A stretch of DNA of 36,474 bases. Origin: Mariprofundus sp. EBB-1 (GTDB taxonomy: Bacteria; Pseudomonadota; Zetaproteobacteria; Mariprofundales; Mariprofundaceae). Within the stretch, counting starts at the first letter, position 1; each line of letters begins with the position of its first letter. The stretch is taken from positions 1-36,474 of the forward strand of contig NZ_RCFQ01000029.1 in assembly GCF_003665155.1 (NCBI RefSeq), in the 5' to 3' direction. Positions 1-36,474 of this stretch are shown piece by piece. Made by a program: the position numbers and the translations under genes. The notes under the pieces were generated by a model, which saw only the letters and a list, made by a program, of their open reading frames with translations, ran no database searches and was not told where the DNA came from.

Positions 1-429
1 TGGAAATCCCCATATTCTTCTTCAGATCGATATAAACTCAGTGAACACACAAAAACGACTCTATCTTGGGCTTTTTGCTTGGTTGAGATGAACATTAACC
101 CCAGAGCTGCGTTTTCACACACTCTGGGCCGAACCCAGCCGGTCGCTGTATTGCAGTTGGGTGTACTTCCTATGACCCTGAATGATGAAAAACGCGTAAA
201 GCATACATTACGTTTAATGCGATTGTCCTACAATTGGCAGGGCACAACTTGCGTTTTTTCTAATAATCGCCAGTGTGCGCCGCCTCCAGATAGGGGGATC
301 ATCCTTTTATCTTCTTACCGGCCAATCACTGATGACCGGCGATTCGGGAAAATAATTCAGCATCCAGCACAATCAGTGATTTATTACACATGTATTAACA
401 TGGTCGGATGCGATGGACAAAAAAACTAA
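1..429. other. Long non-coding stretch upstream of rhlE
   Basis: I see no convincing gene here. A TTG-initiated 116-codon frame covers 79-429, but it has no ribosome-binding site, unusual composition and no recognisable domain, so I leave it out. The stretch can form two mutually exclusive hairpins. One pairs CTGGG (124-128) with CCCAG (134-138). The other pairs ACCCAGC (133-139) with GTTGGGT (156-162), including one G-U pair. RNA helicase genes often carry long regulatory leaders, so a structured rhlE leader is possible, but this is inference. Confidence 0.4.
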
Positions 430-1707
430 ATGAAATTTGAACAACTAGGTTTATCGGCCGAATTACTTCGCGCCGTGAAGGATCAAGGTTATACAACCAC
501 AACACCGGTACAGGAAAAATCCATTCCGGTGATTCTTGAAGGCCACGATGTATTGGCTGGTGCTCAGACAGGCACAGGAAAAACAGCAGGTTTTACCTTG
601 CCTATGCTGCATTTGATGCAGAACAATCACCCGGAACGTAAAAGTCATAACCGCCATGTGCGGGCATTGGTCTTGACGCCAACACGTGAATTGGCTGCTC
701 AGGTAGCTGAAAGCGTTGCTACTTATGGTAAATATCTACCACTGCGCTCAACCGTGGTATTTGGTGGCGTGGGCATTAATCCACAGATTCAGAAGCTCAA
801 TCGCGGTGTTGATATATTAGTGGCCACCCCCGGTCGTTTATTAGATTTGGCCAATCAGCGCAAAGTGGATCTGTCAAAAGTTGAATTCTTTGTCTTAGAT
901 GAAGCGGATCGTATGTTGGATATGGGCTTTATTCATGATATTCGCCGTGTCTTGAAACTACTGCCGCAAAAGCGTCAGAACTTGCTGTTTTCAGCTACAT
1001 TTTCAAAAGAAATCAAACAGCTGGCTAGTGGCTTTCTGAATTCTCCGGTATTTGTTGAAGTCGCACGCAATGAAACTACCCATCAGGTTACGCAGGTCAT
1101 TCATCCGGTAGGAAAATTGAAAAAGCGGGCACTATTATCAAAATTGATTTCAGAAGGTGAGTGGAAGCAGGTGCTTGTCTTTACCAAAACCAAACATGGT
1201 GCCAATAGACTTACCACTCAGCTGGAGAGCGATGGCATTCAGGCTTCTGCTATCCATGGTAACAAAAGCCAGACAGCACGAACTAAAGCCTTAGCTGCAT
1301 TTAAACAAGGTTCTATTCGTGTGTTGGTAGCAACGGACATTGCTGCGCGTGGTTTGGATATCGATCATCTGCCACATGTAGTGAACTATGAGTTGCCTAA
1401 TGTGCCGGAAGATTACGTGCATCGTATTGGCCGTACTGGCCGTGCTGGTAATACAGGTGAAGCTCTGTCACTGGTTTGTGGCGAAGAGAAAAAACTATTG
1501 GCTGATATTGAACGTCTGATCAAGACAAGTATTCCTAAGTTGATGATTGAGGGTTTTGAACCATCACCTGAAGATGAAAAAGCGACAAAACCAGCCGGTC
1601 AGAATAGAAAACCGGATCATCGTCGTCGTGACCCAAGCTCACCCCGTCGTCCGAGTCGTAACCGCAGACCCGCTAAACGTTCAGGTTCACCATCAAGCCA
1701 GGGCTAA
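430..1707 (+). CDS. rhlE: DEAD-box ATP-dependent RNA helicase, RhlE type
   Basis: This is an RNA helicase of the DEAD-box family, which remodels RNA duplexes in ribosome assembly and mRNA turnover. All core motifs are present in order: the Q motif near residues 20-33, Walker [11 protein letters not shown] (43-52), PTRELAAQ (84-91), TPGR (133-136), DEAD (157-160), SAT (188-190), [14 protein letters not shown] and [10 protein letters not shown]. The last 45 or so residues form a basic Arg/Pro/Ser-rich tail typical of RhlE-like proteins and likely to bind RNA. The length of 425 aa is normal. The ATG at 430 has only a weak GGA upstream. The stop codon overlaps the next start (TAATG), so the ferredoxin gene that follows is probably translationally coupled. 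Confidence 0.96.
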
Positions 1708-1916
1708 TGGACAAACAAAAACAACGTCTGGGTATATGCCATGGTCCTCGCTGCGGGGACTATGGTGGCAGGGCGATGGGAGAAGCGTTGATGGACAGGT
1801 CTATTTCTTTTGATCCACTGCCTTGCCAGAGCCTGTGCCCGCACGCACCCATTGCACGGGTAGATGGAAAGGTGTTACATCATACCAATCTGGAACAGGT
1901 GCTGGATTCACTGTAA
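1707..1916 (+). CDS. Mini thioredoxin-like [2Fe-2S] ferredoxin (NuoE-type cysteine pattern)
   Basis: This short protein of 69 aa carries the cysteine spacing of thioredoxin-like [2Fe-2S] ferredoxins such as NuoE: C11-x4-C16 in ICHGPRCGDYGG, and C40-x3-C44 in PCQSLCPHAP. The four cysteines should ligate a 2Fe-2S cluster, giving a small cytoplasmic electron carrier or sensor. NuoE-like domains are normally about 80-100 aa, so this is a minimal form. Its ATG overlaps the rhlE stop (TAATG), which implies coupled translation. The redox partner cannot be deduced from the neighbours. I am fairly sure of the fold assignment and unsure of the role. Confidence 0.8.
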   Translation: MDKQKQRLGICHGPRCGDYGGRAMGEALMDRSISFDPLPCQSLCPHAPIARVDGKVLHHTNLEQVLDSL

Positions 1917-1981
1917 GATTTTTTGTCGCGTAAAGTGATATGCTGAAACTCGTAATAATCATGATGGAGATAGTGTACACA

Positions 1982-2266
1982 ATGACACCTACCGCTATTC
2001 GTAATTTTAATGCAGATGCCCGTTTAGAAATCGATTGGGATGATGACTCCACAAGTTGCTATGCGCATGAACTGTTGCGGGTGCAATGCCCATGCGCTGA
2101 TTGCAGGGGTCATACACCTGAGCAGGCCAAAATCATTACAGGTAAAGAAGATGTGCGTGTAACGCATATTGAATTGATTGGTAACTACGCAGTTCGGATT
2201 GAGTTTGATGATGGGCATAATACAGGCCTATATACCTTCACTCATCTTCGTCATCAGATATTGTGA
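1982..2266 (+). CDS. DUF971 (GBBH-like N-terminal domain) protein
   Basis: This 94-aa protein matches the DUF971 / gamma-butyrobetaine hydroxylase N-terminal-like family. The characteristic stretch is HELLRVQCPCADCRGHTPEQ, at roughly residues 26-45, with three closely spaced cysteines that may bind metal. In this family the domain occurs alone or fused to Fe-S carrier proteins, and its stand-alone function is unknown. I chose the ATG at 1982 because GGAGA (1966-1970) lies 11 bases upstream and the family consensus begins about there. An earlier in-frame ATG at 1940 would add a 14-residue extension with no support. The stop overlaps the GTG start of the epimerase gene that follows. Confidence 0.88.
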   Translation: MTPTAIRNFNADARLEIDWDDDSTSCYAHELLRVQCPCADCRGHTPEQAKIITGKEDVRVTHIELIGNYAVRIEFDDGHNTGLYTFTHLRHQIL

Positions 2267-3177
2267 CGCATAAACCTATACAACGCATATTAATCTTAGG
2301 TTGCGGTTATGTCGGTGAAAAGCTGGCGATGGCTTGTTTGGCCGATGGCATGCAGGTGTTTGCTACGACACGTAATCAAGAGCGTGCAATCGCATTAGAT
2401 AAACGCGGTATCGCGTCTTATGTCGTATCTTCTCCGGCAGATTTACCCGATGCGTTGCTGGCATCTGTTGATGCGGTGCTGGATTCTATTCCACTTAGTC
2501 GTGATGAGCAGGGCATGCATGCGTCACAATTGCAATGGTTACCCTTGATCGTTGATAAGTGTTCAACGCTGCGTTGGGCCGCATACCTATCCACGACCGG
2601 TGTTTACGGCGATGCGGAGGGTGCCTGGGTAGATGAATCCTGGGTCTGCAAGCCAACAAGTGCACGTGGTAGCCAACGTTTGTTGGCCGAACAAGCATGG
2701 CTGCAATCATTGTTACCTGCAGAAGTATTTCGCTTGGCAGGTATCTATGGGCCTGAACGCAATATGTTTGCGCGTTTAAAAGCAGGGAATTATAAAGCCG
2801 TAGAGTGGCATCCAGCGCATTATTCCAGTCGCATACATATTGATGATATTGTGGCCGCATTAATGGCTGCCATGCAAAATCCACGATCAGGGCGTGTACT
2901 GAATCTGGCGGATGATTTGCCTTTGCCGCATGCGGAATATGTATGTGAAGTGGCAAAGCTGATTGGCGCTCCGGAGCCGGTTATCTTGACCGAGGAGGAA
3001 GGGGAACAACAGTTATCGCCTTCGGTGTTATCTTTCTTTCAGGATAATAAAAAGGTATCCAATCGATTGCTGCATAAGGAATTGTTATCCCAGCTTAAAT
3101 ATCCAGATTTTAGAGATGCTTTGCAGGAAATACTGGCTGGTCAGAGAGTCATAAACGTGCATGATTCGCCGTCATAA
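2263..3177 (+). CDS. NAD(P)-dependent epimerase/reductase, YeeZ-like SDR
   Basis: This is an extended short-chain dehydrogenase/reductase of 304 aa. A dinucleotide-binding GCGYVG (residues 13-18) lies close to the N-terminus. STTGVYGD (110-117) is the active-site strand typical of YeeZ-like epimerases, and EVFRLAGIYGP follows further along. Such proteins act in the cytoplasm on nucleotide sugars or unknown small substrates, and the substrate here is unknown. The start is GTG at 2263, overlapping the DUF971 stop by three bases (GTGA), which indicates translational coupling. It is about 30 aa longer than E. coli YeeZ, mostly at the C-terminus. Confidence 0.88.
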   Translation: MTHKPIQRILILGCGYVGEKLAMACLADGMQVFATTRNQERAIALDKRGIASYVVSSPADLPDALLASVDAVLDSIPLSRDEQGMHASQLQWLPLIVDKCSTLRWAAYLSTTGVYGDAEGAWVDESWVCKPTSARGSQRLLAEQAWLQSLLPAEVFRLAGIYGPERNMFARLKAGNYKAVEWHPAHYSSRIHIDDIVAALMAAMQNPRSGRVLNLADDLPLPHAEYVCEVAKLIGAPEPVILTEEEGEQQLSPSVLSFFQDNKKVSNRLLHKELLSQLKYPDFRDALQEILAGQRVINVHDSPS

Positions 3178-3205
3178 GCGTGGCGAATGATGAGGGGAAG
3201 TTTGC

Positions 3206-4135
3206 ATGGCAGGCAAAAAACAGCGTGACCAACTAATCGAGAAACTTGATGATGATGGTCAGGAGGAATTCGAGGATTTTCTTGATCATTTAGAAGCTAT
3301 TGATGATTCTCCTGATGGTCAGGTTCATCATCATCATCATTCGTCGACAAAGTCTTCTATAGGTTTGCTATTTACGAAAGTATTTGTAGTTACCACTGTG
3401 GTGATTTCATCGGTGTTATGGTTTGCATGGCCGGAAATAAACAGTAGTCAATTCGATCTTGCCCAACACTATCAAGAAGATGGCAAACTAGAGCGGGTTG
3501 TTGATCGCCTTCAGGCTCTAGAAGAGGCATTGAAACTCAGCAGTGAAGATAAAGCATACGATGAGCCGTTAAATGCATCTCATCAGGAGATCGAAACCGA
3601 CGCTGCAAAACGTGTCCAGCAGAAGCCTGAAACAGCCACATCCTCCCAGCCGATAAAGGTAAAAGAAGAATCATTAAAACAAGATAGCGTAGTGAAAGCC
3701 CAGCTTTTAGCCAAAAAGCAAGCTGAGGAAAAGTCAGCTAAATTAGAGGCTAAGCACGATGAAGCTGCCAAGTTGCTTCAACAGGAAACGTTGCCCAAGA
3801 CCGTTCAATATGAACCTCAACAAGTCAAAGCAAAACAGCAAAACAGCGATGTGTTGAATGTTGATACAACGGCCACTTTATCAACGCCATCAACAGCAAC
3901 TGCTTCGCAAGCAGTAACGCGTCCGTATGTGGCACTAACCGGTAAAAAGTTTTATATCTATCAAATATCTGTGGATGTTGCCAATGTGCGTAGTACTCCG
4001 AGTTCGGATGCCACCGTTGTTGCCAAGCTGAAACAAGGAACAAATGTGATCGTATTAAAACAAGAAGGGGATTGGTACCAGATTCGCCTGAATAAGCGTA
4101 AGCCGGCATGGGTTTACCACACACTGCTAAAATAG
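3206..4135 (+). CDS. Membrane-anchored SH3b-domain protein
   Basis: This 309-aa protein has four parts: an acidic N-terminal cytoplasmic segment, a natural run of five histidines (residues 41-45), one transmembrane helix (about 52-75), and a long Gln/Lys/Glu-rich linker followed by a bacterial SH3 domain at about 247-309 (VDVANVRSTPS ... GDWYQIRL ... AWVYHTLL). The topology implies an N-in/C-out bitopic protein with its SH3b domain in the periplasm. SH3b domains usually bind peptidoglycan peptides, so a cell-wall role is plausible. GAGGGGAAG precedes the ATG by a good distance. It is the last gene of the plus-strand cluster and stops one base before the priA stop on the other strand. Confidence 0.8.
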   Translation: MAGKKQRDQLIEKLDDDGQEEFEDFLDHLEAIDDSPDGQVHHHHHSSTKSSIGLLFTKVFVVTTVVISSVLWFAWPEINSSQFDLAQHYQEDGKLERVVDRLQALEEALKLSSEDKAYDEPLNASHQEIETDAAKRVQQKPETATSSQPIKVKEESLKQDSVVKAQLLAKKQAEEKSAKLEAKHDEAAKLLQQETLPKTVQYEPQQVKAKQQNSDVLNVDTTATLSTPSTATASQAVTRPYVALTGKKFYIYQISVDVANVRSTPSSDATVVAKLKQGTNVIVLKQEGDWYQIRLNKRKPAWVYHTLLK

Positions 4136-4136
4136 C

Positions 4137-6323
4137 TTACATCATATCCTGAGGGTCAACATCGATACGGATACGCACATCGCGTGATGTGGGCATGGCA
4201 GATAAAGTCGCTTCCAGTTTCCACGGTAGCAGTTTGCGCGATGGATCACGCAGCAGCACTTCAATACGAAATTGACCTGCAATACGTTCCATGGGGCATG
4301 GCATTGGGCCACTGATACTGACATTCTCTAAGGTTTTGCATAATGAGACACATTGTTTGGCAATCTGGTTGGCTCTTTCTAACTTTCTTGCAGAGAAAAC
4401 GATGCGTACCCAACGTGCAAAGGGAGGGAAGCTCAACATTTCTCTTAATTGCAGCTCATTATTCATGGTCGATTCAGCCTGTGATTCAGAGATACGCTGA
4501 AACCATTCAGCTTCAGGCATACGCGTTTGAATGATGACCTGACCGGCTTTTTCACCACGGCCTGCACGCCCGGTTACCTGTGTCATCTGCTGCCACCAGC
4601 GTTCACCAGCCCGGAAATCAGGCATGCTGACACCCAGATCGGCATTGATGACACCAACCAGCGTAACATTGGGGAAATCATGACCTTTGACCAACATCTG
4701 CGTGCCGATGAGGCAATTCAGTTGGCCCTGTTCAAAATCCGTTAGTGTTTTCTCTAGTCGGGCATGACTGGTGATGACATCGCGGTCAAAACGTGCAAAA
4801 CGCAGTTCAGGTAGTTTTTCAGTCAACCACTCTTCTAATTTTTCAGTACCTTCGCCCAGAGGCATAAAGGCCACCTCACCACAACATTCACATGTTTGCG
4901 GCACTCGGCGACGGAAACCACAGCTGTGACAGCGTAACTGGCCAGCTCTGCGGTGTAGCGTTAAACGCATCGAACAGGCATGACACTCCGGCACATCACC
5001 ACAGGCAGTACATTGAAGTGCGGGTGAATAACCACGACGATTTAAAAATAGAATGGATTGCTCTTTGTTTGCCAGGTTTTCTTGCAGGGCGGTGAATAAG
5101 GCTGTTGATACAGGGCCTTCCTCTTGTCGCATATCAATAATTCTTGAGGCAATGGGAGCGTTGTTTGATGCAATTCGCTGTGGCAAGTTGAGACGTTGAT
5201 ACACACCACTTATCACCTGTTTCCAGCTTTCCAGACTTGGCGTGGCCGAACCCAGTACAATGGGTATATTGAGCTCCTGAGCCAATAATACTCCCATATC
5301 ACGGGCCGAATAGCTCATGCCTTCCTGCTGTTTAAAACTGGCATCATGTTCCTCATCAACTACGATCAATGCTAGCTTGGGCAGGGGTAGAAACAGGGCG
5401 GAACGTGTGCCAATCAAGATGTCGGTATCTTGCAAATGTTGGCGTACCTGCAAACGCTCTTTAGTCGTCATGGCCGAATGCCATAAAGCCACCTGCTTGA
5501 AACGCTCTCTTAAGCGCATTAACCATAAGGGTGTCAGGCCAATTTCCGGTACCAATACCAGCACTTGACCACCGGATGCGATAACCGTTTGTGCAGCCTT
5601 AAGATAGACCTCCGTTTTACCTGAACCCGTACAGCCAAATAGTAGAAATGCTTGGAACTTATCTAAGGAAGCTGTGATTGAAGTGATCGCTGTATGTTGT
5701 GCTTCTGTCGCTTTGGGTGGAGGCGTATCTCCACACGCTTGGTCTTTTTTTACCCACAATGGATCATGTACAACTTCTTCAATCAGGCCACTTGCACAGC
5801 TTTGATTAATCAGGTGGCGCATACCAGGGCTATCGTCGCATCGCTGTAACACTGTCTTTAATGAAATGGCTGCACGCGTTTGAAAAAGCTTTGTTAATAA
5901 TGTTGATTGTTGATTTAATGTTGTTGGTTCAGGGCAACGGAAGCGGCGGGTATCATGTTGAGCGGCCCAACCCAGGGCACTACCCCATAATTCGCCGGGT
6001 TGGGCTAAATAGTAGCGTCCAACACGGTTTAACCACTTGGTTCTGGCCTGATCAAGCAGAGGTGACTCATCCAGTCGATCCAATACGCTTTTATACTTGT
6101 TTTCATGATCAGGCTCTGCAGTGACATAATTGATGATTACACCAATGCGTTTACCTTTGCCAAAAGGCACCTGGACACGGATGCCAGTGATGGGTTTACC
6201 CAAAAAATCGGGCCATAGATATGTGAATGTACCAGCCAATGGCGCAAAGACAGCGATTTCAACGTATGTTACGTGATGGTTTGTATGTTGTGTTGCTGAA
6301 ATAGTAGAGGCGGGAGCGGACAT
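4137..6323 (-). CDS. priA: Primosomal protein N' (replication restart helicase PriA)
   Basis: PriA is a 3'-to-5' superfamily 2 DNA helicase that recognises stalled forks and reloads the replisome. The 728-aa product has an N-terminal 3'-DNA-binding region beginning at YVEIAVFAPL, Walker A GCTGSGKT (230-237), DEEH (323-326) and LGSATPS (358-364). A complete PriA zinc-binding array follows: C438/C441, C447/C450, C465/C468 and C478/C481. The length is normal. The start at 6323 gives an N-terminal extension of about 18 residues before the conserved region, and no strong Shine-Dalgarno sequence precedes it. The gene lies 10 bp downstream of the dehydratase gene and converges with the SH3b gene with a 1-bp gap. 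Confidence 0.97.
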   Translation of the reverse strand: MSAPASTISATQHTNHHVTYVEIAVFAPLAGTFTYLWPDFLGKPITGIRVQVPFGKGKRIGVIINYVTAEPDHENKYKSVLDRLDESPLLDQARTKWLNRVGRYYLAQPGELWGSALGWAAQHDTRRFRCPEPTTLNQQSTLLTKLFQTRAAISLKTVLQRCDDSPGMRHLINQSCASGLIEEVVHDPLWVKKDQACGDTPPPKATEAQHTAITSITASLDKFQAFLLFGCTGSGKTEVYLKAAQTVIASGGQVLVLVPEIGLTPLWLMRLRERFKQVALWHSAMTTKERLQVRQHLQDTDILIGTRSALFLPLPKLALIVVDEEHDASFKQQEGMSYSARDMGVLLAQELNIPIVLGSATPSLESWKQVISGVYQRLNLPQRIASNNAPIASRIIDMRQEEGPVSTALFTALQENLANKEQSILFLNRRGYSPALQCTACGDVPECHACSMRLTLHRRAGQLRCHSCGFRRRVPQTCECCGEVAFMPLGEGTEKLEEWLTEKLPELRFARFDRDVITSHARLEKTLTDFEQGQLNCLIGTQMLVKGHDFPNVTLVGVINADLGVSMPDFRAGERWWQQMTQVTGRAGRGEKAGQVIIQTRMPEAEWFQRISESQAESTMNNELQLREMLSFPPFARWVRIVFSARKLERANQIAKQCVSLCKTLENVSISGPMPCPMERIAGQFRIEVLLRDPSRKLLPWKLEATLSAMPTSRDVRIRIDVDPQDMM

Positions 6324-6333
6324 AGCTGATCAA

Positions 6334-8196
6334 TCAACTATCTAATTTCATCGGGGTGAATTCAGGGACCAGTTGTTGAAGTTTTTGATGCAATAATTGA
6401 ATGTCGCGTTTACCAGAAGCGATACGCAAATCTTCAAGTAGTTGCTGGATATCAGACCAGTTCATTTCACGACTGTCAGATAACATGATTTTTGGGTGTG
6501 ATGTGGCAACCAATGTTTCCGCATCGTGAAAGAGTTCTTCAAATAGTTTTTCACCCGGACGTAAGCCTGTAAAGTTGATTTCAATATCCTGACCGGGTTC
6601 CAAGCCTGTTAAACGGATCATCTGTTCGGCCAGATCAACAATTTTGACGGGTTCCCCCATATCAAGCACAAAAATTTCTCCGCCTTCACCCATGCTGCCA
6701 GCCTGTAAAATCAGACTGCTTGCTTCAGGAATGGTCATAAAATAACGGGTGATATCAGGATGGGTCACTGTGACAGGTCCACCAGCCTCAATCTGTTTCC
6801 GAAAAAGAGGTACAACGGAACCTGCCGAGCCCAGCACATTACCAAAGCGGGTGGTGATGAAAGCGGTATTTTCACTGCGGCGATTTAAATTCTGGCAGTA
6901 AATTTCTGCTGAACGTTTGCTTGCTCCCATGACATTAGTGGGGTTCACTGCTTTATCGGTTGAAATTTGAATGAATTTCTTCACACCATGCTCGACTGCC
7001 AAATCTGCCAATTGGCATGTGCCCAATACGTTGGTTTTCACACCTTCAGCCGGATTTTGCTCGACCAGTGGTACATGTTTATAGGCGGCGGCATTGAATA
7101 CGACGTCTGGCTTAAAGCGTTCAAATAAGCATGACATGCGCTCGATATCACGAATATCACCGAGCAGCGCTTCAAGAATGCAACTGTTGTTGGAGCGTTT
7201 GAGCAATTCTCCTTCAATGGAATAGAGGTTGAACTCACCATGATCAAGCAGTAAAAGCTTTGCCGGCTTGTGTTGCAACACTTGGCGACACAACTCCGAG
7301 CCGATAGAACCACCGGCTCCGGTTACCAGTATGCATCGATCTGTCAGCAGATGATGAATGTTAGAATTATCAAGATTATCGATAATATCCCTGCCCAGCA
7401 GGTCTTCAATTTGTACCTGTCTGAGGCGAGATATCTCTACTTTTCCATCAGCAAGGTCGGCAACAGAGGGTAGGGTGCGGCAAGTAATGGCATGTTTTTG
7501 ACAGGTATCGACCACGTTTTGAATAACGCGATGGGCTGAAGAAGGCATACACAACAAAACCACTTCAACATCATATTTTTTAAGCACGTGTTCGATATCA
7601 TTCAGGTGGCCAATAACACGTATTCCATGGATTTCCTGCCCTTGTCGTCTGTTGGAATCATCAAGAAAACCAATGGCTTCATAAGGGCCTGATTTTTGCA
7701 GGTCACGAACCAACAGCTCTCCGGCCTGACCAGCTCCAATCAACAGCGCACGTTTGCTATCAAGGCGATTAAGGTTGAGATGGTGATCTTTCAACCAGCG
7801 ATACAACATGCGGGGGGCAGCCAGTCCCAGAATTAAAATAAGCGGATATAACACCAATACAGTACGCGGCATGTTTTCAAGACGCTGCCATATAAATACA
7901 ATCACAAACGAGATAATCGTCCCTAGCAGCACCGCCTTGAGTATGCGCAATAGATCCGGCAGCGAGGCAAAGCGCCAAATGCCGCGATATAGTCCGAAAT
8001 ACCAAAAAGTAATGGCTTGAACGGGTAGAGATACAACGATCAGGTGCTGGAAGGCATCAACGTGAGACACCGGAATATACGTTAAATTAAAACGTAGCCA
8101 GAAAGCCAATAAAACTGCTGCAGGCACCCACAATAGATCATGCAGGAAGGCCATCCAGCGATTGCGAAATGAGAAGAGCTTACGCATACCTAGCAT
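6334..8196 (-). CDS. Membrane UDP-sugar 4,6-dehydratase, WbpM/CapD/PglF family
   Basis: This 620-aa inner-membrane enzyme belongs to the nucleotide-sugar dehydratase/epimerase family that starts synthesis of modified amino sugars for surface glycans. About four transmembrane helices occupy residues 15-130. A first Rossmann-like domain carries GAGQAG (154-159). The catalytic SDR domain carries TGAGGSIG (292-299), NAAAYKHVP (368-376) and the family active-site block STDKAVNPTNVMGASKR (412-428), in which Met stands where most SDRs have Tyr, as is usual here. The likely substrate is UDP-GlcNAc. It stands apart from other glycan genes, between purF and priA. Alternative start codons exist within the first four residues. 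Confidence 0.92.
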   Translation of the reverse strand: MLGMRKLFSFRNRWMAFLHDLLWVPAAVLLAFWLRFNLTYIPVSHVDAFQHLIVVSLPVQAITFWYFGLYRGIWRFASLPDLLRILKAVLLGTIISFVIVFIWQRLENMPRTVLVLYPLILILGLAAPRMLYRWLKDHHLNLNRLDSKRALLIGAGQAGELLVRDLQKSGPYEAIGFLDDSNRRQGQEIHGIRVIGHLNDIEHVLKKYDVEVVLLCMPSSAHRVIQNVVDTCQKHAITCRTLPSVADLADGKVEISRLRQVQIEDLLGRDIIDNLDNSNIHHLLTDRCILVTGAGGSIGSELCRQVLQHKPAKLLLLDHGEFNLYSIEGELLKRSNNSCILEALLGDIRDIERMSCLFERFKPDVVFNAAAYKHVPLVEQNPAEGVKTNVLGTCQLADLAVEHGVKKFIQISTDKAVNPTNVMGASKRSAEIYCQNLNRRSENTAFITTRFGNVLGSAGSVVPLFRKQIEAGGPVTVTHPDITRYFMTIPEASSLILQAGSMGEGGEIFVLDMGEPVKIVDLAEQMIRLTGLEPGQDIEINFTGLRPGEKLFEELFHDAETLVATSHPKIMLSDSREMNWSDIQQLLEDLRIASGKRDIQLLHQKLQQLVPEFTPMKLDS

Positions 8197-8275
8197 CGTG
8201 ATAACCCATCAGTACTGTGATCTCTATATAGCATAAAGATAGTATGTCCTAAATGGATAGCAGGGGACAATGTGC

Positions 8276-9706
8276 TTATTCTTTTTTATTGTGAATGCGT
8301 AACAAGGAGAGTTGAGGGGATCTCTCTTTTTTAACCGGTACCGGATAATCACCCGAAAAACAGGCATCACAATGTGATGAACGTGGTTTACCCACTGCCT
8401 TGTACATGCCCTCATAACTGACAAAGGCCAGTGAATCTGCACCAATTGCCTGACGCATCTCTTCCAGATTCATTTTGTTGGCCATCAATTCATCTTCATT
8501 GGGCGTATCCACACCATAAAAACAGGAGTGTCTGGTTGGTGGGCTGGAGATGCGCATATGAATCTCTTTGGCTCCAGCCGCGCGAACCATTTCAACAATT
8601 TTGCGGCTGGTGGTACCACGTACAATGGAGTCATCCACCAGTACAACACTTTTTCCTTCGATAAGCTGACGGTTAGGGTTTAATTTCAGTTTAACACCAA
8701 AATTACGGATAGACTGACGTGGTTCAATAAATGTACGACCCACATAATGATTGCGAATCAGTCCCATTTGGAAGGGGATATTGGCCGTTTCGGCAAACCC
8801 CATGGCTGGTGGTACACCTGAGTCGGGAACAGGAATCACAAGGTCTGCGTTAACAGGTGCTTCTTTGGCCAGTTCCACGCCAATTTCATAACGCGCTTTA
8901 TAGACGTTCACACCCTCAAGGGTGGAGTCCGGGCGGGCAAAATAGACGTATTCAAATACACAAAATTTTGGCGAGCAGTTTTTGAAAGGGTGCAGACTCT
9001 GCAAGCCATCATGATCAATCACTATCATTTCACCGGGTTCGACATCGCGTACATAGGTTGCACCGACTAAATCAAAGGCACAGGTTTCTGAAGCTAGTAT
9101 CCATGCGTCATCGAGTTTGCCCAGTACCAGAGGACGAATACCATGCAGATCACGCATGCCAACCAGACGATGTTCGCCTAAAACCAACAGTGAAAATGCA
9201 CCGGTTAACTGGCTAACAGCTTCTGCCATACGGTCTTTCATGGTTAATGCTTTGCTGCGCGCAACCAGATGAATCAAGACTTCGGTATCTGAACTGGATT
9301 GAAAAATTGAGCCCTGTTTTTCCAACTGTTTGCGAAGTTCAGGCGCATTGACGATATTACCGTTATGACACATCGCAATGCCACCATGCTGATATTCATA
9401 GGCAAATGGTTGGCAGTTGCGCAAGCCTGATTCACCGGATGTGGAATAACGGACATGACCAATACTATGTGGGCCAACGAGCTCTTTAATATCTGTCTTT
9501 TTAAATATATCTGCGACTAAACCCATGCCGCGATGGGTGTTGAAAGACTTTTCATCGGTGCTGACGATGCCTGCAGACTCTTGTCCGCGGTGTTGCTGGG
9601 CATAGAGGCCCAGATAGGTCAAGTTGGCAGCTTCAGAATGGTTAAATACACCAAAAACACCACATTCATCATGAAAATGGTCATGTTTATCGACTTCAAC
9701 GCGCAT
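8276..9706 (-). CDS. purF: Amidophosphoribosyltransferase, Fe-S type
   Basis: PurF catalyses the first committed step of purine synthesis, transferring glutamine amide nitrogen to PRPP. The N-terminus reads as a 14-residue propeptide followed by the nucleophile in ECGVFGVF (Cys15), so self-cleavage is expected. The glutaminase and phosphoribosyltransferase domains follow, with PRPP loop VVLVDDSIVRGTTS. The cysteines matching the 4Fe-4S ligands of the Bacillus-type enzyme are present: one before VFEYVYFARP, one in RHSCFYG, and the pair in HCDAC near the C-terminus. This is therefore not the E. coli type. I chose the ATG at 9706 (476 aa) because AAGGAA lies 8 bases upstream and the propeptide length fits. 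A GTG at 9766 would add 20 residues. Confidence 0.97.
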   Translation of the reverse strand: MRVEVDKHDHFHDECGVFGVFNHSEAANLTYLGLYAQQHRGQESAGIVSTDEKSFNTHRGMGLVADIFKKTDIKELVGPHSIGHVRYSTSGESGLRNCQPFAYEYQHGGIAMCHNGNIVNAPELRKQLEKQGSIFQSSSDTEVLIHLVARSKALTMKDRMAEAVSQLTGAFSLLVLGEHRLVGMRDLHGIRPLVLGKLDDAWILASETCAFDLVGATYVRDVEPGEMIVIDHDGLQSLHPFKNCSPKFCVFEYVYFARPDSTLEGVNVYKARYEIGVELAKEAPVNADLVIPVPDSGVPPAMGFAETANIPFQMGLIRNHYVGRTFIEPRQSIRNFGVKLKLNPNRQLIEGKSVVLVDDSIVRGTTSRKIVEMVRAAGAKEIHMRISSPPTRHSCFYGVDTPNEDELMANKMNLEEMRQAIGADSLAFVSYEGMYKAVGKPRSSHCDACFSGDYPVPVKKERSPQLSLLRIHNKKE

Positions 9707-9765
9707 GCTTGTTTCCTTGGCGAGGGTGGGTTTCAATTGGATATCCTTGATGATTTTTTGTTTCA

Positions 9766-10356
9766 CTATCTGCTACCTTCGATGATTAATTTTACTGCTT
9801 CTTTATCTTTCATCGGAATCATATTTTGGAGATGATTGTTGCTACTTTGCAGGGATGCCGCTTTGGCTCCGCCTTGTCTGGAAAATGGATAACCCTGTGG
9901 AATAAGTTCGCCAAGCATTTCACCAAGCTCAATCGCGTAGGGGCTGAGTTTACTCTCTTTCAACCATGGTGCATCAGGTTTGGTGTAAGATGTGTAAACG
10001 AGAAAGCATAGTGCAATAAGGCCGATGCCTCGCGCTGCGCCAAAAAACACACCCAGCGTTCGATCTGTTGCCGTTAATGCAGCGACATCAACCAATCGGC
10101 TAATGAGCGCTCCTACCAAACCAGCAACAATCATCACCACAACAAATACCATTGCAAAACCAGCGATATCAGCCACCGTTCCATTGGTAATCCATTGTCC
10201 AAGGAAATCACCCGATTGTCCTGATAAGCGGCTGGCAATGAAAAATGCAGCGACCAGTCCAAGTAATGAAATCACCTCATGCACAAAGCCGCGCCATAAT
10301 GATAACACCATCGATAAGCCAATAATCGCAATAAAAATATAATCAATAAAGTTCAA
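9766..10356 (-). CDS. cvpA: CvpA family membrane protein
   Basis: CvpA is an inner-membrane protein named for colicin V production. It is commonly found next to purF and linked to envelope homeostasis. This 196-aa version has four to five hydrophobic segments over the first 130 residues, including RGFVHEVISLLGLVAAFF and the conserved DRTLGVFFGAARG, followed by a soluble tail. A TTG start at 10356 is preferred: GAGAGG lies four bases upstream, and MNFIDYIF matches the usual N-terminus. A longer frame starting at 10395 lacks such a site. The stop is 59 bp before the purF start and the radA gene lies 45 bp upstream, so radA-cvpA-purF is probably one operon. Confidence 0.9.
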   Translation of the reverse strand: MNFIDYIFIAIIGLSMVLSLWRGFVHEVISLLGLVAAFFIASRLSGQSGDFLGQWITNGTVADIAGFAMVFVVVMIVAGLVGALISRLVDVAALTATDRTLGVFFGAARGIGLIALCFLVYTSYTKPDAPWLKESKLSPYAIELGEMLGELIPQGYPFSRQGGAKAASLQSSNNHLQNMIPMKDKEAVKLIIEGSR

Positions 10357-10401
10357 GTTGCCTCTCAATTCATTCCGGTAAATTACTAAAAACAAACAGT
10401 C

Positions 10402-11790
10402 TTATAGTATCTTTTGCGCAGCTTCGGATAAGTGTCTGACTGCCGTCAAGACAAGCGGTTTAGCATTGTCGCTGCGCATGTTAGCAATGATATTTGCCTT
10501 CTGCACCCTCTCATGATTTTCAGCTGGTAACAGTATGCGTGAGAAACCCAGGTTAACCGCTTCTTTGGCCCTGGCTTCAGGCTGGCCTACCGGCCGCACT
10601 TCGCCGGTTAAACCTACTTCTCCAAATACGGCGATATCTTCAGGCACGGGTTTATCCTGAAAGGCTGATACCATTGCCAAAAGGATAGCCAGATCAGCCG
10701 CCGGTTCTGCAATACGTGCGCCACCGGCAATATTAATATACACATCGTGTTGCGATAGTGGCAACCCGATACGGCGTTCCAGCACGGCCGTTAACATGCC
10801 AACCCGGTTAGCATCTACACCAACAGCAGAGCGCTTCGGTGTGGCATAGACAGTAGGGGCGATTAAGGCCTGTACTTCAACCATTAAGGGGCGTGTACCC
10901 TCCATACAGGCTAACACTACAGATCCTGGTGTATCCTTGGCTCGCTCTGCTAAAAACAGGCGAGAAGCGTCACGGATGCCGATCAGACCGCGATCACACA
11001 TTTCAAACACACCGATTTCACCAGCCGGGCCAAAGCGATTTTTTACCGCACGTAAAATGCGATGTGCATGGCCGCGATCACCTTCAAAGTAGATCACTGC
11101 ATCCACCATATGTTCAAGTACGCGTGGGCCTGCCAATGCCCCTTGTTTGGTGACGTGACCAACCAGAATCACTACATGGCCATGAGCTTTGGCATGTTGA
11201 ATAAGGGCTGCAGAGCAATCACGAACCTGTGAAACGGTACCCGGTGCACTGCTTAATCGGCTACTCACTGTGGTTTGGATCGAATCAATAATAACAGTGG
11301 ATGGTTTCAACTTGGCAATCGTTGCCAGTATAGATTCCAGTTCACAGGCAGAGATCAGTAGCAGATCATCGTGCAGGGCATCAATACGCTCACCACGCAG
11401 ATGTACCTGCTGAATAGATTCTTCACCGGTAATATATAATACGGTGCCATTCTTTTTGTCCGCAGCAAGTTTGGCTGCCGCTTGCAAAAGCAGCGTGGAT
11501 TTTCCAATACCGGGGTCACCTCCAATCAATACGGCAGAACCGGGTACTAAACCACCACCAAGTACGCGATCCAATTCTTCGATATAGGTAGAGCGGCGAG
11601 GGCTGTTTTCAAGGTTGATACTGGTGATAGAGGAGGCTTCTAATGCCTGGCCTTTTCCCACCGAGCGTATTGCTGCAGCTTCGATAACCTGTTCGGTCAC
11701 AGCATTCCAGTCACCACAATCGGTGCATTGTCCCATCCATTTGCGATGTTCAGCACCACAGCTTTGACAAACAAAAAGTGATTTAGCCAT
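10402..11790 (-). CDS. radA: DNA repair protein RadA
   Basis: RadA is a RecA-like hexameric ATPase and helicase that promotes branch migration of recombination intermediates. The N-terminal zinc finger has C8/C11 and C22/C25, Walker A is GDPGIGKST (91-99), and the RadA-specific KNRFG motif lies at 250-254. A Lon-protease-like C-terminal domain follows. The ATG at 11790 (462 aa) matches the family start MAKSLFVCQSCG. A TTG-initiated extension to 11838 has no support. No clear Shine-Dalgarno sequence precedes the ATG. Instead a 7-bp stem-loop abuts the start codon, described separately. Confidence 0.97.
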   Translation of the reverse strand: MAKSLFVCQSCGAEHRKWMGQCTDCGDWNAVTEQVIEAAAIRSVGKGQALEASSITSINLENSPRRSTYIEELDRVLGGGLVPGSAVLIGGDPGIGKSTLLLQAAAKLAADKKNGTVLYITGEESIQQVHLRGERIDALHDDLLLISACELESILATIAKLKPSTVIIDSIQTTVSSRLSSAPGTVSQVRDCSAALIQHAKAHGHVVILVGHVTKQGALAGPRVLEHMVDAVIYFEGDRGHAHRILRAVKNRFGPAGEIGVFEMCDRGLIGIRDASRLFLAERAKDTPGSVVLACMEGTRPLMVEVQALIAPTVYATPKRSAVGVDANRVGMLTAVLERRIGLPLSQHDVYINIAGGARIAEPAADLAILLAMVSAFQDKPVPEDIAVFGEVGLTGEVRPVGQPEARAKEAVNLGFSRILLPAENHERVQKANIIANMRSDNAKPLVLTAVRHLSEAAQKIL

Positions 11791-11792
11791 GG

Positions 11793-11818
11793 CAGCAGTG
11801 TAACTCGAAAAACTGCTG
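11793..11818 (-). promoter_or_regulatory. Stem-loop abutting the radA start codon
   Basis: CAGCAGT (11793-11799) and ACTGCTG (11812-11818) form a 7-bp stem with a 12-base loop, ending two bases before the radA ATG. The radA start lacks a visible Shine-Dalgarno sequence, so the hairpin could affect initiation. The structure is seen directly, and any regulatory role is inference. Confidence 0.35.
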
Positions 11819-11919
11819 ACTCCATCAGAATCTGACAAATCGTTTCAGGTCGGTTATTAAATAGTTCAAGGCTCACACAAAAAGATTGTAGTTCAGATGT
11901 TTTGAAATTCCATTTTTAA

Positions 11920-11936
11920 TGGTTAATGATTAACCA
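11920..11936. promoter_or_regulatory. 17-bp dyad TGGTTAATGATTAACCA
   Basis: This perfect inverted repeat has 8-bp arms around one central base, in the spacer between two divergent transcription units. That is a typical place for an operator. No regulator can be named. Confidence 0.4.
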
Positions 11937-12054
11937 ATCATTTCAGTGGTATAGATGAAGTCTATTAAGGTTATAGATATACAATAAATAGTGTGATGAT
12001 GCCTGGCTTCCCCTGACATTATGGCTATGAAAAGCTCAAACCTGGGTAATGGGA

Positions 12055-12074
12055 TATCCCAAGTTCTTGGGATA
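12055..12074 (+). promoter_or_regulatory. Palindromic operator copy 1 of 3
   Basis: TATCCCAAGTTCTTGGGATA is a perfect palindrome with 9-bp arms around TT. The core ATCCCAAGTTCTTGGGAT (12056-12073) followed by ACCG recurs at 13096 and 15467. Its centre is 64.5 bp upstream of the lipoprotein ATG, exactly as in copy 2. At the spacing where copies 2 and 3 carry GATAAT this copy has only CAAGCA (12095-12100), so its -10 element is degenerate or placed elsewhere. It is most likely a regulator-binding site. Confidence 0.65.
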
Positions 12075-12128
12075 CCGCCCCCTGTTTTTATTCGCAAGCA
12101 TGCGTCTTGTGAAAACAGGAGGTAAAAA

Positions 12129-12284
12129 ATGAATTCAATCATAACAACCATTTTCGCATTGCTCATTGCCATGTTTCTACTGGCCTCATGCGGAGGCGGA
12201 GGCAACGGTGCAGCTGCACCAGCTGCAGCACCCACCACTCTGACCTGGGATCAGGCCAACTGGGGCGCGGTGAACTGGCAATGA
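12129..12284 (+). CDS. 51-residue lipoprotein
   Basis: This very small gene has a near-perfect ribosome-binding site (AGGAGGT, then five A residues) and encodes 51 aa. A hydrophobic signal peptide ends in the lipobox LLASC (Cys21), so the mature product is a lipid-anchored peptide of about 31 residues. A Gly-rich and then Ala/Pro-rich linker leads to a Trp-rich end, TWDQANWGAVNWQ. No family is recognised. The Trp-Asn-rich end may be a binding or interaction motif. It is the first gene after operator copy 1 and is followed after 44 bp by the gene for a larger secreted protein, so the two are probably co-expressed. Confidence 0.78.
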   Translation: MNSIITTIFALLIAMFLLASCGGGGNGAAAPAAAPTTLTWDQANWGAVNWQ

Positions 12285-12328
12285 ATAACGCAATGGTAAA
12301 TCAATCAATAGAAACAGGGAGAAATAAT

Positions 12329-13000
12329 ATGAAACAGATATTTATTGCCGTGGCGGCATCATTAATAATGACATCAACAGCGTCAGCTGGCGTACTGACC
12401 ATTCCAAATACTTTTACCGCCGGATCTCCGGCTGTGGCTGCCGATGTGAATGCCAACTTTGCTGCCGGCAAAACAGCGGTGGATGATAACAATACACGCA
12501 TCACAGCCAACACAGCATCAGCTGGGACCAACACAACTGATATAGCAGCCAACGTATCCAATATCACGACATTGCAAAATTCAAAAGCAGGGTATGCTAC
12601 TGCTGTTAATAATAGTGGGAGCCCCACTACAATAATAGCAATGACAACTACTGGGCAGGCAATTGTTACGCTAACCATAACTGCTCCAGCAAATGGATTT
12701 GCAATTGTTACAGGGAAAGCATTTTCAGTGGTAAATCATACCATGGGTACCATGCACCTTGTTGGAATGAAAATTTCTACCACTTCTGGAGATGTAGCAG
12801 CAGGTTATGATCTGTCGGTATCACAGGCTGCTTCTCAACAACCAACGGCAGGGTATGGAAAAATGATATCTGCTAATGCAGTAATACCAGTTGTTGCCGG
12901 GGCCAATATCATTTACCTGAATGCCTACGCTCCTGTGGGAGCAGGCCACAACATACAGCAGCCTAAATTGACCGCGATTTATGTACCCAATGCGTACTAA
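12329..13000 (+). CDS. Secreted protein with coiled-coil stalk and beta-rich head, unknown function
   Basis: This 223-aa protein has a clear Sec signal peptide (MKQIFIAVAASLIMTSTASA, cleavage before GVLT). Next comes the motif FTAGSPAVAADVNANF, which I have seen at the N-terminus of fibre-like or uncharacterised exported proteins. A region of regularly spaced Asn/Thr/Ala heptads (about 45-85) resembles a trimeric coiled-coil stalk. The C-terminal 130 residues are rich in Thr/Val/Gly and predicted beta strands, like a jelly-roll head. The start at 12329 is supported by AGGGAG seven bases upstream; the longer open frame from 12188 overlaps the lipoprotein gene. A strong terminator lies 43 bp downstream. 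The fibre-like reading is inference. Confidence 0.78.
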   Translation: MKQIFIAVAASLIMTSTASAGVLTIPNTFTAGSPAVAADVNANFAAGKTAVDDNNTRITANTASAGTNTTDIAANVSNITTLQNSKAGYATAVNNSGSPTTIIAMTTTGQAIVTLTITAPANGFAIVTGKAFSVVNHTMGTMHLVGMKISTTSGDVAAGYDLSVSQAASQQPTAGYGKMISANAVIPVVAGANIIYLNAYAPVGAGHNIQQPKLTAIYVPNAY

Positions 13001-13010
13001 CCTTTTAGGA

Positions 13011-13029
13011 AAAGGGGACGCAACCCTTT
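13011..13029 (+). repeat. Short hairpin repeat, copy 1
   Basis: AAAGGG (13011-13016) and CCCTTT (13024-13029) enclose the loop GACGCAA. The same stem with the loop AGCGCAA occurs at 16961-16979, and a longer-loop variant occurs at 15220-15249. Upstream, CCTTTT (13001-13006) can pair with AAAAGG instead, so two folds compete. The hairpin sits just after the stop of the secreted-protein gene. Confidence 0.6.
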
Positions 13030-13043
13030 AATGAGTGAATATG

Positions 13044-13077
13044 GGCGGTTACTGTGAACACAGTGGTCGCCTTTTTT
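13044..13077 (+). terminator. Rho-independent terminator
   Basis: A 13-bp stem (13044-13056 with 13059-13071, including G-U pairs) is followed by six T residues at 13072-13077. It closes the transcription unit of the 51-residue lipoprotein and the secreted fibre-like protein. Confidence 0.88.
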
Positions 13078-13095
13078 CGTTCTGGCTGATCAGGC

Positions 13096-13140
13096 ATCCC
13101 AAGTTCTTGGGATACCGGATCTTTCAAAAGCGTTGATAAT
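13096..13140 (+). promoter_or_regulatory. Palindromic operator copy 2 with -10 box
   Basis: ATCCCAAGTTCTTGGGAT (13096-13113) is followed after 21 bp by GATAAT (13135-13140), which looks like a sigma-70 -10 box. No TTGACA-like -35 element is present at the proper distance. If transcription starts about 7 bases after the -10 box, the palindrome is centred near -42, the position used by class II activators. It precedes the three-gene membrane protein/lipoprotein unit. Confidence 0.65.
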
Positions 13141-13168
13141 GAGCTTATAGATTGATCTGGAGTGAGAC

Positions 13169-13573
13169 ATGAGTGATTCAAAAGAAGAAGTGGCTGTAGA
13201 AGAGTTATCAGCCGAGGGAAAAGAGAAAGCCAAAAGTGAGGCTTTGACGATTGCCATAGGTGGCTCTCTGGCTGTTGCTGTGGTGATAAGTTACTTTGGA
13301 TCGAGCTTCGTTTTCCTGTTTGCAATATTATTGATTGGTATACATAACCACTCTTCCATTTTGGGCTTTGTTGAAAAAGTGCCCGCATTTGCAGTGGTGG
13401 TTGTGGTTGCATTGGTGTCTCTGAATCTGAGCGGATCTGATGGCGGTTACTCAGGTTATTCTACAGCTGGCGGTGTTGAGCGCGTTGATGGTATGACAAC
13501 CGGTCAACTCGATGGCCGGGACTGCACGCTGGTCTCTCTGCCGGGTGGGCAGTCCATGATGGATTGTGATTGA
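13169..13573 (+). CDS. Two-helix membrane protein, unknown function
   Basis: The 134-aa product starts with a charged Glu/Lys-rich N-terminus (about 25 residues). Two hydrophobic segments (about 27-62 and 72-88) separated by a short His-containing loop follow. It ends in a polar tail of about 45 residues with a CTLVSLPGGQSMMDC pattern whose two cysteines could form a disulfide if the tail is periplasmic. A GGAG lies nine bases before the ATG. No family is recognised. It is the first gene after operator copy 2 and is followed by two lipoprotein genes on the same strand, suggesting a small envelope-associated operon. Confidence 0.78.
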   Translation: MSDSKEEVAVEELSAEGKEKAKSEALTIAIGGSLAVAVVISYFGSSFVFLFAILLIGIHNHSSILGFVEKVPAFAVVVVVALVSLNLSGSDGGYSGYSTAGGVERVDGMTTGQLDGRDCTLVSLPGGQSMMDCD

Positions 13574-13607
13574 TACCTCACTGAATGAATGACCAGGTGA
13601 TTGCAAG

Positions 13608-14099
13608 GTGACGAGAGTTTTACTGATTTTCTCAATGCTGTTGCTTATCACTACAGCTTGTTCTGCACCTGCGCAGCAGGTGGGTGCTCTGCCTCAATTC
13701 TCCCAATATCCGGCAATAGAGATTTATAGTGCTCCTGCAGTTGCAGTTACACTCAACGGCGAGCCAAACATATTCCGAACACGTCTCAAAAATGCTGCAA
13801 AGCAGTCAGTAAACTTTGCCGGTGAATATGTGCTCACTACATGGGGTTGTGGTGCAAGCTGTATCTATGGCGCTGTGGTCAACCTTAAAACAGGTGAGGT
13901 GGTGTTTTTACCAGCCTCTTTCCATGTTGGCTTGCTTGAATCGGAACCTCTGCGATTTCACTCCAACAGCCGCCTGCTGGTCATGAGAGGTGCTTTGAGT
14001 GAAGGGGGGGAGCATGCAGCGCATTATTATGAATATACCGGAGGCAAGTTTATGCACCTCAAAACAGTGCCGATTGGCGGGCGGAGTGATGAACAGTGA
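13608..14099 (+). CDS. Lipoprotein of an uncharacterised WGCG-motif family
   Basis: This 163-aa protein starts at GTG (13608) with AGGTGA upstream. The signal peptide ends in a probable lipobox (ITTAC, Cys18). The core contains FRTRLKNAAKQSVNFAGEY, then TTWGCGASC and a segment on the pattern of VVNLKTGEVVFLP. I recognise this arrangement, NFAG-Y followed by WGCG-x2-C, from a widespread family of uncharacterised proteobacterial exported proteins. The two cysteines of the WGCG motif may be disulfide-bonded or bind metal. Its stop overlaps the next start (GTGA), so the two lipoproteins are probably made in similar amounts. Confidence 0.82.
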   Translation: MTRVLLIFSMLLLITTACSAPAQQVGALPQFSQYPAIEIYSAPAVAVTLNGEPNIFRTRLKNAAKQSVNFAGEYVLTTWGCGASCIYGAVVNLKTGEVVFLPASFHVGLLESEPLRFHSNSRLLVMRGALSEGGEHAAHYYEYTGGKFMHLKTVPIGGRSDEQ

Positions 14100-14485
14100 G
14101 AGTTAGTCTTTTTGTTTTAATGCTGCTGCTTCTTTCCGGCTGTGGAGTAAAACAGTTCACCTATAGTCACATCTTGAATGTTGACTCTGAACTAAAAGAT
14201 CACTGTATTCGTAAAGCTTTGAAAGAGACTCCCGGCGTATTAAAAGTGACTGTTCCCTCTGAGAAGTCTGACAGAAATGAGTCGCAGGCATTTTTGGTGA
14301 GCGGAAAACAGGGGCATATATCCGTATATCGATATGGCTATCAACAGCGACTGCTAGAGTTACAATATCAACATAGAGGTTCTCATCTTCCGAGTGAAAA
14401 AGAGTATGCCAAATACGATGTTATTTTATGGCAGATCGAGCATTCACTGCTTGATACCTGTGGCACATCTGAAGCTGTCCAGTAA
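14096..14485 (+). CDS. Small lipoprotein, unknown function
   Basis: This 129-aa product starts at a GTG that overlaps the preceding stop codon (GTGA). The signal peptide is followed by the lipobox LLSGC (Cys16), so it should be a lipid-anchored envelope protein. The mature part is mixed alpha/beta and contains two further cysteines, one near the middle (DHC) and one near the end (DTC). I recognise no domain. Its only context is that it is the third gene of the unit driven from operator copy 2. It converges on the toxin gene downstream. Confidence 0.72.
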   Translation: MRVSLFVLMLLLLSGCGVKQFTYSHILNVDSELKDHCIRKALKETPGVLKVTVPSEKSDRNESQAFLVSGKQGHISVYRYGYQQRLLELQYQHRGSHLPSEKEYAKYDVILWQIEHSLLDTCGTSEAVQ

Positions 14486-14546
14486 CGCATGCCCATTTAG
14501 ATTAGTGCGTAAACCGGAAAGCTGTGCTCTGGCTCTCAATGAGCAT

Positions 14547-14876
14547 TCAGATTTGTATCAGACGTTGAAGCAGCAGGTCGATAAAATCACGCCTTCCATC
14601 AATGACAGCTACAACATATACAACCTCTTTTCGAATGCGGTAAATGATTCTCCAGGGTGTTTCGGATAACTGACGATATTGAAAAACCCCGATATCCTGT
14701 AGCTCAGGAACAATCCTGCCTCGGTTAGGCATGTTAAACAGCGCATCTGCTCGTAGCTCCAGGCGATCAAGAATGCTCAATGCGGTTTCAGCTCCACGAT
14801 CTTCAGCGATATATTCAATGATTCCGTTTAGGTCATGGGTTGCTGTATCGGTCCACAGTACTTCATATTCAGCCAT
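14547..14876 (-). CDS. ParE/RelE-superfamily toxin
   Basis: This 109-aa protein has the ParE-like layout: an N-terminal helical region with the pattern IIEYIAED, then GRIVPEL, YRQL, WRIIYRI and a terminal VAVIDGRRDF. The family includes gyrase poisons (ParE) and ribosome-dependent mRNases (RelE), and the sequence alone does not decide which applies. The RRD near the C-terminus favours the ParE-like branch. The start overlaps the end of the antitoxin gene by 8 bp, in the antitoxin-first order usual for these systems, and both run opposite to the surrounding genes. Confidence 0.9.
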   Translation of the reverse strand: MAEYEVLWTDTATHDLNGIIEYIAEDRGAETALSILDRLELRADALFNMPNRGRIVPELQDIGVFQYRQLSETPWRIIYRIRKEVVYVVAVIDGRRDFIDLLLQRLIQI

Positions 14877-15150
14877 CGTTATTTTCAGCTTTCAGGCGCT
14901 CTCGGATATTTTTGAACACATCTTTTTGCGATGTCAGGTGCTCATGCTGAATGTCAGTCTCGCCCTGAACCATCAGGCGTAGCATGGCGAGAGATTTCTG
15001 CCGTTTCTGGTACTGAGTATAGTCTTCCACTACCGCACTGGCATGACCATTCTGTGTCAAAATAAGGGGCTCACTCGACTCTTTTAAGGCATTGATCTGC
15101 TGACTGGCCTCGGATTTGAATTGAGTAAGACTGATAATTGATTCGCGCAT
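14869..15150 (-). CDS. Phd/YefM-type antitoxin
   Basis: This 93-aa partner of the toxin has the Phd/YefM N-terminal DNA-binding fold (ISLTQFKSEASQQINALKES, then EPLILTQNGHASAVV, at about residues 6-45). A helical C-terminal part should wrap the toxin. I chose the ATG at 15150 because AAGGAG lies six bases upstream and the family starts there. The open frame to 15210 would add 20 unconserved residues. The pair is expected to repress its own promoter just upstream, between 15151 and the hairpin repeat at 15220. Confidence 0.9.
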   Translation of the reverse strand: MRESIISLTQFKSEASQQINALKESSEPLILTQNGHASAVVEDYTQYQKRQKSLAMLRLMVQGETDIQHEHLTSQKDVFKNIRERLKAENNDG

Positions 15151-15219
15151 CAACGGCTCCTTATTCGAACTGAATTCGGGTATGTTAATTGATTTCTTTG
15201 AAGTAGACAAACGCGTGGA

Positions 15220-15249
15220 AAAGGGGATGGCAGTGGGGCGCTACCCTTT
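15220..15249 (+). repeat. Hairpin repeat, copy 2 (interrupted form)
   Basis: This copy begins with GGAAAAGGGGA like copy 1, has about 10 extra bases in the loop, and ends with CGCTACCCTTT. AAAGGG (15220-15225) can still pair with CCCTTT (15244-15249). The miniature transposable element has inserted directly after it at TTAA. The sequence right of the element (TGAGTGAA and beyond) continues the match to copy 1. Confidence 0.55.
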
Positions 15250-15251
15250 AA

Positions 15252-15411
15252 CCCGGACTATTCATAAATACTATTGCGCCCTTGCTTGTCCCTTTGCCTG
15301 CAACAAATTCTTCACCAGTTGTCTGTATGCACTGCTACGCACGCCTTCTTCAAAATCCGTTGCAAACAAACGTCCGGTGCAATCATCACAACGATTCATG
15401 AATAATCCGGG
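15252..15411. mobile_element. 160-bp miniature inverted-repeat element with TTAA target duplication
   Basis: The ends are CCCGGACTATTCAT (15252-15265) and ATGAATAATCCGGG (15398-15411), inverted repeats with one mismatch in 14. They are flanked on both sides by TTAA (15248-15251 and 15412-15415). Removing the element and one TTAA gives ACCCTTTAATGAGTGAA, which matches the uninterrupted paralogous site at 13024-13040. It encodes no transposase and must have been moved in trans. IS1380-type transposases use four-base TTAA-like targets, so they are candidate movers. That last step is from general knowledge and not proven here. Confidence 0.8.
15271..15399 (-). CDS. Possible 42-residue ORF inside the miniature element
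   Basis: On the minus strand an ATG inside the right inverted repeat opens a 42-codon frame ending at TAG (15271-15273), filling nearly the whole element. It begins MNRCDDCTGRLF and continues as a plausible helical, charged peptide with a CxxC-like pair. There is no clear ribosome-binding site, since the terminal repeat lies upstream. It could be a relic of the parent element's coding sequence, a small passenger gene, or chance. I do not recognise it. Confidence 0.3.
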   Translation of the reverse strand: MNRCDDCTGRLFATDFEEGVRSSAYRQLVKNLLQAKGQARAQ

Positions 15412-15466
15412 TTAATGAGTGAAGATAGGCGCATGCTGTGAAAGTGCTGATTTTAGTCGATCGGGC

Positions 15467-15511
15467 ATCCCAAATTCTTGGGATACCGCACTTTCATTTT
15501 CCTTCGATAAT
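15467..15511 (+). promoter_or_regulatory. Palindromic operator copy 3 with -10 box
   Basis: ATCCCAAATTCTTGGGAT (15467-15484) differs from copy 2 at one base, leaving 7-bp arms. GATAAT follows at 15506-15511, exactly 21 bp downstream as in copy 2. The flanks GATCNGGC and ACCG are also shared with copy 2. It precedes the first of two tandem secreted-protein genes; the palindrome centre is 59.5 bp before the ATG. Confidence 0.65.
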
Positions 15512-15534
15512 AGAGACTGTGATAGGAGGTTCCC

Positions 15535-16941
15535 ATGCATAAATTATTTGTCACGGTGATTGGATGTATGAGCTTGTTGGTTTCAGGCTTTGCTCAGGCA
15601 CAGATGATTCAGACCGGTGTAAGTTATCCCGGCAATTCGCAGCTGGAGCTACCCGGCTCTGGCGCTACATTCACCGTGCCATCCGGCTGGAGTGGACAGT
15701 ATAATCCTGCTGAGAAACTGTTTGAGATGTATTCGCCATCCGGGCAGCAGGTAGCTGTTGGCTATGAAGGCAAGAGTTACGCAGATGCGATTGCCTATGC
15801 CAAGCAGCCGATCACCACATCAGATGGTATTGTGATGACCCCGATGCTGAATAAATCAAAGAAGTTCAACGGTAAATTCAGTGGCGAGGCATTTCCTTAT
15901 ACCGGAAAGGCTCTAATCTTTATGGATGTGGGTGCAGTAGCTTTTGTGATTCAAACACCAAATGGCAAGGCTCTGACGTTAAGCTCCGGAGGGCTGGGCA
16001 CTAACCTTACGGCATTTTCCAATCAGATTGGCCTGGTAACCCCAAGCCTGAGTTTCACTGGCCAGAATAGAACCTATGCCAAGAGTAACCAGAGCTCATC
16101 CCAGCGATCCGGATCAGGCCTGGATATGGGTGCAATAACCGGGCAGGTACCATCGCAAAGTCGGAGCTCAAACGCGACGACAGCAAATACCAAAAGCCCT
16201 AAAATCAAACAAGCGCATAAGGTAAACAAGCCATTGGTAGTTAAAGCTGGCTCATGGGAAGGTACAGGCAAAAGATCTGTGAAATATGGTAAGGGCAATC
16301 CATTCAAAGGCTATGGCATGGGAGAACTGCCTGCCTTTATCGATCACTCTAGTTCAGGCCTTTATTTACGGAAAAATGAGTATGGGGTAAATAGTGGCTT
16401 TAGCGACGATCTCAATGTGATGATTTTTGAGCATGAAAATACGCGGGTGTTTTTCTGTGCCAAAGATCGTCAAGACAATAACTATAGGGGTAGTTATAAC
16501 GTGGAACGGAAGATCAACGGTAAATGGGAGTATGTTGGGACAGGGAATTATCAAATCTATTCCACCATGCCTCCAGCCTCATGGCCACCAAGTGACCGCA
16601 CCCTTCGTTCCCATGATATGATGATTTTAGACCGTGCGAAAGGTCCTACGGAAGCGATTAAGGTGAAAATGACCGACCAAGGCGAAGATTTCTGGTGGGA
16701 TACTCATGTCAGTTTTAACGGCATTAAATTTTCATCGGTTGGGGTCGCAGAATATTGCGGGTATGATTCATATGGAGGCGCTGAATCAGAATCATTCTTT
16801 AAAGAAAGTAGTAGAGCTCAGGCTTCCCGGAGAAGTAGTAGAGCATCATCTTCCAGCGGTTCCTATGATACTCACTTTGGCACCACCAGTAGTGGTCAGA
16901 TCATCTTCTCATCTCCGCAAGGAAGCATGTCGGTTGATTGA
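15535..16941 (+). CDS. Secreted protein with SYDTHFGTTSSG tail, paralogue A
   Basis: This 468-aa exported protein has an ideal AGGAGG six bases upstream and a Sec signal peptide ending FAQA, with cleavage before QMIQ. The N-terminal domain (about 23-175) begins with a SYPGNSQLELPGSGATFTVPSGW pattern shared with the next gene. A Ser/Asn/Gln-rich linker (about 180-225) leads to a second domain with FFCAKD and EYCGYD cysteines. A Ser/Arg-rich stretch then leads to the C-terminal tail SGSYDTHFGTTSSGQIIFSS. No known domain is recognised. Its paralogue starts 101 bp downstream, and both are probably transcribed from the promoter at operator copy 3. It is likely a surface or released protein. Confidence 0.82.
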   Translation: MHKLFVTVIGCMSLLVSGFAQAQMIQTGVSYPGNSQLELPGSGATFTVPSGWSGQYNPAEKLFEMYSPSGQQVAVGYEGKSYADAIAYAKQPITTSDGIVMTPMLNKSKKFNGKFSGEAFPYTGKALIFMDVGAVAFVIQTPNGKALTLSSGGLGTNLTAFSNQIGLVTPSLSFTGQNRTYAKSNQSSSQRSGSGLDMGAITGQVPSQSRSSNATTANTKSPKIKQAHKVNKPLVVKAGSWEGTGKRSVKYGKGNPFKGYGMGELPAFIDHSSSGLYLRKNEYGVNSGFSDDLNVMIFEHENTRVFFCAKDRQDNNYRGSYNVERKINGKWEYVGTGNYQIYSTMPPASWPPSDRTLRSHDMMILDRAKGPTEAIKVKMTDQGEDFWWDTHVSFNGIKFSSVGVAEYCGYDSYGGAESESFFKESSRAQASRRSSRASSSSGSYDTHFGTTSSGQIIFSSPQGSMSVD

Positions 16942-16960
16942 TCTTTGTGTGAAAAAGGTA

Positions 16961-16979
16961 AAAGGGAGCGCAACCCTTT
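16961..16979 (+). repeat. Short hairpin repeat, copy 3
   Basis: AAAGGG (16961-16966) and CCCTTT (16974-16979) enclose AGCGCAA, with the same stem as copy 1 and a nearly identical loop. It lies between the two paralogous secreted-protein genes with no T-run after it. An mRNA processing or stabilising element, or a translational regulator site, is more likely than a terminator. Confidence 0.55.
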
Positions 16980-17041
16980 ATTCAATCGCAGATGGCTGTG
17001 CAGGTTGTTAAATGATGTTTAAAAATAATAAGGGGTTCATG

Positions 17042-18424
17042 ATGAAACTTATAACGTTTGTAGTTGGATGTATGAGTTTGTTTATTTCCGGTGTGGCGCA
17101 GGCTGAAACCTTGCGGCAAGGCGGCAGTTATCCGGCAGGTTCAATTGTGGAACTTTCTCAGTTTGGTGGTGCGCATTTCACCATTCCGAATGAATGGCGC
17201 GCTGAGGGGCAGGGGCCAAACCGTATTTCTCTGTTTCCTCCCATGGGTCATGCGGTACAGGTGATGGAGTTTATGCCTGTACAGAATGTTCGGACGTTTG
17301 ATCTCAATATGCAGCGCAATCAGGTACTGATTCAGCAGGCGAATACCTTTGTGAAAGCTGTGAATTATCAGGAGGCACCATCAGATGCGGGGGTGGTTTA
17401 TAATTTACAGGGCAAAAGTAACGGGCAGGAGGTGGCGGGTATGTATGTGATGCGGCCGCTATCCAACCTGGGTATGAGTTATACCAAAATGTTTATTGCT
17501 CCATCAAGTGAGTGGTTTGCAAACGACCTGCAGATGATGCAGGTGATGCGGCGTCTTGGTGAGATCGATAATGCGTTGATCGCGCAGGCTAAGGATCGTA
17601 AATCGTATGCCGGAGGATCCAATAACAGAGCTGTTGTTGCAGGTGTTCGTATGATTCAGGAGCAGACTGAAGATACTTATGCACCACCATCCTGGGTGCG
17701 TTATTCACAGGGCGATCCGTTTAAGGCTCATGGCAACAAAAAGCTGCCCAAGTTTGTGAGTCATAAAGTTCCGGGGTTGTTCTGGCAGGCATTTGCCTTG
17801 AAAGAATACAATACAAAACTCTCTAACTGGAATGAAATTATTGGTTATAACCTGGAAAATAGTAGTGGAACGAAACGTCTTAACTTTTGTCATGAAGGTG
17901 TAAAGGCGACATCTCAGGGGACTTTTACCGTCAGCACCAGAAAATCTACCCATGCAAAATGGAGACAAGTGGATAAAGGGCGATATCAGATGTTTCAGAA
18001 TCATGATCACGAATATTCAAGCGGGCCGAAAGGAGCGCTCGATACAATGTTCCTGGATCGCAGAAATGGTGACAATGATGTTGTGATGGTTGAGGAGGTT
18101 GCTGAGGATGTATACAGCAGCTATTGGTATAACAGATACGCCTTTAATGGTGAAGTATATAAGGCTCAAGGATTGAATCAGTCCTGTTCATATAAACCGA
18201 GTAAGACCTCAGTAATTCTCTCCAAATGTATGAAGAAGGGAGGCAGGAAATCGTGTTGGGGTGAAGCATTCCCGGAAGATTATGACACTGCAGGTAATGA
18301 ACGGGGCCGTTCAGGTGGATCTTCTTCCAGTAGTAGTGGTTCCTACGATACGCATTTTGGTACGACCAGTAGCGGAGCAATCATATTCTCAAGCCCAAGC
18401 GGCAGCATGTGTTCAGGTTGTTAA
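17042..18424 (+). CDS. Secreted protein with SYDTHFGTTSSG tail, paralogue B
   Basis: This 460-aa exported protein is homologous to its upstream neighbour throughout, in the same domain order. The signal peptide MKLITFVVGCMSLFISGVAQA is followed by GSYPAGSIVEL, GAHFTIPNEW, a second domain opening with FKAHGNKKLPKFVSH and carrying cysteines in LNFCHE and QSCSY, then SGSYDTHFGTTSSGAIIFSS. It ends in MCSGC, adding a terminal cysteine pair that paralogue A lacks. I prefer the ATG at 17042 because AAGGGG lies six bases upstream; in-frame ATGs at 17012 and 17039 are less well placed. There is no operator copy upstream, so it probably depends on the upstream promoter. Function unknown. Confidence 0.82.
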   Translation: MKLITFVVGCMSLFISGVAQAETLRQGGSYPAGSIVELSQFGGAHFTIPNEWRAEGQGPNRISLFPPMGHAVQVMEFMPVQNVRTFDLNMQRNQVLIQQANTFVKAVNYQEAPSDAGVVYNLQGKSNGQEVAGMYVMRPLSNLGMSYTKMFIAPSSEWFANDLQMMQVMRRLGEIDNALIAQAKDRKSYAGGSNNRAVVAGVRMIQEQTEDTYAPPSWVRYSQGDPFKAHGNKKLPKFVSHKVPGLFWQAFALKEYNTKLSNWNEIIGYNLENSSGTKRLNFCHEGVKATSQGTFTVSTRKSTHAKWRQVDKGRYQMFQNHDHEYSSGPKGALDTMFLDRRNGDNDVVMVEEVAEDVYSSYWYNRYAFNGEVYKAQGLNQSCSYKPSKTSVILSKCMKKGGRKSCWGEAFPEDYDTAGNERGRSGGSSSSSSGSYDTHFGTTSSGAIIFSSPSGSMCSGC

Positions 18425-18452
18425 GTTTTACATATGATTTTAATTCAGGTGC

Positions 18453-18569
18453 ATGGATAAAGAGATTAAAGCAGAAATACGTGACATCAACATCTTTGGT
18501 GGTTTTTTCTTCCAATTCATTCAAAGTGTGCGCCGTTCAGAGCATCCTGAGCAATATAGTGATAAGTGA
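18453..18569 (+). CDS. Possible 38-residue peptide
   Basis: An ATG preceded closely by CAGGTG opens a 38-codon frame. It has a charged start (MDKEIKAEIRD), a hydrophobic aromatic middle (NIFGGFFFQFIQ) and a charged end. The composition looks protein-like and amphipathic, but the ribosome-binding site is too close and there is no family match. It sits between paralogue B and the TPR gene. It may be a real small protein or chance. Confidence 0.3.
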   Translation: MDKEIKAEIRDINIFGGFFFQFIQSVRRSEHPEQYSDK

Positions 18570-18649
18570 AAATAAACCGTGAGCGCATATCAATCAGATT
18601 GTTTATAAGCTTATGACAGATCCCGGAAACATTTGGGAATGAGGAATTG

Positions 18650-20239
18650 ATGAAGATAGTTACAGCTTTCATGGCCCTTTTTTTGTGGACCCATCTGGCT
18701 TTTGCAGAGAATGCTAATACGATCAGCTATATGGATGCTGCTCAAATAAGCATCGATAAGCAGGATTGGGGTCAGGCGGAAGTCTTTCTCTTAAAGGTGG
18801 TCAAAAAGCAATTTAATGATGTGCATGCACGTTATTTACTTGGTAAGGTGGCAGAAGAGCGTGGTGAACTGCGTTTAGCAAAAAAACGTTATAAGATGGT
18901 CTTGCTTGTAGATAGAAAACATCTATTGGCGTTAAAAGGCTGGGCACGGGTCGCAGAGAAATTAAATGATAACGTATTTGCTACATATCAGCGCCTGTTA
19001 ACATTAGAACCCCAAAATGTACTATGGCATATAAAGCTAGCTCAGCATTATATGAAAAATGGATCGATCAAAGCTGAGCCTTATTTAAAGAGCGCATTGG
19101 AGATTAGTCCAAATCATCGCCAGGCATTACAACTCATGGTCAAGTTCCATAAAAAATATGCTATTGCCGCACATGCTGAACCATTTCAAAAACGCTTGAA
19201 TAAACTATCTGCATCCGGGCAAATGAAGCGACCTTTATTGCTTTCTAATAATCAGCCTGTTATACAGCTAGATCAAGGTGATATCACTCAAGAAGCGTCG
19301 GTTTCGAATACAGTATCTGCGGTGGAACAAGAGCGTAAGATTGTTGCCCATACCGAACCCAACGAGAAACCTTTTGATGAATCTACTGCCGTGGCAATGC
19401 CATCTCCGGAGCAGAAAGAATCTTCAGTGCTCAAAAGTAATACCCGGGTCAAGCCATCGGTTCATGCAGTACAGCAGAGTGACGATCCATTATCGATCAG
19501 CCTATCTTCTCTGTTTTCAACGTCAAAGCTGTGGGTTCAAAAACTCACAATGTTAGCAACACCCTCATTAGAGGTTGCCCCAACCAAGTCTGAACCTGAG
19601 GTTAAAGCTGAACAAACAGCGCCTAAATTGATGTTGCATTCCATTCCATTGCCAAAAAAGATGGAAGAAAAGCACGCAGCTCAATCGGATATTAGCATAT
19701 TTCAACAATATACATTGGCAGTTAAGCAGGGTAAGGCGCATGATCAGTTTATACTTGGCTTGATGTATCATGAAGGGAGAGGCGTTGTTAAAAATGATTC
19801 TCAGGCTAAATCCTTATTGATGAAAGCAGCAAAGCAGGGGTTGGATGAGGCGCAATTATCCTTGGCTCTGATGCTGTATAAGGATCGTAGCAATACAAAG
19901 AATGAGAAAGCTGCAGTTCGTTGGTTCAAAAAGGCTGCCAACCAGGGTTTAGCTGATGCCCAATACGCATTGGGTTTGATTTTTGCCAGTAATGACAGGT
20001 ATAAAAATGAGGTAAAAGCTGTGAAGTGGTGGAAAGCTGCAGCACATCAAGGGCATGCGCAGGCCCAACACAATCTCGGTGTAATGTATTTGAATGGGCG
20101 CGGCGTCAGCAGAAGTAAGAAAGAAGCTAGTCGCTGGTTGCAACAATCAGGGAATCAGATTCACTCTGAGAGATCGCTGGAGCTTGAACACTTTTACAGC
20201 GGTGAAAAAAACGACACCATCATAGGGCGCAGCAACTGA
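18650..20239 (+). CDS. Secreted TPR and Sel1-repeat protein
   Basis: This 529-aa exported protein has a Sec signal peptide (MKIVTAFMALFLWTHLAFA). A run of tetratricopeptide-like repeats follows (about 28-180, such as DVHARYLLGKVAEERGE and VLWHIKLAQHYMKNG). A low-complexity linker covers about 200-340, and at least three Sel1-like repeats cover about 355-500 (SLLMKAAKQGLDEAQ, WFKKAANQGLADAQ, WWKAAAHQGHAQAQ). Such solenoids scaffold protein complexes in the periplasm or at the envelope. The ATG at 18650 has AGGA four bases upstream; a TTG immediately before it is not needed. It is a single-gene unit between accessory genes and the transporter genes, with no partner evident. Confidence 0.85.
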   Translation: MKIVTAFMALFLWTHLAFAENANTISYMDAAQISIDKQDWGQAEVFLLKVVKKQFNDVHARYLLGKVAEERGELRLAKKRYKMVLLVDRKHLLALKGWARVAEKLNDNVFATYQRLLTLEPQNVLWHIKLAQHYMKNGSIKAEPYLKSALEISPNHRQALQLMVKFHKKYAIAAHAEPFQKRLNKLSASGQMKRPLLLSNNQPVIQLDQGDITQEASVSNTVSAVEQERKIVAHTEPNEKPFDESTAVAMPSPEQKESSVLKSNTRVKPSVHAVQQSDDPLSISLSSLFSTSKLWVQKLTMLATPSLEVAPTKSEPEVKAEQTAPKLMLHSIPLPKKMEEKHAAQSDISIFQQYTLAVKQGKAHDQFILGLMYHEGRGVVKNDSQAKSLLMKAAKQGLDEAQLSLALMLYKDRSNTKNEKAAVRWFKKAANQGLADAQYALGLIFASNDRYKNEVKAVKWWKAAAHQGHAQAQHNLGVMYLNGRGVSRSKKEASRWLQQSGNQIHSERSLELEHFYSGEKNDTIIGRSN

Positions 20240-20386
20240 GTGCATCATCTGTATGTGTGCGGTACCAGAGTGTTCAAATAATAGTGTGTCGAGAATATTT
20301 CGTATATATGAACCGCTTGTTTCTATGCATCAATGACATACATAAAGGTTGTGGCAACAGTAGCGCGCTTGCGTCACACTTCCGCC

Positions 20387-21361
20387 ATGCTTGAAATTCG
20401 TGATTTATCATTATCTGTTACCATACAAGGAAACTCTGTCGAGGCGGTTTCTTCGGTCTCTCTCCAGTTAGAATCAGGTCGGGTGCTAGGGCTGGTCGGT
20501 GAATCAGGTTGCGGTAAGTCGCTAACAGCACAATCTATTTTGCGCTTGGGTGAACACCAGGGCGTCAGAAAAAGTCATGGTGATATTCTACTTGATCGGG
20601 ATAGCCTGTTTGAGATGAGTGATGAGACATTGCGTCGCATGCGCGGAGGTCGAATTGCCATGGTGTTTCAAGAGCCCATGACAGCTCTTAATCCGGTATT
20701 CTCCATTGGCAGCCAGATTATAGAAGTCATTCGTCTGCACTTGGATATGGATTTAAAGCAAGCCTCTGCACGCGCCGTAGCATTGTTAACGGATGTCGGT
20801 ATGGAAGATGCTCAGCAAGTGCTGGCGCAATATCCTGATGCGCTGTCCGGGGGTATGCGCCAGCGCGTACTTATTGCCATGGCGATGGCGGCAGATCCTG
20901 ATTATATCATTGCTGATGAACCGACTACGGCACTCGATGTATCGGTGCAAAAACGCATTATAGCACTGTTATTGAATTTACAGCGAAAACGTAATCTTGG
21001 TTTGTTGTTAGTGACACACGATTTCGGTCTGGTCGCTGAAATGTGTGATGATGTGGCTGTGATGTATGCAGGGCAAATTGTCGAATCAGGTCCGGTTAGC
21101 GAAATATTTGATCAGCCTGCCCATCCTTATACGCGTGCATTAATGGGATGCAGACCTGAAGTGTCCGAAGCAGGGCATGCACTGCCTGTCATTGGCGGGC
21201 AGGTACCGCAACCCGGTCAATGGCCACAAGGTTGCCACTTTGCAGACCGCTGCCCGCTGGCACAGGACGATTGTAAAAAGGCTCCATTGGCAGCAAATGT
21301 CTGGCAACAAAATCAGCACATTGCACGCTGTCTGCATGTCAATACTGCGATAAAGGGTTGA
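20387..21361 (+). CDS. Peptide/nickel ABC transporter ATP-binding protein (OppD/DppD type)
   Basis: This 324-aa cytoplasmic ATPase subunit belongs to an oligopeptide- or dipeptide-type importer. Walker A is GESGCGKS (38-45), the signature is LSGGMRQR and Walker B is IIADEPTTALD. A C-terminal OppD/F extension carries HPYTRALMGCRP and a cysteine-rich CHFADRCPLAQDDC. The ATG at 20387 matches the family start, although its ribosome-binding site is poor. The open frame reaches an ATG at 20333 without better support. The OppF-type partner follows after 4 bp. The matching permeases are on the opposite strand at 26515-28322, and no substrate-binding protein gene is in the window. Confidence 0.93.
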   Translation: MLEIRDLSLSVTIQGNSVEAVSSVSLQLESGRVLGLVGESGCGKSLTAQSILRLGEHQGVRKSHGDILLDRDSLFEMSDETLRRMRGGRIAMVFQEPMTALNPVFSIGSQIIEVIRLHLDMDLKQASARAVALLTDVGMEDAQQVLAQYPDALSGGMRQRVLIAMAMAADPDYIIADEPTTALDVSVQKRIIALLLNLQRKRNLGLLLVTHDFGLVAEMCDDVAVMYAGQIVESGPVSEIFDQPAHPYTRALMGCRPEVSEAGHALPVIGGQVPQPGQWPQGCHFADRCPLAQDDCKKAPLAANVWQQNQHIARCLHVNTAIKG

Positions 21362-21365
21362 GCAC

Positions 21366-22337
21366 ATGAACGTACTAGAAGTGAACGGGCTGAATAAAAC
21401 CTTTGCAGCCGGCGGTATGTTTCGTGCTATTGGTAAGGCCAAGTGGGCAGTCAATGATGTATCCTTTCAACTGAAAACTGGCGAAACACTGGCAATTGTT
21501 GGTGAATCCGGCAGTGGTAAATCTACCACAGCACGCTTAGCAATGCGTTTGTTGGCAAGCGATTCAGGCAATGTGCTATGGGGCGATGATGATGTATCTT
21601 CACTCTCAGGTAAGGCGCTCAGGCAGCGCCGCAGCCATATTCAGATGGTTTTTCAGGATCCCTTTGCCAGCCTGAATCCACGCATGAAGATCTGGCAAAC
21701 CGTGGCTGAAGGTCTGCGCGTGCATCAGCCCTCACTTTCACAACAACAACGCCGTCAGAAGGTTGCAGACACATTACTACTGTGTGGTCTGGATGCATCT
21801 GGTATGGATAGATATCCACATCAATTCTCAGGTGGTCAGCGTCAACGCATCGGTATTGCGCGTGCGCTGATTGTTGAACCCAAGGTGTTGGTGTTGGATG
21901 AGCCGGTATCAGCTCTGGATGTATCTGTTCAAGCTCAGATTCTTAATCTGTTAAAAGATATTCAGCGTGTGAAAGGATTGGCATATCTGTTTATTTCGCA
22001 TGATCTGTCTGTAGTGCGCCATATTTCAGATCGTGTCGCGGTGATGTTTGCCGGTCGTATCGTTGAACAAGGCACTGCCGCTGAGCTATTTGCACAAGCA
22101 CAGCACCCCTATACACGCGCCTTGTTGGCTGCGCGCCCGATTGCACACCCAAAGGAACGGCATTCCATAGCAGTTGATGCTAATGAGACTACTGAGGCCA
22201 CTGCTGACTCTGGTTGCGCGTATCAACCCCGGTGTCCATTTGCCACTGAAGCGTGTGCCAGCTTTGATGGGAAACTGCGTCGTCAGAGCGGAGGGCATGA
22301 TTGTGCCTGCCTGCATCCTTTACCCATCAATGATTAA
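21366..22337 (+). CDS. Peptide/nickel ABC transporter ATP-binding protein (OppF/DppF type)
   Basis: This second ATPase subunit (323 aa) pairs with the upstream OppD-type protein to drive import. Walker A is GESGSGKS (46-53), the signature is FSGGQRQRIGIARAL and Walker B is VLVLDEPVSALD. The C-terminal extension has HPYTRALLAARP and a cysteine-rich CAYQPRCPFATEAC motif. It begins 4 bp after its partner, so the two are co-translated. Its last codons overlap the start of the helicase gene by 8 bp (ATGATTAA), joining a DNA-repair gene to a transport operon. The substrate is undetermined. Confidence 0.93.
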   Translation: MNVLEVNGLNKTFAAGGMFRAIGKAKWAVNDVSFQLKTGETLAIVGESGSGKSTTARLAMRLLASDSGNVLWGDDDVSSLSGKALRQRRSHIQMVFQDPFASLNPRMKIWQTVAEGLRVHQPSLSQQQRRQKVADTLLLCGLDASGMDRYPHQFSGGQRQRIGIARALIVEPKVLVLDEPVSALDVSVQAQILNLLKDIQRVKGLAYLFISHDLSVVRHISDRVAVMFAGRIVEQGTAAELFAQAQHPYTRALLAARPIAHPKERHSIAVDANETTEATADSGCAYQPRCPFATEACASFDGKLRRQSGGHDCACLHPLPIND

Positions 22338-24192
22338 GCTTGTTGAACAGGTTCGACGAGATTTTGCAGAAGATTCTCCATTAGCAACGGATCTACCTGG
22401 TTATTCGCGTAGAGATGAGCAAATTCAATTGTCAGAAGAGATTGCCACTGCATTTGATGCGGGCGATGTGTTATTGGCAGAAGCAGAAACAGGTACTGGT
22501 AAAACGCTGGCCTATTTGATTCCAGCGCTACGTTCTACAAAAAAAATCCTCATTTCCACCCACACCCGGGCGCTTCAGGATCAATTGGTACATCGTGACT
22601 TGCCGACAGTACAAAAGGTACTCGGTGCCAAGCGACGAGTAGCTCTGTTAAAAGGACGCAGTAATTACCTGTGTCCGCAACGCATGAGCCGTTTTATCGC
22701 CACTCCACAATTGGAGATATGGGCTAAAAAGTCGATGTTGGCTGTGCTGGAATGGTCAGAAAAGAGTAAAGACGGTGATCTGGCAGCCTTACCCTTCGAT
22801 GTGTTTGCTAAGGGAATAGGGCATATGGTGACCGCAACCGGTGATCAGTGTTTGGGCTCTCAATGTGGTGATTTTGAACATTGCCCACTCATGAAAGCCC
22901 GGCAAAAAGCACAATCTGCAGATATTGTGGTGACCAATCATAGTCTGTTACTCGCAGATGCTTCGCTTAAAGCGGGTGAATTCGGTGAATTGTTGCCTGA
23001 TTTCGATGCCTATGTTCTGGATGAAGCCCATGCTCTGCCTGAGTTAGCCTGCCAGCATTTTGGGGTGCAGCTCACACGCATGAAATTTATCCAGTGGCTG
23101 AATGATATGCAGGCATTGCTTGATCAGGTGGGTGATGAACCAGCGTTGAAGAAAGATGTGACAGCAGATGGCAAAACAGTACTGGATGCTTACCTGAAAA
23201 CACCCCTGGATGAACTGGAACATGCCTGGGCTGATATGCTTGTATTGGCAGAATCACGCCGCGAACGTAGCGAAGATTTTGCCAAATTGGCTGACCGGGC
23301 CGATCAAATTGCCAAAGAAATTGATATGGTCATGCAACCTGCCGATGGTTATGTCGGTTGGAGCGATGGTGAAGGGGATATGCGTAAGCATACGGTAGCA
23401 CCGGTTGAGACCGGGCCCGTTTTACGTGAGCATCTATGGGATAGAAAAGCTGCTTTTATATTATCATCGGCCACATTGCGTGTGTCCGGACGCTTTGATT
23501 ATGCCAAAGACCGGCTGGGTTTACAGGATGTGGTGGAAGTGTTTCATCCATCCCCATTCGATTATGCCAAACAGGCGATGATATATTTGCCACGCCATAT
23601 GCCGGACCCATTTTCAGAAGCTGGCATTGAGGCGATGATCAATGAGATTGAAACCTTAATCCGTGCCTCGCACGGGCGCGCCTTTGTACTGTTCACATCC
23701 TGGAAGATGTTAAATCGGGTTGGGCCTGAATTGCGTAATCGTTTGTCTTGGAATGTATTGGTGCAGGGTGAGAGTGGCAGCCGCGATGCTATTCTCGAAA
23801 CGTTCCGTGAGGATACCCATTCTATATTGTGCGGCACCCGTAGTTTCTGGGAAGGTGTGGATGTGCCCGGTGAAGCGCTGAGTCTGGTGATTATTGATAA
23901 AATGCCGTTTACGCCACCTAATGATCCGCTATTGAAGGCCCGCATTAAGAAGTGTGAAGAAGCAGGAGGGCGGGGCTTTAGTGATATCCAGCTACCCGAA
24001 GCCATTGCAGTGCTGCGACAGGGAACAGGTCGTTTGATTCGCTCTATGGAAGATCGCGGGGTGATGGCGCTATTGGATTCGCGTTTGTATGGTAAAGCAT
24101 ACGGGCCGGAAGTTGCACGCAATTTACCTGCAGCACCGATCAGAGATGATCTGTCAGAAGTGCGCTGGTTTTTTGAAGACAGCGAAACTTAG
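22330..24192 (+). CDS. yoaA: ATP-dependent DNA helicase, YoaA/DinG (XPD-like) family
   Basis: This is a superfamily 2 Fe-S helicase of 620 aa, close to YoaA (about 636 aa) and shorter than DinG. Walker A is ETGTGKT (53-59). Four cysteines that can hold the 4Fe-4S cluster are at 115, 174, 179 and 185, followed by DEAH (231-234). Near the C-terminus, GTRSFWEGVDVPG and QGTGRLIRS represent the late helicase motifs. YoaA-type enzymes unwind damaged 3' ends together with polymerase subunits. I chose the ATG at 22330, which overlaps the oppF-type stop by 8 bp. The open frame from 22174 only reads through that gene in another phase. Confidence 0.92.
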   Translation: MIKLVEQVRRDFAEDSPLATDLPGYSRRDEQIQLSEEIATAFDAGDVLLAEAETGTGKTLAYLIPALRSTKKILISTHTRALQDQLVHRDLPTVQKVLGAKRRVALLKGRSNYLCPQRMSRFIATPQLEIWAKKSMLAVLEWSEKSKDGDLAALPFDVFAKGIGHMVTATGDQCLGSQCGDFEHCPLMKARQKAQSADIVVTNHSLLLADASLKAGEFGELLPDFDAYVLDEAHALPELACQHFGVQLTRMKFIQWLNDMQALLDQVGDEPALKKDVTADGKTVLDAYLKTPLDELEHAWADMLVLAESRRERSEDFAKLADRADQIAKEIDMVMQPADGYVGWSDGEGDMRKHTVAPVETGPVLREHLWDRKAAFILSSATLRVSGRFDYAKDRLGLQDVVEVFHPSPFDYAKQAMIYLPRHMPDPFSEAGIEAMINEIETLIRASHGRAFVLFTSWKMLNRVGPELRNRLSWNVLVQGESGSRDAILETFREDTHSILCGTRSFWEGVDVPGEALSLVIIDKMPFTPPNDPLLKARIKKCEEAGGRGFSDIQLPEAIAVLRQGTGRLIRSMEDRGVMALLDSRLYGKAYGPEVARNLPAAPIRDDLSEVRWFFEDSET

Positions 24193-24230
24193 CTGTTCGG
24201 CATGCTATTGATTTTCCCGGAGAGGGGGGC

Positions 24231-24267
24231 AAAAGTGCTTTCTTACAGCAGTAAGCTATGCGCTTTT
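24231..24267 (+). promoter_or_regulatory. Nested stem-loop in the symporter leader
   Basis: AAAAGTGC (24231-24238) pairs with GCGCTTTT (24260-24267), and inside it CTTAC (24242-24246) pairs with GTAAG (24251-24255) around AGCA. It lies about 80 bases upstream of the symporter start. There is no T-run, so it is a poor terminator for the helicase gene. No known riboswitch core is recognisable, including that of glycine. Function inferred only. Confidence 0.4.
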
Positions 24268-24348
24268 ACCCTGTCTTCGGAAATATTAACGGTAATCTTA
24301 TTAGCTAAGTCATTCCAGTAAGGATTTAGCTGTAATTGTGGAGGGAAA

Positions 24349-25866
24349 ATGAGAAAATCAATGAGTGTGCTCGGATTGCTGTTGTTACTACTGCCCACAA
24401 CACTGGCTTTTGCGCAGCCGGATAGCTCTCCGGGTATTGATGCATTTTTTGGCGTGATGAATAATTATTTAGCCACCGTAATCTTTTTTGATGTGATGCC
24501 CGGTGAGGGTAATATGCCGTTTATTGTGGCCTGGTTGATCGTTGGCGCGGTCTATCTGACCTGCCGTTTTGGTTTTATTAATGTGCGTATGATGGGCCAT
24601 GCGTTTCAGGTGATTCGTGGCAAATATCATTCGTCTGAAGATAAGGGTGAAGTAACACCTTTTCAGGCTTTAACCACGGCCTTATCCGCGACCGTAGGTT
24701 TAGGAAATATTGCTGGTGTGGCGATTGCAATAAGTGTCGGTGGCCCTGGCGCTACCTTCTGGATGATTGTGGCAGGCTTTTTTAGCATGACAGCCAAATT
24801 CACCGAAGTCACATTGGCTCAAATGTATCGTGAGTTCAGGCCTGATGGCCGGGTCATGGGTGGCGCGATGCAATATCTGTCTCGTGGCTTTGCTGAAAAA
24901 GGCATGGCCGGTACGGGTAAGTCGCTGGCAATATTATTTGCAATCTTGTGTGTGGGTGCTTCTTTTGGTGGTGGTAATGCATTTCAGGTGTCACAAGCCC
25001 TGGGCGCTGTTCAGAATGAGTTGAGCTTCTTCCATGACTTTCCCTGGGTCTTTGGTGTGTTGATGGCTGGAGCAGTGGGGCTGGTGATCATCGGAGGCAT
25101 TAAGCGTATAGCACATGCCGCAGAAGCAATTGTACCTACTATGGTATTTATTTATCTAACGGCTTGTTTGTGGATTATTTTTTCACATGCATCAGATATA
25201 CCCGATGCATTATCCCTGATCGTGACGGAAGCATTTGCTCCAACTGCAGTGGCTGGTGGATTGATCGGTGTGTTGGTGCAGGGCTTTAAGCGGGCAGCCT
25301 TCTCCAGTGAAGCAGGTATTGGTTCAGCTGCTATTGCTCATTCCGCTGCAGCAGTAAAATACCCTGTACGGCAGGGTTTTGTTGCCCTGTATGAACCGTT
25401 TATTGATACGGTCATTATCTGCACCATGACAGCTTTGGTGATTATTTTAACAGGGGTCTATAATGCGCCGGAACACCATGCACTGGTTGAAGCAAGTAAA
25501 GGTGCTGCGTTAACGGCAGTGGCTTTTGGATCAGTGATCTCCTGGTTCCCAATTATTCTTTCTATATCAGTGGTATTGTTCGCTTACAGTACGATGATTT
25601 CATGGTCCTATTATGGAGAACGATGCTGGACGTATGTATTCGGTGAAAAGTTCTCGATGCTGTATCGTATTATGTTTCTAATGTTCATTGTGCTGGCATC
25701 GTTAGTCAGTGCAAACAATATTCTGGATTTTTCTGATCTGTTACTGTTGTCGATGGCATTTCCTAACTTCCTGGCTCTGTATCTATTGCAAGATAAAGTG
25801 GCTGACGCCCTTAAAGCCTATATGACGAAATTACGCAGTGGTGAAATGGATAGAGAGATGCACTAA
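24349..25866 (+). CDS. Sodium:alanine symporter family (AGCS) transporter
   Basis: This 505-aa inner-membrane symporter imports alanine or glycine with sodium. A hydrophobic N-terminal segment ends like a cleavable signal (TTLAFAQP). About ten transmembrane helices follow, with the family motifs TALSATVGLGNIAGVAIAIS, GGPGATFWM and QGFKRAAFSSEAGIGSA. The length is normal. GGAGGG lies five bases before the ATG. It stands alone on the plus strand, with a structured leader upstream, and converges with tadA after 172 bp. No terminator with a T-run is evident. Confidence 0.94.
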   Translation: MRKSMSVLGLLLLLLPTTLAFAQPDSSPGIDAFFGVMNNYLATVIFFDVMPGEGNMPFIVAWLIVGAVYLTCRFGFINVRMMGHAFQVIRGKYHSSEDKGEVTPFQALTTALSATVGLGNIAGVAIAISVGGPGATFWMIVAGFFSMTAKFTEVTLAQMYREFRPDGRVMGGAMQYLSRGFAEKGMAGTGKSLAILFAILCVGASFGGGNAFQVSQALGAVQNELSFFHDFPWVFGVLMAGAVGLVIIGGIKRIAHAAEAIVPTMVFIYLTACLWIIFSHASDIPDALSLIVTEAFAPTAVAGGLIGVLVQGFKRAAFSSEAGIGSAAIAHSAAAVKYPVRQGFVALYEPFIDTVIICTMTALVIILTGVYNAPEHHALVEASKGAALTAVAFGSVISWFPIILSISVVLFAYSTMISWSYYGERCWTYVFGEKFSMLYRIMFLMFIVLASLVSANNILDFSDLLLLSMAFPNFLALYLLQDKVADALKAYMTKLRSGEMDREMH

Positions 25867-25995
25867 TGCAGGTTCACCGCAGCCGTGTCCGGGAGGAGTA
25901 CAGACATTCGTGTAAATTCGTGGTTAAAAGTTAATGGGGTTTTGATTAAAGGGTTATTGAGGAGATTAGCCACCAATTCCTCGCAATAAAAAGCC

Positions 25996-26026
25996 TATTG
26001 AATGGTGTGGCAGTGTTATTGAATGG
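25996..26026. repeat. Two direct repeats of TATTGAATGG in the convergent spacer
   Basis: TATTGAATGG occurs at 25996-26005 and 26017-26026, 21 bp apart, in the non-coding gap between the symporter and tadA genes. The spacing equals two helical turns, but nothing else supports a function. Confidence 0.3.
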
Positions 26027-26038
26027 AGGTGGAGTCGC

Positions 26039-26515
26039 TTACAACCTACTTTGCTGTTTACTGGCTTTGCGTCTGGCTCTGAAAAACTGTTTTAGCAGGG
26101 CGGCAGACTCCTCAGCCATGATACCACTACTGATTTCGGGTTGATGATTTAAGCGCGGATCTGACAGCAGTTGATAAAGAGATTCAACCGCTCCTGTTTT
26201 AGCGTCGGTAGCAGCATATACAACACGGGCAATGCGCGCGTGAATGATCGCACCGGCACACATGCTGCATGGCTCCAGCGTGACATACAGCGTGCTGCCA
26301 GCTAGCCGATAGTTTTGTAAAGCTTTACAGGCGCTGCGGATCACACGCATTTCAGCATGTGCAGATGTGTCATGTGTGGAGATGGGGGCATTGTGTTCGA
26401 TAAACTCAGAACCATCGGGAAATAGCAGTAGTGCACCAACAGGTACTTCACCAATTGCAGCTGCTTTTTCGGCCGCTTGCATGGCTTTATTCATATAATA
26501 TGAATCTAATGCCAT
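26039..26515 (-). CDS. tadA: tRNA-specific adenosine deaminase
   Basis: TadA deaminates A34 of tRNA-Arg(ACG) to inosine and is usually essential. The 158-aa product has the zinc-binding HAE (53-55, with catalytic Glu55) and PCSMC (82-86), with C83 and C86 as ligands. Length and motif spacing are normal. The start codon overlaps the stop of the permease gene upstream by one base, so it is translated from the transporter permease transcript. Confidence 0.96.
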   Translation of the reverse strand: MALDSYYMNKAMQAAEKAAAIGEVPVGALLLFPDGSEFIEHNAPISTHDTSAHAEMRVIRSACKALQNYRLAGSTLYVTLEPCSMCAGAIIHARIARVVYAATDAKTGAVESLYQLLSDPRLNHQPEISSGIMAEESAALLKQFFRARRKASKQQSRL

Positions 26516-27336
26516 TACTGGTTTAGCTTTGGATCGAAGTAGTCCCGCAGACCTTCTCCAAGCAGATTATAACCAAGAACGGTGATCAGAATTGCCATAC
26601 CCGGAAAGGCGGATAACCACCAGGCAATTTGAATATTATCTTTTCCTTCGGTTAAAATATTGCCCCAAGATGCATCAGGTGGTTGCACACCCAGGCCCAG
26701 GAATGATAAGCCTGATTCCAGTAGAACCGCACCTGCAATGCCGAGAATTGCCGACACAAGCACTGGCCCCATGGCATTGGGCAAGAGATAGCGCCACATC
26801 AATCGAATAGGTGAGACCCCAAGACTTTGCGCTGAGAGCACAAACTCACGCTGCGCAAGACTTAAGAACTCAGCTCTGACCAATCGTGCAATGCCCATCC
26901 AGGAGGTTAAACCAATGACAATCATGATATTCCAGATTGATGGGTCGAGAAAGGCAATCACCGCTAGAATAATAAAGAATGTAGGGAAACAGAGCACCAT
27001 ATCGGTCATACGCATCAACATAGCATCGATACGTCCACCGAAAAAACCAGCCACAGCACCCAATATAAGCCCTAGAATAAGTGAAATACCAACGGCAACA
27101 AAACCCACAGCCAGCGAAACTCTGGCTCCATAAAGCATGCGGGAAAAAATATCCCGGCCTAAAGTGTCTGTGCCACACCAGTGCTGCCATGATGGTGGCA
27201 TCAAAATTACGCTGACATCAATATTATTAGGGTCATAGGGTGCAATCCATGGCGCGAGTATTGCCAATAAAGCAATGCCGATGACTACAGAGCCTCCAAT
27301 AATCATGAGAGGAAATCGATGCATAAAAGCAGACAT
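26515..27336 (-). CDS. Peptide/nickel ABC transporter permease (OppC/DppC type)
   Basis: This 273-aa inner-membrane permease has about six transmembrane helices. The N-terminal HWCGTDTLGRDIFSRMLYGARVSL block is characteristic of DppC-type subunits, and it carries an EAA-like loop region (LVRAEFLSLAQREFVLSAQSLG). With the DppB-type permease upstream it should form the membrane channel of an importer whose ATPases are probably those at 20387-22337. It overlaps its permease partner by one base and tadA by one base, so the three genes are translationally coupled. Confidence 0.94.
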   Translation of the reverse strand: MSAFMHRFPLMIIGGSVVIGIALLAILAPWIAPYDPNNIDVSVILMPPSWQHWCGTDTLGRDIFSRMLYGARVSLAVGFVAVGISLILGLILGAVAGFFGGRIDAMLMRMTDMVLCFPTFFIILAVIAFLDPSIWNIMIVIGLTSWMGIARLVRAEFLSLAQREFVLSAQSLGVSPIRLMWRYLLPNAMGPVLVSAILGIAGAVLLESGLSFLGLGVQPPDASWGNILTEGKDNIQIAWWLSAFPGMAILITVLGYNLLGEGLRDYFDPKLNQ

Positions 27337-28322
27337 TATTTACCCCTGTTACGCATGCGAGGGTCAACCCATGCATAGGATAAATCAGCGATAAGATTGC
27401 CAAATAGTGTCAATACAGCGCCAATCACCGTGATCCCCATGACTAGCGGATAGTCCCTTGATAGCACAGATTCAAAGAATAACAGACCCATGCCGGGCAG
27501 AGAGAATAACTGCTCAACGATTACGGAGCCGCCAATAAGCCCGGGAATGGAGAGGCCGAGTAGGGTAATGATTGGCAATACAGCATTTTTAAGAGCCAAT
27601 TGATAACGTATTTTTGATTCAGGTACCCCCATGGCACGGGCTGTTGTGATATAATCAGAGCGGATCACATCCAGCATGCCGGTACGCATAAAGCGACTCA
27701 TGCCGGCAAGCCCTCCAATGGCTGATACAAATACGGGAAGAATCAAATGTTTGAGCATATCCATTTGTTGCTGCCAGAAGCCCATTTGTTGCCAGCTATA
27801 GTCATGCAAACCAGAAATGGGTAACCAGTTTAGATTCACTCCCAGACCAATCATAAGTAACAGACCAAGCCAGAAGGAGGGTATTGCAAACCCGATAAAA
27901 ACAAAAATGGTCATACCTTTATCAAACCATGAATCGCGTTTTACAGCACTGGCGACACCAATAGGTATGGCTATGATGATGATAATCAACATGGCCAACA
28001 CATTAATCCATAAAGTGACAGGCAATCTTTCTGTGATTTTATCTATAACTGCACGACCGTCCGCTGAAAACGATTGCCCAAAATCCAACACCGCCAGTCG
28101 CCCTAACCAGTTCCAGTACTGTTCATATAGTGGTTTATCCAGGCCGTAATAGGAGCGCAATCGCTCAATATCCTGTGAAGACACTTTGGGGTTAAATTCC
28201 TGTCCCACAACACTCGGTTCACCAGGAGCTAAGTGCATCATGCCAAAAGATATGATGGTAATACCGAATAACAGTGGGATCATGCCAGCAAGGCGCTTGA
28301 GAAGGTAAGAAGTCACACGCAA
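27336..28322 (-). CDS. Peptide/nickel ABC transporter permease (OppB/DppB type)
   Basis: This 328-aa permease has six transmembrane helices. The family-typical N-terminus is YLLKRLAGMIPLLFGITIISF, with DKPLYEQYWNWLGRL in the first periplasmic loop and the EAA-like loop DYITTARAMGVPESKIRY about two thirds along. It is the first gene of the minus-strand permease-permease-tadA unit. A periplasmic binding protein gene would be expected beside it but is not present; the upstream neighbours are two unrelated exported proteins on the other strand. Confidence 0.94.
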   Translation of the reverse strand: MRVTSYLLKRLAGMIPLLFGITIISFGMMHLAPGEPSVVGQEFNPKVSSQDIERLRSYYGLDKPLYEQYWNWLGRLAVLDFGQSFSADGRAVIDKITERLPVTLWINVLAMLIIIIIAIPIGVASAVKRDSWFDKGMTIFVFIGFAIPSFWLGLLLMIGLGVNLNWLPISGLHDYSWQQMGFWQQQMDMLKHLILPVFVSAIGGLAGMSRFMRTGMLDVIRSDYITTARAMGVPESKIRYQLALKNAVLPIITLLGLSIPGLIGGSVIVEQLFSLPGMGLLFFESVLSRDYPLVMGITVIGAVLTLFGNLIADLSYAWVDPRMRNRGK

Positions 28323-28347
28323 ACCCTAACCTGAGTGATATCTAAAG

Positions 28348-28363
28348 GCATTATATATAATGC
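28348..28363. promoter_or_regulatory. 16-bp AT-rich palindrome in a divergent promoter region
   Basis: GCATTATATATAATGC is a perfect palindrome 26 bp from the OppB-type start codon on the minus strand, in the 179-bp divergent spacer. A partial match (AATGCCTTATATAA) recurs about 45 bp further on. It could be an operator or part of overlapping promoters. Confidence 0.4.
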
Positions 28364-28440
28364 TCATGTATATATCTAAACTAGTCTTCTAAATGCCTTA
28401 TATAACTGTTAAAATTGTTTTTCAATATTCAATCTTCATC

Positions 28441-28470
28441 TTGACATGAGTTGGCTTTATTGTTCATATA
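28441..28470 (+). promoter_or_regulatory. Candidate promoter for the small exported-protein pair
   Basis: A perfect -35 hexamer TTGACA (28441-28446) is followed after 17-18 bp by TCATAT/CATATA, a weak -10. It is about 30 bp upstream of the start codon at 28502. Only the -35 box is a good match. Confidence 0.35.
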
Positions 28471-28501
28471 GCCCGATATAAGTTGGTCGGGGGAACGAAC
28501 C

Positions 28502-28810
28502 ATGAAAAAATATATGTTGGCATGTACACTTGCTATGGCCTTTGCGTTTTATGCACCACTGTCAATTTCTACGACTTCATTTGGCTATCAACAGGCTCAA
28601 GCTGCTGGTGCAGCTGATGCCGATACTGGTATGAAACGTGTGACACTTATCATCAAAAAATTGCGTGATGCAATGGGAAGTATGAAAGATTTTGATGAGC
28701 TTGAGAAAGCAGGCTTACAAAAAAAGGACGTTGATCGCATGCGTCGAGCAATGGATAGTAAAATTCAGCAGATGATGGAGGATGCTATCTATGCGATTCG
28801 CTCGATTTAA
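28502..28810 (+). CDS. Small exported protein, unknown function
   Basis: This 102-aa protein has a Sec-type signal peptide of about 36 residues ending QAQA before AGAAD. The mature part of about 65 residues is highly charged and mostly helical (MKRVTLIIKKLRDAMGSMKDFDELEKAG, then RMRRAMDSKIQQMMEDAIYAIRSI), probably an amphipathic helical hairpin. The ribosome-binding site is GGGGGAA. No family is recognised. Its end overlaps the next gene by 20 bp, in another frame, so the two products are likely made together in the periplasm. Confidence 0.78.
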   Translation: MKKYMLACTLAMAFAFYAPLSISTTSFGYQQAQAAGAADADTGMKRVTLIIKKLRDAMGSMKDFDELEKAGLQKKDVDRMRRAMDSKIQQMMEDAIYAIRSI

Positions 28811-29312
28811 AATAAGGGCGATTATATTACTTTCTCTGATGATTGCCTCGCCATTGATGTCAATGGCTGGTGAAATTAGAAATATTAATTTCGCAGTATT
28901 TCAGAAAGTAGATGATGATTTTGAATTTGATCCCATTGTGATGGGAAAATTTAGTGATTTTATTGCTGTGATGGATGGTGCTCAGGTGTTGCTACTTTCT
29001 CATACCAAGGATTCCGTTCATGGGGACGTGATCAGTCTACAGCAGGATGTATTACGTGAGTCTTCGGAAGGTCTGAATGATATTGGTATATCTTGTAGCC
29101 TATCCTTTTTAGAAAACAGTGAACCAGATAATTTGTCATTTGAACTCGGAGGCTTGTGTAAAATCCTTGATTCTCTGAATGAAAATATTACGGCTATTAT
29201 TCCTATGGCCGGCCTACCAGATACCGACCAGGGTGTTGAAGCCTGGGTTGAACTGCATGAAGATGAAGCTAGTGGCACAGCATTTTATGCCAATGTAAGT
29301 ACTGGCGATTAA
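28791..29312 (+). CDS. Exported acidic protein, unknown function
   Basis: This 173-aa protein has a basic N-terminus and hydrophobic signal (RFKIRAIILLSLMIASPLMSMAG), with probable cleavage before EIRNI. The mature part is acidic, with many Asp/Glu, two cysteines (ISCSLSF and GGLCKIL) that could form a disulfide, and mixed alpha/beta character. I chose the ATG at 28791 because GGAGG ends nine bases upstream; an ATG at 28782 directly touches the Shine-Dalgarno sequence. It overlaps the preceding gene by 20 bp. A strong terminator follows 25 bp after the stop, so the pair is separate from the chemosensory operon. Confidence 0.78.
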   Translation: MRFARFKIRAIILLSLMIASPLMSMAGEIRNINFAVFQKVDDDFEFDPIVMGKFSDFIAVMDGAQVLLLSHTKDSVHGDVISLQQDVLRESSEGLNDIGISCSLSFLENSEPDNLSFELGGLCKILDSLNENITAIIPMAGLPDTDQGVEAWVELHEDEASGTAFYANVSTGD

Positions 29313-29337
29313 CTCCTGCATCACCGTATCACTTTCT

Positions 29338-29359
29338 CGTTGCTAGCAACGGTTTTTTT
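29338..29359 (+). terminator. Rho-independent terminator
   Basis: CGTTGC (29338-29343) and GCAACG (29346-29351) form a perfect 6-bp stem with TA at the tip, followed by seven T residues (29353-29359). It ends the two-gene exported-protein unit, separating it from the chemosensory operon. Confidence 0.85.
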
Positions 29360-29478
29360 GTTGTAACGCATTCCTCTAAAAGACAGTATAGTTTCAGCAT
29401 GGTATCACAAACCATTTCATGTTCTGTTTGAATGAACATAAGGCGGCTTGTGAAATAAATAAACGAGTATGAGGCGAT

Positions 29479-31680
29479 ATGCACTTAAAGCATCAATTGC
29501 AGTTGATCCAATCAGGTGTGGTGACTGAGGCTCAGTTGAGCAAGGCTGAAGATCTGGCCAAAAGTGAGAAGAGAAGAATTCTTGGCGTATTGCTTGAAAT
29601 GAATGATGTGGATGCTGATGTTCTGTTGAGCACATTGTCAAAAATATACAAAACGCCATATGTCGAACTGCGCAACTGTAATGTTGATCAAGCATTGTTG
29701 GATATGTGTTCAGATAAGCTATGTCGGGATTATGAATTTGTTCCGCTAAAGCAAAATGATACTGATGTTGTAATCGCAACTGCCGATCCGCTTGATATTA
29801 ATATGCTTGATGCGCTGGGCTTTAAATTGGGCAAGCGTATCGTAACTAGGTTTACTCGTCCTGATTTGATCCATAGTAAAATTCGAGAACTTTATCAGGA
29901 TTCCGATGCTGCATTTGATTCGGTGGTAGATGATTTCGAAGATGAACATGCTTTAACACAAGAGATGTCCACCATTCAGGAAACGTCGAGTCTGGATGAA
30001 CTCAAGCGTGGGGCAGAGGATTCACCGATCATTAAATTGGTGAATGGCGTTATCATCCAAGCCATGAAAATTGGTTCATCTGATATCCATATTGAACCGG
30101 GTGAAAAGCAAAGTGTTGTACGTTTGCGCGTAGATGGACGATTAAGACCGATGATTCGTTTCCCTTCTAAAGTGCATCCTCTGGTGACTTCCAGAATCAA
30201 AATCATGTCCAAAATGGATATCTCCAATTCACGAACGCCTCAAGATGGCCGGGCACGTGTGAAATTATGGGGCAAGAGCTATGACATGCGTATTTCTACA
30301 TTGCCAGCATTGCATGGAGAAAAAGTTGTTATACGTATTCTGGATAAGGGTGGCCTGGCACTTGATCTGGATGTGTTGTGCTTTGAAGAAGTTGCTTACA
30401 AACGTATTCGTGAATGTATCAATCAGTCAACGGGTGCCGTCTTGGTTACTGGCCCTACCGGTAGTGGTAAAACAACGACCTTATATTCCTTTCTCCATCA
30501 CATTAAAAATGAGGAGATGAATCTAATCACCATTGAAGATCCTGTAGAGTTTCAGATTGATGGCATTAATCAGGTATTGGTAAACCCGAAAACCGGGATG
30601 ACCTTTGCTACCGCACTACGTTCTATTTTGCGTCAGGATCCGGATGTCGTGATGGTTGGTGAAATTCGAGATGAAGAAACAGCAGAAATTGCGCTACACG
30701 CTGCTCAAACAGGGCATTTGGTGCTTTCTACCCTGCATACCAATGATGCACCTTCGACCATTACAAGGTTACTGGATATGGGGATAGAACCAACCATGTT
30801 GGCATCATCGCTGAATCTCGTGGTTGCACAGCGTTTGGTGCGTCGATTATGCCCGAAATGCCGCAAGGAAGTTACGCCTGACCCCGATTTTATTGCGCGA
30901 CTGGATATTCCAAAAGATGTTGTTTTTTATGATAAAATTGGCTGCAAACACTGTATGAATGTTGGCTATAAGGGACGCCTGGGTATTCATGAGGTTTTGT
31001 ATGTGAATGATCAGATGCGCACACTTATTTCACGTGGTGCTACAGATCGTGAACTGATGCAGGCTGCTCGTGAAGATCATATGCTCACCTTATTTGAAGA
31101 TGGTTTATCCAAGGCCCTGGCTGGCCAGACCAGTTTGCAGGAGGTGATTCGTGCCTCAAATGTGCCAGAGGGGTATAAACTTAGTGAGCACCTGAATGCT
31201 GATCAGCAGTTAATGAGTTATGGTGAAGTTCAACGTCTTCGTGATGAAGTCAATGCTCGTGATACCGTTACAACGGAACAGAAAACAATTCTTGTTGTAG
31301 ATGATTCCAGCAGCGTTCGTAATCTGGTTGAGTTTGTACTGGATGCTGATGGTTATAAGATTTTACAAGCCGAAGACGGTCAGCAGGCTTGGGATATACT
31401 CCAGCGTATGAAACCCAATCTGGTGTTGACTGATTTTGAAATGCCGAACATGACTGGTATTGAACTACTAAGACGTATGCGTGAGCAGGCGCGTTTCAAT
31501 GATGTTCCAATTATTATGTTAACAGCGCGTAAGGATGAAGATGATGAGGTCAAAGGCTTTACTGCCGGTGCCGATGACTATATCGGCAAGCCGGTTGAGC
31601 CCTTAAAACTGCAAGCGCGGGTGAAAAAGACACTGAATCTATATGAACATATCATTGCCAGAAGTAGAGGTCCGCAGTAA
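29479..31680 (+). CDS. PilB/GspE-like ATPase fused to a response-regulator receiver domain
   Basis: This 733-aa protein combines a type II secretion / type IV pilus assembly ATPase with a C-terminal receiver domain. Residues 1-140 resemble the MshE/T2SSE N-terminal domain, which in relatives binds cyclic-di-GMP. The motor core has Walker A GPTGSGKTT (325-333), IEDPVEF (352-358), Walker B GEIRDEE (394-400), a His box LSTLHTND (416-423) and zinc ligands C458/C461 and C489/C492. The receiver domain (about 603-722) has the acidic pair D608/D609, phospho-acceptor D652, T682 and K704, so it should be phosphorylatable. GAGG lies just before the ATG. The cheW start overlaps its stop (TAATG). Confidence 0.94.
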   Translation: MHLKHQLQLIQSGVVTEAQLSKAEDLAKSEKRRILGVLLEMNDVDADVLLSTLSKIYKTPYVELRNCNVDQALLDMCSDKLCRDYEFVPLKQNDTDVVIATADPLDINMLDALGFKLGKRIVTRFTRPDLIHSKIRELYQDSDAAFDSVVDDFEDEHALTQEMSTIQETSSLDELKRGAEDSPIIKLVNGVIIQAMKIGSSDIHIEPGEKQSVVRLRVDGRLRPMIRFPSKVHPLVTSRIKIMSKMDISNSRTPQDGRARVKLWGKSYDMRISTLPALHGEKVVIRILDKGGLALDLDVLCFEEVAYKRIRECINQSTGAVLVTGPTGSGKTTTLYSFLHHIKNEEMNLITIEDPVEFQIDGINQVLVNPKTGMTFATALRSILRQDPDVVMVGEIRDEETAEIALHAAQTGHLVLSTLHTNDAPSTITRLLDMGIEPTMLASSLNLVVAQRLVRRLCPKCRKEVTPDPDFIARLDIPKDVVFYDKIGCKHCMNVGYKGRLGIHEVLYVNDQMRTLISRGATDRELMQAAREDHMLTLFEDGLSKALAGQTSLQEVIRASNVPEGYKLSEHLNADQQLMSYGEVQRLRDEVNARDTVTTEQKTILVVDDSSSVRNLVEFVLDADGYKILQAEDGQQAWDILQRMKPNLVLTDFEMPNMTGIELLRRMREQARFNDVPIIMLTARKDEDDEVKGFTAGADDYIGKPVEPLKLQARVKKTLNLYEHIIARSRGPQ

Positions 31681-32141
31681 TGCCGAATGCAAAACGCACT
31701 GTTTTGACTGGTGCTGAAAAACAACAACATCAAGGCATTGACTTGCTACTTGTCGGTATAGGCGGGAAGCAAGTGTTTGTTCGTTCATCTGAAATAAAAG
31801 AGATCTTGCGTCCAAAACCATTAACACCCGTGCCAATGGGGCCGGATCACATGATAGGTTTGGCCAATATTCATGGTCAGATTGTCTGTGTGATTGATGC
31901 AGGTAGCGTCACTTCACTGCCTCCTTGCCACAAAAAGGTTACACCACATACACGCTTTCTACTTTTGCGGCATGCCGTGATGCATGTCGGTATATGGGTA
32001 GATGAGGTATCGAAAATTCAACAAGTGGATCATAGCTTGCTTGCCATCGCAGATAATAATGGCGAAAGTATCAGTCACATCGAGGTTGAGGGAGTTAGAA
32101 GTGAATTGCTGCACTGTAACGCGTTATTGCATGAAGTTTAA
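31680..32141 (+). CDS. cheW: CheW-like adaptor
   Basis: This 153-aa scaffold would couple a transducer to CheA. The CheW core includes LLLVGIGGKQVFVRSSEIKEIL, then a PVPMGPDHMIGLANIHGQIVCVIDAG stretch that is the usual CheW surface block, and VGIWVDEVSKIQQV. The N-terminal 20 residues are extra. It begins one base inside the ATPase stop codon, so it is translationally coupled to it. It probably serves the transducer and the CheA encoded downstream. Confidence 0.92.
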   Translation: MPNAKRTVLTGAEKQQHQGIDLLLVGIGGKQVFVRSSEIKEILRPKPLTPVPMGPDHMIGLANIHGQIVCVIDAGSVTSLPPCHKKVTPHTRFLLLRHAVMHVGIWVDEVSKIQQVDHSLLAIADNNGESISHIEVEGVRSELLHCNALLHEV

Positions 32142-32186
32142 TCTGTACAAGTTTGACACTTCGATATTTAAATATTGGGGGGAGGA

Positions 32187-33623
32187 ATGAATACAAATTC
32201 TGAAATGAAACCTGTTAATCAGGTGTCACTTAAACAATTGGCAAATCGCAACTTTATATTGTCATTACTTCTTTTTGTCATGTTGATAGGCATTGTCTTT
32301 TTTGCATCAATCAGGGACAACACAAGCATGGGGGCTTTGTTGGACGTGTATGATGATCAATTCCGCGTCGGGCAGTTCAAAGGCTCTATTTCGGATGTGA
32401 TGGTTCCAATCAATGACTTTACCATGGTTCCGAACGTAAAAAACTTTGCCAAGATAAAAACATCCATTCAGGTGTTTGATGATCGATATAAAAACATTAA
32501 AACGATTGCCAGTCTTACAGATAAGAATCTTCAATCCATTGATCAGATGAATATGATGATGACAGAAGTACTAAGTATTGCGAAGGATGTTGCCGAGGAA
32601 AAAATCCCACTTAGTCAGGCATCTCAAGTTGCTATGATTGCGCAAAACCTTGTTCTTTCTGCCCAATCAAAGTTGGATGTCATTATCAAATCAATGGAAA
32701 TTGGTTTAGCACAAAAAAAGATAGAACGTGAAAAACAGGCAACCATGCAGCTGTATATTTTGCTTGGTTTTATTGTGCTGATTATTCTGTTACTGGAATT
32801 TCTTAACAGAAAACTATTGGCACATGCACAAGTTGTTTCTAAAGCTTCAAGCAATGTTGTGGAGAGTGCTGGAGATATTGTTGAAGCCAATCGCGTGCAG
32901 GCAAGTATCACAGAGCAACAGTCCAAGTTTATGGATAAAGTCATTAAAGGACTTGAATTTATCACCATTTCAGGGTCAAAAATTCCTATAGCAACGACTA
33001 AACTGGAAAAAAACTCTTCTGTCATATCTTCATTTGCAAGGGGTGGCGTGAAAGAAATTAATGAGGCACTTACTGTCATTAATCAGGTGCGTGGAAGCGT
33101 TTCAACGATGACTGCCAATAGTGAACATATCAGTGACAAAGCCAATCAGGTACTTCAATCCATTGAGCAGATTCAGGACGTAGCAGACGAGGCCAATTTA
33201 CTTGCCTTAAATGCATCAATCGATGGCGGATCATCTATGACACATGATGTGCAGCGCATGGCTGAACAGATTCGTGGTTACGCAAATGAGATCCGTGCTT
33301 CAATAGAAGGCGTTACCAGTGCATCAGGAAGTGTTGAGAAAACAACAACTGAAAGCATTACGATTCTCGATAAGAATGTAGAGGTCATTAAGAGCACATC
33401 AGATATGTTAAATAGAATTGAAACCTTGTCTGCAACCAATGGACAATCCTCTGCAGTGATCGTGAAGGCAATTCAACTTCAAAATGAACGCAATAAGAAA
33501 ATTTTGCATGTGTTGAAACATATATCACAGCTGTTGCATAGCTCAGATGATAAATTACAGGCTTACCATGAAGCATCGTCACGTTTGACTGAAGCTTCAG
33601 AAAGCCTGAAAAATATGAGCTAA
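32187..33623 (+). CDS. Methyl-accepting-like transducer with degenerate signalling tip
   Basis: This 478-aa protein has transducer topology: a short cytoplasmic start, TM1 (23-42), a periplasmic or outside domain of about 145 residues, TM2 (188-204) and a long helical cytoplasmic coiled coil. The tip keeps ANLLALNAS (336-344) but then diverges. The conserved EAARAGE-x-GRG block is replaced by DGGSSMTHD, about two residues shorter, and the conserved Glu/Arg contacts are absent. No clear HAMP domain follows TM2. It may be a CheA-coupled receptor that signals differently. The ATG at 32187 follows GGAGGA almost without spacing. No cheR or cheB is nearby. Confidence 0.85.
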   Translation: MNTNSEMKPVNQVSLKQLANRNFILSLLLFVMLIGIVFFASIRDNTSMGALLDVYDDQFRVGQFKGSISDVMVPINDFTMVPNVKNFAKIKTSIQVFDDRYKNIKTIASLTDKNLQSIDQMNMMMTEVLSIAKDVAEEKIPLSQASQVAMIAQNLVLSAQSKLDVIIKSMEIGLAQKKIEREKQATMQLYILLGFIVLIILLLEFLNRKLLAHAQVVSKASSNVVESAGDIVEANRVQASITEQQSKFMDKVIKGLEFITISGSKIPIATTKLEKNSSVISSFARGGVKEINEALTVINQVRGSVSTMTANSEHISDKANQVLQSIEQIQDVADEANLLALNASIDGGSSMTHDVQRMAEQIRGYANEIRASIEGVTSASGSVEKTTTESITILDKNVEVIKSTSDMLNRIETLSATNGQSSAVIVKAIQLQNERNKKILHVLKHISQLLHSSDDKLQAYHEASSRLTEASESLKNMS

Positions 33624-33633
33624 TCACTGATTG

Positions 33634-36126
33634 ATGAGCAAATTTGATATGAGCGGCTTTCTGGCCGGTTTTTTTGATGAAGCGAGAGGGCGTTTACTAA
33701 CGATTCATCAAAAAATTCTATTGCTTGAAGGGGGCAATCTGGATGAGGCTGGTTTAATCCAGCTGCGCAGAAATGTACATACAATCAAAGGTTCGGCGCA
33801 AATGTTGGGTGTTCAGGATATCGCAGATCTGTGTCATCTTTTCGAAGATGCATTGGAACTTATTTCTATTGATGCGCATATTGATGCCTTACCGCTGATT
33901 CAATTTCTATTGGATTTGCTCGATGCATTACAATCCAGAATAGAATATCAGGATGCTGAGGTTCGTCTGGACATCTCATTGAAACAGATACGCTTTGCAC
34001 AAATAAAACAAGAGTTAAATAAATATCCGGACGCAATAAAAACGACCACCAAATCCAATCACGAACTGAAAGCGGAAGACGTAAATCATCAAGTGGAAGC
34101 AAAGCAAGTTGAGAAGGATGCGCTTTCAAATACTGTTGAACAGACCACATTAGGTGAGAAGTTACCGAAAAAGAGGCGTCGAAAAAAGAAAACAAAAGTT
34201 GCTCAGAATCTTATTGCTGCGGTGATGGGAAGCATTGAAGTCTCGCTTGATAATAAAAGTGATGTTGGCGCGTCGGAGCCCGATACGTCGGCTGAACCGG
34301 TATCAGAGATAGTTGAACCGGATACGCAAATAGAAGACGTGCCAGTTCTGAAATTCCGTACTGATGAAGCTACTTTTAAGGCGAGTAGCACATCCAGTGA
34401 AACAGTAAGCAATTTCCTGCGTGTTGACCGTGGGCGACTGAATCAGCTATCGAATCAAATCCTGGAGTTGGCATCTATTCGTTACCGGGAGGATTCAATC
34501 GAATCACAGTTACAAAGTCTCGCCCGTGATTTTCGAAAAATGAAAGAAAAAAAGATGTCCAATGATGTTCACCCTTCAATATTGTTGGCTTCAATGCAAA
34601 CAGATATGGATCGTCATTTACGCCAACTTCAACAGCTAAGTGCTGCGTTATATCAACAGCAAAATAGCTCATCTTCCACATTGGATGGGGTGCGAGATCA
34701 AGTGTTAGGGCTAGTACTTAGTCCATTAAGTAGTGTGTTTTCAGTATTTCCACGCACTGTTCGCGATCTTTCTCTGCGCAGTGGGAAGTCCGTTAAATTA
34801 TTGATCATGGGTGATTCTATTGAAATGGATCAGATTGCAGCTGAATCACTGACTGAACCACTCATCCATTTAATGAATAATGCCATTGCTCATGGCATAG
34901 AAGACCCGGAAGAGCGGCTGCGTCGTGGCAAACCTGAAGATGGTCAGATCACCATATCTGCCAGGCAAGAGGGTAAAATTATCCATCTTGATGTTACTGA
35001 TGATGGCAATGGAATGGATGTAGATATCATCAGGGAAAAAGCAGTTGCCCAAAAAATCATCAACCAATCAGAAGCTGATGATATGGATGAGTCTGAATTG
35101 ATTGAGCTTATTTTTCACCCTGGTTTTACAACATTTGAATCAGTCAGTGAACTTGCTGGCCGTGGTATGGGCATGTCCATTGTCCTCGATGTGATGCGTG
35201 AATTAACCGGTAATATTCATATTCATAGTCAAAAAGGGAAGGGGACTCGCTTTAGCATGACATTCCCTGTAAGTCTGACTGTTCAAACAGCCAAGCTTTT
35301 CCGAATAGGTAGCCAGCGTTTTGCGATGATTGCCAATTTAGTAGTTCAGGCAATGCCCTTAAAAGGCCAGAAGATTAAAACGGGATCAGGACTATTTAGT
35401 AAAGGATATATTACATTTGAAGAACACCGTGTTCCTGTTATTGATCTGCGCGATGCCTTAGGTGGTAACAAAACTGTAGAAGTAGCCGATGAAGCTCAGA
35501 TTCTAGTTGTAGAACATTTAGAAGGTTATCTGGCGATCGTTGTTGATGAAGTGTTGGCAGTTGCTGAAATCATGATTCGTGAAGTAGATCCATATTTAAA
35601 ACATTATAAACCAGTTGGTCTGATCGGATGCACTATCCTGAATGACGGAACGGTGCATTTAATCATCGAGCCGATTGGCCTAAGAGAGATGTGGCGCACT
35701 GCTCCGGATGTCGGTGTGGTTCAAGAGAGCAACAACAATGACAAGCCTACATTCAATCAACATATTTTGCTTGTTGATGACTCCAGTGTCGCACTCAACA
35801 TTGAGAAAAAGATGTTTGAGAAGATGGGCTTTACGGTAGATACAGCGATGGGCGGGGCTGATGCCCTTGAGCAGGTTGCTCTAAATAATTATGATCTCAT
35901 AGTCACAGACCTTGAAATGCCTGATATTGATGGCATTTCAATCATCAAACAACTCCGCAGTGATGTAAAATATGAAACATTACCTATCATCATTATTGCA
36001 ACACGCGCAATAGAGGATGAACGTGAGCGTGCCACGAAAGCAGGTGCAAACGCATACCTTTCCAAACGTCAGCTTAAAGGTGGAGAAGCTGAATTATCAG
36101 CAGTCTTAGCTAACATTTTCGCGTAA
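33634..36126 (+). CDS. cheA: CheA-type histidine kinase with C-terminal receiver domain
   Basis: This 830-aa hybrid kinase has an Hpt domain (1-105) with the phospho-accepting His49 in HTIKGSA. A long linker contains a very basic KKRRRKKKTK patch. Dimerisation and ATPase domains follow, with N box NNAIAHGIEDP, DDGNGMD and GRGMGMS. Next are a CheW-like P5 domain (about 545-690) and a receiver domain (about 705-825) with the acidic pair VDDSS, acceptor Asp in LIVTDLEMPDIDG, and ATR. The single Hpt plus receiver layout resembles hybrid CheA proteins of gliding or twitching systems. The ATG at 33634 lacks a strong Shine-Dalgarno sequence. Confidence 0.93.
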   Translation: MSKFDMSGFLAGFFDEARGRLLTIHQKILLLEGGNLDEAGLIQLRRNVHTIKGSAQMLGVQDIADLCHLFEDALELISIDAHIDALPLIQFLLDLLDALQSRIEYQDAEVRLDISLKQIRFAQIKQELNKYPDAIKTTTKSNHELKAEDVNHQVEAKQVEKDALSNTVEQTTLGEKLPKKRRRKKKTKVAQNLIAAVMGSIEVSLDNKSDVGASEPDTSAEPVSEIVEPDTQIEDVPVLKFRTDEATFKASSTSSETVSNFLRVDRGRLNQLSNQILELASIRYREDSIESQLQSLARDFRKMKEKKMSNDVHPSILLASMQTDMDRHLRQLQQLSAALYQQQNSSSSTLDGVRDQVLGLVLSPLSSVFSVFPRTVRDLSLRSGKSVKLLIMGDSIEMDQIAAESLTEPLIHLMNNAIAHGIEDPEERLRRGKPEDGQITISARQEGKIIHLDVTDDGNGMDVDIIREKAVAQKIINQSEADDMDESELIELIFHPGFTTFESVSELAGRGMGMSIVLDVMRELTGNIHIHSQKGKGTRFSMTFPVSLTVQTAKLFRIGSQRFAMIANLVVQAMPLKGQKIKTGSGLFSKGYITFEEHRVPVIDLRDALGGNKTVEVADEAQILVVEHLEGYLAIVVDEVLAVAEIMIREVDPYLKHYKPVGLIGCTILNDGTVHLIIEPIGLREMWRTAPDVGVVQESNNNDKPTFNQHILLVDDSSVALNIEKKMFEKMGFTVDTAMGGADALEQVALNNYDLIVTDLEMPDIDGISIIKQLRSDVKYETLPIIIIATRAIEDERERATKAGANAYLSKRQLKGGEAELSAVLANIFA

Positions 36127-36225
36127 ATACGGTTCTTTTATCGAGCTGTTGCGTGGTGATTCAAGTCACATCGGCATCTTTTATACGGTCTCATACTTCG
36201 CATAAATCAACGTCAGGAGGCTGAT

Positions 36226-36342
36226 ATGGTTATTGAAATGAATGAACCAGAACTTATAGATGATATGCAGACCAAAGTAGAGATCATCGCAATTGTGGCA
36301 ATGGTCGTTGGTGTTTTGGGGTTTACAACCTCCATTTTTTAA
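36226..36342 (+). CDS. 38-residue single-helix membrane protein
   Basis: This very small gene has a perfect AGGAGG (36215-36220) five bases before the ATG. It encodes 38 aa: an acidic N-terminal half (MVIEMNEPELIDDMQTK) and a C-terminal transmembrane helix (VEIIAIVAMVVGVLGFTTSIF). Such tail-anchored mini-proteins often modulate a larger membrane complex. It lies 99 bp after the CheA-type gene on the same strand, so it may belong to the chemosensory unit or be separate. No family is recognised. Confidence 0.68.
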   Translation: MVIEMNEPELIDDMQTKVEIIAIVAMVVGVLGFTTSIF

Positions 36343-36445
36343 TCTGATAAGCTAATCACATGAACCAGTTTTTCGGGTGATTTTTGTATTTCTTGGACTA
36401 TTTCAGCGAATCAGTTATTACCATTTGCATTACTGATATAGGAAT

Positions 36446-36474
36446 ATGAAAACAACGAATAAATTGCTTGAGTC
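36446..36474 (+). CDS. Possible start of a truncated gene at the window edge
   Basis: An ATG after AGGAAT opens a frame (MKTTNKLLES) that runs off the end of the window. Only nine complete codons are visible, so neither the function nor the gene itself can be confirmed. Confidence 0.3.

Follow-up and report, generated by a model that had tools for sequence, protein, structure and literature searches.

A PilB-type pilus motor with a C-terminal receiver domain in a chemosensory operon of Mariprofundus sp. EBB-1 and its relatives

Can a chemosensory kinase address the motor of a type IV pilus without a separate protein to carry the message? The question is raised by a locus of Mariprofundus sp. 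strain EBB-1, a marine iron oxidiser of the class Zetaproteobacteria that was obtained from a pyrrhotite biofilm (PMC6763651). The DNA analysed here (the window, 36,474 nucleotides) is contig 22 of the EBB-1 assembly, which comprises 2,877,040 bases in 63 contigs and is 99.5% complete. The original prediction, made from the letters of the window, described four genes in a row: an assembly ATPase ending in a complete receiver domain, a cheW translationally coupled to it, a transducer, and a cheA whose product has a receiver of its own. Open reading frames and Pfam domains bore out this description in each part (Table 1). We found that EBB-1 and most of its class possess an additional type IV pilus motor, here called PilB-REC, to whose C-terminus a receiver is fused, and a sensory system may thus act on the pilus machine directly, bypassing a messenger protein.

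Table 1. Position and content of the pilB-REC operon and of the domains of PilB-REC in the window
Feature	Position	Strand	Description
pilB-REC	29479..31680	+	PilB-type assembly ATPase with C-terminal receiver, 733 aa
MshEN-type N-terminal domain of PilB-REC	29647..29910	+	residues 57-144, Pfam 67.5 bits
T2SSE motor domain of PilB-REC	30013..31152	+	residues 179-558, Pfam 462 bits
Predicted helical linker of PilB-REC	31219..31272	+	residues 581-598, sequence poorly conserved
Receiver domain of PilB-REC	31288..31623	+	residues 604-715, Response_reg 111.5 bits, 3e-32
cheW-like adaptor	31680..32141	+	CheW 66 bits; start overlaps pilB-REC stop
Transmembrane transducer (MCP-like)	32187..33623	+	shortened hairpin tip (NASIDGG-SSMT), consensus methylation motif absent
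CheA-type kinase	33634..36126	+	one Hpt (H50), N/G1/F/G2 ATPase boxes, CheW-like, C-terminal receiver

Both halves of PilB-REC retained their catalytic residues. In the T2SSE domain Walker A (GPTGSGKT, K331), Walker B (E395), the Asp and His boxes and the CxxC pairs were conserved; the Walker A lysine and the Walker B glutamate were invariant in 24 of 24 orthologs, and the His box and CxxC pairs did not vary across orthologs either. The receiver contained all that is expected of the CheY type, namely the DD pair (D608/D609), the phospho-acceptor aspartate (D652), the T/S position (T682) and the lysine (K704), and these five residues were all kept in 22 of the 24 orthologs. Their retention speaks against a phosphorylation-independent role of the receiver in dimerisation or localisation, a reading that we regard as very improbable, even though receivers of that sort exist and the one in FimX lacks its aspartate yet affects localisation (PMC11656802). 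An AlphaFold model of PilB-REC (pLDDT 77, pTM 0.54) supported a folded motor and a folded receiver with helix 581-598 between them, their mutual placement being unreliable. The c-di-GMP motif NF053729 did not appear in the list of 25 families for PilB-REC, and by eye its consensus residues seem altered. A different MshEN-T2SSE ATPase of the genome, 809 aa long and located on contig 12 (L076:9264-11693), had four matches to this motif, and its relatives in G008, G037 and G041 grouped with it in the tree described below.

pilB-REC ends in TAA and cheW begins with ATG, the two codons overlapping by a single base (TAATG). The probable start of the transducer is the ATG at 32187 (after GGGGGGAGGA) and that of CheA the ATG at 33634, each slightly inside the listed open reading frame. 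By Pfam, CheA consists of Hpt, HATPase_c, CheW and Response_reg domains, and no H-kinase_dim match was reported in it. The Hpt histidine, the N, G1, F and G2 boxes and the receiver aspartates were intact across orthologs where covered, and the number of Hpt domains was one in the CheA of the window and two in some relatives, such as G034. The only receivers encoded within the operon were those of PilB-REC and CheA, and no stand-alone receiver was seen in it or in the operon frames of relatives. Directly after cheA lies a frame for a 38-aa single-helix peptide (36226-36342); G006 has the same peptide unchanged, and the version in G012 is 46% identical. Upstream of pilB-REC, two overlapping small genes on the forward strand (28502-28810 and 28782-29312) encode products with signal-like N-termini and no Pfam match; the pair was conserved in the genus only, with the second gene duplicated in G003 and G002 (L058, L061). 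Elsewhere in the window, two adjacent genes (15535-16941 and 17012-18424) encode secreted proteins of about 470 aa with near-identical tails (GSYDTHFGTTSSGxIIFSSPxGSM).

The ancestry of the ATPase was examined with a maximum-likelihood tree of motor domains. PilB-REC formed a clade of its own (100/99) whose sister was canonical PilB (95/85); GspE fell elsewhere in the tree, and two further MshEN ATPases of the genome were likewise separate from the clade. Assignment of the motor to GspE, considered for its higher pairwise core identity to GspE, was rejected on this position beside PilB. Against the PilB equivalog TIGR02538, PilB-REC scored 606 bits, under the curated cut-off of 675.65. The original prediction had asked for another pilB lacking a receiver, and one was indeed present on contig 9: its product scored 749 bits to TIGR02538, and its neighbours, named by eye from open reading frames, are PilC-, PilS/PilR- and PilD-like genes. 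No pilC, pilD or pilin genes adjoined pilB-REC, where the operon held only cheW, mcp and cheA. PilB-REC thus shares with canonical PilB the MshEN and T2SSE domains, the catalytic residues and a place in sister clades, but differs in its C-terminal receiver, its score below the equivalog cut-off and its orphan locus without pilC and pilD. Because of the sister clade, the sub-cut-off score and the genome's own PilB elsewhere, PilB-REC is, as judged from sequence, an ancient and separately maintained PilB paralog with no pilus genes around it.

A profile search recovered the fusion from 54 of the order's 78 genomes, including 27 of the 39 better genomes. Full-length copies occurred across the genus, in other genera of the family, in G037, which represents a second family of the order, and in G041, the sole genome of another class in the compared set; the fusion is therefore no assembly accident. 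Among an even draw of 398 Pseudomonadota it occurred only in this order and in G041, two other listed matches being receiver-only; the roughly 320 further Pseudomonadota sampled lacked it. A DNA-pattern scan of named genomes with the C-terminal alignment gave only generic receivers among the matches listed, and 40 genomes of mixed phyla, taken from that scan and searched whole, yielded no match covering motor and receiver. Wherever the contig permitted a check, cheW, mcp and cheA followed pilB-REC in the same order, with few losses. The survey for the same four genes elsewhere, which the original prediction had suggested, found their order kept in the genus, the family, the order and G041, whose operon contains an additional CheW-like gene. 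Outside the genus the operon was flanked, even in another class, by a LysM-transglycosylase gene and a gene for an SBP_bac_5 peptide-binding protein (L070:8492-13640, L063, L064, L066, L068, L083, L085), to which G041 adds YejB/YejE-like permeases; in the window only permeases are left beside the operon (26515-28322). The receptor could have this peptide-binding protein as a partner.

Within the genus, the receiver of PilB-REC was 76-90% identical, close to the 82-89% of the motor core, while the linker fell to 44-60%, CheW to 43-58%, the transducer to 44-57%, CheA to 47-58% and CheA's own receiver to 51-68%. That the receiver is conserved nearly as well as the motor core, with the other parts of the operon diverging faster, points to strong selection on it. 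One genome, G033, encodes a 503-aa PilB-REC (L083:1906-3417) with an in-frame loss of about residues 291-603, the ATPase domain, in an otherwise intact operon. The persistence there of N-domain, receiver and operon would suit a regulatory subunit, which mixes into hexamers of canonical PilB or competes with it for the platform protein, and whose effect is relieved or imposed when CheA phosphorylates it. The canonical PilB of the same genome, beside pilC and pilD (749 bits), and the want of pilC or pilin genes next to PilB-REC fit this reading as well. We nevertheless consider it unlikely: G033 is one draft genome, and the invariant Walker lysine and glutamate in 24 of 24 orthologs, in a core that is the best conserved part, are as in a working ATPase.

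How closely is the motor tied to this kinase? By our own reading of searches and neighbourhoods in 41 genomes of the order, 22 carried motor and kinase, 3 the motor only, 2 the kinase only and 14 neither (Fisher p 2e-6; 2e-7 in the 30 better genomes; relatedness uncorrected). In G013 and G022 the PilB-REC receiver was intact but the kinase operon was missing, and in G013 a 3' fragment of cheA encoding its receiver was left about 68 bases downstream of pilB-REC, a remnant that indicates deletion. G005, on a short contig, had PilB-REC with no match to a kinase ortholog and a degenerate receiver (D609R, T682S). Conversely, G034 and G036 had cheW-mcp-cheA without PilB-REC. Since the motor occurred without an identifiable kinase in G013, G022 and G005, and the reverse in G034 and G036, the link is not obligatory. 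Moreover, about eight stand-alone receivers were found elsewhere in the EBB-1 genome and are possible partners in phosphotransfer. The chief target of the operon CheA might accordingly be its own receiver or a stand-alone protein of CheY type encoded elsewhere, with another kinase phosphorylating PilB-REC; the separate occurrence in 5 of the 41 genomes and a PilB receiver much better conserved than the CheA proteins lean the same way. Translational coupling, strong co-occurrence and a gene order kept into another class weigh against such a division of labour, which we hold to be quite unlikely. The genome had only two CheA genes, the other one lying in a CheY/CheB/CheR cluster, and no Pil-Chp-type kinase elsewhere.

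The receptor of the operon was unusual. The transducer tip was canonical (NASIESAAAGEFGKRFAVVA) in other genera, and up to about nine residues of it were lost in the Mariprofundus genus, so that the window encodes a chemoreceptor without the highly conserved hairpin tip (32187-33623), a deletion common to the genus orthologs. A consensus methylation motif was not found in the MCP of the window; one was present in the MCP on contig 2, which served as control, and also in some sister genera. The loss of the tip together with the absence of consensus methylation sites suggests that signalling by the genus receptor is altered or methylation-independent, and given the nine-residue deletion its control of CheA may be altered. 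The score of the transducer to Pfam MCPsignal was 27.8 bits, under the cut-off of 34.6, compared with 102 bits in a sister genus. This low score, the deletion of nine tip residues and the loss of the operon in G013, where the cheA remnant was left, could mean that the pathway is decaying or constitutive in the genus, its kinase-control tip gone and its CheA no longer following a stimulus. Such decay is highly doubtful, however, with CheA frames open and catalytic residues intact in most genomes of the genus, and species whose operons are otherwise intact have the tip deletion in common, suggesting a functional variant passed on by descent.

The original prediction had noted the absence of cheR, cheB and a stand-alone cheY, and had taken it to suggest a pathway without classical methylation adaptation. 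The absence held for the window, and no cheR or cheB methylesterase gene lay near about 22 orthologous operons, where CheB matches were receiver-only; it failed for the genome. Contig 2 encodes CheY (124 aa), CheA-REC, CheW, CheB, CheR and a CZB-domain MCP; a second CheB is encoded on contig 7 and a CheB-CheR fusion on contig 1. With CheR and CheB on these three contigs, the claim is limited to the operon. A full CheY/CheB/CheR set, which would have spoken against the prediction had it been dedicated to this kinase, exists but is linked to the other CheA on contig 2. As to adaptation, the genus receptor without consensus sites fits what was proposed, whereas the CheR and CheB of the genome do not; judged by these sequences, their cross-action on the operon receptor is unlikely. 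The features of classical adapting chemotaxis were accordingly split, with CheR and CheB in the genome, and neither cheR/cheB in the cluster nor methylation sites on the receptor.

We then compared the operon with known systems. Like the Pil-Chp system of P. aeruginosa (PilG/PilH/PilI/PilJ/ChpA), it combines CheW, MCP and a CheA with a receiver. Unlike Pil-Chp, it has a receiver within the motor, no separate PilG or PilH, no CheR or CheB, and a single Hpt in the window CheA in place of multiple Hpt/Spt domains. The Wsp system offers a parallel in layout, in that WspE is a CheA with a C-terminal receiver and the output receiver of WspR is fused directly to its effector; that effector is a diguanylate cyclase, and Wsp has its own CheR and CheB, unlike the present operon. 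Pil-Chp acts on type IV pili through the separate receivers PilG and PilH, with an output that includes polar recruitment of PilB, and direct links between PilG and PilB have not been rigorously identified (PMC10519157). PixG, a PATAN receiver of Synechocystis, interacts with both PilC and PilB1 (PMC12288463; PMC10519157). PixG and other PATAN-REC regulators resemble the operon in their chemotaxis-type kinase and in a receiver acting directly on the extension motor PilB1, but PixG binds as a separate protein, whereas PilB-REC is a covalent fusion without a PATAN domain. In a 2024 review on the control of PilB, FimX is the only protein for which a REC domain is mentioned (PMC11656802), and our literature search, which covered few subscription papers, turned up no PilB described as having a receiver at its C-terminus. 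The function thus resembles Pil-Chp and PixG signalling, and the architecture is new in that the motor itself contains the output receiver.

Taken together, we think it fairly probable that CheA phosphorylates PilB-REC directly, and that the four genes make up a self-contained chemosensory pathway ending at an auxiliary motor for type IV pilus extension. The proposal builds on the domains, catalytic residues, operon, conservation and PilB-type motor ancestry read from the DNA; phosphotransfer, the direction of its effect, the pilus served and the signal sensed are what we infer. Transducer and CheW would control autophosphorylation of CheA at H50 of the Hpt domain, and the phosphate would pass to D652 in the PilB-REC receiver. 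Phosphorylated PilB-REC would then change in activity or in recruitment to the pilus platform, and so alter pilus extension alongside canonical PilB. By analogy with Pseudomonas ChpA-REC, which shows sink-like kinetics (PMC10519157), the receiver on CheA itself would most likely serve as a sink, competing for phosphate and resetting the signal. Direct phosphorylation of the motor is supported by the TAATG overlap, the conserved gene order, the co-occurrence, the presence of only two CheA genes and the 22 of 24 intact receivers, together with the degenerate receiver of G005, the genome without a kinase match. Counted against it are the uncoupled genomes (G013, G022, G034, G036), the missing ATPase domain of G033, the eight or so other receivers, the tip deletion, the sub-cut-off PilB score and the lack of an adjoining pilC. 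More tentatively, and with somewhat less belief than doubt, we propose that this motor-dedicated phospho-receiver array is ancestral in the Zetaproteobacteria, and that the Mariprofundus receptor has come to do without the kinase-control tip and without methylation-based adaptation.

On the way from chemosensory kinase to pilus motor, the steps between PilG and PilB have not been rigorously traced in Pseudomonas, and in cyanobacteria a separate PATAN receiver binds PilB1. Here the receiver is covalently joined to the motor; four proteins would therefore suffice to reconstitute the path from receptor to machine, and the effect of phosphorylation could be examined on the motor itself. We did not adopt a link between the operon and stalk formation, since G030, the putative stalk-less Ghiorsea bivora TAG-1, has the operon. 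Two complete one-contig genomes of the genus, which fit the pelagic isolates M. aestuarium CP-5 (G011) and M. ferrinatatus CP-8 (G008; PMC8250860), were without the PilB-REC system, whereas EBB-1, from a mineral biofilm, has it; this is a correlation of small number. The PilB-REC operon is a candidate for the means by which iron-oxidising bacteria position themselves on surfaces.
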